NCBI RefSeq assembly: GCF_001895045.1
Contig: NZ_BDAM01000003.1
Span: forward strand, 186,001 to 250,000
Direction: 5' to 3'
DNA: 64,000 bases
Origin: Rhodococcus coprophilus NBRC 100603
GTDB lineage: Bacteria; Actinomycetota; Actinomycetes; Mycobacteriales; Mycobacteriaceae
Shown: positions 1-64,000 of the stretch, piece by piece
Layout: each line of letters begins with the position of its first letter
Position numbering within the stretch: the first letter of the stretch is position 1
Translations under genes and position numbers: made by a program
The notes under the pieces: model-generated
The model's input: the letters and a program-made list of their open reading frames with translations, nothing else
Databases searched by the model: none
What the model was told of the DNA's origin: nothing

Positions 1-1186
1 CCTGCGCGATGAGACGACGCACCTTCAACGCCTGGCCGTAGTAGGCGTCGTAGTATCCGGAGGACAGCGCATACGTACCGATCATGATGCGGCGCTTGAC
101 TTCTTTGCCGAAGCCGGCGGCACGGGTGGCCGCCATGACCTGGTCGGCGCTCATCGTGCCGTCGTCCACGCGCATGCCGTACCGCATCGCGTCGAACCGG
201 GCGAGGTTGGACGACACCTCCGACGGGAGGATCAGGTAGTACGAGGCGAGCGCGTACTCGAAGTTCGGGCACGACACCTCGACAACCTCGGCACCGAGCT
301 TGGTCAGGGTTTCGACGGCCGCATCGAACGAGGCGATCACGCCGGGGTTGTAGCTGTCGGAGTGCAGTTCCTTGACGACGCCGACCCGCAGTCCGGTCAG
401 GTCACCTTCGGCGCCGCGACGCGCAGCCTCGACGACCGGACGCACCGCGGCGTCGACGGAGGTGGAGTCGCGCGGGTCGTGCCCGGCGATCACTTCGTGC
501 AGCAGCGCGGTGTCGAGGACGGTACGACCGCACGGGCCACCCTGATCCAGCGACGACGCGCACGCGACCAGACCGTACCGGGACACCGTGCCGTAGGTGG
601 GCTTGGTGCCGACCGTCGCGGTCACCGCTGCGGGCTGACGAATCGACCCGCCGGTGTCGGTGCCGATGGCAAGCGGCGCCTGGTAGGACGCGAGTGCGGC
701 CGCGGACCCACCGCCCGATCCGCCCGGGATCCGATCGGTGTCCCACGGGTTGCGGGTGGGGCCGTATGCGGAGTTCTCGGTCGACGAACCCATGGCGAAC
801 TCGTCCATGTTCGTCTTGCCGAGGATGGGGATGCCCGCCTGCCGCAGCTTGGTGGTCAGCGTCGCGTCGTAGGGCGATACCCAGCCCTCGAGGATCTTCG
901 ACCCGCAGGTCGTCGGCATGTCGGTGGTGGTGAAGACGTCCTTGAGCGCGATCGGCACCCCGGCGAGCGAAGACGCGGGCTTCTCCCCCGCGGCGACCGC
1001 CCGGTCGACCTCGCCCGCGGCCGCGAGCGCTTGTTCGCCCGCCACGTGCAGGAATGCGTTGTAGTTGCCGTCGACGGCCTCGATGCGGTCCAGGTGCGCC
1101 CGGGTCACCTCGACGGACGAGAGGTCGCCCGCGTGGATCCGTGCGGCGAGGGTGGCGGCGTCGAGCCGTGTGATGTCGGCGCTCAT
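1..1186 (-). CDS. gatA: Asp/Glu-tRNA amidotransferase subunit A (3' end outside window)
   Basis: Amidase subunit of the GatCAB complex, which converts misacylated Glu-tRNA(Gln) or Asp-tRNA(Asn) to the amide form in the cytoplasm. About 395 N-terminal residues lie in the window; the family is about 490 long, so roughly 95 C-terminal residues are missing at the window edge. Visible amidase-signature features are the catalytic Lys in IALKDVFTT and the glycine/serine stretch [13 protein letters not shown]. The start ATG overlaps the gatC stop codon (ATGA, 1183-1186), which indicates translational coupling. The reading frame stays open to position 1. Confidence 0.95.
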
Positions 1187-1482
1187 TCGCCCTCCCCCAG
1201 AATCTGCGGGACGGAGAACCGTCCTTCCTCGACGAGCGGAGCACCCGACAACGCCTCCTCGGGCGTCAGTCCGGGAACGACTTCGTCCGGGCGTGTCACG
1301 TTGGTGACGGCGTTCGGGTTCGCCATCGGCGCGACATCGTCCGCGGCCACCTCCGACACCGCCTTGACATGGTTGAGGATCGAATCAAGCTGGCCGGAGA
1401 ACTCGTCGAGTTCGGCGTCGGTCAGCGCGAGCCGGGACAACCGGGCGAGGTGCGCGACCTCGTCACGGGAGATGTCAGGCAC
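1183..1482 (-). CDS. gatC: Asp/Glu-tRNA amidotransferase subunit C
   Basis: Small GatC subunit, 99 aa, typical family length, which wraps around and stabilises GatA in the GatCAB amidotransferase. The N-terminus [20 protein letters not shown] is the standard GatC helix. The start is GTG with a GAAAGGGG ribosome-binding site about nine bases upstream. It is the first gene of a gatC-gatA unit; a gatB gene would be expected beyond the left edge. Its position next to an ACT-domain gene and ligA matches the mycobacterial order. Confidence 0.95.
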
Positions 1483-1794
1483 CGTAGGTGGCCCCTTTCC
1501 GATGGGAATTGAACTTCCTGTCCAGGGTAGTGCGTGCCCGATGCGGTCGTGCAGTCGGTTCGATCACCCCCGTGTGCCTCCTCCGTTGCCCGGGCTGTTT
1601 CGTTCGTACAAAGGAATTGTTGCGTTCTCGTGAACCGGATGCCCGCGACCGGGCATTTTCGGGTGAGGATCGTCGAATCCGGTAATGGGCGGTCACAATC
1701 GGCGTGTAGTGAGTGGAAAGATGTGCCCCGCCGGGGTGCAGTGCGATCCCGGGCCGGCGTACGGGGCGCCGGCATCCTCTGGGAAGGGACGTAC
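1483..1794. other. 312-bp divergent intergenic region
   Basis: Lies between divergent gatC and the ACT-domain gene. It must hold both promoters. I see no small gene, strong hairpin or repeat. An open frame runs through it on the plus strand but lacks coding character, and the ribosome-binding site at about 1781-1788 places the true start of the next gene at 1795. Confidence 0.5.
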
Positions 1795-2445
1795 GTGTCG
1801 TATCTGTTGCGTGTCCGGCTACCCGATCGTCCCGGTAGCCTCGGCGCGCTCGCCTTGGCTCTCGGATCTGTCGGAGCGGATATCCTCTCGCTCGATGTCG
1901 TCGAACGCGGCACGGACTACGCGATCGACGATCTCGTGGTCGATGTCGATCCGGGAAAACTGCCCGACACACTCCTGACCGCCGCGGAGTCGCTCGACGG
2001 TGTGACGGTCGATTCGATCCGGCCGTACGCGGGCATGCTGGACACGCACCGGGAGCTCGAGTTGATCGATCACGTCGCCGCGGCCCGGGACGACCGGCTC
2101 CAGGTCCTCGTCGACGGTGCACCGCGTGTGCTGCGGGTCGGGTGGGCAACCGTGCTGGGGATCGGGACACACGGCATCTATCGAATCGCCGGCAGCGCCG
2201 GGGCTCCCGAGACGCACCTGGCCGACGTTCCGTGGATGCCACTGGCGAAATCGACTCTGCTCGACCACGAGGCGGACTGGGTTCCCGGCCTGTGGCGCGA
2301 CATGAACACGATGCTGGCCGCCGCCCCGCTGGGAGCGCCCGACCGAGTGCTCGTGCTGGGCCGGCCCGGCGGGCCGGAGTTCCGGCCTTCCGAGATCGCG
2401 CGAATCGGTTACCTGGCGGGCATCATCGGCACCGTGCTGTCCTGA
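1795..2445 (+). CDS. ACT-domain protein (Rv3013-like)
   Basis: Predicted 216-aa cytoplasmic protein. The N-terminus SYLLRVRLPDRPGSLGALA is a clear ACT domain (about residues 1-75), a small-molecule, often amino-acid, sensing fold; the C-terminal part resembles no enzyme I know. I chose the GTG at 1795 because GGGAAGGGA lies just upstream and the ACT motif begins immediately after; the frame is open further upstream but without coding character. An orthologue stands between gatC and ligA in M. tuberculosis. Ligand and function are unknown. Confidence 0.8.
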   Translation: MSYLLRVRLPDRPGSLGALALALGSVGADILSLDVVERGTDYAIDDLVVDVDPGKLPDTLLTAAESLDGVTVDSIRPYAGMLDTHRELELIDHVAAARDDRLQVLVDGAPRVLRVGWATVLGIGTHGIYRIAGSAGAPETHLADVPWMPLAKSTLLDHEADWVPGLWRDMNTMLAAAPLGAPDRVLVLGRPGGPEFRPSEIARIGYLAGIIGTVLS

Positions 2446-2530
2446 GGAACGTGACCGCGCCAGTTGAGCCCTGCCGCGGTGCATCGGACGGCCGACATCG
2501 CCGCGAGCACAGCTCCTGACGACCCCGCCG

Positions 2531-4516
2531 TCAGACCTCGACCGGCGGGTACAGCCGTTCCATCGTGTATCGCCGGTTGCGCCGGACGGCAAGGGCGCTC
2601 GCGGTGAGAGAGACCAGCAGGAGCCCCACCAGGACCGCGACCGACACCCACAGTCGTGAGTCGACCTGCTCGGCCACCGTGAGCTGTCGCAACCCCTCGA
2701 CGGTGTAGGTCATCGGATCGAACGGATGGATGTACTGGAACGGTTTGGCCGTCGTGGGCACCGGATAGATTCCACCGGCCGAGACCAACTGCAGCATCAG
2801 GAACGCCAGGGTGACGACGCGTCCTACTGCGGTGCCGAATACCGCGTTGAATGCCTGGATCACGGCCAGATACGTCGCCGAGACGAGTATCAGGAAGAGG
2901 ATCGTGCCGGTGAGGTGCCGGACGTCGAGTCCGACGCCGAAGTGCACCACCGCATACATGACCAGCGCCTGCAGGATCCCCACGAGCAGAGCCGGCCAGT
3001 ACGACGCGAACACGGTGCGATACAACCCGACCCCACCGACCGTCGGCCGGGATTGCAAAGGTGTCAAGAGCATCCACGTGATGATGCCGCCTACGAACAA
3101 CGCCAGCGAGAGGAAGAAGGGGGCGAACCCGGTTCCGAACGTCGACGCGAGGTTGTTGTAGTCCTGCTTCAACGACACCGGCGACGCCAGCGTGTCGGCG
3201 GTCGCCGTGCGTTGCTCGTCCGACCAGCTGGGCACCTCGCCCGCACCCTGAGAAAGTTGATGGGCCAGTTCGTCCGAGCCGGACTGCAACCGCTCCATCC
3301 CCGACGACAACTGCCCTGCACCGTCGGCGAGACGGAAGCCACCGTCGGTGAGCTCGCCGAGCCCCGAGTTCAGCGTCCGCGCGCCGGAACTCAATTCGTC
3401 CACCCCGTTGCGCAACTGCTCGACATCCGATGCCAGATCGCCGCTCCGCAGCAACGCGAGTCCGCTCTGGAGCGGGCTGTCGGGGTCGAGCAGTTCGTAT
3501 TCGATGGCCTGCGCTTCGCCTTGCAGGCGCACGATTTCCGCACGCAACGCTTCGGCGTCGGTCTGCACCTGCTGTGCTGCGAGCGGGCCCAGCACAGCAA
3601 GGGCCTGTCGGGCGAGCGGATCGTTGCTCTGGCCCAGCACGTCGACGACTGTTTGCAGCGCGGTCCCCGCCGCGGCTTCCACCGGTTGGGGCACCCGGCT
3701 TTCCAGCGCGATGAGCGACTGCCGCAGTTGTGTGACCCGGTCGGCGATATCGGTCGGTGCGCCGCTGTCGAGGAAGCCGAGCAGCGGATCGGCTACACCG
3801 TCCACCGCGGTCGCGAGTTCGTCCGCGCCGCTTGCCAGCCGGGCCGATCCGTCACGGGCAGTGACGAGATTGTCGGCGAGTTCGCGCGAGCCCGAAGCGA
3901 GCTGATCCGCTCCGCTCTTGGCGCTGTCGATGCCGTTCGCGAGTTCACCGGCGCCGTCCGCCGCTTTCTTCAGGCCCGACCCGGCGCTTTCGAGCCCGGT
4001 GAGGATCTGTCCGACGCCCTCCGCGCCGATGGTGGCGTTGATCTGGTTGAGCACCTGCTCGGATGCGTCCTGCGCGATGATGGTCGCGAGGTAGTTGTTG
4101 GCGTCGTTGAAGGTGAAGACCAGGTTCGCCTTCTCCGGGTTGTCCCCGCTCGGAGATTCCACCGCCTCGGTGAAGTTCTCCGGAATGGTCACGGTGTAGT
4201 AGTACTTCCCGCTGGCGAGGCCGGCGGTGGCCTCGTCCTCCGGGACCTCCTCGAGGTCCAGCTTCCCCGCGGCGAGCAGCGATTTCACGACTTGGTCTCC
4301 GGCATCGACCTGTTCACCGGTCGAGGAGCGTCCGGTGTCGTTGTTGACGATCGCCGCGGGGATCTTGTCGACCGCACCGAACGGGTTCCAGAACGCCCAC
4401 AGGTACATCGCACCGTAGAGCAGCGGCATGAGGATGATGGTGACGAGCGCGACGCGCGGCATCGTGCCCCGGAAGTACCGTGTGATGTCGCTACCCAGCG
4501 AAAACGCAGCCAGCAT
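2531..4516 (-). CDS. YhgE/Pip-family membrane protein
   Basis: 661 aa. One N-terminal membrane segment (about 20-42) is followed by a long extracytoplasmic domain and about five C-terminal membrane segments (about 455-645), the YhgE/Pip (phage-infection-protein-like, ABC-2-related) layout. The middle has repeated short motifs of the form L-x-x-G-x-x-x-L (ELANGI, QLASGS, RLASGA, ELSSGA), which suggests a long helical bundle. A PTTAKPFQYIHPFDPMTY-like stretch before the last helix is typical. The upstream gene on the same strand ends 3 bp away and encodes a degenerate ABC ATPase, so the two probably form one complex. The family may act in envelope export; the substrate is unknown. This pair interrupts the gene order known from mycobacteria. 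Confidence 0.85.
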   Translation of the reverse strand: MLAAFSLGSDITRYFRGTMPRVALVTIILMPLLYGAMYLWAFWNPFGAVDKIPAAIVNNDTGRSSTGEQVDAGDQVVKSLLAAGKLDLEEVPEDEATAGLASGKYYYTVTIPENFTEAVESPSGDNPEKANLVFTFNDANNYLATIIAQDASEQVLNQINATIGAEGVGQILTGLESAGSGLKKAADGAGELANGIDSAKSGADQLASGSRELADNLVTARDGSARLASGADELATAVDGVADPLLGFLDSGAPTDIADRVTQLRQSLIALESRVPQPVEAAAGTALQTVVDVLGQSNDPLARQALAVLGPLAAQQVQTDAEALRAEIVRLQGEAQAIEYELLDPDSPLQSGLALLRSGDLASDVEQLRNGVDELSSGARTLNSGLGELTDGGFRLADGAGQLSSGMERLQSGSDELAHQLSQGAGEVPSWSDEQRTATADTLASPVSLKQDYNNLASTFGTGFAPFFLSLALFVGGIITWMLLTPLQSRPTVGGVGLYRTVFASYWPALLVGILQALVMYAVVHFGVGLDVRHLTGTILFLILVSATYLAVIQAFNAVFGTAVGRVVTLAFLMLQLVSAGGIYPVPTTAKPFQYIHPFDPMTYTVEGLRQLTVAEQVDSRLWVSVAVLVGLLLVSLTASALAVRRNRRYTMERLYPPVEV

Positions 4517-4519
4517 TCG

Positions 4520-5266
4520 CTACCCCATCTCGGTCATGACGCCGACGTCGCCCGGTCCCAGGAGATCGTGCATTTCCACCAGCGTGTGCACCGCGGCGCC
4601 CGGGGGAAGGGGATTGACGTCGGCGGTGATCACCGATTGCGCTTCACCCAGTGCGATCAGTCTGTCGAGAAGAACCCTGCGCTCGACATCGTCGGCGATC
4701 CTGTCGAGCCGGCCGACGACCAGCAGCGGTGGTCGCCGGGTGTTCGCCACCGCGATGCGCAGCAGCATCTGCTGGAGTTCCGGCAGGTCGTCGACGAAGG
4801 CGCGCACGTGTGGAAGCTCGACGTCGCCGAAGACTTCCTCGCACATCTCGGCGACCCCGTGCTCGTCGACCCGCGGGACGAACCGGTACCACGGCGAATC
4901 CCACCGTTTCTGTTCGGTGACGAGGTCCTGCACGGTGACCGACGGCGGTACTTCGTCGAGTTCGTTCAGGCACGCGATCGCCGAGTTCGCGAAGACTTTT
5001 CTCGGTTTGTTCTCGAAGCCGAGGACGGTCAGCGAACCGGCGGTCAGCCGCATCCGTCCGCACAGCGACATCAGCAGCGCGGTGCGGGCCGCCCCCGCGG
5101 GTGCCGCGAGCACGGACACGCCGCCTTCATCGATATCGAGGTCGAGCGGGCCGAACACGTGCCCCCACGGGCCGTGCAGTTCGATGCTTCGCGCCGAGAC
5201 CAGGCTTCCCGGGGCGGGTGCCCACGACTCTCGGGTGTCCGTCACAGGCATTTCGACCATCTCCAC
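4520..5266 (-). CDS. Degenerate ABC-type ATPase-like protein
   Basis: 248 aa with the size and layout of an ABC nucleotide-binding domain, but every catalytic motif is altered. The P-loop position reads APAGAARTAL (residues 55-64; the usual Lys is Arg and one Gly is lost). The signature position is LPELQ (161-165) instead of LSGGQ. The Walker B position is LLVVGRLD (181-188) without Asp-Glu. The switch-His region is ITADV. It is followed 3 bp later by the YhgE/Pip gene. I infer a non-hydrolysing partner or scaffold of that membrane protein. The start is ATG at 5266; a second ATG five codons later is possible. Confidence 0.7.
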   Translation of the reverse strand: MEMVEMPVTDTRESWAPAPGSLVSARSIELHGPWGHVFGPLDLDIDEGGVSVLAAPAGAARTALLMSLCGRMRLTAGSLTVLGFENKPRKVFANSAIACLNELDEVPPSVTVQDLVTEQKRWDSPWYRFVPRVDEHGVAEMCEEVFGDVELPHVRAFVDDLPELQQMLLRIAVANTRRPPLLVVGRLDRIADDVERRVLLDRLIALGEAQSVITADVNPLPPGAAVHTLVEMHDLLGPGDVGVMTEMG

Positions 5267-5500
5267 CCCACGTCCCCGGCGTCATCGATCGACGCCTTCG
5301 CTCGGAGGCCGTCGTACGGTCGGTCCATCTTCCACGCGACCGGCCGCCGAAGGACACGTTCACAGCACGTTCTCAACGATCATGCCGTTGTTCCCGCTCT
5401 CCGAGAGGCGGTTTCCGGGATGTGCCAGGGACTCGGGCCGCCGGACCGGCCCACCGAGGTGGGCTCGGCCGATACGGCGGGTCCGTGCCCGTCCGGCGTG

Positions 5501-7591
<2,091 letters not shown>

Positions 7592-7675
7592 TCACAAGCC
7601 TAGTCGAGCAGGCCGACAGCTCCGTGGCGATCCGATCGCGGGCCGGCAAGGAGGACCGTCGGCCCGATGCGGACG

Positions 7676-8701
7676 TCAGAGGGTTTCGGGGTCCTCGGAC
7701 AACGCGGCCGAGATATCGCGGGCCTGCTTCAGCGCGCTCCGCGCCCACTGAGGCTGCGCCGGCGCGAGGCCACACGCCGGAGCCACCGATACCGACCGCA
7801 GGGCAGTGCGCGGGAAGCCGAGCCGGTCGAACAGTGCGAGGGCGGGCGCTGCGAGGTCTCGCCAGCCCGGAACCGGGCTGGGCGCAGTCGTCGGCACCAG
7901 ACCGAGAATCAGCGCGGTACCGGAATCGAACAGTTCGCCGATCCCGTCGAGATCCGTCTGCGAAATCTGTGTGAGGTCGAACGCCACAGCGTCGGCGGCG
8001 CTGCGGCGCAGCAGGTCTGCCGGCAGGGTGCCTGCGCAGCAGTGCACCGCGACGGACCGTCCGGTTCCCCGGATCGTCGTGTCCAGGACGTCGAGCGCCT
8101 CGGGCTCGGGCCAGGCGGGGACGGTCTCGAGGATCGTTCTGCCTTCCAGGGTCCCGGCCAGGACATCGGGAAGTGCGGGTTCGTCGAGCTGGACGACGAC
8201 CTGCACGCCGAGCCTGCGGTGCAGTTCGGCGGCGTGCCGGGCAATTCCTTCCGCGAGAGACTCGGAGAGTTCGCGTACCGCACCGCGGTCGAGAAGCACG
8301 CGACGGCCGGTGGCAAGTTCGAGATGCGCGGCGAGCGTCAGCGGGCCGGCGGACTGCACCTTCACGGTGCGATCCGGGCCGGCGCCGGCGCGTTCCCATG
8401 CTTCCTCGAGCGCATCGAGGTCCTGGCGGAGCAGATCCTCGGCGCGGGCGGCGACCGTGCCGCGTCGCGAAACGAGCCGGTATCCGGTGGTAGACGCGTC
8501 GAGGTGGAGGTCGACGAGCAGCGCGCTCGCCCGCCCGATCATGTCCGACCCCAGTCCGCGTCCCGGAAGTTCTACGAGATGCGGCAGTTCGGCAAGTTCG
8601 CCGACCACGACGGCCGCGGCTTCGCGGGCATCGGTTCCCGGCCACGAACCGAGCCCGGTGGCGGTCCCGGACCACACGGCCCGGGCTTCCTGTCCGGTCA
8701 C
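7676..8701 (-). CDS. Core MetE-like methionine synthase (no N-terminal domain)
   Basis: 341 aa, matching the C-terminal catalytic half of cobalamin-independent methionine synthase. Candidate zinc ligands are the His and Cys in AVHCCAG and the Cys in VAPACGLAP. The N-terminal folate-binding half of full MetE (about 750 aa) is absent, as in Rv3015c. The GTG start at 8701 overlaps the mnmA stop (GTGA, 8698-8701), so it is translated as the third gene of the cysteine desulfurase-mnmA unit. The frame stays open upstream over mnmA, but that part is not protein-like. The methyl donor is unknown. Confidence 0.85.
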
Positions 8702-9792
8702 ACGTCCTCGGCTACGGGCCGGGCGACAGCGATGGTGCCGCTGCCGAGAACGATGTCGCCGGCGGGATCGGGCCGGTAGAGCACCGCGGCCTGGCCGGCG
8801 GCGACGCCGGTGAGCGGCTCCCGGAGCGAGATCTCGATCCCCGACTCGGTCGCTTCGGCGACGGCGGGAGCGAGGCCCCCGTGCGCCCGCACCTGCACGA
8901 CACATTCGACGGGCCCGTCGGGCGCACTGCCCGAGGTCCATACGGCGCGCTCGGCGTGGATGAAGTCGACCTTCAGCCGTTCGGCGCTGCCGACGCGGAC
9001 GGTGCCCGTGTCGGGCTCGATCGCGGTGACGTAGCGCGGACGGCCGTCGGCGCCGGGACCGGAGATCCCGAGGCCCTTGCGCTGCCCGATGGTGAAACCG
9101 TGCACACCCTCGTGTTCGGCGAGCACATCACCAGAATCGTCGTCGACGACCGCACCGGGTCGCACGCCGATCCGGGCGCCGAGGAATGCGCGGGTGTCAC
9201 CGGAGGGGATGAAGCAGATGTCGTGACTGTCCGGCTTGTTCGCCACAGCGAGGCCACGCTCCGCTGCCTCGGCTCGGATCAGGTCCTTGGGGGTGTCGCC
9301 CACCGGGAACATCGCCCGCGAAAGCTGTTCCGCGGTCAGCACCGCCAGCACATAGGACTGGTCCTTGTCGGCGTCGACCGCGCGTCGCAGCACGCCGTCC
9401 TCCAATTGTGCGTAGTGGCCGGTCGCCACGGCGTCGAAGCCCAGCGCCACCGCACGATCGGCCAGTGCCGAGAACTTGATCTTCTCGTTGCACCGCAGGC
9501 ACGGATTGGGCGTCTGCCCCGCCGCGTAGGCCGCCACGAAGTCGTCGATCACGTCTTCCTTGAAGCGGTCGGCGAAATCCCAGACGTAGAAAGGTATTCC
9601 GAGCACGTCGGCGGCGCGGCGGGCATCGCCGGCGTCCTCCTTCGAGCAGCATCCGCGCGAACCGGTGCGCAAGGTGCCCGGAGCCGACGACAACGCCAGA
9701 TGGACCCCCACCACGTCGTGTCCGGCGTCGACAACGCGGGCCGCGGCAACCGCCGAATCCACACCGCCGCTCATCGCCGCAAGAATCCTCAT
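8698..9792 (-). CDS. mnmA: tRNA 2-thiouridylase
   Basis: 364 aa. It thiolates U34 of Lys, Glu and Gln tRNAs using ATP and persulfide sulfur. The PP-loop SGGVDS is at residues 8-13. The two catalytic cysteines are in NPCLRCN and DSHDICFI. The start overlaps the stop of the cysteine desulfurase gene (ATGA, 9789-9792), which fits direct sulfur transfer between the two products. Confidence 0.96.
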
Positions 9793-11024
9793 CTCCGGTC
9801 ACCTCCTCGTCCGCCGGCGCTCGCCATTCCTGCGGCGCGTGCCCGCTCCACCACTCGCGGCAGAACGTCTATCAGTACATCGATATCGTCTCGGGTCGTG
9901 GTGTGCCCCAAGGAGAATCGCAGCGACCCGCGTGCCGTCGCGGGATCGGATCCCATCGCGACCAGTACGTGGCTCGGCCGGGCCACACCCGCCGTGCACG
10001 CCGAACCGGTCGAACACTCGATCCCGGCCGCGTCGAGCAGCATCAGCAGCGAATCACCCTCGCAGCCCGGGAACGTCAGGTGTGCGTTGTTGGGGAGCCG
10101 CCCGGCGCCGCGGGGACCGTTGAGAATCACGTCCGGGATCACCGCCTCGACACCGTCGACGAGATGGTCGCGCAGTGCGGCGAGCTCGACGGTCCGGGCG
10201 GGAAGGTCGGCAGTCACCTCCCGCAGGGCAGCAGCCATCCCGACTATCGACGCCGTGTCCTGCGTGCCCGAGCGGACGTCGCGCTCGTGCCCTCCGCCGT
10301 GCGCGAGGGGGACGCACGGGACCTGGCGTCCGAGCAGGAGTGCACCCACACCTTGCGGGCCGCCGAATTTGTGAGCGGCGAGGGTGAGTGCGGACAATCC
10401 GCTCGCGGCGAAATCGACGGGCAGGTGGGCGACGGCCTGAACGGCGTCGCTGTGCATCGGCACATCGAATTCGGCCGCGACGGCGGACAACCGGCGGATC
10501 GGCATGACGGTGCCGACTTCGTTGTTGGCCCACATGATGGTGACGAGAGCGACCTCGTCGGGATGAGCGGCCAGCTCCTCTCGCAGTACATCGGGGTCGA
10601 CCCGGCCCGCCTCGTCCACGGGAAGCCAGGTCACGACGGCCTGCTCGTGGTCGGCGAGCCACTGGACGGCGTCGAGGACGGCGTGGTGCTCGACTGCGCT
10701 GGCGATGATCCGGCGACGCCGCGGATCCTGGGCGCGCCGGCCCCAGTAGATGCCCTTGACAGCGAGATTGTCGCCCTCGGTGCCACCGGAGACGAAGATC
10801 ACTTCGGACGGTCGCGCCCCGAGTTCGGCGGCGATCGATTCGCGAGCTTCCTCGATCCGGCGGCGCGCCGCGCGTCCGGAGCCGTGCAGGGACGAGGCGT
10901 TGCCGGTCGTGGCGAAGACCTCGGTCATCGCGTCGATCGCCGCGGGCAGCATCGGCGTGGTCGCGGCGTGATCGAGATAGACGGTTTTCGAGGTACCGGA
11001 GGATCCGGTGGCGGGCGAGGTCAT
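9789..11024 (-). CDS. iscS: Cysteine desulfurase (IscS/NifS type)
   Basis: 411 aa PLP enzyme that releases sulfur from cysteine as a persulfide. The PLP lysine is in [11 protein letters not shown] and the active-site cysteine is in the loop STGSACTAG. It is the first gene of a three-gene unit with mnmA and a core MetE, linked by 4-nt overlaps. A TATCCT -10-like hexamer (complement of 11034-11039) ends nine bases before the ATG, so the message may have almost no leader. No scaffold (iscU/sufB) gene lies here, so its main client is probably MnmA. Confidence 0.93.
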
Positions 11025-11160
11025 GACCGATCCAGGATAGCGGGTGACCCCGGGTGCCTGTCGCGGTCACCGCCTCCGAGCGGCCGCATGCGGCAAGTGT
11101 CACGTTTCGGCAGCCGTCGTCACACCCTCACACCCGCACGAACCCGGCCCCTACGACGAG

Positions 11161-11196
11161 CGCGGCCCCGTCCCGGAGATCCGGAACGGGGCCGCG
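11161..11196 (-). terminator. Hairpin terminator of etfBA
   Basis: An 11-bp perfect stem (11161-11171 with 11186-11196, CGCGGCCCCGT/ACGGGGCCGCG), extended by an inner CCGG/CCGG pairing, lies 15 bp beyond the etfA stop. There is no T-run, as is common in high-GC actinobacteria. Confidence 0.75.
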
Positions 11197-11211
11197 CGAC
11201 GCGAGCGGGAA

Positions 11212-12168
11212 TCAGCCCTTGTGCTTCTTGACAGCCTCGGTCAGCTGCGGGGCGACGTTGAACAGGTCGCCGACGATGCCGAAGTCTGCGATCTCGAAGA
11301 TCGGAGCTTCCTCGTCCTTGTTGACCGCGACGATGGTCTTCGAGGTCTGCATGCCCGCGCGGTGCTGGATGGCGCCGGAGATGCCCAGCGCGATGTACAG
11401 CTGCGGGGAGACCGTCTTACCGGTCTGACCGACCTGGAACTGGCCCGGGTAGTAGCCCGAGTCGACCGCGGCGCGGGACGCACCGACAGCTGCGCCGAGC
11501 GAATCGGCGAGCTCTTCGACGACCGAGAACTTGTCGGCCGAGCCGACACCGCGACCACCGGATACGACGATCGACGCCTCGGTGAGCTCGGGACGGTCGC
11601 CACCGACGATGGGATCGCGCGAGGTGACCTTGACGGCGTTCTCTTCCTGGGCCGGAACCTCGACGTCGACGCGCGCGGCGGCGGCCGCCTCGGGCTTGGC
11701 CTCGATGGCACCGGGGCGAACCGAGATGACCGGAACGTCGCCGTTGGCCTTGGCGTCGACGGTGAACGCGCCACCGAAGATCGAGTGGACGGCCGAGCCG
11801 TCGCTCTTGACGTCGACGACGTCGACGAGCAGGCCGGAGCCGATGCGGGCGGCGAGGCGGCCCGACACCTCCTTGCCCTCGACGGATGCGGCGGTGACAA
11901 CCGCTGCGGGGCTGGCGGATTCGACGAGCGCGGCGAGAACGTCGACCTTCGGGGTCACGAGGTAACCGTCGATGATGTCGGACTCGGCGGCGTAGACCTT
12001 CGCAGCACCGGCGGCGGCGAGCGCCTCCTGAAGCTTGTCGGCGGTGCCTGCGGGGCCGGTGACAACTGCCGACGGCTCACCGAGCGCGCGTGCGGCGGTG
12101 ATGAGTTCGGTGCTGACCTTCTTGAGTGCGCCCTCGGCATGCTCGACGAGCACGAGTACTTCTGCCAT
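11212..12168 (-). CDS. etfA: Electron transfer flavoprotein alpha subunit
   Basis: 318 aa. With EtfB it binds FAD and carries electrons from acyl-CoA dehydrogenases to the quinone pool. The C-terminal FAD domain is clear: [10 protein letters not shown], then [19 protein letters not shown], then [12 protein letters not shown]. The ribosome-binding site is GGGAGAG before the ATG at 12168. It is second in an etfB-etfA operon (48-bp gap). Confidence 0.96.
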
Positions 12169-12216
12169 TGCTTGCTTCTCTCCCTAGATATGTCTGGTGT
12201 TGTCGCGTGGGCGCGA

Positions 12217-13002
12217 TCAGATGATCTTGTGGCTGACCAGGTACTGAGCGACCTTGTCGCCGCCGTCGCCCTCGTCGGTCACGCGCTCACCGGCGGTACG
12301 CGCAGGCTTCGGGGTGACACCGGTGACGGTGGACGCGGCGTTCGCGACACCGAAGATCTCGGGGTCGAGGCCGATGTCCGCCAGGGTGAGGGTCTGAACT
12401 TCCTTCTTCTTCGCGGCCATGATGCCCTTGAAGGACGGGAAGCGCGGCTCGTTGATCTTCTCGGTGACCGAGACGATCGCGGGGAGCGGTGCCTCGAGGC
12501 CGAAGACGCCCTCGTCGGTCTCACGCTCGCCGGTGGCCTTGCCGTCGGCGAGGGTCAGCTTGCGCAGGTGCGTCAGGTGCGGGAGGCCCAGGTACTCGGC
12601 GATGATCGCGGGCACAGCGCCGACGCGGCCGTCGGTGGCCTCGTTGCCGGCGATGACGAGCTCGACGCCCTCGATCTGACCGAGCGCCGCGGCGAGCGCG
12701 TACGCGGTCTGGATGGAGTCCGAGCCGTGCAGCGCGGGGTCGTTGAGGTGGATCGCCTTGTCGGCACCCATCGACAGCGCCTTGCGGATGGCGTCGGTCG
12801 CGCGGTCGGGACCCGCGGTGAGCACGGTGACCTCGCCGCCGTCGCGCTCCTTGATGAGCAGGGCCTCTTCGACCGCCCGCTCGTTGATCTCGTCGAGGAC
12901 CGCATCGGCGGCCTCACGGTCGAGCGTGTAGTCGCCGTCGGTGAGCTTGCGCTCGGACCACGTGTCGGGGACCTGCTTGATCAAAACGACGATGTTCGTC
13001 AT
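12217..13002 (-). CDS. etfB: Electron transfer flavoprotein beta subunit
   Basis: 261 aa. Beta subunit that binds AMP and contacts the dehydrogenase partner. The N-terminus MTNIVVLIKQVPDTWSERKL is the family start; the frame is open 34 codons further upstream but that stretch has no homology and no ribosome-binding site. The operon promoter should lie in 13003-13105, where the complement of 13097-13102 gives GATAAT, next to a large palindrome. Confidence 0.96.
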   Translation of the reverse strand: MTNIVVLIKQVPDTWSERKLTDGDYTLDREAADAVLDEINERAVEEALLIKERDGGEVTVLTAGPDRATDAIRKALSMGADKAIHLNDPALHGSDSIQTAYALAAALGQIEGVELVIAGNEATDGRVGAVPAIIAEYLGLPHLTHLRKLTLADGKATGERETDEGVFGLEAPLPAIVSVTEKINEPRFPSFKGIMAAKKKEVQTLTLADIGLDPEIFGVANAASTVTGVTPKPARTAGERVTDEGDGGDKVAQYLVSHKII

Positions 13003-13105
13003 GGGTCTGCGTCGACCTCCTGTGTGTAGCTGCCTTTGGTCGGCAAGGCGCTGCCTGAACCGAGCACTCGTGTCTGTCGCACGGCGTGTGCGATAGATTA
13101 TCAAA

Positions 13106-13133
13106 CGCTAAGTTACCCGTGGGTAACTTAGCG
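13106..13133. promoter_or_regulatory. 28-bp perfect palindrome, probable operator
   Basis: Two 13-bp arms, CGCTAAGTTACCC and GGGTAACTTAGCG, are separated by GT. It sits in the 175-bp divergent space between etfB (minus) and the SAM methyltransferase gene (plus), beside a GATAAT -10-like box facing etfB. The core TTACCC-N2-GGGTAA has the form of a TetR- or GntR-family site. The regulator is not in this window. Confidence 0.7.
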
Positions 13134-13177
13134 GGATTCCTGGTTCACCATAGCCGCACGAAAGGGCAGGCAAACCT

Positions 13178-14011
13178 GTGATCTGGACCACCGGAACGGT
13201 GCCGGAGAGGGTTGGCACTAATGTCTCGTCGGTGAGCGATACCAACAGCCGCGCCGACGACACCCTGACTCTCCCCCTCACCGGCGAACGGACCGTGCCC
13301 GGCATCGCCGAAGAGAACTATTGGTTCCGGCGGCACGAAGTGGTGTACCGGCGACTGCTCGATCGGTGCCGGGACCGGACCGTCCTCGAAGCGGGAGCGG
13401 GCGAAGGCTACGGCGCCGACATGATCGCCGACGTCGCAACCCGGGTCATCGGCCTCGACTACGACGAAAGCGCCGTCACCCACATCCGTGCCCGCTATCC
13501 CCGGGTCGACATGCGGCACGGCAACCTCGCCGAACTCCCTCTCGACGCCGAGACGGTCGACGTCGTCGTCAACTTCCAGGTCATCGAACACCTCTGGGAT
13601 CAAGGGCAGTTCCTTCGCGAATGCCACCGGGTGCTGACACCGGGCGGCGCGCTGCTGATCAGCACACCGAACCGCATCACCTTCTCCCCCGGGCGCGACA
13701 CACCTCTCAATCCGTTCCACACTCGCGAACTCGACGCAGCCGAACTCTCGGAACTGCTCGAGGACGCAGGATTCCGCGTCGAACTCATGACCGGCGTGCA
13801 CCACGGCCCCGCTCTCCGCGCGCTCGATGCCAAGCACGGCGGGTCGTTCATCGACGCGCAGATCGAACGTGCCCTGGCGGGAGAGCCGTGGCCGGCGGAT
13901 CTCACCGACGACGTCGCGGGCATCACCGTCGACGACTTCGTTCTCGATCCCGAAGACATCGACAGCAGCCTGGATCTGGTGGCTGTCGCGGTGAAAGATC
14001 CCGCACGGTGA
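13178..14011 (+). CDS. SAM-dependent methyltransferase (Rv3030-like)
   Basis: 277 aa class I methyltransferase. The SAM-binding motif is VLEAGAGEGYGADMI, with NFQVIEHLWDQ and TPNRITFSPG further on. The equivalent mycobacterial gene stands with a GH57 enzyme and a GT4 glucosyltransferase and is linked to methylglucose lipopolysaccharide. GTG at 13178 is preceded by AAAGGGCAGG; an alternative GTG at 13232 has no good ribosome-binding site. The stop overlaps the GTG of the next gene. Confidence 0.85.
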   Translation: MIWTTGTVPERVGTNVSSVSDTNSRADDTLTLPLTGERTVPGIAEENYWFRRHEVVYRRLLDRCRDRTVLEAGAGEGYGADMIADVATRVIGLDYDESAVTHIRARYPRVDMRHGNLAELPLDAETVDVVVNFQVIEHLWDQGQFLRECHRVLTPGGALLISTPNRITFSPGRDTPLNPFHTRELDAAELSELLEDAGFRVELMTGVHHGPALRALDAKHGGSFIDAQIERALAGEPWPADLTDDVAGITVDDFVLDPEDIDSSLDLVAVAVKDPAR

Positions 14012-15561
14012 CGACGAACTCCGCCGCAGAGCCGGGCATGTTCTCCCTCGTCCTGCACTCCCATCTGCCGTGGCTCGCCAATCACGGCAGATGGCCGGTC
14101 GGCGAGGAATGGCTCTACCAGTCCTGGGCCGCAACATATCTCCCGGTCACCGATGTCCTCCGGCGGCTTGCCCGCGAAGGACACACCCGCATGGTCACCC
14201 TGGGGATCACGCCCGTCCTGGCAGCCCAGCTCGACGACCCGCACTGCCTCGCGGGCATGCACCACTGGCTCGGCAACTGGCAACTGCGTGCACACGAGGC
14301 GGCCGGCATGGCCGAGGAGTCCTACCGGGCGCTCGGGGCACGGGAGCACCGTGCAGCGGGTGCGGCGCTGGAGATGTTCGAAACCCGCTGGCGCCACGGC
14401 GGTTCGCCGGTCCTGCGCGAACTGGTCGATGCGGACGCGATCGAGCTGCTCGGCGGTCCTCTCGCGCACCCCTTCCAGCCGTTGCTCGACCCCCGGATGC
14501 GCGAGTTCTCCCTCACCGAGGGTCTGCACGACGCACAGACCCGGTGGCAGCACCGTCCCCGCGGCATCTGGGGTCCCGAGTGCGGTTTCACACCGGGAAT
14601 GGAAACAGGTTATGCCGCAGCAGGTGTCGAACACTTCATGGTCGACGGTCCTGCTCTGCACGGCGACACCAGCCTCGGCCGGACCGTACTCGACTCGGAC
14701 GTCGTGTGTTTCGGACGTGACCTGCAGGTGTCGTACCGGGTGTGGTCGCCGAAGTCCGGATATCCCGGGCACTCCGCCTACCGCGACTTCCACACCTACT
14801 GTCACGACACCGGCCTCAAACCCTCGCGGGTGACCGGTCGCGCGGTGCCATCGGAGGACAAGGCGCCCTACGACCCCGAACTCGCCTCGCTCGCCGTCGA
14901 CCGCCACGTGTCCGACTTCGTCGAGACCATCCGGCGCCGCCTCCGCAGCGAGTCCGCACGCATCGGGCGAGACGCGCTCGTCGTCGCAGCATTCGACACC
15001 GAACTGTTCGGGCACTGGTGGTTCGAAGGTCCGCTGTTCCTCGAGCGACTTCTGCGAGCATTGCCCGAAGCAGGAATCGAGGTGGGCACTCTCACCGACG
15101 CGCGCGACCGTGGATATGTCGGTGGCCCGGTCGATCTCGCGGACTCGTCCTGGGGATCGGGCAAGGACTGGCGCGTGTGGGCGGGTGATCAGGTCTCCGA
15201 TCTCGTCCGGTTGAACGACGAGGTGGTCCGGACCACGCTGGACACCCTCGACAAAGCGCACGGCGGACGAGCGCTCGGAGCACCCGTCCTGCGCAACCGG
15301 GTGCACGACCAGATGTTGCGCGAAGCACTGCTGACCGTCTCGAGCGACTGGGCGTTCATGGTCAGCAAGGACACCGCGGCCGCGTACGCCCGCGATCGTG
15401 CGCACACCCACGCGCACGCGCTGCGGGAGATCGCCGACGCGGTGGCTTCCGGCCGGGACTCGGCAGCAGTACGGTTGGCCGACGGCTGGAACCGAGCCGA
15501 CAACCTTTTCCCCGGGCTCGACGCGCGACGCCTGCCCGGTCGCCACGGAGGCAAGTCATGA
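14008..15561 (+). CDS. GH57 1,4-alpha-glucan branching enzyme-like
   Basis: 517 aa glycoside hydrolase family 57. The likely nucleophile is Glu191 in IWGPECGF and the likely acid/base is Asp330 in AAFDTELFGHWWFEG. N-terminal FSLVLHSHLPW carries the family histidine pair. It should introduce alpha-1,6 branches into alpha-glucan, here probably the precursor of methylglucose lipopolysaccharide. The GTG at 14008 overlaps the methyltransferase stop. The C-terminus overlaps the next start (ATGA, 15558-15561). A long upstream open frame is antisense-type noise over the methyltransferase gene. Confidence 0.88.
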   Translation: MTTNSAAEPGMFSLVLHSHLPWLANHGRWPVGEEWLYQSWAATYLPVTDVLRRLAREGHTRMVTLGITPVLAAQLDDPHCLAGMHHWLGNWQLRAHEAAGMAEESYRALGAREHRAAGAALEMFETRWRHGGSPVLRELVDADAIELLGGPLAHPFQPLLDPRMREFSLTEGLHDAQTRWQHRPRGIWGPECGFTPGMETGYAAAGVEHFMVDGPALHGDTSLGRTVLDSDVVCFGRDLQVSYRVWSPKSGYPGHSAYRDFHTYCHDTGLKPSRVTGRAVPSEDKAPYDPELASLAVDRHVSDFVETIRRRLRSESARIGRDALVVAAFDTELFGHWWFEGPLFLERLLRALPEAGIEVGTLTDARDRGYVGGPVDLADSSWGSGKDWRVWAGDQVSDLVRLNDEVVRTTLDTLDKAHGGRALGAPVLRNRVHDQMLREALLTVSSDWAFMVSKDTAAAYARDRAHTHAHALREIADAVASGRDSAAVRLADGWNRADNLFPGLDARRLPGRHGGKS

Positions 15562-16805
15562 GGATTCTGATCGTGTCGTGGGAGTACCCGCCCGTCGTCG
15601 TCGGTGGGCTCGGCCGGCACGTTCACCATCTCGCCACCGAACTCGCCGCCGCGGGACACGAAGTCGTGGTGCTGTCGCGCCGTCCCACCGGGACCGACGC
15701 CACGACGCACCCCACGATCAGTCACATCGCCGAGGGCGTGCTGGTCGTCGCAGTCGCCGAGGACGCACCGCATTTCGTCTTCGGCGAGGACATGCTCGCG
15801 TGGACCCTGGCGATGGGGCACGCCATGGTGCGGGCCGGCGTCGCCCTGGGCCGCGGCGGCATCGGCGACGGCTGGCAACCCGATGTCGTGCACGCGCACG
15901 ACTGGCTCGTCGCGCATCCGGCCATCGCCCTGGCCGAACACTTCGACGTGCCCCTCGTCTCGACCCTGCACGCCACCGAAGCGGGACGCCACAGCGGATG
16001 GCTGTCGGGCAGGATCAACCGCCAGGTGCACTCGGTCGAGTGGTGGCTCGCCAACGAATCCGACGCCCTCATCACGTGTTCCGCGTCGATGTACGACGAG
16101 GTGACCGCGCTGTACGGTCCCGATCTGCCGCAGATCTCGGTGATCCGCAACGGCATCGACATCACGACGTGGTCGTATCGCGAGCGCGCGCCGCGGTCCG
16201 GACCGCCCCGCCTCCTGTACGTGGGGCGACTCGAGTACGAGAAGGGCGTACAGGACGCGATCGCCGCACTGCCCAGGATCCGGCGCTTCCACCCTGGCAC
16301 CACGCTCGTCGTCGCCGGTGAAGGAACCCAGTCCGACTGGCTGCGCGAACAGGCCCGTGTCCATCGCGTCGCACGGTCGGTGAGTTTCGTCGGCAACCTC
16401 GACCACACCGAACTGCTCGGGTGGCTGCACACCGCCGACGCCATCGTGCTGCCGAGCCGGTACGAACCGTTCGGCATCATCGCGCTCGAAGCTGCCGCTG
16501 CGGGAACACCATTGGTCGCCTCCACGGCCGGTGGGCTCGGTGAGGCCGTCGTCCACGGGTCGACGGGCTTGTCGTTTCCGCCTGGCGACGTCGCGGCACT
16601 CACCTCGGCGGTGCGCGAGACGCTCGACGACCCGGCTGCCGCACAGGAACGCGCCCGCGCGGCCCGTGCCCGGCTCACCGACGACTTCGACTGGGGGCAG
16701 GTCGCCGAGGAGACCGTCCAGGTCTACTCCGGGGCCAAGCGACGGGTGCGGCATCCGCTCGGGCGACCGGTGATTCCGCAGCGACCGCTTCCCGACCGGG
16801 ACTGA
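15558..16805 (+). CDS. GT4 glucosyltransferase (Rv3032-like)
   Basis: 415 aa glycosyltransferase of GT-B fold. N-terminal WEYPPVVVGGLGRHVHHLA is the glycogen-synthase-like acceptor loop. The C-terminal donor site has RLEYEKGVQDAI and the EPFGIIALE element (E-x7-E). The family elongates alpha-1,4-glucan from NDP-glucose and serves methylglucose lipopolysaccharide synthesis in mycobacteria. It is third in the methyltransferase-GH57-GT4 operon. The stop lies one base before the stop of the convergent amidase gene. Confidence 0.9.
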   Translation: MRILIVSWEYPPVVVGGLGRHVHHLATELAAAGHEVVVLSRRPTGTDATTHPTISHIAEGVLVVAVAEDAPHFVFGEDMLAWTLAMGHAMVRAGVALGRGGIGDGWQPDVVHAHDWLVAHPAIALAEHFDVPLVSTLHATEAGRHSGWLSGRINRQVHSVEWWLANESDALITCSASMYDEVTALYGPDLPQISVIRNGIDITTWSYRERAPRSGPPRLLYVGRLEYEKGVQDAIAALPRIRRFHPGTTLVVAGEGTQSDWLREQARVHRVARSVSFVGNLDHTELLGWLHTADAIVLPSRYEPFGIIALEAAAAGTPLVASTAGGLGEAVVHGSTGLSFPPGDVAALTSAVRETLDDPAAAQERARAARARLTDDFDWGQVAEETVQVYSGAKRRVRHPLGRPVIPQRPLPDRD

Positions 16806-16806
16806 C

Positions 16807-18294
16807 TCAGCCGACGGCGAGTGCCGGCCGCCGATCGAACCACGGACGGGCCTGTTCCAGTTCGCCGCCGAGTGCCAGCAGGAGACCCTCGCCGCCGAGC
16901 GGGGCGACGAACTGGACACCGAGCGGCATGCCGTCCGCCGTCCAGTGCAACGGAAGTGAGATCGCCGGACGACCGGTGATGTTCGCCAACTGGGTGTACG
17001 GGGTGCGGCTGAGGTTTTCGTCGATCATCCGGTCCACCAGACCGGTCCAGCGGGCCACCTTGCCCATGCGCGTCGCGATGAGCACGTTCCCGAGGGTGCT
17101 CATCCAGCGCGGCGTGGCCAGTTCCCCGATTCTCGCGGGCGGGTATGCCAGGGTCGGGGTGAGCAGCAGGTCGTAGCGGTCATGGAAGGCGGCGAGCCGG
17201 GCGGTGTGTTCGCCCCAGCGATCCAGCGCGGCGAGATACTGCGGCGCGGGCACGGTCCGGCCCAGTTCGGCGAGGATGCGGGTGTCGAATTCGAATCCGT
17301 CCGGACCCGACCCCGTGCGTTGCTTCACCTCGTCGACTTCCGTTGCCAGCGACGCGAACCACATCGTGAGGAAGTCCGAAGCGAGTTGCCGCTCGTCGAC
17401 ACCGGTCGTCGCAGGCTCGACGTGATGGCCGAGTTCGTCCAGCAGGGCGACCGTCGCGTCCACCGCAGCGATCGCCTCGGGGTCGACTCCGGTACCGAGG
17501 GGAGACTCGGTCGCGTAACCGATGCGCAGTCGCCGGGGCGCGACGCGTGCTGCAGCCGAATACGACTGCGGCGGAGCCGCACTCAGGAAGGGCGCCGCCG
17601 CATAGGCACCGGCCATGACGTCCAGGAGAGCCGCGGAGTCACGGATGCTCCGCGTGATCGCCCCGTTCGTCGCAGCCCCGTGCAGCGGTTCGCTGCCGAG
17701 CGGGCCGGTCGGCACGACTCCGCGTCCGGGCTTGAGACCGACGAGACCGCAGCATGCGGCCGGGATCCGGATCGAGCCGCCGCCGTCGCTCGCACCCGCA
17801 GCGGGCACCACTCCCGCCGCGACGGCGGCCGCGGAACCACCGGACGAACCTCCGGGAGTCGACGCCGGATTCCATGGGTTCCGCGTGGGACCGTTGGCTT
17901 CCGGTTCCGTGATGCCCTTGAGCCCGAATTCGGGGGTGTTGGTCTTCCCGAAGACGACGAGGCCGGCGTCGAGCCAGCGGTCGACGACCACCGAATTCCG
18001 CTCGGCGGGCACATGGGCGAGCGCCCGGGAACCGCTTCCCGTAGGGATACCGGCGATGTCCTGCCCCAGGTCCTTGACGAGGAAGGGCACACCCGCGAAC
18101 AAACCCTCGAGCCGGTGGCCGGCCCGCACGCGAGCCTCACGGTCGAGCCGGCACACCACCGTATTGAGAATCGGCTCGACGGCGTCGAGCCTGCCGATCG
18201 CAGTCTCGAGCAGTTCGTGCGGCGTTGTCTGCCCGCTCGCCACCAGTTCTGCGAGCCCCACGGCGTCGTATCGTCCGTATTCCTCGAAGTCCAC
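16807..18294 (-). CDS. Amidase, amidase-signature family
   Basis: 495 aa, standard length. The Ser-cisSer-Lys triad is visible: Lys in PFLVKDLGQ, the loop GGSSGGSAAAVAAG, and the nucleophile serine in GASDGGGSIRIPA. It hydrolyses an amide of unknown type; mycobacterial relatives are called AmiC or AmiB without firm substrates. It is cytoplasmic, with no signal peptide. It is convergent with the glucosyltransferase gene and 42 bp beyond the acyltransferase gene on the same strand. Confidence 0.88.
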   Translation of the reverse strand: MDFEEYGRYDAVGLAELVASGQTTPHELLETAIGRLDAVEPILNTVVCRLDREARVRAGHRLEGLFAGVPFLVKDLGQDIAGIPTGSGSRALAHVPAERNSVVVDRWLDAGLVVFGKTNTPEFGLKGITEPEANGPTRNPWNPASTPGGSSGGSAAAVAAGVVPAAGASDGGGSIRIPAACCGLVGLKPGRGVVPTGPLGSEPLHGAATNGAITRSIRDSAALLDVMAGAYAAAPFLSAAPPQSYSAAARVAPRRLRIGYATESPLGTGVDPEAIAAVDATVALLDELGHHVEPATTGVDERQLASDFLTMWFASLATEVDEVKQRTGSGPDGFEFDTRILAELGRTVPAPQYLAALDRWGEHTARLAAFHDRYDLLLTPTLAYPPARIGELATPRWMSTLGNVLIATRMGKVARWTGLVDRMIDENLSRTPYTQLANITGRPAISLPLHWTADGMPLGVQFVAPLGGEGLLLALGGELEQARPWFDRRPALAVG

Positions 18295-18336
18295 GGTCGA
18301 GCCCCTCCCCTTACCGATTCTTCGTGCGATCCGTCG

Positions 18337-19101
18337 TCAGACGCCCGGTTGTGCGTCGACCGGTCGTTCTCCCGCCTTCTTCCGGGCGATGTCCGCGAGT
18401 GCTTCGGCCCGTGCGGCACGCTCGGCGGCGGCAGTCTCCCACGACACCTTGCGATTCTTCACGACCTTCGCGGGTGAGCCGACCGCAATGCTGAAGTCGG
18501 GGATTTCGCCCTTGACCACCGCGTGCGCGCCGAGCACGCAACCGCGGCCCACCTTCGTGTTGCGCAGCACCGTCACCTTCGCGGCGATCCAGGTGTCCGG
18601 ACCGATCCGCACCGGACCCTTGATGATGCCCTGATCCTTGATCGGATAGGTGATGTCCTCGGTGCGGTGGTCGAAATCGCAGATGTAGCACCAGTCGGCG
18701 ACCAGCGTCGACGCGCCGATCTCGATGTCCAGGTAGGTGTTGACGACGTTGTCCTTGCCGAACACCACCTTGTCGCCGATGCGCAGCGACCCCTCGTGGC
18801 AGCGGATCGCGTTGCCGTCGCCGATGTGCACCCACTTGCCGATCTCGAGACGCGCCAGTTCGGGCGTCGCGTGGATCTCGACGTTCTTCCCCAGAAACAC
18901 CATCCCGCGCAGCACGACGTGCGGATTCGCCAGCTTGAACTTCGCCAGGCGGTAGTACCGGACCAGGTACCACGGCGTGTACGCCTTGTTTGCCAGCACC
19001 CATCGCAGAGATGACAGTGTCAGGAATCGTGCCTGGTCCTGATCCCGGCGACGGGAACCGCGCCACCTCGTGCGCAGCGGTGCGCCCCACATGCTCGTCA
19101 T
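18337..19101 (-). CDS. Hexapeptide-repeat acyltransferase (Rv3034c-like)
   Basis: 254 aa. The central part has left-handed beta-helix hexapeptide repeats (for example IGDGNAIRCHEGSLRIGDK, then VRIGPDTWIAAKVTV), as in CoA-dependent O- or N-acyltransferases. The C-terminal segment is Ala/Arg/Lys rich. I place the start at ATG 19101 (MTSMWGAP); the frame runs on upstream into the divergent lipoprotein gene. In mycobacteria this gene lies next to the methylglucose lipopolysaccharide genes, so sugar acylation is a reasonable guess. Confidence 0.78.
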   Translation of the reverse strand: MTSMWGAPLRTRWRGSRRRDQDQARFLTLSSLRWVLANKAYTPWYLVRYYRLAKFKLANPHVVLRGMVFLGKNVEIHATPELARLEIGKWVHIGDGNAIRCHEGSLRIGDKVVFGKDNVVNTYLDIEIGASTLVADWCYICDFDHRTEDITYPIKDQGIIKGPVRIGPDTWIAAKVTVLRNTKVGRGCVLGAHAVVKGEIPDFSIAVGSPAKVVKNRKVSWETAAAERAARAEALADIARKKAGERPVDAQPGV

Positions 19102-19195
19102 AGGGGGCAGCCTACGGTCCGCCTCCCGCGCGGGGTGCAACCCCCGGCCCGATACGCTGACGGCTCGAAACGTTCGTCCCGGGAGGAGTTGGGTG

Positions 19196-20497
19196 ATGCG
19201 GGGTGTCCTGCGGGCCGCAGTGCTGGCATCGACGGCAGCGGTCGCACTGAGCGGGTGCGCAGGCGGGGGTGGCACCACCGACGTGCTCTCCGAAGGAGGC
19301 TGGCCGGCCCGCTACTCGGACTCCCGGAACAGCAGTACCGCGACCGCCGGAGGACTCGACGACATCTCCCCCGCCTGGGCGCGGCCACTGGGCGGCCAGG
19401 TGGGATCGCCCGCCGGGGTGGCGGCCAACGGTCAGATCGCAGTCACCGCATCGACGGAGGCGGGGTGCAACCTCTTCTCCTTCCAGATCGGCAACGGACG
19501 CAAGCGCTGGTGCACGCGACTCGCTCCGGGAGCGACGACCGTCACCCCTGTGTCGGACGGCAACGCGAACATCTACGTCGGCGAGGACGGCGGCATGTTC
19601 TCGTTCAACGACCATGGGCAGCGGCGCTGGCGGATCCCGGTGAGCGGCACACCGCGCAGTGCCCAGTTCGCGTCCGACGGAAAGCTGGTGGTCGTCACGC
19701 ATTTCGGCCAGGTCAACATCATCAACCCGCAGACCGGCCAACTCGTCGCACCGCTGTTCGATCTCGTACCGATTCCCGCTGTCGACGACGGCCAGAACGT
19801 CCCGCGACCCGCCAGTGACCACGGCTTGGCCGCGTGCTTCGGCGGATCGCCCGATTGCCCTGTCGCGACCAACCCTGCCGTCGACCTCGCCACGGACCGG
19901 ATCTTCGTGACGTTGTGGCGTCCCGGCGCCGATCGCGCGTCGCTCGTCGCCATGCGGTACACGAGCGGCGACAACGCTTCCGTGGTCGAAGAGTGGTCCA
20001 CCGACGACCTGCCGGGCGGCGCCGTGACGAGTCCGGTGCTCTCCGCCGACGGCACGGTCGTCTACGTGCACGACGGGGACGGGACCCTGTGGGCACTCGA
20101 TTCGGCGACGGGCACCGCTCGCTGGAACCAACGCCTCGATCACGCTCCCGCCACCGGTCCGGCAGTGACCGCCGACGGACTGCTGCTGATCGCCGCGGAC
20201 GGTGCAGGCGGATCGCTGCTCGCCCTGCGCGACACCGGCGACGGCGCCGAGACAGTCTGGGAACGCACCGACGTCACCGCGCACGGAGTACCGGCGGTGA
20301 CTGCGGACGGTCTGGGTTATTCGGTGATCGACGGTGGCGACGGTCCGGCCGCGCTCGTGTTCGACACCTCGGACGGCCGGACCATCGACGAGGAAACATT
20401 GACGGAGGCAACAGGTTTCCCGATCGGCACTGCTGTGGGACCCGACGGGGAATTCGTCACGACGACGCACGACGGCGACATCGTCGTGCTCCGCTGA
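19196..20497 (+). CDS. PQQ-like beta-propeller lipoprotein (Rv3035-like)
   Basis: 434 aa. The signal peptide MRGVLRAAVLASTAAVALSG ends in a lipobox with Cys at about residue 21 (LSGC). The mature part has repeated blades with Trp/Gly motifs (GTARWNQRLD, TLWALDSATG) like PQQ-binding or BamB proteins. It is probably anchored in the membrane facing outward. ATG 19196 follows GGGAGGAG; an in-frame GTG directly before it is equally close. It is convergent with the THUMP-like gene (30 bp apart). Confidence 0.82.
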   Translation: MRGVLRAAVLASTAAVALSGCAGGGGTTDVLSEGGWPARYSDSRNSSTATAGGLDDISPAWARPLGGQVGSPAGVAANGQIAVTASTEAGCNLFSFQIGNGRKRWCTRLAPGATTVTPVSDGNANIYVGEDGGMFSFNDHGQRRWRIPVSGTPRSAQFASDGKLVVVTHFGQVNIINPQTGQLVAPLFDLVPIPAVDDGQNVPRPASDHGLAACFGGSPDCPVATNPAVDLATDRIFVTLWRPGADRASLVAMRYTSGDNASVVEEWSTDDLPGGAVTSPVLSADGTVVYVHDGDGTLWALDSATGTARWNQRLDHAPATGPAVTADGLLLIAADGAGGSLLALRDTGDGAETVWERTDVTAHGVPAVTADGLGYSVIDGGDGPAALVFDTSDGRTIDEETLTEATGFPIGTAVGPDGEFVTTTHDGDIVVLR

Positions 20498-20527
20498 CGG
20501 GGCCGCGACTCCACCGCCGCCGTTCCG

Positions 20528-21682
20528 CTAGCGGGACGCCTCGCACACGAAAGCCTCGGGGGTGCGGCCGATCCTGGTGAGCACCACGCTCAGCGATCGC
20601 GAACCCTTGAGTTTCAGCCGCGGTCGCAACACGGCGGGGTCGATGTCGAGTCCACGCACCAGGATCTCGGCGATCCCGCAGTCGAGGCGCGACAGCGCTT
20701 GTTTGAGCGATTTCTCGGTGTACTTGAACTGTTCGAGGATGCGAAATCCGCGCACACCCTCCGGGAGCGCGTCACCGGTGAGATACGCGATGCGCGGGTC
20801 GAGTTGCCACAGCCCGTGCGCGGCCGCGTAGTGACGCACCAGGCCGGCCCGCACGATCGCACCGTCCGGATCGATGATCCACCGACCCGGCGCGCGTTCC
20901 GGGATGTCGTCGGGCATGGTGTCGGTGACTTCGAAACCCGTTCCGTCCGAACGGAGTACAGCGGCGCGTCGGCGTGCTCCGCCGAGCGCCAGGCCGGGAG
21001 AATACAGGCACGCTTCCCTCACCCCGCCGTCCAGCGACACGACCTCCACCTCGCCGTCCCAGCCCAAGGAGTCGAAATCCAGGCCCGGCGCACACTTCAC
21101 GGCCAGATCCCGGCCGGCATAGGTATCGAGAAGGTCGGGCAGCGGAGGCTGCAACGCCGCCGGGTCGTGCGTCCTGCGACCGCCGGCGCGGCGCGCGGGA
21201 TCGGCGATGACGGTCGTATTGCGTGTAACGGGCCGTAAGGCGTCGGCGCGGACGAGATGCGCTTGCGGCACGTTGTGCGCGGCCATCGCGAGCCGGACGG
21301 CATCGAGGTCGCTGCCCACCACCGTCTCCGCGACCCCGACGAGGTGCGCGAGTTCGGCGCCGACCGAGCACGTGACGTCGTGAACGGCGCGGCCGACGAG
21401 TCGCCGGGCGCGGTGCGCCGCGACCGGTCCGGGCGTCGCCTGCTGCACGGCGTCGTCGGTGAGCACCCATCGCTCCGCACCGGAAATCTTGGCAGCGGCC
21501 TTGCGGCGCACCAATACCGTTTCCACGAGAAGAGATGTGCGGTCGCCGAAATGCGTGCGCACCCAGCCGATATCGGCCAGGCGCGTACGCGTCGACAGTT
21601 CACGCTCGCCGACGCGGGCGAGCGCTTCCGCGCCGGCGTCCGAGGTCAGGTACGCGACGTCGGCGAGCGTGAACTCGTACAC
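20528..21682 (-). CDS. THUMP-like-domain methyltransferase (Rv3037c-like)
   Basis: 384 aa. A Rossmann-type core (VHDVTCSVGAELAHLVG, then VVGSDLDAVRL, then TVIADPARR) resembles RNA methyltransferases. The C-terminal 100 residues (FRILEQFKYTEKSLKQ, then AEILVRGLDIDPAVLRPRL) form the THUMP-like domain. The substrate is unknown, probably RNA. It is separated by 3 bp from the upstream methyltransferase gene on the same strand. Confidence 0.8.
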   Translation of the reverse strand: MYEFTLADVAYLTSDAGAEALARVGERELSTRTRLADIGWVRTHFGDRTSLLVETVLVRRKAAAKISGAERWVLTDDAVQQATPGPVAAHRARRLVGRAVHDVTCSVGAELAHLVGVAETVVGSDLDAVRLAMAAHNVPQAHLVRADALRPVTRNTTVIADPARRAGGRRTHDPAALQPPLPDLLDTYAGRDLAVKCAPGLDFDSLGWDGEVEVVSLDGGVREACLYSPGLALGGARRRAAVLRSDGTGFEVTDTMPDDIPERAPGRWIIDPDGAIVRAGLVRHYAAAHGLWQLDPRIAYLTGDALPEGVRGFRILEQFKYTEKSLKQALSRLDCGIAEILVRGLDIDPAVLRPRLKLKGSRSLSVVLTRIGRTPEAFVCEASR

Positions 21683-21685
21683 CGG

Positions 21686-22663
21686 CTACTTGCCCGGCTT
21701 CACACCGGTGATCATCACGTTGTAGAAGAAGCTGCGCGGGACGACATGCTTGAGCACGTTCTCGTCGACCCAGCTGAGCGACTTCCAGCCACCGAAGGCG
21801 AACTTGGCCCAGTTCCAGCCGAGCTTCTCGGGCGGCACCGCAGCTTCGAACGTACGGACCGGCCAGCCGAGCAGTGCGGCGGCGAACTCCTCGCTCGATG
21901 CCTTGACGTTCACCGCGCCCGCCGAGCGGGCGATCTTCTCGAGATCGGAGGGGTCGAAGGTGTGCAGATCGACGACGGCCTCGAGTGCCGCCGCGCGCGA
22001 CGACTCGTCGAGTTCGGTCTGCGGACGCCGCCAGTCGCTCAGGAACGGAAGCTTGGTGATGGTGGTCGTGGCCTCCCACGTGATGCGTCCGAGCCAGCGC
22101 GCGTAGAAGTTGCCGACCGTGCTCGGCTCACCCGCGAAGACGAATCGGCCACCGGGCTTGAGCACACGCAACACTTCGCGCAACGACTGCTCGACGTCGG
22201 GAATATGGTGCAGCACGGCATGTCCGACGACGAGGTCGAAGGTGTCGTCCTCGTACGGAATGGTTTCGGCGTCGGCGACACGGCCGTCGACGTCGAGACC
22301 GAGATGCTCAGCGTTGCGCAGCGCAACCTTGACCATGCCGGGCGACAGGTCGGTGACCGAACCGGACTTCGCCACCCCGCCCTGCATGAGATTGAGCAGG
22401 AAGAACCCGGTGCCACAACCCAATTCGAGCGCCCGCTCGTAAGGGAGGTTCTGCTCTCCGGCGGCGGCGACGAAACGCCCCTTGGCATATTCGATGCAGC
22501 GTTCGTCGTACGAGATCGACCACTTGTCGTCGTACGTCTCCGCTTCCCAGTCGTGGTAGAGCACCTGGGCGAGCTTGGTGTCCTCCATCGCCGCCGCGAC
22601 CTGTTCGGCGGTGGCGTGCGGGTTCGGCGCGGGGTCGACCCCGTCGGGCCTGCTTGCAGTCAT
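21686..22663 (-). CDS. SAM-dependent methyltransferase (Rv3038c-like)
   Basis: 325 aa. The class I methyltransferase signature ALELGCGTGFFLLNL is followed by VTDLSPGMV, VVGHAVLHHIPD and RVLKPGGRFVFAGEP. I chose ATG 22663; the open frame upstream has no coding bias. The substrate is unknown; an orthologue holds the same place in mycobacteria, beside an enoyl-CoA hydratase. Confidence 0.82.
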   Translation of the reverse strand: MTASRPDGVDPAPNPHATAEQVAAAMEDTKLAQVLYHDWEAETYDDKWSISYDERCIEYAKGRFVAAAGEQNLPYERALELGCGTGFFLLNLMQGGVAKSGSVTDLSPGMVKVALRNAEHLGLDVDGRVADAETIPYEDDTFDLVVGHAVLHHIPDVEQSLREVLRVLKPGGRFVFAGEPSTVGNFYARWLGRITWEATTTITKLPFLSDWRRPQTELDESSRAAALEAVVDLHTFDPSDLEKIARSAGAVNVKASSEEFAAALLGWPVRTFEAAVPPEKLGWNWAKFAFGGWKSLSWVDENVLKHVVPRSFFYNVMITGVKPGK

Positions 22664-22716
22664 GGCGCTGATCCTACCCATCGGTAAGCCGGAGACGATT
22701 ATGTGGTTCGGGCGAC

Positions 22717-23496
22717 CTATTCGCCGACGAATTCGGCTTTCCCGGGACCGTTCGCACGGAACGACTCCATGCCGATGGTGCGGTCTTTCGTGGCGAACAG
22801 CGACGCGAACACGTGCTGTTCGATAGCGAGACCGGTATCGAGGTCGGTGTCGAGGCCCTGGTCGATCGCGGCCTTCGCCGCTGCCAGCGCCCGCGAAGCC
22901 GCACCGGTGAACTGCGCGGCCCATCGCCGGGCCGCCTCGTACACGTCGTCCGGTGCCACGACCTCGTCCACCAGGCCGATCGCCAGCGCCTCGTCCGCAC
23001 CGACGAAGCGTCCGGTGAACACGATGTCCTTCGCCTTCGCGGGCCCCACCAGACGTGCGAGTCGCTGGGTGCCGCCGCCCCCGGGGATCACACCGAGCAG
23101 GATCTCGGGCGTCCCCAGCTTCACGTTGTCCCCGACGATCCGTCGGTCGGCACCGAGAGCGAGTTCGAGGCCACCGCCGAGGGCGTATCCCGTGATCGCC
23201 GCGACGGTCGGTTTCGGAATGTCGGCGATCGATCCCAGTGCGGATTGCAGATCGCCGACGATCCGGCTCATCCGCACGAAATCCAGTTCGGCCAGTTCCT
23301 TGATGTCGGCACCGGCGGCGAAGACCTTCTCGCCGCCGTAGACGATCACCGACTTCACGTCGTCCCGGACGGTCGCTTCCCTCGCTGCCTCGCGGATCTC
23401 CTCCTGGAGTTGCCGGCTCAGCGCGTTCATGGGCGGGCGGTCGAGCCGGATGGTGCCGATACCGTCGGAGACCTCGAGTGTCACGAATTCAGCCAT
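22717..23496 (-). CDS. Enoyl-CoA hydratase/isomerase (EchA17-like)
   Basis: 259 aa crotonase-fold enzyme. It hydrates trans-2-enoyl-CoA in fatty-acid oxidation. The oxyanion loop AAGADIKELAEL and the catalytic-loop region GYALGGGLELALGADRRI, followed by LGVIPGGGGTQRLARLVG, are clear. ATG at 23496. It starts 9 bp after the Nudix gene stop, so the two are probably cotranscribed. Confidence 0.92.
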   Translation of the reverse strand: MAEFVTLEVSDGIGTIRLDRPPMNALSRQLQEEIREAAREATVRDDVKSVIVYGGEKVFAAGADIKELAELDFVRMSRIVGDLQSALGSIADIPKPTVAAITGYALGGGLELALGADRRIVGDNVKLGTPEILLGVIPGGGGTQRLARLVGPAKAKDIVFTGRFVGADEALAIGLVDEVVAPDDVYEAARRWAAQFTGAASRALAAAKAAIDQGLDTDLDTGLAIEQHVFASLFATKDRTIGMESFRANGPGKAEFVGE

Positions 23497-23505
23497 GGGT
23501 CGAGC

Positions 23506-24339
23506 CTAGAGGTCGGCGCGCTGGGCCCACGGATGCGACCCGACCGCGTAGTAGCCTTCCTCGCCGTCGAAGGCGATGTGGATCATGCCGTCCCGCTTGC
23601 TCATCACGGGCAGGATCGGTTCGACGGTGACGTCCGCCGCCATGATCTCCGCGACCGTCGCGTAGTGCGAGAGCGCCGTCAACTGGCTCCAGGTCGGGGG
23701 AAGCAGGACGCACCGCCCCGACCGCCAGTATTCGAGTTCTTCGGCCGCGGTCCGCCACCGAACCGCTTCTGCTTCGGTGGTCTCTCCGTCCGCGCGCTGC
23801 CCCTCGGGTGCGGCGGCGACGAAGAACCTGGTGTCGTAGCGGCGCCGCTCCCCCAGTGGCGTGATCCAGTTGGCCCAGGGGCGAAGGAGGTCGGCCCGGA
23901 GGACGAGTTCTTCCCGCTCCAGGAATTCGCCGAACGACAACTCGCGGGCTTCGAGTTTGCGGCGCGAGCCGGCGTACACGGTCGTATCCGCCACGACCGT
24001 GTCGGGCGTGGGCCCGGCCAGCAGCACACCGCATTCCTCGAACGTTTCCCGCACGGCGGCCAGGACGAGGGCGCGTGCCTGTGCCTCGGTGGTGGAGAAC
24101 CGCTCGGCCCACCACGCGACGTCCGGACCGGACCACCGCACCGACGCGTCGCTGTCGGACGGGTCGACTCCGCCGCCGGGAAACACCGTCATCCCGCCGG
24201 CGAATTCCATACCGACGACGCGTTGCTGCAGGAACACCTCGACCCCGCGTGCGGAGTCCCGCACCAGCATCACCGTGGAGGCACCGCGGACGGGAACCGA
24301 AGCAGGATCGAAGGAGCTCACCGAGCGATCGTCAACCAT
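23506..24339 (-). CDS. Nudix hydrolase (Rv3040c-like)
   Basis: 277 aa. The Nudix box appears as GGGVDPSDSD, an insertion, then AAVRETFEECGVLL (REx2EEC with the family Glu residues present). The insert between the Gly stretch and the RE-x-x-EE part is the RNF/NUDT19 type, whose members hydrolyse CoA derivatives. That would fit the downstream enoyl-CoA hydratase. Start at ATG 24339 (MVDDRSVSS). Confidence 0.83.
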   Translation of the reverse strand: MVDDRSVSSFDPASVPVRGASTVMLVRDSARGVEVFLQQRVVGMEFAGGMTVFPGGGVDPSDSDASVRWSGPDVAWWAERFSTTEAQARALVLAAVRETFEECGVLLAGPTPDTVVADTTVYAGSRRKLEARELSFGEFLEREELVLRADLLRPWANWITPLGERRRYDTRFFVAAAPEGQRADGETTEAEAVRWRTAAEELEYWRSGRCVLLPPTWSQLTALSHYATVAEIMAADVTVEPILPVMSKRDGMIHIAFDGEEGYYAVGSHPWAQRADL

Positions 24340-24393
24340 GAACCGAAACTAGTCGATCGGGTGGTGCACGCCGTGTCCGGACGCGCCGTCGTG

Positions 24394-25227
24394 TCATCCG
24401 CGCCGATGACGTCCCGGCTCCCAGGTGCGACGAGCGAAGAACCGCCCGTCCACCTTGTCGAGGGTGATCGACTGGCTGAACGCCTCGCTGAGGTTCTCGC
24501 CGGTGATCACGTCGTCGAGCAGACCCTGCGCGACGACGGCGCCCTCTTTGAGCAACAGTGCGTGGGTGAATCCGGGCGGAATCTCCTCGACGTGGTGGGT
24601 GATGAGCACGGTCGCCGGCGCGTCCGGGTCCACGGCCAGTACGCCGAGGCGCGCGACGAGTTCTTCCCGGCCGCCCAGGTCCAGGCCTGCGGCCGGTTCG
24701 TCGAGCAGCAGCAGTTCGGGATCGGTCATGAGCGCGCGGGCGATGAGGACACGTTTGCGCTCGCCCTCCGACAACGTTCCGTACGACCGGTCCGCAAGGT
24801 GCTCGGCGCCGAGGCTTTCGAGCATCTCGATCGCGCGGTCGGTGTCCATCGCGTCGTAGCGCTCACGCCAGCGGCCGAGCACGCCGTATCCCGCGGAGAT
24901 CACCAGATCGACGACCTTCTCGTCGAACGGGACGCGATTGGCCAGGGCCGCGGACGACAGTCCGATGCGGGTCCGCAGTTCGGACAGGTCGGTCCGGCCG
25001 AACGTCTCGCCGAGCACGTGTGCCGTTCCGGACGTCGGGAAAGTCTCGGCCGCCGCGATGCGCAACAACGTCGTCTTGCCTGCGCCGTTGGGGCCGAGCA
25101 CCACCCAGCGTTCGTCGAGTTCCACCTTCCAGGTCACGGGTCCGACGAGGACGTTGCCTCCGCGCCGCACCAGAACGTCTTCGAATTCGATGAGCAAATC
25201 GGGATCAGGTTGTGCCACGCCCTCCAT
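24394..25227 (-). CDS. ABC-type ATPase (ModF/Rv3041c-like)
   Basis: 277 aa soluble ABC ATPase with intact motifs: Walker A LGPNGAGKTTLL, signature LSEGERKRVLIARAL, Walker B LLLLDEPAAGLDLGG and switch His LITHHVEEIPPGF. No permease gene is adjacent. The HHVEEIPPG stretch resembles the ModF/PhnC-like group of stand-alone ATPases. It is divergent from the glgX-type gene (42 bp). Confidence 0.85.
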   Translation of the reverse strand: MEGVAQPDPDLLIEFEDVLVRRGGNVLVGPVTWKVELDERWVVLGPNGAGKTTLLRIAAAETFPTSGTAHVLGETFGRTDLSELRTRIGLSSAALANRVPFDEKVVDLVISAGYGVLGRWRERYDAMDTDRAIEMLESLGAEHLADRSYGTLSEGERKRVLIARALMTDPELLLLDEPAAGLDLGGREELVARLGVLAVDPDAPATVLITHHVEEIPPGFTHALLLKEGAVVAQGLLDDVITGENLSEAFSQSITLDKVDGRFFARRTWEPGRHRRG

Positions 25228-25269
25228 CTTGTCTTACGCCCGGGCGCAACACGCGGCAGGATCATCGCT

Positions 25270-27411
25270 GTGTCGTCACCCTCATCGGAATCCGGTTCGT
25301 CCGCCGCCCTGCACGACCCCTCGCCGTTCCCGCTCGGGGCCACGGTGGTCGAGGCCGGCACCCGATTCGCCGTGCATGCGCCGCACAGCGATCGCGTCCA
25401 GGTGTGTCTCGTGGACGAGGACGGGCGCGAGCAGCGCGTGGACCTACCCGACTTCACCTACGGCGTGTGGCACGGCATCGTTCCCGGCATCGGTGCCGGG
25501 CAACGGTACGGCTATCGCGCGCACGGCAAGTGGAACCCGCGCCACGGCCTGCGCACCAATCCCCACAAGATCCTGCTCGATCCCTGGGGCCGGCAGATCA
25601 CCGGTGGTGTCGGCGACGGAGCCAGGCTGCTCGCCTACGACGGTGGACCGTTCGACGCGATGTCGACGGTCGACTCCCTCGGCCACACACCGCTGTCGGT
25701 GGTGACGTCGACGGGCGGCAACGCCTCGCAGCGGCCGGAGATCCCGTGGGAGAACACGGTCGTCTACGAGTTGCACGTGGGTTCGTACACGGCCGGTCAC
25801 CCGGACGTGCCGGAGCATCTGCGCGGCACCTACCTCGGCCTCTGCCAACCGGCAGTGCTCGAGCATCTGGTGCAGCTCGGGGTGACGACCGTGGAGCTGT
25901 TGCCTGTCCAGGCGTTTCTCACCGAGCCTCCGGTCCGTGAGCGAGGAATGCGGAACCACTGGGGATACTCGACCGCGGCGTACTTCGCACCGCATCCCGC
26001 TTACGCCGCGACGCCCGGTGAGGAGATCGCCGAGTTCCGGACCATGGTCCACGCGTTCCACAGCGTCGGACTCGAAGTCGTTCTCGACGTGGTCTACAAC
26101 CACACCTGCGAATGGTCGGTTGCGGGACCGAGCCTGTCGTGGCGCGGGCTCGACGCACCCGGCTACTACCTGCTCGATCACCACGGCCACGACATCGACC
26201 TCACCGGTTGCGGCAACACGATCGACGGCGCGTCGCCCATCGCCGTACGGATGGTGTGCGACAGCCTGCGGTACTGGGCGGAGGACATGGGCGTGGACGG
26301 GTTCCGGTTCGATCTCGCGAGCGCGCTCGCGCGTCCGCGCGGTGGCCCGTTCGACCCGCGGGGCGCCTTGCTCACCGCGATCACCAGCGACCCGGTCCTC
26401 ACCGGCCTCAAGCTCATCGCCGAGCCGTGGGATGCCTCCGGACACGGCTACGAACTCGGTCGCTTCGGAGTGCAGTGGGCCGAGTGGAACGATCGGTACC
26501 GCGACTCGGTTCGCCGGTTCTGGGCGGGACGCTCGGATGTTCGCGAGCTCGCTTCGCGGCTCAGCGGCTCGGAGGACGTGTTCCGGCGCGATCGTCGTCA
26601 GCCCGCGATGTCGGTCAACTACATCACCGCGCACGACGGATTCACGCTGACCGACCTGGTGTCGTACCGGCACAAACGCAACGAGGCAAACGGTGAGCAC
26701 GGCCGGGACGGTTCGGACCACAACGAATCGGTCGATCACGGTGTCGAAGGCCCGACCGACGACCCGGAGATCGTCGCGGCCCGCGATCGGCACGTCCGCG
26801 CTCTGCTCGCGACCCTGCTGCTCTCCACGGGCACTCCGATGCTGCTCGCCGGGGACGAACTCGGACACACCCAACACGGCAACAACAACGCCTACTGCGT
26901 CCCGGAGGATGTACCGGTGCGCGAGGCGTGGCCACTGGGCTGGCAGCACGCCGATCTCGAGCGGCTCGGGTACGTGCGCGGCCTTCTCCAGCTCCGGAAC
27001 GTGGTGCCCGTGCTGCGGCGACGTCGGTTCTTCGACGGCCGGGCGCGAACCGACGGTCGCCCCGATCTGGTGTGGTTCGGGATCGAGGGCACCGAACTGG
27101 ATTACGCGGGCTGGCACGACGACAGCCGGCGCACGCTGCAAGGGTGGGTCGACGGTTCGGGGCTGGGTACCACCACCCGCGCGGGGCTTCGGCTGCCCGA
27201 CAGCAGCGGTCTGTTCGTCCTGCACGCGGGCGGCGCCGCGACCGTGACACTGGGCGGGCCGGAGTGGTATCGGGACGACATCGTGTGCGTGTTCGATTCC
27301 GGCACGGTCGACGGGTCGCCGGTCGACGCCACTCCCCTCCCCGTGGGAAGCGAGTTCCGAGTGACCGGACCGACGGTCCTGGTGTTCCGTACGGCGAACC
27401 CGCTCGGGTGA
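25270..27411 (+). CDS. glgX: Glycogen debranching enzyme GlgX
   Basis: 713 aa GH13 enzyme with an N-terminal CBM48 domain (about 20-110). Catalytic regions: VVLDVVYNHTCE, DGFRFDLASALAR (nucleophile Asp), KLIAEPWDA (acid/base Glu), NYITAHDGFTLTDLVSY. It should remove alpha-1,6 branches from limit glycogen. The start is GTG 25270, without a Shine-Dalgarno; CAGGAT six bases upstream could be a -10 of a leaderless message. The open frame extends far upstream, but that part overlaps opposite-strand genes. Confidence 0.92.
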   Translation: MSSPSSESGSSAALHDPSPFPLGATVVEAGTRFAVHAPHSDRVQVCLVDEDGREQRVDLPDFTYGVWHGIVPGIGAGQRYGYRAHGKWNPRHGLRTNPHKILLDPWGRQITGGVGDGARLLAYDGGPFDAMSTVDSLGHTPLSVVTSTGGNASQRPEIPWENTVVYELHVGSYTAGHPDVPEHLRGTYLGLCQPAVLEHLVQLGVTTVELLPVQAFLTEPPVRERGMRNHWGYSTAAYFAPHPAYAATPGEEIAEFRTMVHAFHSVGLEVVLDVVYNHTCEWSVAGPSLSWRGLDAPGYYLLDHHGHDIDLTGCGNTIDGASPIAVRMVCDSLRYWAEDMGVDGFRFDLASALARPRGGPFDPRGALLTAITSDPVLTGLKLIAEPWDASGHGYELGRFGVQWAEWNDRYRDSVRRFWAGRSDVRELASRLSGSEDVFRRDRRQPAMSVNYITAHDGFTLTDLVSYRHKRNEANGEHGRDGSDHNESVDHGVEGPTDDPEIVAARDRHVRALLATLLLSTGTPMLLAGDELGHTQHGNNNAYCVPEDVPVREAWPLGWQHADLERLGYVRGLLQLRNVVPVLRRRRFFDGRARTDGRPDLVWFGIEGTELDYAGWHDDSRRTLQGWVDGSGLGTTTRAGLRLPDSSGLFVLHAGGAATVTLGGPEWYRDDIVCVFDSGTVDGSPVDATPLPVGSEFRVTGPTVLVFRTANPLG

Positions 27412-27454
27412 TCGGACCCGCCCGGCTCGTCCGGTTCGGCCCGCCGGGGGAAAT

Positions 27455-27476
27455 TACATCAAACCGATTTGATGTA
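27455..27476. promoter_or_regulatory. ArsR-type operator
   Basis: Perfect inverted repeat with 9-bp arms TACATCAAA and TTTGATGTA around CCGA. It lies 20 bp before the ArsR-fusion ATG and overlaps the expected promoter. The AT-rich arms stand out in GC-rich flanks. The form matches ArsR/SmtB-family operators, so autoregulation is likely. Confidence 0.82.
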
Positions 27477-27495
27477 TCGGGAGTACGCTTCTGGC

Positions 27496-28332
27496 ATGGC
27501 CGCATCCGCGTCCGTTCCGTCGTTCGTACAGCTGGCAGCCCATCCGGTGCGCTGGCAACTGCTCACGACGCTGTCCGGTGGCGACCACCGTGTCCGGGAA
27601 CTGGCGACGCTGGCCGGCGAGCCGCAGAACCTGGTGTCGTATCACCTTCGGGTGCTGCGCGACGGCGGACTCGTGACGACCACACGCAGCAGCTTCGACG
27701 GACGCGACAGCTACTACCACCTGGACCTCGACCGCTGTGGCCGCATGCTGGCCGACGTCGGTGCCGTGCTGCATCCGGCGCTCGCCCCCACGAGGAAGCA
27801 GCCGCCGTCCGGTGCCGCCGGCCCCGTCGCCGTGTTGTTCGTGTGCACCGGCAACAGTTCCCGCTCCCCGATCGCAGAAGCGTTGCTACGCAGACATAGC
27901 GACCTCACCTGTTCACGCGGAGTCGAAATATTCAGCGGCGGAACCGATCCGAAACCGGAGATGCATCCCCTTGCTGTGCGGGTACTCCGGGAGGACTTCG
28001 GGATCGACATCTCTGGCCGAGCGCCCCGCCACCTCGCGGCCGTCACCGGCCGACGGTTCGACGCGGTTGTCACCCTGTGCGACAAAGCCCGTGAGAACTG
28101 CCCCGAGTTCGACGGCGACACGCGGTGCATCCACTGGAGCATTCCCGACCCCGCGGCGACAGCAGACAGCGACGCCTACCCCACCTTCCGTGCCGTCGCC
28201 GCCGACATCGACAACCGTGTCCGGCATCTTCTTCCGGCTCTCGCACGGATTCCCCGCTCCGGGCCTTCCGCCGCCCGGGCGTCGGAAGGACGAAACCGAA
28301 GTGTCCCAACTGAGAAAAGGAGTGTCCGATGA
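27496..28332 (+). CDS. ArsR regulator fused to arsenate reductase / LMW phosphatase
   Basis: 278 aa with two domains. Residues about 10-95 are an ArsR-type winged helix (HPVRWQLLTTL, then NLVSYHLRVLRDGGLV). Residues about 110-250 are a low-molecular-weight phosphatase/arsenate-reductase fold with the P-loop FVCTGNSSRSP (Cys117) and the acid Asp in WSIPDPAA. Such fusions occur in actinobacteria; whether the second domain is an enzyme or a sensor is open. I chose ATG 27496, with TACGCT seven bases upstream as a leaderless -10. The stop overlaps the next ATG (ATGA). A perfect operator lies directly upstream. Confidence 0.85.
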   Translation: MAASASVPSFVQLAAHPVRWQLLTTLSGGDHRVRELATLAGEPQNLVSYHLRVLRDGGLVTTTRSSFDGRDSYYHLDLDRCGRMLADVGAVLHPALAPTRKQPPSGAAGPVAVLFVCTGNSSRSPIAEALLRRHSDLTCSRGVEIFSGGTDPKPEMHPLAVRVLREDFGIDISGRAPRHLAAVTGRRFDAVVTLCDKARENCPEFDGDTRCIHWSIPDPAATADSDAYPTFRAVAADIDNRVRHLLPALARIPRSGPSAARASEGRNRSVPTEKRSVR

Positions 28333-28715
28333 CCACACAGAACGAATCCGTCGGCGTCCGCTACCTTGTCGACGACGTCCGCTCGGCGATCGAGTTCTAC
28401 ACCGGCAGACTCGGTTTCACCCTGCACACCAACGCGGGTCCCGCGTTCGCCGATGTGACCCGGGGCTCGCTGCGACTGTTGCTGTCCGGCCCGGCCAGTT
28501 CGGGTGCTCGCGCCACCCCTGCCGAATCCGCCGATCCGGGCCGTAACCGTATCCACCTCGTCGTCGACGACCTCGACGACGAGATCGGCCGTCTGCGCGA
28601 CGCCGATGTTCCGTTCCGAAGCGAGGTGGTCTCCGGCCCCGGGGGCCGCCAGATCCTGATCACCGATCCCGCAGGCAATCTCGTCGAGTTGTTCCAGCCC
28701 GCGTCCGCGGCCTGA
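28329..28715 (+). CDS. VOC-family (glyoxalase-like) protein
   Basis: 128 aa, two beta-alpha-beta-beta-beta modules. N-terminal VRYLVDDVRSAIEFYTGRLGF and C-terminal RQILITDPAGNLVELFQPA are the family hallmarks, with the metal-ligand Glu near the end. The sequence has no cysteine, so it is not the ArsI C-As lyase type. It overlaps the ArsR-fusion stop by 4 nt and has an AAAGGAG ribosome-binding site inside that gene, so it is part of the same regulated operon. The substrate is unknown. Confidence 0.83.
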   Translation: MTTQNESVGVRYLVDDVRSAIEFYTGRLGFTLHTNAGPAFADVTRGSLRLLLSGPASSGARATPAESADPGRNRIHLVVDDLDDEIGRLRDADVPFRSEVVSGPGGRQILITDPAGNLVELFQPASAA

Positions 28716-28746
28716 CCCACGTGCCGGGAGTCGGTTCGCCGGTCGC

Positions 28747-30895
<2,149 letters not shown>

Positions 30896-32656
30896 TCAGG
30901 AGCGCGGGACGTCGCCGGGGGTGCGATCCGCACCCTCGAGCACGTTCACGCTGTGCTTGTGGCTACCCGGTCCGACGTGCGCCTCGGCGCGCATCTTGTC
31001 GACCATGTGCGGGTAGTGCAGCTCGAACGCCGGGCGCTCGGACCGGATGCGCGGCAGCTCGGTGAAGTTGTGCCGCGGCGGCGGGCAGCTGGTGGCCCAC
31101 TCGAGGGAGTTGCCGTAACCCCACGGATCGTCGACCGTGACCATCTGGCCGTAGCGGTAGCTCTTGAAGACGTTCCACAGGAACGGCAGGGTCGAGGCAC
31201 CGAGCACGAACGCACCGACGGTCGAGATCGTGTTGAGGGTGGTGAACCCGTCCGACGGCAGGTAGTCGGCGTAGCGACGCGGCATGCCCTCGTTACCGAG
31301 CCAGTGCTGCACCAGGAAGGTGAGGTGGAAGCCGACGAAGGTCAGCCAGAAGTGCCACTTGCCGAGACGCTCGTCGAGCATGCGACCCGTCATCTTCGGG
31401 AACCAGAAGTAGATGCCGGCGTACGTCGCGAACACGATGGTGCCGAAGAGCACGTAGTGGAAGTGCGCCACGACGAAGTACGAGTCGTGCAGGTGGAAGT
31501 CGAGCGGCGGGCTCGCGAGGATGACACCGGTCAGGCCACCGAAGAGGAACGTGATGATGAAGCCGACCGAGAACAACATCGGTGTCTCGAAGGTCAATTG
31601 CCCCTTCCACAGCGTGCCTATCCAGTTGAAGAACTTCACACCAGTCGGAACGGCGATCAGGAACGTCATGAAGGAGAAGTACGGCAGCAGCACGGCGCCG
31701 GTCGCGTACATGTGGTGAGCCCACACGGCGATCGAGAGGGCCGCGATGGCGATCGTCGCGTAGACGAGGCCGGTGTAGCCGAAGATCGGCTTGCGGCTGA
31801 AGACCGGGAAGATCTCCGAGACGATGCCGAAGAACGGCAGCGCGATGACGTACACCTCGGGGTGGCCGAAGAACCAGAACAGGTGCTGCCAGAGGAGCAC
31901 ACCGCCCGTGGCCGGGTCGTAGATGTGGCCACCGAGGTGACGGTCGACGAACAGCCCGAAGAATGCGGCGGTCAGCAGCGGGAACACGAGCAGGATCAGC
32001 AGGCAGGTGATCAGGATGTTCCACGTGAAGATGGGCATCCGGAACATCGTCATGCCGGGAGCGCGCATGCACACCACGGTGGTGATGAAGTTGACGGCAC
32101 CGAGGATGGTGCCCAGGCCCATCACGCCGAGACCGAGGATCCAGAAGTCCGCGCCGACACCCGGGGAATGCAGCTCACTGGTGAGCGGGGTGTAGGCCGT
32201 CCAGCCGAAGTCGGCGGCACCACCGGGGGTGACGAAGCCGAGCATCACGATCGTTGCGCCGAACAGGTACAGCCAGTAGCTGAACGAGTTCAGACGCGGG
32301 AACGCCACGTCGGGCGCACCGATCTGGAGCGGCAGAATGTAGTTCGCGAATCCGAACACGACGGGCGTCGCATACATCAGCAGCATGATCGTGCCGTGCA
32401 TGGTGAACAGCTGGTTGAACTGTTCGTTCGACAGGAACTGCAACCCGGGAACCGCGAGCTCTGTACGCATCAGCAGGGCCATGAGGCCACCGATGAGGAA
32501 GAACGCGAACGAGGTCACCAGGTACATAAGCCCCAGCACCTTGGGGTCTGTTGTCGTGATCATCTTGTAGATGAACGAACCCTTGGGTCCCTGCCGCGGC
32601 GGATACGGCCTCGCTACAGCTAACTCTGGGACTGGCTGGGGCGCTACGGCAGTCAC
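30896..32656 (-). CDS. ctaD: Cytochrome c oxidase subunit I
   Basis: 586 aa integral membrane protein, about 12 helices. It carries the heme-copper centre of the aa3 oxidase. Ligand histidines appear in [25 protein letters not shown] (His-Tyr cross-link motif), AHHMY and [15 protein letters not shown] 32656 is set by an AGGAGGA ribosome-binding site; the open frame upstream is not protein-like. It stands alone next to serB, as in mycobacteria, with the other oxidase subunits elsewhere. Confidence 0.95.
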
Positions 32657-32945
32657 TAATCCTCCTGAATGCGCGCTCGACCTCGGGCTGGAGGCGAACG
32701 TTCTCTGGCTTGCGCTCATCGAATCGTAGACCCTCCGCAAACCGGTCGCCCGCCGGGTCCTACTCGCTGTCGTATTCGACGGCAACGCTACCTGGCATCG
32801 CGCGCCGGACCGACCACCGATCCTGTGCCACGGATCACATCGACGCTTCCCAACGAGGTTGCGGGACACTGTCGGCGGCGCCTTGCACACGAGATAGCCT
32901 GAGCCGTCCCCTGGTTCGCGCCCGTCCCGTCAGGAGTGGTCTGAA
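32657..32945. other. Divergent promoter region ctaD/fecB
   Basis: 289 bp between divergent ctaD and the FecB-like gene. It should hold both promoters. I see no small gene and no strong palindrome. Confidence 0.4.
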
Positions 32946-34010
32946 GTGTTAGCAGTGCACCGGTCCAGAGCAGCTGTCGCATCCCTCGCGATCGCTGCCG
33001 TGACGGCGACCGTACTGGCCGGATGCTCCGCGCCCGCCGACGACGACGCATCGACGATCGTGCGCACGACCACCCGGATCGCCGGGGCATCCGTCGTCGG
33101 TATCGACCGCGATACCGCCACCGCGTGCGCTCTGCCCTCCCCCCTCGATCCCGGCATCGCACCGGCCGGCACGCGCGGCATCCTCCACGCCGCCGGGATG
33201 TCCGAGGTACCCGCCGACCCGCAGCGCATCATCGTGCTCGACGAGGCGGCGCTCGACGCCGTGTGCGCGCTGGGCCTGTGGGAGCGTGTCGTGGGCGCGA
33301 CCGTCGACGCCGACGGACGGCCTGAGTATCTCGGTACCGGGATCGCGGAGTTGCCGTCCGTCGGGCCGCAGGGGTCGCCCGACATCGCTGCCGTCGAGCA
33401 GGCCCGCCCCGATCTCATCCTGGGGTCGGCGGCGGACGAGGCTCTCTATTCATCCGTCTCCGCCGTGGCACCGACCGTCCTGGTCGGTTCCGACCCCGTG
33501 TTCTGGCGCACACAGTTCCTCCGCGTCGGCGAAGCGCTGGGACGGACCGTCGCTGCACAGGCGGTGCTGGACGCGTACTCCGAGGAGGCCGCCGAACTCG
33601 GACGCGAACTCGTCTCGTCCCAGACGCAGGCATCGGTGGTGCGGTTCACCGCCGACGGCGGGGAGATCGAAGGCAGCGCGTCTTTCGCCGGCCAGGTGCT
33701 CGGCGACCTCGGTGCCGCCCGCCCGCCGGCGCAACGATTCGGGGTCGTCGATTCACGCGTCGTCGAACCCCTCGACGCGGACGATCCGGCGGCAGCGGAC
33801 GGTGACGTGATCTTCGTCCGGTTCGCCGGCGAGGACGGACTCGAGCGCGGCACCGCGATCATGCGAACCGATCCGTGGCTCGACCTCGGTGCGGTCACCG
33901 ACAACCGGTTGTTCTCCGTGTCCGACGAGGTGTGGTCGACCCCGGGTCCCGTCGCAGCACGCGCGATCCTCGAGGATCTCGAAGTGGGCCTCAACGGATA
34001 CTCCGGATAA
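32946..34010 (+). CDS. fecB: FecB-like siderophore-binding lipoprotein
   Basis: 354 aa. The signal peptide ends in the lipobox VLAGC (about residue 27). The mature part is a class III periplasmic-binding fold (RIIVLDEAALDAVCALGL; PSVGPQGSPDIAAVEQARPDLIL). The family binds iron-siderophore or heme. No permease is adjacent. The start is GTG 32946 after AGGAG. It is placed as Rv3044 is, downstream of ctaD. Confidence 0.87.
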   Translation: MLAVHRSRAAVASLAIAAVTATVLAGCSAPADDDASTIVRTTTRIAGASVVGIDRDTATACALPSPLDPGIAPAGTRGILHAAGMSEVPADPQRIIVLDEAALDAVCALGLWERVVGATVDADGRPEYLGTGIAELPSVGPQGSPDIAAVEQARPDLILGSAADEALYSSVSAVAPTVLVGSDPVFWRTQFLRVGEALGRTVAAQAVLDAYSEEAAELGRELVSSQTQASVVRFTADGGEIEGSASFAGQVLGDLGAARPPAQRFGVVDSRVVEPLDADDPAAADGDVIFVRFAGEDGLERGTAIMRTDPWLDLGAVTDNRLFSVSDEVWSTPGPVAARAILEDLEVGLNGYSG

Positions 34011-34024
34011 TAAGGAAAGACGCG

Positions 34025-34501
34025 ATGCCTGTTCCCGATTTCGTTGTCCGGCTCCGGGCCCACGTCGGCACTGCGCCCTTGTGGCTACCGGGAGTGAGCG
34101 CCGTCGTCGTCGACGACGACCACCGGGTGCTGCTGACCCGTCGCGCCGACAACGGCAGATGGGCCGTCGTCTCGGGCATCCTCGAACCCGGCGAGGAGCC
34201 CGCGGCCGCCGCACTCCGCGAAGTCCGCGAAGAGACGGGTGTCGACGCCGAGATCGTCCGGCTGACGAGTGTCGACGTCACCGCGCCGATCGTCTACCCG
34301 AACGGCGACGAAGCGCAGTACCTCGATGTGTCGTTTCTCATGCGCGCGGTCGGCGGCAGCGCGCGGGTCGCCGACGACGAGAATCTCGAGGTCGGGTGGT
34401 TCTCCCCCGACGCACTCCCCGAGCCGCTCACCGATACCTCCCGGCTACGGCTGGCCAAGGCTCTCGAAGGCGGGCCGGAGGCATGGTTCCGACGCCCCTG
34501 A
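34025..34501 (+). CDS. Nudix hydrolase (MutT-like)
   Basis: 158 aa. The complete Nudix box is GILEPGEEPAAAALREVREETG (canonical Gx5Ex7REVxEExG). N-terminal WLPGVSAVVVDDDHRVLL is the usual first strand. The substrate is probably a nucleoside diphosphate derivative. ATG 34025 follows AAGGAAAG, 14 bp after the FecB-like gene stop, so cotranscription is likely. Confidence 0.88.
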   Translation: MPVPDFVVRLRAHVGTAPLWLPGVSAVVVDDDHRVLLTRRADNGRWAVVSGILEPGEEPAAAALREVREETGVDAEIVRLTSVDVTAPIVYPNGDEAQYLDVSFLMRAVGGSARVADDENLEVGWFSPDALPEPLTDTSRLRLAKALEGGPEAWFRRP

Positions 34502-34511
34502 TGTGGTGCGA

Positions 34512-34552
34512 GCGGCCGGATGCCGCGCACGGTGCGCGCGGCATCCGGCCGC
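34512..34552. terminator. Bidirectional terminator between Nudix and nrdF
   Basis: A 17-bp perfect stem (34512-34528 with 34536-34552) and a 7-nt loop ACGGTGC between two convergent genes. It can stop transcription from both sides. Confidence 0.85.
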
Positions 34553-34593
34553 CGGCCGAACTGTGAGGGGCTCCGGTCAGAAGTCCCTGTTTC

Positions 34594-35604
<1,011 letters not shown>

Positions 35605-35653
35605 TTACCTACCTGATCGGTGTTCGTGTGCAACGGGTGTCGGGGAAGTCGGA

Positions 35654-37819
35654 TCACAGCATGCAGGAGACGCAACCCTCGACCTCGGTGCCTTCCAGCG
35701 CCATCTGCCGCAGGCGGATGTAGTACAGCGTCTTGATGCCCTTGCGCCACGCGTAGATCTGCGCCTTGTTCACGTCGCGGGTGGTCGCGGTGTCCTTGAA
35801 GAACAAGGTGAGCGACAGACCCTGATCGACGTGCTGCGTCGCCGCGGCGTAGGTGTCGACGATCTTCTCGTACCCGATTTCGTACGCGTCCTGGAAGTAC
35901 TCCAGGTTGTCGTTGGTCAGGTAGGGAGCCGGGTAGTACACGCGCCCGATCTTGCCCTCCTTGCGGATCTCGATCTTCGAGGCGACGGGGTGGATCGAAC
36001 TCGTGGAGTTGTTGATGTACGAGATCGAGCCGGTCGGCGGAACCGCCTGGAGGTTCTGGTTGTAGATGCCGTGCTGTTGCACCGACGCCTTCAGCTCGCG
36101 CCAGTCGTCCTGCGTGGGGATCGCCACGTTCGAGTCGGTGAACAGCTGCCGAACCCGCTCGGTCGCCGGCTCCCACGCCTGGTCGGTGTACTTGTCGAAG
36201 AACTCGCCCGACGCGTACTTCGACTCCGGGAAGCCCTTGAAGTACGAGCCCCGCTCGATGGCGAGCTTGTTCGACGCACGCAGCGCGTGGAACAGCACCG
36301 TGTAGAAGTAGATGTTCGTGAAGTCGATGCCCTCGTCGGAGCCGTAGAAGATCCGCTCGCGGGCGAGATAGCCGTGCAGGTTCATCTGCCCGAGGCCGAT
36401 CGCGTGGGAATCGTTGTTTCCCTGTTCGATCGACGGAACCGAATCGATGTGCGTCTGGTCGGAGACCGCGGTCAGCCCACGGATCGCGACCTCGATGGTG
36501 CGCGCGAAGTCCGGCGAATCCATGGCCTTGGCAATGTTGAGCGAGCCGAGGTTGCAGGAGATGTCCTTGCCGACATGGCTGTAGGACAGGTCGTCGTTGT
36601 AGGTCGACGCCGTGGACACCTGCAGGATCTCCGAGCACAGGTTCGAATGGGTGATCTTGCCGGCGATCGGGTTCGCGCGGTTGACCGTGTCCTCGAACAT
36701 GACGTACGGGTAGCCGGACTCGAACTGCAGCTCGGCGACCGTCTGGAAGAACTCGCGCGCCTTGATCTTCGACTTGCGGATCCGGCTGTCGTCGACCATC
36801 TCGTAGTACTTCTCGGTGACGTCGATGTCGGCGAACGGCTTGCCGTAGATGCGCTCGACGTCGTACGGCGAGAAGAGGTACATGTCCTCGTTCCGCTTCG
36901 CCAGCTCGAAGGTGATGTCCGGGATCACGACGCCCAGCGAGAGCGTCTTGATGCGGATCTTCTCGTCGGCGTTCTCACGCTTGGTGTCGAGGAATCGGTA
37001 GATGTCGGGGTGGTGGGCGTGCAGGTACACCGCACCCGCACCCTGCCGGGCGCCGAGCTGGTTGGCGTAGGAGAAGGAGTCCTCGAGCAGCTTCATGATG
37101 GGGATGACGCCGGAGGACTGGTTCTCGATCTTCTTGATCGGCGCGCCGTGCTCACGAATGTTGGTCAGCAGCAGGGCAACTCCGCCACCGCGCTTGGACA
37201 GCTGCAGTGCCGAGTTGATCGCGCGGCCGATCGACTCCATGTTGTCCTCGATGCGGAGCAGGAAGCAGGAGACCGGTTCGCCGCGCTGCTTCTTGCCGGA
37301 ATTGAGGAACGTCGGGGTGGCCGGCTGGAAGCGCCCGGAGATGATTTCGTCGACGAGGTGCTTCGCGAGGATCTCGTCGCCGTCGGCGAGCGTCAGCGCC
37401 ACCATGCACACGCGATCTTCGAAGCGCTCGAGGTAGCGCTTTCCGTCGAAGGTCTTGAGGGTGTACGACGTGTAGTACTTGAACGCGCCCAGGAAGGTCG
37501 GGAAGCGGAACTTCTGCGCGTACGCGTGCTGGAACAACGTCTTGACGAACGGCCGCGAGTACTTTTCGAGCACCTCGGGCTCGTAGTAGTTCTCCTCGAC
37601 GAGGTAGTCGAGCTTCTCGTCGAGGTTGTGGAAGAAGACGGTGTTCTGGTTGACGTGCTGAAGGAAGTACTGGCGTGCCGCGGCGACATCCTTGTCGAAC
37701 TGGATCTCTCCGTTCGGGCCGTACAGGTTCAGCATGGCGTTGAGCGCGTGGTAGTCGAGACCCTTGAGCGACTCGTCGAGTTTCGGGCTCTTGACGGGAT
37801 CGGGATCGGTAATGGTCAC
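35654..37819 (-). CDS. nrdE: Class Ib ribonucleotide reductase, large subunit
   Basis: 721 aa catalytic subunit. It lacks the N-terminal ATP-cone, as class Ib enzymes do. The active-site region includes [12 protein letters not shown] and [11 protein letters not shown]. The C-terminal cysteine pair CVSCML passes electrons from NrdH. I chose GTG 37819 ([10 protein letters not shown]), which gives the usual length; the frame continues upstream into nrdI without homology. Confidence 0.96.
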
Positions 37820-37937
37820 AGTGCTGTCCCCACCTATCGAATAAAGGAACGTGGCCGCGCTGTCACTTGTGCGACGCGCGTCGAAATGGATACGAATGAC
37901 GATGTGCCCCATAGAGTTCGGGGCGCGGCGATGCGGC

Positions 37938-38390
37938 CTATGCGGTTTGCAGCTCCGATTCCCAGAAGTGGGCGAGCCCGGCACGGACACGCTCGACATC
38001 GTCGGCGGTGCCCATCAGCTCGAATCGATACAGGTACGGGACCCGGCACTTACGCGCCACGATGTCGCCTGCGAAGCAGTACGACTCCCCGAAGTTGGTG
38101 TTTCCCGCCGCGATCACACCCCGGATAAGACCCCGGTTGTGCTCGTTGTTGAGGAATCGGATGACCTGCTTGGGGACGTAGTGCGTGTCGCGTCCGGTGG
38201 CGGTGGTCCCGCCGCCGTAGGTGGGCACCACCAACACGTACGGCTCGTGCACTTCGAAGGTGCCCTCACGGTCGTGCAGCGGGATCCGCGTCGCCGGGAT
38301 CCCGAGCTTCTGCACGAACCGGTGGGTGTTCTCCGATGTACTCGAGAAGTACACCAGCGACGTACCCGGAGGCTGACCCTGCGAGGTCAT
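37938..38390 (-). CDS. nrdI: Ribonucleotide reductase flavodoxin NrdI
   Basis: 150 aa. Flavodoxin-like protein that supplies oxidant to activate the manganese cofactor of NrdF. The FMN phosphate loop is [12 protein letters not shown] near the N-terminus, then PTYGGG and [13 protein letters not shown] 38390. It lies between nrdH and nrdE. Confidence 0.95.
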
Positions 38391-38496
38391 CGGTGTTCAC
38401 CACTCTTCAATCGATTGCGAAGACCGGCTCGGTCGGGCGAAGAACTACTGCCGCAGCGCACTGCGACCGGTCCGCGGAAGCGGACGGCACGAATAC

Positions 38497-38727
38497 TCAG
38501 GCTGCGACCGTGAGCGCCTTGATGCGATCGGGGCGGAATCCCGCCCAGTGATCGTCACCGGCAACGACGACGGGAGCCTGGAGGTAACCCAGCGCCATAA
38601 CGTAGTCGCGGGCCTCCGGGTTCTCGGTGATGTCGACGACGTCGTACTCGATGCCGGCCTTGTCGAGGGCACGGTAGGTGGCGGTGCACTGGACGCAGGC
38701 AGGCTTGGTGTAGACGGTGATGTTCAT
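38497..38727 (-). CDS. nrdH: Glutaredoxin-like NrdH
   Basis: 76 aa. It reduces NrdE. The redox motif CVQC is at residues 11-14 (KPACVQCTATYRAL), and the C-terminal WAGFRPDRIKAL is the NrdH hallmark. First gene of the nrdHIEF operon. Its 5' region carries two NrdR-like boxes. Confidence 0.96.
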   Translation of the reverse strand: MNITVYTKPACVQCTATYRALDKAGIEYDVVDITENPEARDYVMALGYLQAPVVVAGDDHWAGFRPDRIKALTVAA

Positions 38728-38859
38728 GGGTGCCCCTTAGTTCACATGGCCCTGACGGCCGGACGACTGACTGCTGCGCGGTGCTCGAATGCCCACCGAA
38801 TCCGTCCCGATCCCACTTCCCCGAGAGACCGGCGACCTTTGGGCCCTCCAGCGGTCTAG

Positions 38860-38875
38860 ACACTACACCTTGTGC
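38860..38875. promoter_or_regulatory. NrdR-like box 1 upstream of nrdH
   Basis: ACACTACACCTTGTGC matches the NrdR consensus ACACWATATATWGTGT at about 12 of 16 positions. It lies 133 bp before the nrdH start. Confidence 0.62.
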
Positions 38876-38891
38876 CTGACAGAAACACAGA

Positions 38892-38907
38892 ACCCAGGAT
38901 CTTGTGA
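38892..38907. promoter_or_regulatory. NrdR-like box 2 upstream of nrdH
   Basis: ACCCAGGATCTTGTGA matches the same consensus at about 11 of 16 positions. It starts 32 bp after box 1, about three helical turns, the arrangement known for NrdR pairs. The rest of the 331-bp space 38728-39058 shows no gene. Confidence 0.55.
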
Positions 38908-39058
38908 GTTACAGGTTTGATATTCCCAGGTCGCGCCTGCCCGAAGTGCACCTTCTCGGGCCTGGACGGCGTGTCGTGTCGCGGCGCGCCGACCGTGGCC
39001 TCGAGCACAGTGTGGCGCGACCCACCGACACCCCTGCGGGAGTGCCGGTGGGCCCGAG

Positions 39059-41149
39059 TCAGGGCAGCGCGGGCAGCAGGTCGTCGAGCCTGGCCGGCAG
39101 GCTCCGGATCCGCACCCCGGTCGCGTGCCAGAGCGCGTTCACCACTGCTGCCGCGCTGCCGACGATGCCGATCTCGCCGATGCCCCGTGAGCCCACGGCC
39201 GTGGCATGGAAGTCGTCCTCGTCGAGCCATGCGGCGTCCACGTCGCGGATGTCCGCGTGAGTCGGCACGTGGTATTCCGCGAGATCGTGGTTGAGCACGT
39301 GCCCGAACCGCGGGTCGCGGATGCTCTCCTCGAACAGCGCCATCGAGATTCCGAACGACATGCCGCCGATGAACTGCGACCGAGCCGTCCGCGGATTGAT
39401 CACCCGTCCGACGGAGAACATGCCGAACATGCGCGGTACCCGGATCTCGCCGGTGTCGCGATCGACCTGGACTTCGACGAAGTGCGCACCGAACGAGGCC
39501 GCGGTGTAGCTCTCGAGGTCGGAGTTCTCCCCCGCCGTCGCGGACGCTTCGTCTCCCGGCTCGGGAGTACCCCCGAAACGGGTCCGGAACGTTCCCGCCG
39601 CCGCGACGATGGCGTTGCCCCACGACGACGTGCCCGACGACCCGCCCGCGACGGTCCCGTACGGCAGTGCGCTGTCGCCGAGGTCGAGGTCGATCTGTTC
39701 CGGGGCCACACCCAGCGCGTCGGCAGCGATCAGCGTGAGCGCGGTCCACGCGCCCGTGCCGAGGTCCGCTGCCCCGATCCGGACCTGGAACCGTCCCTGC
39801 CCCCGATACCGGATCGATGCCTGCGACCCGGGCTGGACCATATGGGGGTAGGTCGCCACCGCGACACCGGTGCCGGTGAGCCGGCGGCCGTCGCTGCGTG
39901 TACCCGGCGACCGATCCGACGGATCCCAGCCGAACCGTTCCGCGCCTTCGCGGAGGCATTCGACGAGCCGTCGCGACGACCAGGGTTTCCCGGTCTCGGG
40001 GTCGGCCTCGGGTTCGTTGAGGATGCGGAGTTCGACGGGGTCGATCCCGCAGGCCACCGCGAGTTCGTCCATCGCCACTTCACCGGCGAACATGCCGGGG
40101 GCCTCGCCGGGTGCCCGCATCCAGAAAGGTGCCGGCACGTCGAGGGCGACCGCCCGATGGATCGTGCGCACATCGGCCACGTCGTACAGGTTCCGCAGTG
40201 GCACGGCGGCCTGCTCGACGAACTCGGTGACGTGGGAACTCTGGACGAAGGCCTCGTGCACGATGCCCGTGAGCCGGCCGTCACGCCGGGCCGCGAGGCG
40301 CAGATGCGATGCCGTCGGCGAACGGTAGCCGACATAACCGAACATGTCGTGCCGGGAGACCGCGAACTTCACGGCGCGACCCGGCAGCGCGCGGGCCGCG
40401 AGCGCCCCGAGCACGTCGTGGGCGTGTGGTCCGCCCTTCGATCCGAAGCCTCCGCCGATGTACGGGCAGATCACCCGCATGGTCGAGGAGTCGAGGCCGA
40501 GGGCCGGTGCCAGTGCCGCGACGACCCCGTGCGGATGCTGTGTGGAGGTGTAGAGGGTGAGGGTTTCCCCGTCCCACAGCGCGACGACCGTGTGCGGCTC
40601 GAGTGGGTTGTTGTGCTCCTCCGGGGTGGAGTACCACTCGTCGATCACCACGTCGGCAGCGGAGAACGCCTCGTCGGTATCACCACGCTCATACTCGGCC
40701 GGGTACCCACCGTTGGCCTTCTCCGGCGTATAGGCATCGGGGTGGTCGGGCCGGAAGCGGGTGTCGTGGTCGGTGGCCGTGTATTCCACGGACAGCAGGT
40801 CGCAGGCATACCGCGCGGCTTCGGGGCTCTCGGCCACGACCGCCCCGATGATCTGCCCCCGGTAGAGCACCTCGGGGCTCTGCAGCACGACGTATTCGCC
40901 CTCGGCTTGGTCGGTCAGCCGCGGCGCGTTCCACGGTGTGAGCACCGTGATGACGCCGGGCACCGCTTCGGCCTCGGCGGTGTCGATGCGATCGACCGTC
41001 CCCCGTGCGATCGTCGACACCAGCGGCACCAGGTACGCGGGATCCGGCACGGGGTGCTCGTAGGCGTACGGCGCGAGGCCGGCGACCTTCTGGGGCCCGT
41101 CGACCCGCGCGGTGGAGGTGCCGACGGCGCGCGTTGCGATGTGCGTCAT
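39059..41149 (-). CDS. Molybdenum hydroxylase large subunit (PaoC/XdhA type)
   Basis: 696 aa molybdopterin-binding subunit of a xanthine dehydrogenase/aldehyde oxidase. Visible motifs: YIGGGFGSKGG, FWMRAPGEAPGMFA, VAVATYPHMVQPGSQASIRY and GSRGIGEIGIVGSAAAV, where the catalytic Glu sits. Domain length and motifs fit the YagR/PaoC group (aromatic aldehydes). ATG 41149 overlaps the stop of the FAD subunit (ATGA). Third gene of a three-subunit operon. Confidence 0.9.
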   Translation of the reverse strand: MTHIATRAVGTSTARVDGPQKVAGLAPYAYEHPVPDPAYLVPLVSTIARGTVDRIDTAEAEAVPGVITVLTPWNAPRLTDQAEGEYVVLQSPEVLYRGQIIGAVVAESPEAARYACDLLSVEYTATDHDTRFRPDHPDAYTPEKANGGYPAEYERGDTDEAFSAADVVIDEWYSTPEEHNNPLEPHTVVALWDGETLTLYTSTQHPHGVVAALAPALGLDSSTMRVICPYIGGGFGSKGGPHAHDVLGALAARALPGRAVKFAVSRHDMFGYVGYRSPTASHLRLAARRDGRLTGIVHEAFVQSSHVTEFVEQAAVPLRNLYDVADVRTIHRAVALDVPAPFWMRAPGEAPGMFAGEVAMDELAVACGIDPVELRILNEPEADPETGKPWSSRRLVECLREGAERFGWDPSDRSPGTRSDGRRLTGTGVAVATYPHMVQPGSQASIRYRGQGRFQVRIGAADLGTGAWTALTLIAADALGVAPEQIDLDLGDSALPYGTVAGGSSGTSSWGNAIVAAAGTFRTRFGGTPEPGDEASATAGENSDLESYTAASFGAHFVEVQVDRDTGEIRVPRMFGMFSVGRVINPRTARSQFIGGMSFGISMALFEESIRDPRFGHVLNHDLAEYHVPTHADIRDVDAAWLDEDDFHATAVGSRGIGEIGIVGSAAAVVNALWHATGVRIRSLPARLDDLLPALP

Positions 41150-42147
41150 GCGGATACTCCTTCGTCGTGCCGTCCGGCGAGATCCCGGAGCACACCGGCG
41201 ACCGTGCGGCGCAGCAGCGGGATCTTGAACGCGTTCCCTTCGAGAGCGTCGGCCTCGACGAGTTCCGCATCGGCCGCCCGGGCGAAAAGGTCGTCGTCGG
41301 GGCGTTGTCCGAGAAGAGCGGCCTCGGTGCGGTGTGCGCGCCACGGGCGGTGTGCGACGCCGCCGAATGCGATGCGGCAGCCGGTGACGGTGCCGCCGGA
41401 GATGGTGAGTTCGGCAGCGACCGACACGAGCGCGAACGCATAGGAGGCCCGATCCCGGACCTTGCGATAGGTGGACAGTGACGTCTGCGGCGGCGGCAGA
41501 TGGACGCCGACGACGAGTTCGTCGCGTTCGAGGGTGGTATCGAGATCGGGCCGGTCGCCGGGCAGGCGGTAGAACTCCTCGAGCGCGACGGTGCGCTCAC
41601 CGTCCGGTCCCGCGACGAGGACCTCCGCATCGAGGGCGAGCAAAGCGACCGCCATGTCGGACGGATGCGTCGCGACGCACTCTTCCGAGGCGCCGAGCAC
41701 GGCGTGATAGCGCGTGTAACCACCCAGCGCCGAGCATCCACTGCCGGGCTCGCGCTTGTTGCAGGGCGTCGACACGTCGCGGAAGTACACGCATCGGGTG
41801 CGCTGCAACAGATTTCCGCCGGTCGTGGCGGCATTCCGTAGTTGAGGGGACGCGCCCGCGAGGAGCGCACGCGTGAGCATCGGGTAATTGCGCCGCACGT
41901 CCGGATGGACGGCGAGGGCGCTGTTGCGCACGTTCGCGCCGACCCGGAGGCCTCCGTCCGCGGTGTGCACGACGGTGTCGAGCGGCAGGTGGGAGATGTC
42001 GACGAGCATGTCGGGAGTGGCGACGCCCAGTTTCAGGTGGTCGACGAGATTGGTTCCGGCTGCGAGGAATACCGCTTCCGGATTGTCGTGCACGAGTGCG
42101 ACCGCCGATGCGGTGTCGGTGGGTCGCTCGTAACGAAGCGGCTTCAC
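41146..42147 (-). CDS. Molybdenum hydroxylase FAD subunit (PaoB type)
   Basis: 333 aa FAD-binding protein of the CO-dehydrogenase/XDH medium-subunit fold: AAGTNLVDHLK and NAATTGGNLLQRTRC. A cysteine-bearing insert (TRCVYFRDVSTPCNK, then PGSGCSAL) resembles the extra [4Fe-4S] site of E. coli PaoB. GTG 42147 overlaps the stop of the iron-sulfur subunit (GTGA, 42144-42147). It passes electrons from the [2Fe-2S] centres to an outside acceptor. Confidence 0.88.
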   Translation of the reverse strand: MKPLRYERPTDTASAVALVHDNPEAVFLAAGTNLVDHLKLGVATPDMLVDISHLPLDTVVHTADGGLRVGANVRNSALAVHPDVRRNYPMLTRALLAGASPQLRNAATTGGNLLQRTRCVYFRDVSTPCNKREPGSGCSALGGYTRYHAVLGASEECVATHPSDMAVALLALDAEVLVAGPDGERTVALEEFYRLPGDRPDLDTTLERDELVVGVHLPPPQTSLSTYRKVRDRASYAFALVSVAAELTISGGTVTGCRIAFGGVAHRPWRAHRTEAALLGQRPDDDLFARAADAELVEADALEGNAFKIPLLRRTVAGVLRDLAGRHDEGVSA

Positions 42148-42704
42148 CGGGTCTGCCCCCGCTCCGCGACCTCGCGGATCGCCTCGACGATGTTGGGGTA
42201 CGCGGCGCAGCGGCACAGGTTGCCGCTCATGCGCTCCCGGATCTCCTCGTCGTCGAGTTCGGGCGTCCCGTCCAGATCCGAGGTGACGTGGCTGGGGTCG
42301 CCGTGCGCGTATTCGTCGAGCATCCCGACCGCGGAACAGATCTGGCCCGGCGTGCAGTACCCGCACTGGAAGGCGTCCTCCTCGAGGAACCGTTCCTGCA
42401 AGGGGTGCGGTCCGTCCGCGGCGAGACCGGCGGCGGTGACGATTTCCGCACCGTCGTGTGCGACAGCGAGCGCGAGACAGGTCACTCTGCGCTTCCCGTC
42501 GAGAAGGACGGTGCACGAGCCGCACTGGCCGAGGTCGCACCCCTTCTTCGGTGACGTGACACCGAGGCGGTCGCGCAGCGCGTCGAGCACCGTGGTGCGC
42601 GCGTCGACGGTGCAGTGTCGTTCGGTGCCGTCGACCGTGAAGGTGACGGAGTGGTCGTGCGGGCCGGGCGGTGCCGTGCCGGTGTCTGCGGTCTCGGATG
42701 CCAT
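42144..42704 (-). CDS. Molybdenum hydroxylase [2Fe-2S] subunit (PaoA type)
   Basis: 186 aa. Two [2Fe-2S] domains: a plant-type ferredoxin fold with CDLGQCGSCTVLLDGKR, and an all-helical one with QCGYCTPGQICSA and CRCAAYPNIVEAI. ATG 42704 has a GGGAGGA ribosome-binding site; a longer frame from 42767 is less likely. No twin-arginine signal is visible, so the complex should be cytoplasmic, unlike E. coli PaoABC. First gene of the operon. Confidence 0.9.
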   Translation of the reverse strand: MASETADTGTAPPGPHDHSVTFTVDGTERHCTVDARTTVLDALRDRLGVTSPKKGCDLGQCGSCTVLLDGKRRVTCLALAVAHDGAEIVTAAGLAADGPHPLQERFLEEDAFQCGYCTPGQICSAVGMLDEYAHGDPSHVTSDLDGTPELDDEEIRERMSGNLCRCAAYPNIVEAIREVAERGQTR

Positions 42705-42856
42705 GGGTCGTCCTCCCGACAGTGGGCTGTCGTTCGGGCATTCCCGATGGGCACCGGCTCCAATCACATCGACGGGGATCGATTCGTCTCCGCGACGTGG
42801 ACCCGCCGGGAAACGAAGCAGCCCCGATCCCGCTGCGGCAGGACCGGGGCCGGTCG

Positions 42857-42893
42857 TCGCGTCCCCGCCCGGGTGGAGCGGGCGGGGACGCGA
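42857..42893 (-). terminator. Hairpin terminator after the FMN reductase gene
   Basis: A 14-bp perfect stem (42857-42870 with 42880-42893, around CGTCCCCGCCC/GGGCGGGGACG), 8 bp beyond the FMN reductase stop. A second, imperfect hairpin (CCCCGATCC / GGACCGGGG) lies just below it. Confidence 0.8.
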
Positions 42894-42900
42894 ACGTCGA

Positions 42901-43464
42901 TCAGGCCTCGACGAGTTCCTTGGTGGCGTTCGTGAGGGCGGTCACGACACCGGAGATCTCAGCCGACGTCTCGGCATGATCCTTGGCGTGTGCGTCACCG
43001 AACTTACCGAAGGTGCCGCCGACGGAGAGGGAGCCGCCCTCGGCGACCTTGCCGCCCGCGATGGCGACAGCCTTGACGGTGTCCTCGAGCGCCCACTTCG
43101 CAGCGTTCGCGCTCGGCGATGCGCTGACGACGGCCACCGGCTTGCCCGACAGCGCGCCGGCGCCGTAGGGACGCGACAACCAGTCGATCGCGTTCTTGAG
43201 GACGCCCGAGGTCGATCCGTTGTATTCCGGGGTGACGAACAGGACGGCGTCGACACCGGCGACGGCGTCGCGCAGAGCGGCAGCGGCGGCGGGCACCGAC
43301 TCGCCGTCGATGTCCTCGTTGTAGAACGGCACGTCCGCCAGACCTTCGTGGATCGTCACCTCGACGCCCTCAGGGGCAACGGTGGCCGCGGTCTCGGCGA
43401 GCTGACGGGTGACAGCAGCGGAGCGCAGGCTTCCGACGAGTGCGAGGACTCGGGTCTGAGCCAT
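42901..43464 (-). CDS. NAD(P)H-dependent FMN reductase
   Basis: 187 aa flavodoxin-fold reductase. The FMN phosphate site is ALVGSLRSAAVTRQLAE, then PEYNGSTSGVLKNAIDWLSRP, the family signature. It reduces flavin or quinone substrates in the cytoplasm. ATG 43464 is spaced eight bases from AAGGA; an ATG three codons upstream is too close to that site. It is divergent from a TetR gene with a palindrome between them, so it is probably under that repressor. Confidence 0.88.
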   Translation of the reverse strand: MAQTRVLALVGSLRSAAVTRQLAETAATVAPEGVEVTIHEGLADVPFYNEDIDGESVPAAAAALRDAVAGVDAVLFVTPEYNGSTSGVLKNAIDWLSRPYGAGALSGKPVAVVSASPSANAAKWALEDTVKAVAIAGGKVAEGGSLSVGGTFGKFGDAHAKDHAETSAEISGVVTALTNATKELVEA

Positions 43465-43509
43465 GGTGTACATCCTTCGATCGAGTTGGTTGATTCCGCA
43501 ATCATAAAC

Positions 43510-43521
43510 GGACCGCGGTCC
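43510..43521. promoter_or_regulatory. Palindromic operator between FMN reductase and TetR genes
   Basis: Perfect 12-bp palindrome GGACCGCGGTCC, flanked by AAAC and ACTTT. It covers the -35 region expected for the tetR promoter (-10 TAGAAT at 43541-43546). Typical TetR-family autoregulatory placement. Confidence 0.75.
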
Positions 43522-43554
43522 ACTTTCATTCCCACCCGGCTAGAATGTGACCTT

Positions 43555-44160
43555 GTGAACACTCGCCCGCTGTCGTTGACCGACGACAGCCCCGTCGAAC
43601 GCGGCGACGCTGCCCGTAACCGCAAGCGTCTGCTCGACGCCGCGACGCAGCTTGTCGACGAACACGGCGTCGACGCCGTCACCATGGAGGCCGTCGCGAC
43701 GAAGGCGGGCGTCGGCAAAGGAACGGTCTTCCGCCGCTTCGGATCACGCGCCGGCCTCATGCTCGCCCTGCTCGACCACAGTGAACGCGAGTTGCAGCAC
43801 GCATTCCTGTTCGGACCACCGCCGCTCGGACCGGGTGCCGATCCGATCGAACGCCTCGTGGCCTTCGGCCGTGCGCGGATCGCCCTCGTCGACGTCCAGG
43901 GCGAACTGCTCCGGGCCGCCGAGTCCGCAGGTGTGCGGTTCTCGGCTCCGGCTCACCGGGTCTCGCTCATCCACGTCCAGACCCTGCTGCGGGAGGCTGG
44001 AACCGTCGGCGATCTCCCGGTACTCGCGCAGGCACTGCTCGCGCCCCTCGACGCGACGCTCGTGCTCCACCAGTGGCGGGAACTCGGATATCCGCTCGAG
44101 CGTCTCGCCGATGCGTGGGCCGACCTCGCACAACGCATGACGCGCCCGGCCCACAGGTGA
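43555..44160 (+). CDS. TetR-family repressor
   Basis: 201 aa. N-terminal HTH: RNRKRLLDAATQLVDEHG, then AVATKAGVGKGTVFRRFGS. The C-terminal ligand domain is of the SACE_7040-like group. GTG 43555 starts eight bases after TAGAAT, so the message is probably leaderless. It is divergent from the FMN reductase gene; the 12-bp palindrome between them is its likely site. The inducer is unknown, perhaps a quinone or flavin-linked stress signal. Confidence 0.87.
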   Translation: MNTRPLSLTDDSPVERGDAARNRKRLLDAATQLVDEHGVDAVTMEAVATKAGVGKGTVFRRFGSRAGLMLALLDHSERELQHAFLFGPPPLGPGADPIERLVAFGRARIALVDVQGELLRAAESAGVRFSAPAHRVSLIHVQTLLREAGTVGDLPVLAQALLAPLDATLVLHQWRELGYPLERLADAWADLAQRMTRPAHR

Positions 44161-44183
44161 CGGCCGCCGGTACGGTGAGGCTC

Positions 44184-44609
44184 ATGACCGCTGCTCTCCG
44201 CGCGTTCGTCGTCCTCACCCTCGGTGGGCTGCTGTGTGCATGCAACCCGAGTTCGGCGGCACCGACTGCTACCGATCTCGTGGGCCGGGAGTTCGTATCC
44301 ACCGAGATCGTCGGCACGCCCGTTCCCGGCGGAGGACCGCTCACCGTCGCGTTTCCCGCGCCCGAACGATTGTCGGCCTACGCAGGCTGCAACCGGATGA
44401 TGGGCACCGCGGACCTGTCCCGTGGGGTCGTACGCGCGGACGGTCTCGCCACCACGATGATGGCGTGCCCTCCCCCACTCGATGCGGCCGACCAGTGGGT
44501 TCAGAACCTCTTCGCTGCCCGTCCTCGATGGCATCTGGACGGGGACGTGCTCACGCTCACGACCAGCACGCTCCGGGTGACGCTCGTCGAGCAGTCGGCC
44601 GATAACTGA
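44184..44609 (+). CDS. META-domain lipoprotein (HslJ-like)
   Basis: 141 aa. Signal peptide with lipobox LCAC (Cys at about 17). The mature part is a META/HslJ fold: [18 protein letters not shown] (the GCN motif) and MMACPPPL. Related proteins are heat-shock or envelope-stress lipoproteins of unclear role. ATG 44184 is seven bases after TACGGT, so it may be leaderless; no Shine-Dalgarno is seen. Confidence 0.8.
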
Positions 44610-44682
44610 CCCGACCGCGTCACCGAACCGTCGCGCGCCCTGCCCACGCACTGATCCGGCACGTCGAAACGAATCCGGCACG

Positions 44683-45231
44683 TCAGTACGTACGCACAAG
44701 CCATTCCGCGAGCATCCGCGCGCTGTGGTCGATCTGCTGGGGCCAATCCATCGCCGTCTCGTCGGCGTGATCGCTCACGTGCTTGACGAGCCGGCAGCGC
44801 GCACCCATGTGCACAGCCGCCGATGCAACGGCAAACCCTTCCATGTCGACGAGATCGGCTCGCACCGCCAGCGCGTCGCGGACCTCGGCGTCGGAGACGA
44901 AGGAATCTCCGGTCGCGAGAGTCGTTCCGTCACCGTCCTCGAACGCGAGGGTGTCGCCCACCGGATGACCGAGGCTCCGCAACACCTCGCTGCTGATGTC
45001 GTGGTTGATGACGGTGGAGGGGAAATAGAGCCCGCCGTGCGTACTGCGCAGAGCGCCGGCAGTGCCGATATTGACGACGAGCGGCCTGCGCCCCTCCGGA
45101 TAACGCCCGAGCGCAGCCGTCACCGCGACCGCGGCGGTGACCTTGCCGATGCCCGTGATCAGCACGTCGAAGCGCTCCGGGACGTGCCTCGCCTCCGACT
45201 CGGTCGCGGATACGACGAGGATCTCGTTCAC
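44683..45231 (-). CDS. Nucleosidase, short MTA/SAH-nucleosidase-like
   Basis: 182 aa, shorter than usual MTA/SAH nucleosidases (about 230-255). It keeps [27 protein letters not shown], the substrate Met-Glu in [14 protein letters not shown], and KHVSDHADE with the catalytic Asp. It should cleave the glycosidic bond of an adenosine-type or related nucleoside. GTG 45231 has GGAGG six bases upstream. Divergent from nadE. Confidence 0.8.
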
Positions 45232-45369
45232 CTGTTGCCTCCGTATTTCTGGGGTTCGTGGCAGTTCACTTTGCCGCCTGCGTTGCCCGTTGCGCACGCC
45301 CGACCTGAACCCGCACCGTATCCCGGCGTCCTCTCGCGGCCCGGCCCCGGTGGGGCTAATGTTGCGCCA

Positions 45370-46209
45370 ATGACGAACCTGCGCGATCGGATCATCGACG
45401 AACTCGGAGTCAAGCCCTCCATCGATCCGCCGAGCGAGATCGACACGCGAGTACAGTTTCTCGCCGACTACCTTGCCTCCACTCCGGCGAAGGGCTTCGT
45501 GCTCGGCATCAGCGGCGGTCAGGACAGCACGCTCGCCGGACGACTGTCCCAGCTGGCCGTCGAAAAGCTCCGGGCAGCGGGGCGCGATGCCGAGTTCGTC
45601 GCCGTGCGCCTGCCCTACGGACAGCAGGCCGACGAGCACGACGCACAGATCGCGCTGGAGTTCATCCGGCCGGATCGCACCGTGCGCGCTGACATCAAGC
45701 CCGGGACCGATGCCACCGCGACCGAAGCCGGACGTGCACTCGGCGAAATCTCCGGCCACGGAGCCACCATTCGCGATTTCGTCCGGGGCAACATCAAGGC
45801 ACGCGAGCGCATGATGCTCCAGTACGCGATCGCCGGCGAACTCGGCCACCTCGTGGTCGGGACCGACCACGCCGCCGAGGCCGTCACCGGCTTCTACACC
45901 AAGTACGGGGACGGCGGAGTCGACATCACGCCGCTGGCCGGACTCACCAAGCGGCAAGGCGCTGCGTTGCTGCGAGAACTCGGTGCACCCGAGAGCACCT
46001 GGAGCAAGGTCCCCACCGCCGATCTCGAAGACGATCGTCCGGCGCTGCCCGACGAAGAGGCCCTGGGTATGAAGTACAGCGAGATCGACGACTATCTCGA
46101 AGGCAAGGACGTCACCGACGACCTCGCGAAGCGACTCGAAGGCAAGTTCCTCGAGACGCACCACAAGCGCGTCATGCCGGTGGCACCGTCCGACACGTGG
46201 TGGAAGTGA
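45370..46209 (+). CDS. nadE: NH3-dependent NAD synthetase
   Basis: 279 aa, without the glutaminase domain found in mycobacterial NadE; it resembles the E. coli type. The PP-loop is GISGGQDST (46-54); substrate motifs include [28 protein letters not shown] and VVGTDHAAE. It turns nicotinate adenine dinucleotide into NAD using ammonia. ATG 45370 is seven bases after TAATGT and has no Shine-Dalgarno, so it is probably leaderless. Confidence 0.94.
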
Positions 46210-46228
46210 GCTGAACGCCTGCGGGCGG

Positions 46229-46507
46229 TCAGCCGCCTGCGAACGGCGGCAGCACGTCGACGCGAGCACCCGCCAGGCGGGACAGGTCGCGGGTGAGTTC
46301 CCCGGTGCCGCCCTCTCCCGGCTCGACGAGATACGCGGCGACCGACAGCACACGTTCCATCGCCGGTCCGTACCGCTCGACGAGCACTGTCCGGAGCGCA
46401 CCGAGATCGGATCCGGCGGGTAACGCCACCGTCTCCTTCTCGCACCCCGACGCGTCGGTTGCGGCGGCGAAGTACCGCACCTCGATCCCGTTCACCACGT
46501 CAGCCAC
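46229..46507 (-). CDS. moaD: Molybdopterin synthase small subunit MoaD
   Basis: 92 aa ubiquitin-like sulfur carrier. It ends in the required Gly-Gly (LPPFAGG). GTG 46507 has GGAG six bases upstream and overlaps the moaA stop by 8 bp. It works with MoaE (49891-50352) to insert sulfur into precursor Z. Confidence 0.9.
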
Positions 46508-47558
46508 CGATTGCTCCCATACTGCGTTGAGGCGGGACGAAATCCGCCGCGTCGATCCCGTGCCCGGCCCACTTGTTCCACATGGCACCACGCCAGAGGT
46601 CCATCAGTTCGTCATCGGTTGCGCCGCCCCGCATCGCGGCCCGCAGGTCCGTCTCCTGGTCGCTGAACAGGCACGATCGGACGGTGCCCTCCGCGGTGAG
46701 GCGGGTGCGGTCGCAGTCGGAGCAGAACGACCGGGTCACCGACGCGATGATCCCCACGGTCGCGGGTCCACCGTCGACGAGCCAGCGCTCCGCCGGCGCG
46801 GACGGATCTTCTCGCTCCGTCTCGGTGAGCGTGAAACGTGTGCCGAGCACGTCGAGCAGACCTTGCGCGGGCACCATCCGCGACCGGGCCCATTCGTGGT
46901 CGGCGTCGAGCGGCATCTGTTCGATGAACCGCAGTTCCACCTGCTCGTCGAGGCACCATTCGAGCAGGTCCGCAGCGCCGTGCAGGGTTTCCGGCATCAG
47001 CACGGCATTGATCTTCACCCGCGAGAAGCCCGCGTTCTTCGCGGCGCGGACGCCTGCCAGCACCGAACCGAGGCGATCCCGGCGGGTGAGTTCCGCGAAA
47101 TGCTCGCGGTCGATCGTGTCGAGGGAGATGTTGACGCGGCTGAGCCCGGCGCGGGCCAGAGCGTGCGCCCGGTGCTCGAGACCCACCGCGTTGGTCGTGA
47201 CCGCCAGCGGGATTCCGGGCGCGACCTTCGAGCAACCCTCGATGATCGCTTCGAGATCGCGTCGCACGAGGGGTTCCCCGCCGGTGAAGCGCACCTCGCG
47301 GACTCCGAGTCGCCCGGTTGCGATTCCCACCAGGCGCACGATTTCGTCGACGGTGAGGAGTTGCTCGCGAGGGATGGCAGGCAGCCCCTCTTCCGGCATG
47401 CAATAGGTACAGCGCAGCGAGCATTTCTCCGTGATCGAGACGCGCAGGTCGCGGGCGACCCGCCCGAAACGGTCGACCAGATCGGGCACATCGGGCCTGT
47501 CGGACGTGTCGTCGGCACGTCCACGTACGAGGGGAATCCCTACGTTCACCGCCGTCAT
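46500..47558 (-). CDS. moaA: GTP 3',8-cyclase MoaA
   Basis: 352 aa radical-SAM enzyme, first step of molybdenum cofactor synthesis. The N-terminal cluster motif is CSLRCTYC (Cys46, 50, 53). The C-terminal second cluster has [18 protein letters not shown]. It ends in GG, as active MoaA does. ATG 47558; the open frame upstream overlaps moeA. It is divergent from moeA and cotranscribed with moaD. Confidence 0.95.
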
Positions 47559-47688
47559 CCGATCACCGCCACCATGCGCCCAGTATGCCCACTGCCGGTG
47601 GCCCGCGAACACCGAACTACCCGAAGCCTCGTGGCAGTCCGCAGGTACTCGGGCGGACGCGAACTCGATTGTGCCTAGGATTGGCCCC

Positions 47689-48882
47689 ATGACGAGCGGC
47701 AAGCGGTCCGTGGAGGAACACGAACGGTACGTGGCGGAATTACTCGGGACCCTCCTCTCGGGATCCACCGTGACCGTCCCACTGTCCCGTGCCCTGCATC
47801 GCACGCTCGCGGAGACGATCACGTCTCCGCTCGATCTGCCCCCGTTCCGGAACTCCCAGATGGACGGGTACGCGGTCGCGTCGAGCACTGTGTCCGACGC
47901 GCCGGTGACGTTGCCCGTGCAGGGCGTCGTCGCGGCCGGAGACACAACCGGGGCCCTCGCCCGCGGAAGCGTACTGAAAATCATGACCGGCGCCCCGATG
48001 CCGGAGGGTGCCGACGCCGTCGTCCCCGTCGAGGACACCGCAGCCGACGAGGACGCCGGGACCGTGACCATCGGGAGAGGCACCCGACCGGGCGAGTTCG
48101 TCCGGGAAGCAGGCAGCGACGTCCGGACGGGCGATCGCTTGTTGTCGGCGGGCACGGTGCTCGCGGCACGCCACATCGCGGTGCTCGCCGCCGTCGGGCT
48201 GACGAACATCCCGGTCCGCGCACGGCCGCGGGTCGCGGTGATCTCGACCGGGTCCGAACTCGTCACCGCCGGAGACGTGCTCGGACCCGGGCACATCTAC
48301 AACTCCAACGGACCGGCGCTGGCCGCGAGTGCCAGCGCCAACGGTGCCGACGTCGTATCGATCGACCACTGCCACGACGACCCCGACGAGTTCGCCAAGA
48401 TGCTCGCCTACGCCGCGGGCGTCGCCGATGTGATCTTCACCTCGGGAGGGGTGTCGAAAGGCGACTTCGAAGTCGTCAAGGACACTCTGGAACCACTGGG
48501 CGGCGATTTCGTGTCGGTGGCGATGCAGCCCGGCGGTCCGCAGGGATCGGCGGTGATCGACGGTGTGCCGGTGCTGACCTTCCCCGGCAATCCCGTCAGC
48601 GCGCTGGTGTCGTTCGAAGTGTTCGCGCGTCCGGTGCTCCGGGCAGCAGCGGGCTACCCGCCCGTGACGGCCGAAATGCTGCCCCTCGCCACGGATCTGA
48701 CCTCGATCCCCGGCAAGCGCCAATTCCTGCGCGGTGCCCTCGACGGCCGGACCGTGATACCCGCGGCCGGACGCGGATCGCACCTCGTCGCCGGGCTCGC
48801 CGCAGCCGACGTGCTGCTCGACATCCCCGCCGACACCGTCTCACTCGAAGCTGGAGACCTCGTGAAAGTACTGACGCTGTGA
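47689..48882 (+). CDS. moeA: Molybdopterin molybdotransferase MoeA
   Basis: 397 aa. It inserts molybdate into adenylated molybdopterin. Motifs: [37 protein letters not shown] and [14 protein letters not shown], then [18 protein letters not shown] 47689 lies seven bases after TAGGAT (47676-47681), so the operon is probably leaderless. The stop overlaps the next GTG (GTGA). First of moeA-moaCB-moaE. Confidence 0.95.
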
Positions 48883-49898
48883 CCGAATTGAGCCACCTCG
48901 ACGACCAGGGCCGCGCCCGGATGGTCGATGTGTCCGCGAAGGCCGACACCACCCGCACAGCGCTCGCCGCCGGGCGGCTCGTCACCACACCGGAGGTGGT
49001 GGCACTCGTGCGCGCCGACGACATGCCGAAGGCCGACGTGCTCGCCACCGCCCGCATCGCCGGTATCGCCGCCGCCAAGCGCACCTGGGAATTGATCCCC
49101 CTGTGTCACCAGCTGGCGTTGTCGTCGGTGAAGGTGAACTTCGGTTTCACCGACACGGCGATCACCATCGAGGCCACCGCCAAGACCAAGGGACCGACCG
49201 GAGTCGAGATGGAGGCGCTCACGGCGGTCGCCGTCGCGGGGCTCACCTTGCACGACATGGTCAAAGCCGTCGATCCCGCCGCGGTTCTCGACGGTGTCCG
49301 GCTCCTGTCGAAGGAAGGCGGCAAGCGTGGTCGCTGGCATCGCGACGACCTCGACGCCACGACCGGCACCGAAGCCCACGAGGCAGGCGCGGACGGGGTC
49401 GAGGCGGACGAGACCGAACCGACGGGGCGTTCCGCTGTGGTCGTGGTGGCGTCCACGGGCGTCGCCGCGGGCACCCGCGAGGATCGCACCGGCCCCGTCA
49501 TCGAGAAATGGCTCACAGAGCAAGAATTCACCGTTCGCGGGCCACTCGTGTACGCCGATGCGCAGATCGCGGCAGGTCTCGCCGACGCGCTCAGCGGCGG
49601 ACCGGCGCTGATCGTGACCACCGGAGGCACCGGCGCGTCGCCGACCGACGCCACCCCCGAGGCGACCCTGGCCGTGCTGGACCGCGAACTCCCCGGAATC
49701 GCAGAGTCGATCCGCCGGCGCGGACTCGACGCGACACCCCACGCGGTGCTCTCCCGCGGGGTCGCCGGACTGGCGGGCCGCACCGTCGTCGTGAATCTTC
49801 CGGGGTCGCCCGGCGGCGTGAAGGACGGACTCGCAGCGCTCGAGCCGATCCTCGATCATCTGTTGGCGCAGGTCGCGGGAGGCGGAGCACATGAGTGA
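48879..49898 (+). CDS. moaC: MoaC-MoaB fusion protein
   Basis: 339 aa. Residues about 1-155 are MoaC (cyclic pyranopterin monophosphate synthase): LIPLCHQLALSSVKVNF and TGVEMEALTAVAVAGLTLHDMVK. A charged linker (about 155-185) leads to a MoaB/Mog-type domain: LIVTTGGTGASPTDATPEA and VVNLPGSPGGVKDGL. One polypeptide thus covers an early and a late step of cofactor synthesis. It overlaps moeA and moaE by 4 and 8 nt. Confidence 0.92.
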   Translation: MTELSHLDDQGRARMVDVSAKADTTRTALAAGRLVTTPEVVALVRADDMPKADVLATARIAGIAAAKRTWELIPLCHQLALSSVKVNFGFTDTAITIEATAKTKGPTGVEMEALTAVAVAGLTLHDMVKAVDPAAVLDGVRLLSKEGGKRGRWHRDDLDATTGTEAHEAGADGVEADETEPTGRSAVVVVASTGVAAGTREDRTGPVIEKWLTEQEFTVRGPLVYADAQIAAGLADALSGGPALIVTTGGTGASPTDATPEATLAVLDRELPGIAESIRRRGLDATPHAVLSRGVAGLAGRTVVVNLPGSPGGVKDGLAALEPILDHLLAQVAGGGAHE

Positions 49899-50352
49899 CG
49901 GTATCGACACCACAGGACGCATCGCCGAATCCGGCGGGAGCAGCGAAGTGCTGGCGCGGATTTCGGCGGAGCCACTGGACCCTGCCGTGGTCGACGTTGC
50001 GGTGGCCGGGCCACGGCACGGCGCCGTGGTGGTGTTCACCGGCGTCGTGCGCAATCACGACGGCGGGCAAGCCGTGACCGCGCTCGAGTATCAGGCGCAT
50101 CCCGACGCCGAGGCCTTCATGCGCCGATGCTGCGAGGAGGTAGCCGGTAGATCGGGGCTCCCCGTCGCCGCCGTACACCGAGTGGGCCATCTCACCATCG
50201 GCGATCTCGCGCTCGTCGCGGCCGTCGCCGCACCGCACCGCGCCGAAGCCTTCGCCACGTGCGCCGAACTGGTCGAACGCATCAAACAGGAGGTGCCGAT
50301 CTGGAAGCGTCAGCACTTCACGCACGGCGTCACGGAGTGGGTGGGGCTGTAG
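49891..50352 (+). CDS. moaE: Molybdopterin synthase large subunit MoaE
   Basis: 153 aa. It forms the catalytic heterotetramer with MoaD. Motifs: GAVVVFTGVVRNHDGG, LEYQAHPDAEAFM, VHRVGHLTIGDLALV and IKQEVPIWKRQHF with the active-site lysines. Last gene of the moeA operon. Confidence 0.95.
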   Translation: MSDGIDTTGRIAESGGSSEVLARISAEPLDPAVVDVAVAGPRHGAVVVFTGVVRNHDGGQAVTALEYQAHPDAEAFMRRCCEEVAGRSGLPVAAVHRVGHLTIGDLALVAAVAAPHRAEAFATCAELVERIKQEVPIWKRQHFTHGVTEWVGL

Positions 50353-50501
50353 CCGGGCCGGTCGTACCGTGCCGACTGTGCGGTAGGGTGATGTGGTTCG
50401 GGTGTCACGAAGACGCCCACCGTCGTGGGATACCAGCGGATCGGGATCGTGCCCGGCCTGCGCGCAGACTGCAGATCGATTGCACACTGCACGGCTTTCC
50501 T

Positions 50502-50558
50502 TGCGGCGATCACGTCAGCACCACGGGAACACTTCCCGTCGAGTGCACACACGCCGCA
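50502..50558 (+). promoter_or_regulatory. Structured 5' leader of the DEAD-box helicase gene
   Basis: An outer stem TGCGGCG (50502-50508) / CGCCGCA (50552-50558) encloses a perfect 7-bp hairpin ACGGGAA-CAC-TTCCCGT (50523-50539). It ends four bases before the AAAGG ribosome-binding site. A conserved leader that senses cold or RNA helicase level is plausible for such genes; that role is inferred. Confidence 0.55.
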
Positions 50559-50578
50559 GTGAAAGGCAGCGCTGTTCT

Positions 50579-52009
50579 ATGACCACATCTTTTTCCGATC
50601 TCGGTGTTCCCCGTCCTCTCGTCGCTACGTTGAGTGACTCCGGAATCACCAGCCCCTTCCCGATTCAGGTCGACACCCTTCCCGACACCCTCGCGGGTCG
50701 CGACGTGCTCGGACGGGGCCGTACGGGCAGCGGCAAGACCCTCGCCTTCTCCATCCCCCTCACCGCACGCCTCGCCGGCGGTTCCACCCGCGCCGCAGGC
50801 CGCCCCCGCGGCCTCGTGCTTGCTCCGACCCGCGAACTCGCAACGCAGATCGCCGCGGTCGTCGAGCCTCTCGCCCATTCGTCGGGCCTCCGAGTGACCA
50901 CCATCTTCGGTGGCGTGTCGCAGAGCCGTCAGGTCGAGGCACTCCGCCGCGGCGTCGACATCGTCATCGCCTGCCCGGGACGCCTCGAAGATCTCATGCG
51001 CCAGAAGTTCGTCTCCCTCGACGCGGTCGAGATCACCGTGCTCGACGAGGCCGACCACATGGCCGATCTCGGCTTCCTCCCCGGCGTCACGCGCATCATG
51101 AATGCAACCCCGAGCGACGGTCAGCGCCTTCTGTTTTCGGCGACCCTGGACAACGGAGTCGACAAGCTCGTCAAGCGCTTCCTCCACAACCAGGTCATGC
51201 ACTCGGTGGACGAAGCCAACTCCCCCGTCGCGGCGATGACCCACCACATCTTCGACGTGCCCGGGCTCGACGCCAAGAAGGACCTGATCCGCACCCTTGC
51301 CTCCGGCAACGGCCGCCGAATCCTGTTCATGCGCACCAAGCATCAGGCACGCAAGCTGGCCAAGCAGCTCACCGATTCGGGAATCCCCGCAGTCGATCTG
51401 CACGGCAACCTGTCGCAGAACGCCCGCGACCGCAACCTCGCCGCCTTCTCCTCGGGTGAGGCGCGAGTGCTCGTCGCAACCGACGTCGCCGCCCGCGGTG
51501 TGCACGTCGACGACGTCGAACTCGTCGTGCACGTCGATCCCCCGGCCGAGCACAAGGCGTACCTGCATCGTTCGGGCCGCACCGCGCGCGCCGGAAGTGC
51601 CGGCGACGTCGTCACGCTCGTTCTTCCGGACCAGCGCCGGGATCTCGCTGCGATCATGCGCAAGGCGGCGATCAACGTCACCCCGATCAAGTCGACCGCG
51701 AAGTCAGAGCACGTGCTCGCACTCGTCGGCGACATCGCGCCTTATGTCGCGCCGAAGCCGGTGCAGGCGCCGGCAGCCGGTTCGTCCCGGCCGCAGCGGG
51801 CCGGTGGCGCGGGACGCCGCCGTGCCCCGTCGCAGGGTGGCGCAGCACGCCAGGGTTCCTCGTCGCGCCAGGGTTCGTCTTCTCGTCAGGTGAGCGGGTC
51901 CGGCACGCGTCAGGCCGCTCCGGCAGGACAGCGTTCGTCCACCGGTCACGGTGGAGCGGCAGCCACCGGTCGTCGTCGCGCAACGCGTCAGACGTCCACC
52001 CCGCGCTGA
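50579..52009 (+). CDS. DEAD-box RNA helicase
   Basis: 476 aa. Q motif near residues 5-30 (FSDLGVPRP, then SPFPIQ), Walker A GRTGSGKT (47-54), PTRELA, VLDEADHMADLGF, SATLD, and HRSGRTARAG. The last 80 residues are low-complexity, rich in Arg, Ser, Gln and Gly (SSRQGSSSRQ), suited to RNA binding. ATG 50579 follows a long leader with strong pairing. RhlE/CsdA-like roles in ribosome assembly or RNA decay in the cold are likely. Confidence 0.92.
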   Translation: MTTSFSDLGVPRPLVATLSDSGITSPFPIQVDTLPDTLAGRDVLGRGRTGSGKTLAFSIPLTARLAGGSTRAAGRPRGLVLAPTRELATQIAAVVEPLAHSSGLRVTTIFGGVSQSRQVEALRRGVDIVIACPGRLEDLMRQKFVSLDAVEITVLDEADHMADLGFLPGVTRIMNATPSDGQRLLFSATLDNGVDKLVKRFLHNQVMHSVDEANSPVAAMTHHIFDVPGLDAKKDLIRTLASGNGRRILFMRTKHQARKLAKQLTDSGIPAVDLHGNLSQNARDRNLAAFSSGEARVLVATDVAARGVHVDDVELVVHVDPPAEHKAYLHRSGRTARAGSAGDVVTLVLPDQRRDLAAIMRKAAINVTPIKSTAKSEHVLALVGDIAPYVAPKPVQAPAAGSSRPQRAGGAGRRRAPSQGGAARQGSSSRQGSSSRQVSGSGTRQAAPAGQRSSTGHGGAAATGRRRATRQTSTPR

Positions 52010-52032
52010 TCTCCCCCGGCGGGCTCAGCGCG
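52002..52032. terminator. Bidirectional terminator containing both stop codons
   Basis: CGCGCTGA (52002-52009) pairs with TCAGCGCG (52025-52032) around a GC-rich loop. The TGA of the helicase gene and the TGA of the convergent GTPase gene both lie inside the stem. Confidence 0.65.
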
Positions 52033-53047
52033 CCGTGAACCGGTGGACGGCGTACATCGCGTCGCCCGACACCGGTTCCGTCGCAACGCATCCCGCCAAC
52101 CGCTCACGGACGGCGTCCGCGTCGAGATCGGTACCGATCACCACCAACGTGGTGCAGTCGGGGACCTTCTCGCCGCGGCTCACCGGTTCGAAGCGGATGT
52201 GGTCACCGACGGTGTGCAGACGGTAGGTACTCACGCGTAGTCCTGCTGCGACACGCACATAACCTTTGATACGAAACACCCCCGCGGGCTGGTTCTCGAG
52301 AAAATCGACCAGCACGCGGGGGTGTAACGCGTCCTGGGTCTCGAACGTGACGGCCTCGTAGTCGTCGTGCAGGTGCGGATGGTCGTGGTCGTCGTCCGAA
52401 TAGAGCAGTTGATCGAGGGTCAGTTGCTCCCCCGGTTGCGGACCGGGACGCTCGGGGATGTCGAACAGCAATGCCGGATCGATCCGCGCGTGCTCGGTCG
52501 AAACCACTGCGGCACGGGGATTGAGACCGCACACCGCACCGAGCAGATCGTCGTGGGCGTCGCTGTCGATGCGGTCGGTCTTGTTGAGCAGCACCAGATC
52601 TGCGAGCGCAACGTGTTGTTCGATCTCGGGATGCCGTGCCCTGGACACCTCGAATTCCACGGCGTCGACGACGAGCACGAGACCGCCGTAGGTGACGAAG
52701 GGATTCTCCGAACCCGCCACAAGGCGGATCATGTTGCGCGGCTCGGCCAGCCCGCTGGCTTCCACGACGATGACGTCGAGGTCCGACGACCGGTTCGCAA
52801 GCCGGTCGAGCATCGCATCCATATCACTGACATCGACTGCGCAGCAGAGACATCCGTTGCTGAGCGACACCATAGAGTCGACCTGGCCGGCGACCATCAT
52901 CGAGTCGATGTCGACCGACCCGAAATCGTTGACGATCACACCGATCCGCGCCCCGCGCGTGTTGCGCAGGAGATGATTGAGCAGGGTCGTCTTGCCCGCG
53001 CCGAGGAACCCGGCGACCACCAGCACCGGTATCTGCTTCTTCGCCAT
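52025..53047 (-). CDS. COG0523 (CobW/YjiA-type) metal-chaperone GTPase
   Basis: 340 aa. Walker A GFLGAGKTTLLNHLL (13-27), the metal-binding CxCC motif NGCLCC, VEASGLAEP, NKTD, and a His/Asp-rich loop DDDHDHPHLHDD before the C-terminal domain. Such proteins deliver zinc, cobalt or other metal to a target. The target is unknown here; the zinc enzymes MscR and the beta-lactamase-fold protein are close upstream, but a terminator separates them. ATG 53047. Confidence 0.88.
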   Translation of the reverse strand: MAKKQIPVLVVAGFLGAGKTTLLNHLLRNTRGARIGVIVNDFGSVDIDSMMVAGQVDSMVSLSNGCLCCAVDVSDMDAMLDRLANRSSDLDVIVVEASGLAEPRNMIRLVAGSENPFVTYGGLVLVVDAVEFEVSRARHPEIEQHVALADLVLLNKTDRIDSDAHDDLLGAVCGLNPRAAVVSTEHARIDPALLFDIPERPGPQPGEQLTLDQLLYSDDDHDHPHLHDDYEAVTFETQDALHPRVLVDFLENQPAGVFRIKGYVRVAAGLRVSTYRLHTVGDHIRFEPVSRGEKVPDCTTLVVIGTDLDADAVRERLAGCVATEPVSGDAMYAVHRFTAR

Positions 53048-53071
53048 ACCGTGAGAGTAGCGGCGCTGCCT

Positions 53072-53110
53072 CGGGTGGCTCCGGCGACATCCGTCCGCCG
53101 GAACCACCCG
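53072..53110 (-). terminator. Terminator after the beta-lactamase-fold gene
   Basis: A 15-bp stem (53072-53086 with 53096-53110, one mismatch), 8 bp beyond the stop and before the GTPase gene. Confidence 0.75.
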
Positions 53111-53118
53111 CGAGCGCG

Positions 53119-53757
53119 TCAGCTACCGCGTTTGATCCACTCCTCGAGGTGAGGAGATTCCGTCCCGATCGTGGTGCCGTCGCCGTGGCCGGTATGCACC
53201 GTGGTCTCGGCGGGCAGTGCGAACAGCTTGTCGCGGATCGACCCGATGATCGTCGGGAAATCCGAGAACGAACGCCCGGTCGCGCCCGGCCCGCCGGAGA
53301 ACAGAGTGTCGCCGGTGAACAGCTCGCCGGCTTCCGGCAGATACAGGCAGACCGAACCCGGCGAGTGACCCGGTGTCGCGATCGTCTGGATATCGGTGCC
53401 CGCCACCGAGATACGCTGACCGTCCTCGATAGTGCCGTGCGCGACGCCCGGGTGGGTCATCTCCCAGAGCATGTCGTCGGCGGGGTTGAGGAGGATCGGT
53501 GCGTCGAGCTTCTCCGACAGTTCGGGTGCGACGGTGATGTGGTCGTTGTGCGCGTGGGTGCAGACGATCGCCACCACCTTGCGGTTGCCGACGGCGTCGA
53601 TGATCGGCTGCGCGGTGTGCGCGGCGTCGATCACCACCACTTCGTCGTCGTTGCCGACGAGCCAGATGTTGTTGTCGACTTCCCACTCGCCACCGTCGAG
53701 AGCGAAGGTTCCGTGGGTGACGACGCGGTCGACCCGGATCGGCGACACGCTGCTCAC
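53119..53757 (-). CDS. Metallo-beta-lactamase-fold hydrolase of the formaldehyde/mycothiol pathway
   Basis: 212 aa. The metal motif is CTHAHNDHI, with later His in TPGHSPGS, the Asp in FTGDTLF, and HTGHGDGT. It lies directly after the MscR-type gene (GTGA overlap, 53754-53757), as Rv2260 follows mscR. It probably hydrolyses the S-formyl-mycothiol product. GTG 53757; the frame extends upstream only as noise. Confidence 0.85.
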
Positions 53758-54839
53758 AGGATCACCACCGAGCGGAGAACCTCGCCGCGGTGCATCGTCT
53801 CGAATGCCTTCTCGACATCGTCGATGCCGATGCGCTCGGTGACGAACTTCTCGAGCGGCAGTCGTCCCTGCTGGTACAGGTCGACGTACGTCGGGAAGTC
53901 GCGTTCGGGCAGGCAGTCTCCGTACCACGAACTCTTGAGCGATCCGCCGTGCGAGAAGAAGTCGACGAGCGGCATCTCGAGGGTCATGTCCGGCGTCGGA
54001 ACACCGACCAGGACGACGGTACCGGCCAGGTCACGGGCGTAGAACGCCTGCTTGTAGGTCTCCGGGCGGCCGACCGCGTCGATCACCACGTCCGCACCGA
54101 AACCGCCGGTGATCTCCTTGATGGCCTCGACCGCGTCGGTCGACCTGGAGTTGATCGTGTGGGTCGCGCCCAGGTCGGTTGCCCACTCGAGCTTCTTGTC
54201 GTCCCGGTCGACGGCGATGATCTTGCTCGCACCGGCGAGTCGGGCGCCCATGATCGCTGCGTCGCCGACGCCGCCGCATCCGATGACCGCGACGGACTGG
54301 CCGCGAGTGACGCCGCCGGTGTTGACCGCTGCGCCCAGGCCGGCCATGACGCCGCACCCGAGCAGACCCACCACGGCGGGATCCGCGCTCGGATCGACCT
54401 TGGTGCACTGACCCGCATGCACGAGGGTCTTGTCGGCAAACGCGCCGATACCCAGCGCCGGTGTCAGCTCGGTGCCGTCTTCGAGCGTCATCTTCTGCGT
54501 CGCGTTGAACGTCGAGAAGCAGTACTGGGGCTGACCACGCTTACACGCCCGGCACTGCCCGCACACGGCGCGCCAGTTGAGGACGACGAAATCGCCCACC
54601 GCAACCGAGTCGACGCCCTCGCCCACCGACTCGACGACGCCTGCGGCCTCGTGCCCGAGCAGGAAGGGGAACTCGTCGTTGATCCCGCCCTCACGGTAGT
54701 GCAGGTCGGTGTGGCACACACCGCACGCGGCGATCGCGACGACGACCTCGCCCGGTCCGGGATCGGGTATCACGATGGGCACGACCTCGACGGGTGCCCC
54801 CTTCGCGCGTGCAACGACTCCGCGAACTGTCTGTGACAT
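53754..54839 (-). CDS. mscR: Mycothiol-dependent formaldehyde dehydrogenase / nitrosothiol reductase
   Basis: 361 aa zinc alcohol dehydrogenase of class III. It oxidises S-hydroxymethyl-mycothiol with NAD. Catalytic zinc ligands are in ACGVCHTDL and LLGHEAAG; structural zinc in [15 protein letters not shown]; the NAD fold is [22 protein letters not shown] 54839 has an AAGGAG site. First gene of a two-gene operon. Confidence 0.92.
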
Positions 54840-54988
54840 GGTGAGGTCTCCTTCAACGAGATGTGGCTTGCGCCGATCGGTGATACCGACCCTATCGCTT
54901 GCGGGCACCTCGACTACCTGATCGAACAGCGAGCCCGACCCGCCCGAAAGACCAGAGGGTGCGACTCGGGAATCCGATGCGAAACCCG

Positions 54989-55204
54989 TCACGCCTCTCG
55001 GAAGCGCAGACCCCGAGCCGCGAGTTCCTCCCCGAGAATGCGGATCGCTCTCGGGCCGACCCCGTGGATGCGCAGCAGTTCCTTCGGGGTCGCAGTGGTC
55101 AGGTGTTCGAAATCGGTGTACCCGTGCTGGAAGAGGGCTCGACGGGACACCTTGCCCATCGCAGCCGGAAACTCTGTGCCGAACGACCCGTCGGAATCGT
55201 CCAC
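54989..55204 (-). CDS. Small helix-hairpin-helix protein
   Basis: 71 aa. The C-terminal part [21 protein letters not shown] is a helix-hairpin-helix motif, as in the RNA polymerase alpha C-terminal domain and DNA-binding proteins. There is no other domain. Function unknown; non-specific DNA binding is likely. ATG is used. It is divergent from the cutinase gene. Confidence 0.7.
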
Positions 55205-55397
55205 GCGTCTGTCCTTCCCTTTTTACCCTGGTTCACACGGACGATACGGGCCGCGAGAGGTAGCGAAGCCCGTTCGCCGCACCCGGTTCGGTACGTGAGG
55301 GATGTAACACGCGGCCGCGTTTTCGCGACGTGTGATGTGACCCGCCCCGCATCCTCGCACCGGATGTCCGACAGGTGATACGGATTGGAAACAACCC

Positions 55398-57179
55398 ATG
55401 GCCAACGAAAAGCCGTCGTCACGCAGCAAGGTCTTCGCCGGCGTGCTAGCGCCGATCGCGCTCGGAGTCGCGGCGGCAGTCGCCATCGCGTGGCCGCAAC
55501 CGACCCCGCCCACCGTCGCCGACCCCGCTCTGGCGGGTTTGGCCTCGACAGCCGACTGTCACGACATGGTCAGCATCGGCGTGGGCGGCCGCGGCGATAC
55601 CCCTCGCGACCAGACGAAGATGCTCGTCGACGAGAAGGGCAACAAGTTGCCCGCGGCGCAGCAGGGCGCGTACCGGAGCCACTGGGTGGATCCGGTGATC
55701 AACGCGCCGCTGGAGGACCACGAGGGCGACAACGGGTACGCGGCGATCTACATCGAGTATCCCGCCGACCTGTCGAGCTACGAAGACGCCGTGAACACGG
55801 GCGCCGACAACACCATCCAGGTCATGAAGGCCATCCAGGCCTCGTGCCCCGACACCCAGTTCGCCATCGTCGGCTTCAGCGAAGGCGCGGATGTCGCCCG
55901 GCGTGCGGCGATGCAGATCGGCAACCAGACACAGAACCCGGACGGCACCTGGCCCAATGGCGATCCCAGCGCGGTCACGGGAGTCGTCATTCTGTCCGAC
56001 GCCGGCCGCGGCGTCGACGGAGAATTCTTCCCGGGCGCCAAGGATCCCAGCAATCCCGACGGATTCGACCGCCCCTACGACCCGAGCGCGGGCACAGCCC
56101 CCGGCGGCGGAGCGTTGCCCGGAACAGGCGGTGAGTTCGGCAAGCTGAACGGCAAGGTTGCCTCCTTCTGCTCCGAGGGCGACTTCGCGTGCTCGACGCC
56201 CGACAACATCTCCCTGATCGAACTGCTCGTCAACCTCGGACGGCAGGTGAACGGTGATGCCATCGAGCGTGAAGGGCTGACCCCCGCAACGGGCGCCGAT
56301 CTCGCACAGGTCCTCGGCCGGGTCGCGCTCCTCGCCCTCGCCGATGTTTCCGCCGACGAAGACTGGATGCGTTCGGACGAGACGTTCCTCGACGTGCTGA
56401 TCAAGGTGTCCGAGCCCGGCTACGTGCCCGAGGCCAAGACGACGCCGGTCGCAGCCGACGGGTCCGAGCCCATTCCGGCGGATCGCCTGGCCAACCTCGC
56501 ATACCTCCCGGAGAAGCTCCTCAAGGAAGTCATCGGATTGGTCCGGACCAACCAGAACACCCTCGCGGTGATCATGAGCGACCCCTACGACCAGACCTTC
56601 GGCTACAACCGGGAGACCGACGACCACTACGGTCACCACTTCGACTACTGGGACGACGACATCGACGGTAAGGGCACCAGCACCGTCGACTATGCGGCCG
56701 CGTGGCTCACTCACCTCGCCGAGCAGGCCAAGCAGGGCAAGCCGGTGTCCAGCGACGCCGAAGCCAAGGCGGCGCGGATGATGGCCGCCGCCGAAGCTGC
56801 GGAAGCCTCCGAGACCACGGAGACCTCCGAGACGACACCCGCGTCGCCCAGCGATCAGGCGAACCCGCAGACGTCGCCGGCTCAGGACGGCGCCGTACCG
56901 GCACCCCCCGCTCCGGCACCGGGTGCTCCCGTACCGGGTGCTCCCGTACCGGGCGTCGCCCCCGCTCCGACCGCCCCTTCCGGCGCGCCTTCCGTGGCAC
57001 CGGTTCCGGGCACCGTCCCCGCCCCCGAAGGTGCCGGCATGCCGGTGCCGCCCACCGGCGAACCGAGCACCGGTCAGCCGACCACCGGTGAGCCGACAAC
57101 GGAGCAGCCGACGGGCACTACGGCTCCGGCCACCACGACGGCGCCTACGACGACGCCGTCGCCGCAGCCTGTTCCCTGA
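55398..57179 (+). CDS. Cutinase-family esterase with Pro/Thr-rich tail
   Basis: 593 aa. N-terminal membrane segment or signal (about 11-32), then an alpha/beta-hydrolase with nucleophile Ser161 in VGFSEGADVA (the family has GYSQG). Likely acid Asp and His lie in the DPYDQTFGYN and HHFDYWDD region. The last 120 residues are Ala/Pro/Thr-rich (repeats GAPVPGAPVPG and TGEPTTEQP) and probably pass the cell wall. It is likely surface-bound, acting on esters or envelope lipids. The 3' end overlaps the convergent LuxR gene by 35 bp. Confidence 0.85.
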   Translation: MANEKPSSRSKVFAGVLAPIALGVAAAVAIAWPQPTPPTVADPALAGLASTADCHDMVSIGVGGRGDTPRDQTKMLVDEKGNKLPAAQQGAYRSHWVDPVINAPLEDHEGDNGYAAIYIEYPADLSSYEDAVNTGADNTIQVMKAIQASCPDTQFAIVGFSEGADVARRAAMQIGNQTQNPDGTWPNGDPSAVTGVVILSDAGRGVDGEFFPGAKDPSNPDGFDRPYDPSAGTAPGGGALPGTGGEFGKLNGKVASFCSEGDFACSTPDNISLIELLVNLGRQVNGDAIEREGLTPATGADLAQVLGRVALLALADVSADEDWMRSDETFLDVLIKVSEPGYVPEAKTTPVAADGSEPIPADRLANLAYLPEKLLKEVIGLVRTNQNTLAVIMSDPYDQTFGYNRETDDHYGHHFDYWDDDIDGKGTSTVDYAAAWLTHLAEQAKQGKPVSSDAEAKAARMMAAAEAAEASETTETSETTPASPSDQANPQTSPAQDGAVPAPPAPAPGAPVPGAPVPGVAPAPTAPSGAPSVAPVPGTVPAPEGAGMPVPPTGEPSTGQPTTGEPTTEQPTGTTAPATTTAPTTTPSPQPVP

Positions 57180-58536
57180 TCGTCCCTGAACCGAAGAACT
57201 CGGCGTCAGCTCTCGCGGCTTTGACCCCGGCCTCGGAACCGAGAGCCGCGGCCTCGCCACGGGAGCTGACGCCGAGTTTTTTGAGCACGTTCGCCACGTG
57301 GAATTTCACCGTGGCCTCGGTGACCCCGAGACTCTCCGCGATGGCGCGGTTGCGTCGGCCCGCCACCAGATGCCCGAGGACTTCCACTTCCCGCGAGCCG
57401 AGGGCGCTCAGTGCGTCGAGCGCCGGGCCCTCTGCCGTGGGCGACGGAAGATCGAGTGGCAGTCGGACAGACACGCGGCAACCCCATCCCGCGGTGGCTT
57501 CGGTGTCGATGACGCCCCCGAGCGCGTCGACCCGATCTCGCAAGCGTCGTTCGAGTTCGAGGGCATCGAGATCGCCGGGTCCGTCGTCGCGGATGTCGAC
57601 GAGCAGGCTCGTACCGTCGCAGTTCCATGCCACTCGGATACGGTGGACGCCGGCTTGAGCCGACAGCGCCAGCACTGCGCCCCGGGCCAGGGCGCGGGCA
57701 GCGTGTGCGATCTCCCCCGGCAGTCCTCGCCCGTCGACGGGAGGCGCCACCATGTCCAGCTTCAAGTCGTGGTGACGGACCAGTCCGCGCAACTCGCCGT
57801 GCATCCGCGCGAAGGCGGTGGTCACCGCCTCTTCCGCGAGTTCGCGATGAAGGTCGACCGACGACCTCAGGCCGATGAGAGCTGCGGTCGCCGTCTCCCG
57901 AGCCGTCGTCCTGGCCCGGCTGTCGTCGAGGTCGCGGGAGCGGAGCGTCGCGAGAAGGGTCTCGAGCGTGGCGGCGTGAGCCTCGGTGAGTTCGGCGACG
58001 GTCCGCGCACGTTCGGCGGACGCCGCGCGCGACTCTGCAAGGTAGGCCGGACTGGCGCTCTGCACCTGCAACTGGATGGCGGTAGCGACGAGGCCGAACA
58101 GAGCGCTCGTCAGTGCGAGCGGCGTCGAGGCGGTCCAGGTTCCCTGCCGGGGAAGGAGGACCAGCAGCGTGTCGGTGCGGTCCAGCACCGCCCACGCGTC
58201 GCGATCACGACCCGCGAGCCGAACGCTTCCACGTTTCGTCCGGTCCACGGAGAGATCGCACCGGATGCGGTCGAGTTCGGCGATGGTGACCCGGTCGACG
58301 ATCGCCGGGTCTCCCGCGACCTTGCGGGGCCTGCCGGTGCATTCGCGGGTGAAGACCACCAGAGCGGTGTGCGGAACGAAGTCCGAGAGCAGTGTCGAGA
58401 ACCGCACACCGATTTCCGGCAACGGACCCACCAGCACGTCGCGCAGGGCGGCCAGAAGCTCTTCGGTCCCGTACTCGGTCGTGCCGTCTGCTGCTGTTCG
58501 GGTCACCGGCTTGCCGGTCACTGTCGTGCTGTTCAC
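57145..58536 (-). CDS. LuxR-type regulator with histidine-kinase-like ATPase region
   Basis: 463 aa. A GAF-like N-terminal part is followed by coiled segments (about 170-225) and a region resembling a HATPase of the NarX group: DIRDDGPGD and GWGCRVSVRLPL. The C-terminal 60 residues before the tail are a LuxR HTH (LGSREVEVLGHLVAGRRNR, then VTEATVKFHVANVLKKLGV). No phospho-acceptor histidine box or receiver domain is evident. Kinase-like sensing and DNA binding would thus be in one chain. It overlaps the cutinase gene tail to tail. Confidence 0.82.
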   Translation of the reverse strand: MNSTTVTGKPVTRTAADGTTEYGTEELLAALRDVLVGPLPEIGVRFSTLLSDFVPHTALVVFTRECTGRPRKVAGDPAIVDRVTIAELDRIRCDLSVDRTKRGSVRLAGRDRDAWAVLDRTDTLLVLLPRQGTWTASTPLALTSALFGLVATAIQLQVQSASPAYLAESRAASAERARTVAELTEAHAATLETLLATLRSRDLDDSRARTTARETATAALIGLRSSVDLHRELAEEAVTTAFARMHGELRGLVRHHDLKLDMVAPPVDGRGLPGEIAHAARALARGAVLALSAQAGVHRIRVAWNCDGTSLLVDIRDDGPGDLDALELERRLRDRVDALGGVIDTEATAGWGCRVSVRLPLDLPSPTAEGPALDALSALGSREVEVLGHLVAGRRNRAIAESLGVTEATVKFHVANVLKKLGVSSRGEAAALGSEAGVKAARADAEFFGSGTIREQAAATASS

Positions 58537-58932
58537 TACGGAAAGATATCGCGGGACCTATGCGACTTCTGCCGCCCACCGGCGAGGGCTCACAGGCCCG
58601 GAAACGATTGTCCACGTGCAGTTAAGGGGACTCGAACCCCTTGACCCCCACACTGCCACTGTGAAGACGAGAAGGTCACCATGTCACGGGGGTGCTATCG
58701 CGTCAGCTCTACCAGCAATTACTCGTACCAGCGCGTCTACCTTGTATCACCTCGTGGCATACCGAGTCAGGACAGAGCTAGGACATCTGGTCAAGTCCCA
58801 AGTAGTGGTGTAACTCGGCGGCACAGGCGCGGGCTGGATGCCGGCCGGGAGCGTAGATACCTGAATTCGACACCGCGTGTATGTGGTTGACATTCAGGCT
58901 GTCTCGTACTCGCGGGCGTTCTGGTCGTAGGT
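58537..58932. other. Intergenic stretch with tRNA-derived attachment site
   Basis: 396 bp with no convincing gene. It contains the tRNA-Ala 3' fragment (58621-58663) and one copy of an inner direct repeat (58790-58806). The region from here to 61570 has more A/T in third positions than its surroundings. Confidence 0.5.
58621..58663 (-). repeat. Duplicated 3' half of tRNA-Ala (att site)
   Basis: Matches 61621-61662 of the intact tRNA-Ala gene: an 18-bp identical block (58623-58640), one extra T, then 17 identical bases and a near match to TGTG. It covers the anticodon-to-acceptor part (T-arm and GGC). It lacks the 5' half, so it is not a gene. This is the classic product of integration into a tRNA 3' end. 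Confidence 0.82.
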
Positions 58933-59163
58933 GTGCTCGGACTGGGGCCCACTTACGGCAAGGGATCGGCGTTGACGAAACGACAGTGGGCGGTCAGGGG
59001 TCTCGGGGACTACCCCGAGATTGATTCGGAGGAACTCCAGACGTGGGTGAATACCAGTAAGCGGGCCCTGCAGTCGGCCGGGGTCGTCGAGGCGTTCGGT
59101 GTCGCCGCCGGTGAGCGGGTCACGATCCGCATGAACCCGGGAGAGACCTGGCTCGTCCGCTGA
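58933..59163 (+). CDS. Small unknown protein on the island
   Basis: 76 aa or shorter. The reliable part begins at TTG or the codons after it (TKRQWAVRGLGDYPEIDSEE) and continues to GETWLVR. Codon use looks coding. I do not recognise the family. It could be the C-terminal remainder of a larger gene cut by rearrangement. It lies 70 bp before the abrB-type gene. Confidence 0.45.
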   Translation: MLGLGPTYGKGSALTKRQWAVRGLGDYPEIDSEELQTWVNTSKRALQSAGVVEAFGVAAGERVTIRMNPGETWLVR

Positions 59164-59193
59164 CCCCCGCTCAGTACAGTCGAACCAGCGGGT

Positions 59194-59205
59194 CCAACTA
59201 GTTGG
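59194..59205. promoter_or_regulatory. Palindromic operator of the AbrB-ABC operon
   Basis: Perfect 12-bp palindrome CCAACTAGTTGG, followed by TTCAACTGG, a partial second site. A TATAAC -10 box is at 59220-59225 and the ATG is seven bases later, so the site covers the -35 region of a leaderless promoter. Likely autoregulatory site for the AbrB-type protein. Confidence 0.7.
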
Positions 59206-59232
59206 AATAGTTCAACTGGTATAACTTTCGAC

Positions 59233-59505
59233 ATGAGCCCTCGACGCGAACCAAGCCGTTCACAGTCAGCCCCTTCGGGCAAATTCGCCGCGACGGTCGT
59301 TATGGGAGAGAAGGGGCAGATAGTCATTCCCAAGGGAGCGCGCGACCTCCTCGGCATCGGCCCAGGTGACACGTTGCTGCTTCTTGCGGACATCGACCGA
59401 GGAATCGCCGTCGTGCGGCCGGAGCTCTTCGAGGGCTTTCTCGAGCAAGCCCTGAACGCCACTCTTCAACCGCCCACCGCGGACACCGCGGAGGAAACGT
59501 CATGA
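59233..59505 (+). CDS. AbrB/MazE/SpoVT-type transcription regulator
   Basis: 90 aa. The swapped-hairpin DNA-binding domain spans about residues 20-65: MGEKGQIVIPKGARDLLGIG, then DTLLLLAD and IAVVRPE. The short C-terminal part may dimerise. ATG 59233 has no Shine-Dalgarno and follows a TATAAC box. Its stop overlaps the ATPase ATG (59502-59505). It most likely controls the exporter operon it begins. Confidence 0.85.
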   Translation: MSPRREPSRSQSAPSGKFAATVVMGEKGQIVIPKGARDLLGIGPGDTLLLLADIDRGIAVVRPELFEGFLEQALNATLQPPTADTAEETS

Positions 59506-60413
59506 GCGTCGTGTCTTGTCGTGATGTCACTCGGAGTTTCGGTGATCTCGCCGCCGTGGACGGGGTGAGCCTGAGTGTCGAGCAGAACGAGGTCGTCGGC
59601 ATCATCGGCCCCAATGGGGCTGGAAAAACGACGCTCCTCAACTGCCTGGAGGGCCTGGACGTACCCACGTCCGGTTCGATCGACGTGCTCGGCTTTTGCC
59701 CGGTGAAGGATGCCCACGTGCTCGCGCAGCGGGTAGGTGTCCAGCTGCAGCACGCGGCTCTGCTGCCCAGATTGAAGGTGGGCGAGGCGCTGGAACTGTT
59801 CTCGTCGTTCTATGCCCGGCCGATGCCCTGGCGTCCGCTTCTGGAGACTCTCGGGATCGCAGCCAAGGAGAAATCCTATGTGGCCAAGCTATCCGGTGGA
59901 GAGCGACAGCGCGTGTTCATAGCGCTTGCCCTTATTCACGACCCGGAGCTGCTCTTCCTCGACGAGCTCACCACCTCACTCGACCCGCAGGCGCGCCTGG
60001 CGATGTGGGAGGTGGTCCGCGACATTCGCCGACGCGGCAAGACGGTCGTCCTCACGACGCACTACATGGAGGAGGCCGAGGCGCTCTGCGACCGGGTCGC
60101 GATCATAAACCAGGGCAGACTCGTCGCTCTGGACACCGTCCGGGGGCTCATTTCGGCTCACGGAGGAGATTCCACGTTGCGACTGACTCTCGACCGCCCC
60201 ACACCGCCCACCCTGACCTCCGTGGAAGGGGTCTCCTCGGTGAACTCCGACAACGCCGTGACAATCATCCGTGGACGCGGGGCATTTGCCCAGAATGTGC
60301 TTTCCCACCTGACGCAGGCCGGGGCCGTGGTGACCGACATGACCATGAGCTCACCCGGGATGGAAGAGGTATTTCTCAACCTGACCGGACGCACGATGCG
60401 AGAGGCGCCCTGA
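59502..60413 (+). CDS. ABC exporter ATPase (DrrA/CcmA type)
   Basis: 303 aa. Walker A IGPNGAGKTTLLNCL, signature LSGGERQRVFIALAL, Walker B LLFLDELTTSLDP and switch VLTTHYMEEAEALCD. Such ATPases pair with ABC-2 permeases for drug, lipid or peptide export. The C-terminal 90 residues are the usual regulatory extension. The stop overlaps the permease ATG (TGATG). Confidence 0.92.
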   Translation: MSVVSCRDVTRSFGDLAAVDGVSLSVEQNEVVGIIGPNGAGKTTLLNCLEGLDVPTSGSIDVLGFCPVKDAHVLAQRVGVQLQHAALLPRLKVGEALELFSSFYARPMPWRPLLETLGIAAKEKSYVAKLSGGERQRVFIALALIHDPELLFLDELTTSLDPQARLAMWEVVRDIRRRGKTVVLTTHYMEEAEALCDRVAIINQGRLVALDTVRGLISAHGGDSTLRLTLDRPTPPTLTSVEGVSSVNSDNAVTIIRGRGAFAQNVLSHLTQAGAVVTDMTMSSPGMEEVFLNLTGRTMREAP

Positions 60414-61162
60414 TGCGGACATATCGGACACTAATCCTCACCCTTGCCCGCTCCACACTGCGCGAGCCGGTGGGATTCTTCTTCACACTGATCTTCGCGC
60501 CCATGCTGATGGTGATTCTGGGGCTGATCTTTGGCAACGATCCAAGCCCAGAGTTCGGCGGGCGAGGCTTTGTGGCCGCCACGCTCCCTGCCTACGCCTC
60601 ACTGGTGGTGGCGATCATGGGCGTTCTCACGCTGCCAGTGAGCCAACTGCAGCTCCGCGAGAGCGGCGCCCTGCTGAGACTGCGGGCCACACCGCTTCGC
60701 CCGCAGTCCTACGTCGCCGCCGACCTCACCGTCAACTTCCTGATCGGTCTGACAGGGATCGCCTTTGCCCTGATGGTGGGGATTCTCGGCTTCGGGGTGC
60801 GACCGGAGGGCAACCTGGTGTCAGTGCTCGCGGCCGCGGCGCTCGGACTGGTCGCGTTCCTGGCGCTCGGTTACACGCTGGCGGCAATCTACCCATCTGC
60901 GGCCGCAGCGACGGGCATCGGGAACGGGCTGATGATCCTGCTGATGATGACGTCGGGGGCGTTCGTGCCGCTGGCCGTACTCCCGGAAGGCGTACAGCGT
61001 GTGACGGAATTCTCGCCGATCCGTCACCTGGTTGACCTGATGCAAGGCCTGTGGAACGGCGATCCATGGTCCAACTACGGGCTTGCCACGGCCGTACTCG
61101 TCGGCATGATCGTCATCTTCGGCACCATGGGCGCCCGGTTGTTCAAGTGGAACGCAGCATGA
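60413..61162 (+). CDS. ABC-2 type permease
   Basis: 249 aa, six predicted membrane segments (first about 20-42, last about 225-245). It has the ABC-2 pattern, with a polar loop after the first helix and the QLRESGALLRLRATPL coupling segment. Export substrate unknown. It is the last gene of the AbrB-ATPase-permease operon. Confidence 0.9.
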   Translation: MRTYRTLILTLARSTLREPVGFFFTLIFAPMLMVILGLIFGNDPSPEFGGRGFVAATLPAYASLVVAIMGVLTLPVSQLQLRESGALLRLRATPLRPQSYVAADLTVNFLIGLTGIAFALMVGILGFGVRPEGNLVSVLAAAALGLVAFLALGYTLAAIYPSAAAATGIGNGLMILLMMTSGAFVPLAVLPEGVQRVTEFSPIRHLVDLMQGLWNGDPWSNYGLATAVLVGMIVIFGTMGARLFKWNAA

Positions 61163-61257
61163 ACCGCTCGGTGAATCGAACCAACATGGACCGGGCGCCA
61201 TTCCGGGAGAACATCGGCTAACGGGTCAAACCCCAGTGGTCGAGTCCCGAGTAGTCA

Positions 61258-61530
61258 TGCAAACTCTCGCCTCGTGCGGTCACTGGACTGGAACGATGCG
61301 TTCGGGTAGGCCTATTCGCCGAACAGAGGAAGGCGGCAAGGCTGCCGCCGATCACCCTACGGATTCTGCGGCACTCGTCAGTCTCCCGGATCCTCGCGGC
61401 GGGCGTGCCCGCCGACGTGGTGGCGGCCTGGCACGGGCACAGCGAAAGGACGACTCAGGCGGTCTACGGCCGGGTTTCTGACGACCGGCTCGCGGCCGCG
61501 TCGTCCGCGATATCCGGAGCAATAGGACAG
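61258..61530 (+). pseudogene. Tyrosine recombinase (integrase) C-terminal remnant
   Basis: The reading frame through 61309-61510 gives KAARLPPITLRILRHSSVSR, then ILAAGVPADVV, then AAWHGHSERTTQAVYGRV. This matches the integrase active-site block: Arg-His, a His, and the nucleophile Tyr. The N-terminal 250 residues are absent and the frame closes upstream at 61252-61254. It reads on past the tRNA without a natural end. It lies beside the tRNA it presumably used. Confidence 0.75.
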
Positions 61531-61574
61531 AGTCATGACATTCCGACCCCCGACCGCACCTGTCCAGGACAGCG

Positions 61575-61610
61575 AGAAGCCCCCTCCGATGCAGATCGGA
61601 GGGGGCTTCT
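61575..61610 (-). terminator. Terminator of tRNA-Ala
   Basis: A 16-bp perfect stem (61575-61590 with 61595-61610, AGAAGCCCCCTCCGAT/ATCGGAGGGGGCTTCT), loop GCAG, 6 bp beyond the tRNA 3' end on the minus strand. Confidence 0.85.
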
Positions 61611-61616
61611 GTTCTG

Positions 61617-61689
61617 TGGAGCTAAGGGGACTCGAACCCCTGACCCCCACACTGCCAGTGTGGTGCGCTACCAGCTGCGCCATAGCCCC
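61617..61689 (-). tRNA. tRNA-Ala, anticodon GGC
   Basis: 73 nt, complete cloverleaf on the minus strand. The acceptor stem GGGGCTA/TAGCTCC includes the G3:U70 pair that marks tRNA-Ala; discriminator A. The anticodon stem is CCACA/TGTGG with loop CTGGCAG; the T-arm is AGGGG-TTCGAGT-CCCCT. CCA is not encoded. It is followed by a strong terminator. It serves as the attachment gene of the island to its low-coordinate side. Confidence 0.95.
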
Positions 61690-61828
61690 GTATCCATTTT
61701 TCGGCACCGGGGGCAACCCCGTGCGCTGAAAGAAAGTTACACCATCGCGCTCGTCGCCAACAAATCGCCTGGTAGACGACGGAACGGTGGAGACGTTCTG
61801 CCGATGCCTCCCACCGCGGTCCGCGTCG

Positions 61829-62575
61829 TCAGCCGACGATGTCGGTGACCCAGTTCTCGTTGCCGAGCGCGTCGATGACGGTGCCGTTGTAGATCACGGC
61901 AGGAGTGCCGGTCGCGCCGGTGGTGGCGAGCTTCTGACGACCCGCCTCGGCGTCGATCGCAGCCTGTTCCATGCGGGTGCCGTCGGTGATGCACTGCACG
62001 GTCTCGTCGGACGCTCCCGCATCGCGGGCCAACTGGGCGAGAGCGGCGTTGTCGAGATCGCTGTCGCTACCCTCCGCCGGCTGCGTGTCGGGCGAGAGCA
62101 ACGTGTCGTGGAACTTCGAGAACACCGCCGCGTCACCGCTTTCCGCGACGCACTGCGCGGCCGCCACGGCACGCGTCGAGTAGTCACCGCTGCTCGACAG
62201 CCGGTCGAGGAACGCAAGGATGTGGTAGCGAACGGCGATATCACCGTTGTCGATCGCCTGGGCAAGTTCCTGCGAGTGCTTGTGCTCGAGTTCGGCGCAG
62301 TACGGGCACATCGGGTCCTCGTAGAGGTCGATGGTCGCCGCGGCGTCGGGCCTGCCGACGAGAATCGCCCCGTCCTCGAGGCCCACCTCTACCGCCGCGT
62401 TCTGCACCGTGCCGTACCCGTCGTTGCGGGCATCGCTACCGCCCGACGACAACAGCACACCGCCGATGACGAGCGCCGCGATCACCACGACGGCAACGCC
62501 ACCGAGGATGTAGGTGAACTTGTTCGACGTCGGCTCAGGTGTGTACTTCGCCGACTTGACCTTCTTCGCATTCAC
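61829..62575 (-). CDS. DsbA-like thiol-disulfide protein, membrane-anchored
   Basis: 248 aa. One N-terminal membrane anchor (about 20-44), then an extracytoplasmic thioredoxin-fold domain with the redox motif MCPYC (Cys90, Cys93) and a cis-Pro segment GATGTPAVIYNG. It probably oxidises or reduces exported proteins. The adjacent MauE/DoxX-like gene is a probable electron partner. ATG at 62575. Confidence 0.9.
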   Translation of the reverse strand: MNAKKVKSAKYTPEPTSNKFTYILGGVAVVVIAALVIGGVLLSSGGSDARNDGYGTVQNAAVEVGLEDGAILVGRPDAAATIDLYEDPMCPYCAELEHKHSQELAQAIDNGDIAVRYHILAFLDRLSSSGDYSTRAVAAAQCVAESGDAAVFSKFHDTLLSPDTQPAEGSDSDLDNAALAQLARDAGASDETVQCITDGTRMEQAAIDAEAGRQKLATTGATGTPAVIYNGTVIDALGNENWVTDIVG

Positions 62576-62611
62576 GACATCTGCCCTTTGTTCGTCTGAG
62601 AATGTCCGGGT

Positions 62612-63100
62612 TCACTCTGCCACTGTGGACTGAGGGCGCACTGAGAACGTCCGCGATCCGGGGCCGAGTGCAAGTGGTGTGCGTGGGAACACCATGAGCC
62701 ACGCAGACGCCGCGAGGAATCCGAGGTCGCGCAGGATCTCGGAGAGGTAGTCCCAGGCGCCGACGTCGTTCACGACCCCACCACCCCCGAAGCACCCACA
62801 GTCGATGGACAGACCGCGTGCCCACGCGGACGCGATCGCCGCGATGAGCACGACCAGGCCGATCGCACTCGCCACTGCCGCCGGTCGCACGGCCAGACCC
62901 ACCAGCAGCAGTAGCCCCAGCGCGAGTTCGAGCGCCGGGAAGACCGCTGCGAAGGGTCGCACCAGATCGGACGGAAGGAGTTGGTACGCCCGTACCGCCA
63001 CCACGGTCTGGGTGGGGTCGGAGAATTTGATCCACCCCGAGACCAGCCAGACGGCGGCGAGAGTTACACGCGCGACCGTCGAGACGATACGAATCCACAC
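62612..63100 (-). CDS. MauE/DoxX-family redox membrane protein
   Basis: 162 aa, four membrane helices. The second half has a cysteine motif GLSIDCGCFGGGG, as in MauE-type proteins that recycle thiol oxidoreductases. It is upstream of the DsbA-like gene on the same strand (36-bp gap), so they form a disulfide pathway. Confidence 0.86.
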   Translation of the reverse strand: MWIRIVSTVARVTLAAVWLVSGWIKFSDPTQTVVAVRAYQLLPSDLVRPFAAVFPALELALGLLLLVGLAVRPAAVASAIGLVVLIAAIASAWARGLSIDCGCFGGGGVVNDVGAWDYLSEILRDLGFLAASAWLMVFPRTPLALGPGSRTFSVRPQSTVAE

Positions 63101-63110
63101 CGTTTCGACA

Positions 63111-64000
63111 CTACCGATCCTGTGCTCGGCTGCCAGTGTCGTTGCTCACGCCGCCGTCGTTGCTCACGCCGCCGTCGTTGCTCACGCCGCCGTCGTTGCT
63201 CACGCCGCCGTCGTTGCTCACGCCGCCGTCGCCGCTCACCGCGCCGTCGTTCCTCACGTCGTCGGCGGCGGGCGCCGCGTCGCGCGAGCGTCCGGCGAAG
63301 AACCACGGAATCGCGGCAATCAGCATGATCATGCCGGTGGCAGCGAATGCGGCCGAGAACGACAGGTGCTGGGCGAGCAAACCTGCCACGATCGGCCCGA
63401 TCACGGTGCCGATGTCAGCTGTCATCTGGAAGGTCGCGAGTACGGGGCCGCCGCGGGCCTTGCTGCCTACCACATCGGCCACCGCGGCTTGCTGCGACGG
63501 GTTCGACAATCCCGACCCCATACCGGCCACGAGCGAGGTGACGAGAAACAGCGCCACACTCTCGGTCAGGCCCATCACGATCGTCGAGACACCACACACC
63601 AGGAGCCCGGCGAGCACGAAGGGCCGTCGTCCGTAGCGGTCGGACCAGCGCCCGGATCGGATCAGGACGAGAGCGTTGCCCACGGCGAAGGCGGTCAGTG
63701 CCACGCCGGCGAACGCCTCACCCTGCTCGAGGGCTTCCACCACGAAGAGCGGCACCATGGCGACGCGGACACCGAAGACCACCCAGCCGTTCGCGAAGTT
63801 CGATCCGAGCGCGGCGCGGTAGACCGGGGAGCCGAGCGCTTCGCGCAGCCCCATCACCCGCAGTTCTTCACCTTTGGCAGGCTGCGCGAGATGCGACGAG
63901 CGCAACTGCACACCTACGACGGCAGCGGCGATCAGCAGGGCCACCGCGTAGATGAGGAACGGGGCGCGGAGCCCGAGTCCGGTGAGCGCACCGCCCACGA
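63111..64000 (-). CDS. MFS transporter, C-terminal part (5' end outside window)
   Basis: The last 296 residues or so of a major facilitator protein. Helices and the loop motif GRWSDRYGRRPFV (MFS motif A of the second half) are clear, as is NPSQQAAVADVVG. The C-terminus carries five or more copies of the hexapeptide GGVSND. The substrate is unknown, perhaps drugs or sugars. It ends 10 bp before the MauE-like gene on the same strand. The start lies beyond the right edge. Confidence 0.88.
   Translation of the reverse strand, partial: VGGALTGLGLRAPFLIYAVALLIAAAVVGVQLRSSHLAQPAKGEELRVMGLREALGSPVYRAALGSNFANGWVVFGVRVAMVPLFVVEALEQGEAFAGVALTAFAVGNALVLIRSGRWSDRYGRRPFVLAGLLVCGVSTIVMGLTESVALFLVTSLVAGMGSGLSNPSQQAAVADVVGSKARGGPVLATFQMTADIGTVIGPIVAGLLAQHLSFSAAFAATGMIMLIAAIPWFFAGRSRDAAPAADDVRNDGAVSGDGGVSNDGGVSNDGGVSNDGGVSNDGGVSNDTGSRAQDR
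63138..63263. repeat. 18-bp tandem repeat in the MFS gene end
   Basis: Unit GTCGTTGCTCACGCCGCC. Five perfect copies at 63138-63227, then two degenerate ones to 63263. On the coding strand each unit encodes six residues (GGVSND), so copy-number change keeps the frame. Likely to vary between strains. Confidence 0.9.

Follow-up and report, generated by a model that had tools for sequence, protein, structure and literature searches.

Scar of a small integrative element, probably phage-satellite-like, around an exporter operon at tRNA-Ala(GGC) in Rhodococcus coprophilus

The last part of the DNA analysed here, a 64,000-nt stretch of the Rhodococcus coprophilus genome referred to below as the window, is best explained as a whole as the scar left by a small, probably phage-satellite-like integrative element, which targeted tRNA-Ala(GGC) and decayed around an exporter operon. 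We put the probability of this reading at about 0.9. A worn integrative element had been proposed in the original prediction, and its two ends, its duplicated tRNA core and the C-terminus of its integrase all match relatives that occupy the same site.

ARAGORN finds a single tRNA in the window, an intact tRNA-Ala(GGC) on the minus strand (61616..61689), and this 74-nt gene is identical in all 17 of the other genomes of the genus. A partial copy of its 3' part, the attR core of the proposed element, lies 3 kb away in direct orientation (58616..58663, minus strand). Over 48 columns, 44 are identical (91.7%), the differences being one inserted base and three substitutions, and the two sequences have identical blocks of 18 nt (TAAGGGGACTCGAACCCC) and 17 nt (TGACCCCCACACTGCCA) in common. 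The duplication and both blocks are as originally predicted, with the start of the copy corrected by five bases from 58621 to 58616. The local score of tRNA against copy was 74. When bases 1-58600 were shuffled 20 times the score never exceeded 28, and in real sequence it reached 21 (plus strand, 1-58600) and 27 (minus strand, 1-61600), which rules out a chance repeat. The copy is a fragment and not a complete second tRNA, the case that the prediction had set against itself, as its likeness to tRNA-Ala ends at tRNA nucleotide 47. The 3' 47 nt of the intact gene (61616-61662) would then be the attL core copy, supplied by the element.

Next to the copy, the far (attR-side) end of the element (58664..58788) can be recognised without any tRNA letters, and for this reason we regard the scar as well supported. 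An nhmmer profile of the left ends of eight other elements, with tRNA letters excluded, matches 58697-58785 (E=3.5e-8) and has no match in the reversed window. Profile node 34 falls at 58697, so that node 1, if the match is extended without gaps, falls at 58664, in register with the copy. Pairwise left-end matches to L192 (E=0.002) and L178 (E=0.33) lie at the same distances from the core, 45 and 37 bp. The far end also has a AGGACAgAGcTAGGACA motif in common with relatives, which is probably an arm site of the integrase. On the other side, a right-end profile of ten related elements matches 61311-61613 (303 bp, E=3e-61), and the window is 78% identical in DNA to L060 over 361 bp spanning the integrase end, a hairpin and the tRNA. 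The hairpin (61575..61610) was recognised as an inverted repeat and by folding (-39.1 kcal/mol, z=-7.0, for 61560-61616). It is common to related elements, conserved in L060, and likely a terminator; it was not among the calls of a simple terminator scan. Since both ends match relatives and the far one is in register with the copy, the two tRNA sequences form an attL/attR pair.

An integrase stub and an exporter lie between the tRNA and the copy, where the original prediction had placed them. The stub (61312..61530, plus strand, 73 residues) was identified by its likeness to the C-termini of relatives and represents the last ~73 of ~395 residues of a tyrosine integrase, the ~320 N-terminal residues being gone. 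With six relatives it shares 66-79% identity over their C-termini, the relatives' stop codon is replaced so that the frame runs past it, and the Pfam Phage_integrase model reaches E=0.0012 on the stub, under the cut-off. A related integrase (E<=1e-40) is present in 20 of 401 genomes of the family, and the host's own genome holds no integrase of the stub's family at that threshold. ARAGORN places tRNA-Ala(GGC) beside the integrase at 14 of the 20 integrase loci, and at 29 named integrase loci tRNA-Ala lies within 400 bp in 22 (ARAGORN) and within 3 kb in 26 (BLAST). Mycobacterium, Gordonia, Nocardia and Rhodococcus triatomae all have full-integrase relatives at this tRNA gene, in keeping with the expectation that larger relatives should carry the full integrase. 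Seven of eleven whole-genome loci (G341, G351, G173, G111, G180, G090 and G108) have a far-end tRNA copy of 43-47 nt, and those of G341, G351, G173 and G111 stop at tRNA nucleotide 47, as the window copy does. The far tRNA copy was not found in G044, G187 and G391, in two cases because the contig stops short, inside 7.4 kb; G025 carries a tRNA piece of just 26 nt and no intact tRNA. Where both ends and most of the integrase are preserved, related elements are about 6-29 kb long. One more scar was seen in the genus (G010), and two short scars elsewhere (L192 and L179).

The element would have entered by site-specific recombination, its tyrosine integrase acting on attP and on the 3' portion of the tRNA-Ala(GGC) gene. 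Upon integration the tRNA would have been rebuilt with letters supplied by the element (attL) while the old 3' part was moved to the far end (attR). Later decay would have cost the element ~320 integrase residues, any replication and head genes, and the stop codon of the stub; its closest full-length relatives pair an integrase with a replication protein, and some of them add phage head and packaging genes. A stub missing ~320 residues makes self-mobility unlikely, and the loss of the integrase and of the stop codon, taken with the four differences in the attR core, suggests that self-driven excision is unlikely too.

The exporter operon is intact and consists of three genes on the plus strand (59233-61162). 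An AbrB/MazE-type DNA-binding protein of 90 aa (59233..59505; TIGR01439 E=2.2e-12, PF04014 E=5.4e-8) is followed by a DrrA-like ABC transporter ATPase of 303 aa (59502..60413; PF00005 E=8e-29), whose gene start overlaps the end of abrB by ATGA, and by an ABC-2 type permease of 249 aa (60413..61162; PF12698 E=2e-21, PF01061 E=4e-20). Domain content and overlapping gene order are those of DrrAB-type ABC-2 exporters with an AbrB-type regulator, but the window proteins fall under the TIGR01188 and TIGR00025 cut-offs, the ATPase doing so despite an E-value of 1e-68 against TIGR01188. The operon most likely encodes an autoregulated drug or toxin exporter. A perfect 14-bp palindrome, TCCAACTAGTTGGA (59193..59206), located 26 bp before the abrB start, is a candidate operator; it is weak evidence by itself because the 64-kb window holds 13 palindromes this long or longer. 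A consensus sigma-70-type promoter was not found upstream of abrB. A role in defence was considered and set aside, as PADLOC matches the ATPase alone, with ATPase-type models, and has none for the AbrB protein or the permease. The best of 12 plasmid records with a match to the permease reaches 35.1%. A literature search returned nothing joining at least four of tRNA-Ala, AbrB, ABC permease, genomic island and Rhodococcus.

Whether the exporter was original cargo is less certain than the scar itself. It is absent from every other element compared and lies between remnants of IS256-type ends, and may thus be a later passenger. On this alternative, which we rate at somewhat less than even odds, the exporter arrived either within a composite transposon, since decayed, formed by flanking IS256-family copies, or through recombination of IS copies with one another. 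A 29-nt IS256-family end (58789..58817, plus strand) abuts the left element end on its inner side, is identical at 28 of 29 positions to the repeated IS ends of G025, and gives a matrix score of 41.2 and an nhmmer E-value of 9e-7; the transposase adjoining one of the G025 copies belongs to the IS256 family. A tentative, degenerate second end (61238..61262) has the same orientation and is the second best in the 64-kb window by matrix (24.1, the next best being 10.2), and its likeness to the first was equalled in 1 of 300 shuffles. The nearest exporter homologues, in G113, are 51-58% identical. Against later arrival, a longer IS profile (11 sequences, one of them, L145, cut out of register) gives E=0.51 at the second end compared with E=0.0013 at an unrelated place (54670-54712), an 8-bp target duplication was not found around the IS ends, and there is no transposase beside the first end or between the two, the end sequences alone persisting. 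Tentatively, insertion sequences contributed to the decay or delivered the exporter. This question concerns the cargo alone, and either answer is compatible with the scar of an integrative element.

The relatives suggest what kind of element the ancestor was. By profile, genes for heads, packaging or phage-type replication were recognised in G351, L167 and G341. Capsid genes were seen in two relatives only (G351 and L167) and terminase in two (L167 and G341), and AAA_25 replication proteins occur in G351, L178, L167 and G341, with L177 below the cut-off; among the proteins scanned, matches in L177, L178 and L184 were limited to replication-type or unrelated ones. These results refer to 20 profile-scanned proteins of the relatives, one of which is an integrase, and not to all of their proteins. 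Within that set no tail gene was recognised, and neither it nor the scanned window proteins included a relaxase or transfer translocase. No conjugation gene was recognised by eye in the seven relatives listed frame by frame. Given their head, packaging or replication genes and the lack of any recognised conjugation gene, the relatives examined resemble phage satellites without tails, which makes a phage-satellite-like (PICI-like) ancestor probable. In place of the transfer genes originally expected in larger relatives, phage capsid, portal, terminase or replication genes were seen, as far as the 20 scanned proteins go.

It is unlikely that the scar is instead that of an ordinary tailed prophage. 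The integrase is of phage type (PHROG 1, E=3e-49), but its 102 matches in 50,697 phage records are all less than 60% identical (25-28% among the matches listed), none of 90 IMG/VR pattern matches was confirmed, and the related elements, at about 6-29 kb, have no recognised tail gene in the proteins scanned. An integrative conjugative or mobilizable ancestor is still less probable. Actinobacterial conjugative elements, too, usually enter tRNA genes by means of tyrosine integrases, and the 29.4-kb element of G173 seems rich in non-phage cargo when its frames are read without profiles; set against this are the phage genes found by profile in G351, L167 and G341 and the seven relatives in which a conjugation gene went unrecognised.

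The satellite-like reading can be placed beside described systems. In Mycobacterium, candidate phage-inducible chromosomal islands have an integrase and a major capsid gene, some also helicase, terminase and scaffold genes, and the tyrosine-integrase members shown sit at tRNA genes (PMC10654092). L167 (M. barrassiae) and G351 fit that description, whereas the window remnant is without a capsid or replication gene. L167 and G351 likewise resemble capsid-forming PICIs (PMC11389934): each has an integrase, a primase-like protein and head genes of its own, with tail genes unrecognised. The window retains none of those genes. Mycobacteriophage Ms6 is a complete phage with a 26-base core around the T-loop, whereas the block here is 43-47 nt and spans the T-loop and the anticodon stem-loop (PMC1762012). 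Holding no capsid gene and no primase- or helicase-type replication protein, the window remnant is a relative of PICI-like and capsid-forming satellites and not a member.

Comparison within the genus shows how the site varies. The flanking host gene, outside the element, encodes a LuxR-type regulator of 463 aa (57145..58536, minus strand; PF00196) and is present over most of its length in 16 of the 17 other genus genomes, G012 having just the last 138 bp. The tRNA fragment occurs in none of the 17 within the compared stretches. Among 20 genus sequences, the left end was found in that of the window alone and the right end in those of the window and G010, and the host genus yielded no intact element of this kind, which counts against our explanation. 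The original prediction had expected empty sites with one tRNA-Ala directly beside luxR. G007 is the sole genus genome in which the two adjoin (~140 bp apart), and is at most a candidate empty site. Tandem tRNA-Ala genes, 72-108 bp apart, are present in 12 of the 17 (two genes in 11, three in one), and many have other genes between luxR and the tRNA. As to the same 3 kb being present in all relatives without the fragment, named at the outset as contrary evidence, none of the 17 has a permease more than 34% identical anywhere. Likeness of the left flank to G007, convincing to the eye, was weak when scored (69; best of 200 shuffles 66), and over the last 60 flank bases G007 (16) was no closer than G015 (18), G013 (17) or G016 (16), so that a common flank with G007 was dropped. 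Given the frequency of tandem genes in the genus and the single tRNA-Ala at this locus, the copy could be imagined as the eroded second member of a pair split by an ordinary 3-kb insertion, but this is very improbable and was rejected, since the likeness stops at nucleotide 47 as in G341, G351, G173 and G111, the 125 bp that follow resemble, in register, the far ends of related elements (E=3.5e-8), and an eroded gene should have left traces of the tRNA 5' half and native spacer.

In several genus members an AMP-ligase gene separates luxR from the tRNA; the only one scanned, from G008, encodes a genuine AMP-binding enzyme. A 76-aa frame in the window (58933..59163, plus strand) has weak likeness to the N-terminus of such enzymes (Pfam AMP-binding E=0.053, below the cut-off; tblastn E 0.01-0.7) and is possibly a decayed gene piece. 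If it were a native AMP-ligase gene, the history of the locus would be more complex.

Scars at tRNA genes are common, and the main value of this one is that less damaged relatives reveal the former element. A further step, which we consider doubtful on balance, would derive the stub from a little-described lineage of tail-less satellites with head genes that settles on tRNA-Ala(GGC) in Mycobacterium, Gordonia, Nocardia and Rhodococcus, and would have the host keep, by domestication, the autoregulated exporter of the satellite or of an IS passenger. Paired end profiles, combined with register to the tRNA core, offer a means of detecting further badly decayed elements with integrases of this family, for which one tRNA gene serves as the integration site of related elements in several genera.

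The only tRNA gene of the window is tRNA-Ala(GGC) on the minus strand (61616-61689, called by ARAGORN), and exactly 3 kb leftward lies a copy of its 3' part in the same orientation (58616-58663; 48 columns, 91.7% identity). The copy differs from the tRNA by one inserted base and three substitutions and shares with it identical blocks of 18 nt and 17 nt, as the original prediction described. Its local score is 74; 20 shuffles never exceeded 28 and the other real-window stretches tried never exceeded 27, which bears out the predicted duplication. The scar runs from the copy through a 125-bp element end, an IS256-family insertion sequence (IS) end, a 76-aa frame weakly resembling an AMP-ligase and an abrB-ATPase-permease operon to a second IS256-type end, an integrase stub, a hairpin and the tRNA.

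Tandem tRNA-Ala genes are common in the genus, so an eroded member of such a pair was a serious rival explanation for the copy: among 17 other genus genomes, 11 have two genes, one has three and five have a single gene (in two of these five the contig does not extend to luxR, the flanking host gene), and the spacers between tandem genes are 72-108 bp. The explanation fails, however, on the sequence past the copy, which matches the far ends of related elements. A far-end profile of eight related elements, with the tRNA letters left out, matched the window at 58697-58785 (E=3.5e-8) and gave no match to the reversed window; profile node 34 lies at 58697, and an ungapped extension would put node 1 at 58664, the base immediately past the copy. 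In pairwise comparisons, locus L192 matched 45 bp from the core (E=0.002) and locus L178 37 bp from it (E=0.33), in both cases with the window's own spacing. The copy also ends at tRNA nucleotide 47, where the copies of related elements stop. A tRNA fragment was seen in none of the stretches fetched from the 17 other genus genomes, and among 20 genus sequences the left end was present in the window's locus only. A weak second match of the profile at the integrase end (61508-61546, E=0.043) fits a repeated arm site.

The right end likewise matches related elements. The stub (61312-61530) preserves the C-terminal 73 residues of a tyrosine integrase. It is 66-79% identical to six relatives, which are ~380-410 residues long, and its match to Pfam Phage_integrase (E=0.0012) was below cut-off. 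The relatives' stop codon is absent from the window and the stub frame reads on. DNA similarity to locus L060 (78% over 361 bp) extends from the integrase end across the hairpin (-39.1 kcal/mol, z=-7.0) into the tRNA, and a right-end profile of ten elements matched at E=3e-61. With both ends, the duplication and the integrase matching relatives, the prediction of a worn integrative element was correct on its main points. The genus has a second scar (L047 in genome G010, 9688-9791; E=4.5e-5), in which a hairpin and roughly twelve residues from an integrase C-terminus (AVYGRVSDDRL) directly adjoin tRNA-Ala, without a tRNA fragment.

Across 401 genomes of the bacterial family, the integrase family was detected in 20 (E<=1e-40), and tRNA-Ala(GGC) is present in 14 of these 20 integrase loci. 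A pattern scan of named genomes, which detects only relatives with two short conserved peptides, returned 29 loci. Of these, 19 are titled Mycobacterium or Mycolicibacterium, two Mycolicibacillus and four Gordonia; Nocardia camponoti and Rhodococcus triatomae contribute one each, and the other two come from less closely named metagenome bins. The two sets partly overlap (G108/L184, G341/L183, G187/L180, G391/L176). ARAGORN placed tRNA-Ala(GGC) no more than 400 bp from the integrase end at 22 of the 29. By BLAST, tRNA-Ala-like sequence was that close at 23 loci and no farther than 3 kb at 26, the exceptions being L174 (tRNA-Ala 4.1 kb off), L187 and L193. At L188, from a metagenome bin, the sequence adjoining an 85%-identical integrase was called tRNA-Cys by ARAGORN and is a diverged tRNA-Ala (1349-1422, 70/74 identical), which could reflect tRNA decay or a sequencing artefact.

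The far tRNA duplication is a property of this integrase family. Seven of 11 related whole-genome loci combine an intact tRNA-Ala with a far copy 43-47 nt long (47/47 in G341 and G351, 47 nt with one difference in G173 and G111, 46 nt in G180, and 43 nt in G090 and G108). G025 has only a 26-nt piece without an intact tRNA-Ala gene, and no far copy was found in G044, G187 or G391, the contig ending within 7.4 kb for G044 and G391. Among the named loci, 9 of 29 had a far copy of 21-47 nt, with up to 10 kb of flank covered. Copy-to-copy distances reach 29.4 kb (G173) and fall to 1.7 kb in Mycolicibacterium canariasense (L179, 9281-10980) and 1.8 kb in Gordonia shandongensis (L192, 8609-10417), both further scars because the integrase between tRNA-Ala(GGC) and partial copy is truncated. 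At 3.0 kb, the window's element is at the worn end of this range.

The abrB (59233-59505), ATPase (59502-60413) and permease (60413-61162) genes overlap at their start and stop codons. Operon G+C is 63.8%, about 2 standard deviations below the mean of equal-size stretches in bases 1-58600 (67.7%, sd 2.0, minimum 61.7). The nearest homologues of all three genes sit together in genome G113 (55, 58 and 51% protein identity), differing mostly at third codon positions, and G113 gave the only close matches among the pooled loci, element loci included. Beyond G113, the permease reaches at most 34% among matches listed from 397 genomes of the order and at most 34% in the other 17 genus genomes, and plasmid records gave no match above 35.1%. 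Within the searches made, the operon is thus foreign to the genus. It is intact and does not belong to the core of the element family. Our best guess from sequence is an exporter of a drug or toxin that would be autoregulated. The 29-nt IS end starting at 58789 is identical at 28/29 positions to multi-copy ends in G025, where the transposase was identified as IS256 family. The second, at 61238 in the same orientation, is degenerate and tentative: it was the second best of 64 kb with a 25-nt matrix, and its similarity to the first was reached by 1/300 shuffles, but it scored only E=0.51 with a longer IS profile that gives E=0.0013 at an unrelated place. The exporter may have entered aboard the element or arrived later, and the IS ends are compatible with either. 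It does lie intact between the element ends, as predicted, but given these ends and its absence from the other elements fetched, it may not be original cargo.

In L049 (1262-4269, minus strand) of G012, the genus genome most similar at the locus (88% from the tRNA to a DsbA-like gene), only the last 138 bp remain of luxR (57145-58536, minus strand, in the window). Between this remnant and tRNA-Ala lies a frame of 839 aa with UvrA DNA-binding domain PF17755. Genes seem to have turned over repeatedly in the luxR-tRNA interval. L052 (G015) carries three identical tandem tRNA-Ala(GGC) genes with equal 72-bp spacers (5221-5586), where most relatives have two. In the window, an MFS-like transporter gene has a short tandem repeat at its 3' end (63135-63235; CGTTGCTCACGCCGC-like, by eye), which reads as a repeated GGVSND in the protein.

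Less damaged relatives carry phage genes. Between its tRNA copies (10.6 kb), L167 of M. barrassiae encodes major capsid (PF05065, E=1e-36), portal (PF05133), scaffold-like and HNH proteins together with the large subunit of a terminase. It also encodes the integrase, an AAA_25 primase-like protein and a protein resembling an excisionase. In G351 (9.0 kb), a prohead protease is fused to a capsid protein and an AAA_25 protein is also present; G341 (16.7 kb) combines an AAA_25 protein with a large terminase subunit; AAA_25-like proteins occur in L178 and L177 (below cut-off in L177), and a replication-initiation-like protein in L184 of R. triatomae. This content resembles the candidate phage-inducible chromosomal islands (PICIs) described in Mycobacterium, which have an integrase and a major capsid protein and in some cases lie at tRNA genes (PMC10654092), and the capsid-forming PICI class as described in PMC11389934. 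An actinobacterial prophage survey describes many small elements (<15 kb) as supposed satellites (PMC10023795). Phage Ms6 also integrates at tRNA-Ala genes, its 26-base core lying around the T-loop (PMC1762012), whereas the window's family shares a longer block and the crossover could lie anywhere in it. The integrase is not close to known phages: of 50,697 phage records, 102 matched it, all below 60% identity (25-28% in the 15 listed), and no relative was confirmed in IMG/VR. The transfer genes expected by the original prediction were not supported, no tail or conjugation gene being recognised among the 20 proteins scanned from relatives (a subset of their proteins), and the relatives examined are phage-satellite-like rather than transfer elements. 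Scars of this kind at tRNA genes are common, and the one in R. coprophilus is a well documented but ordinary case.
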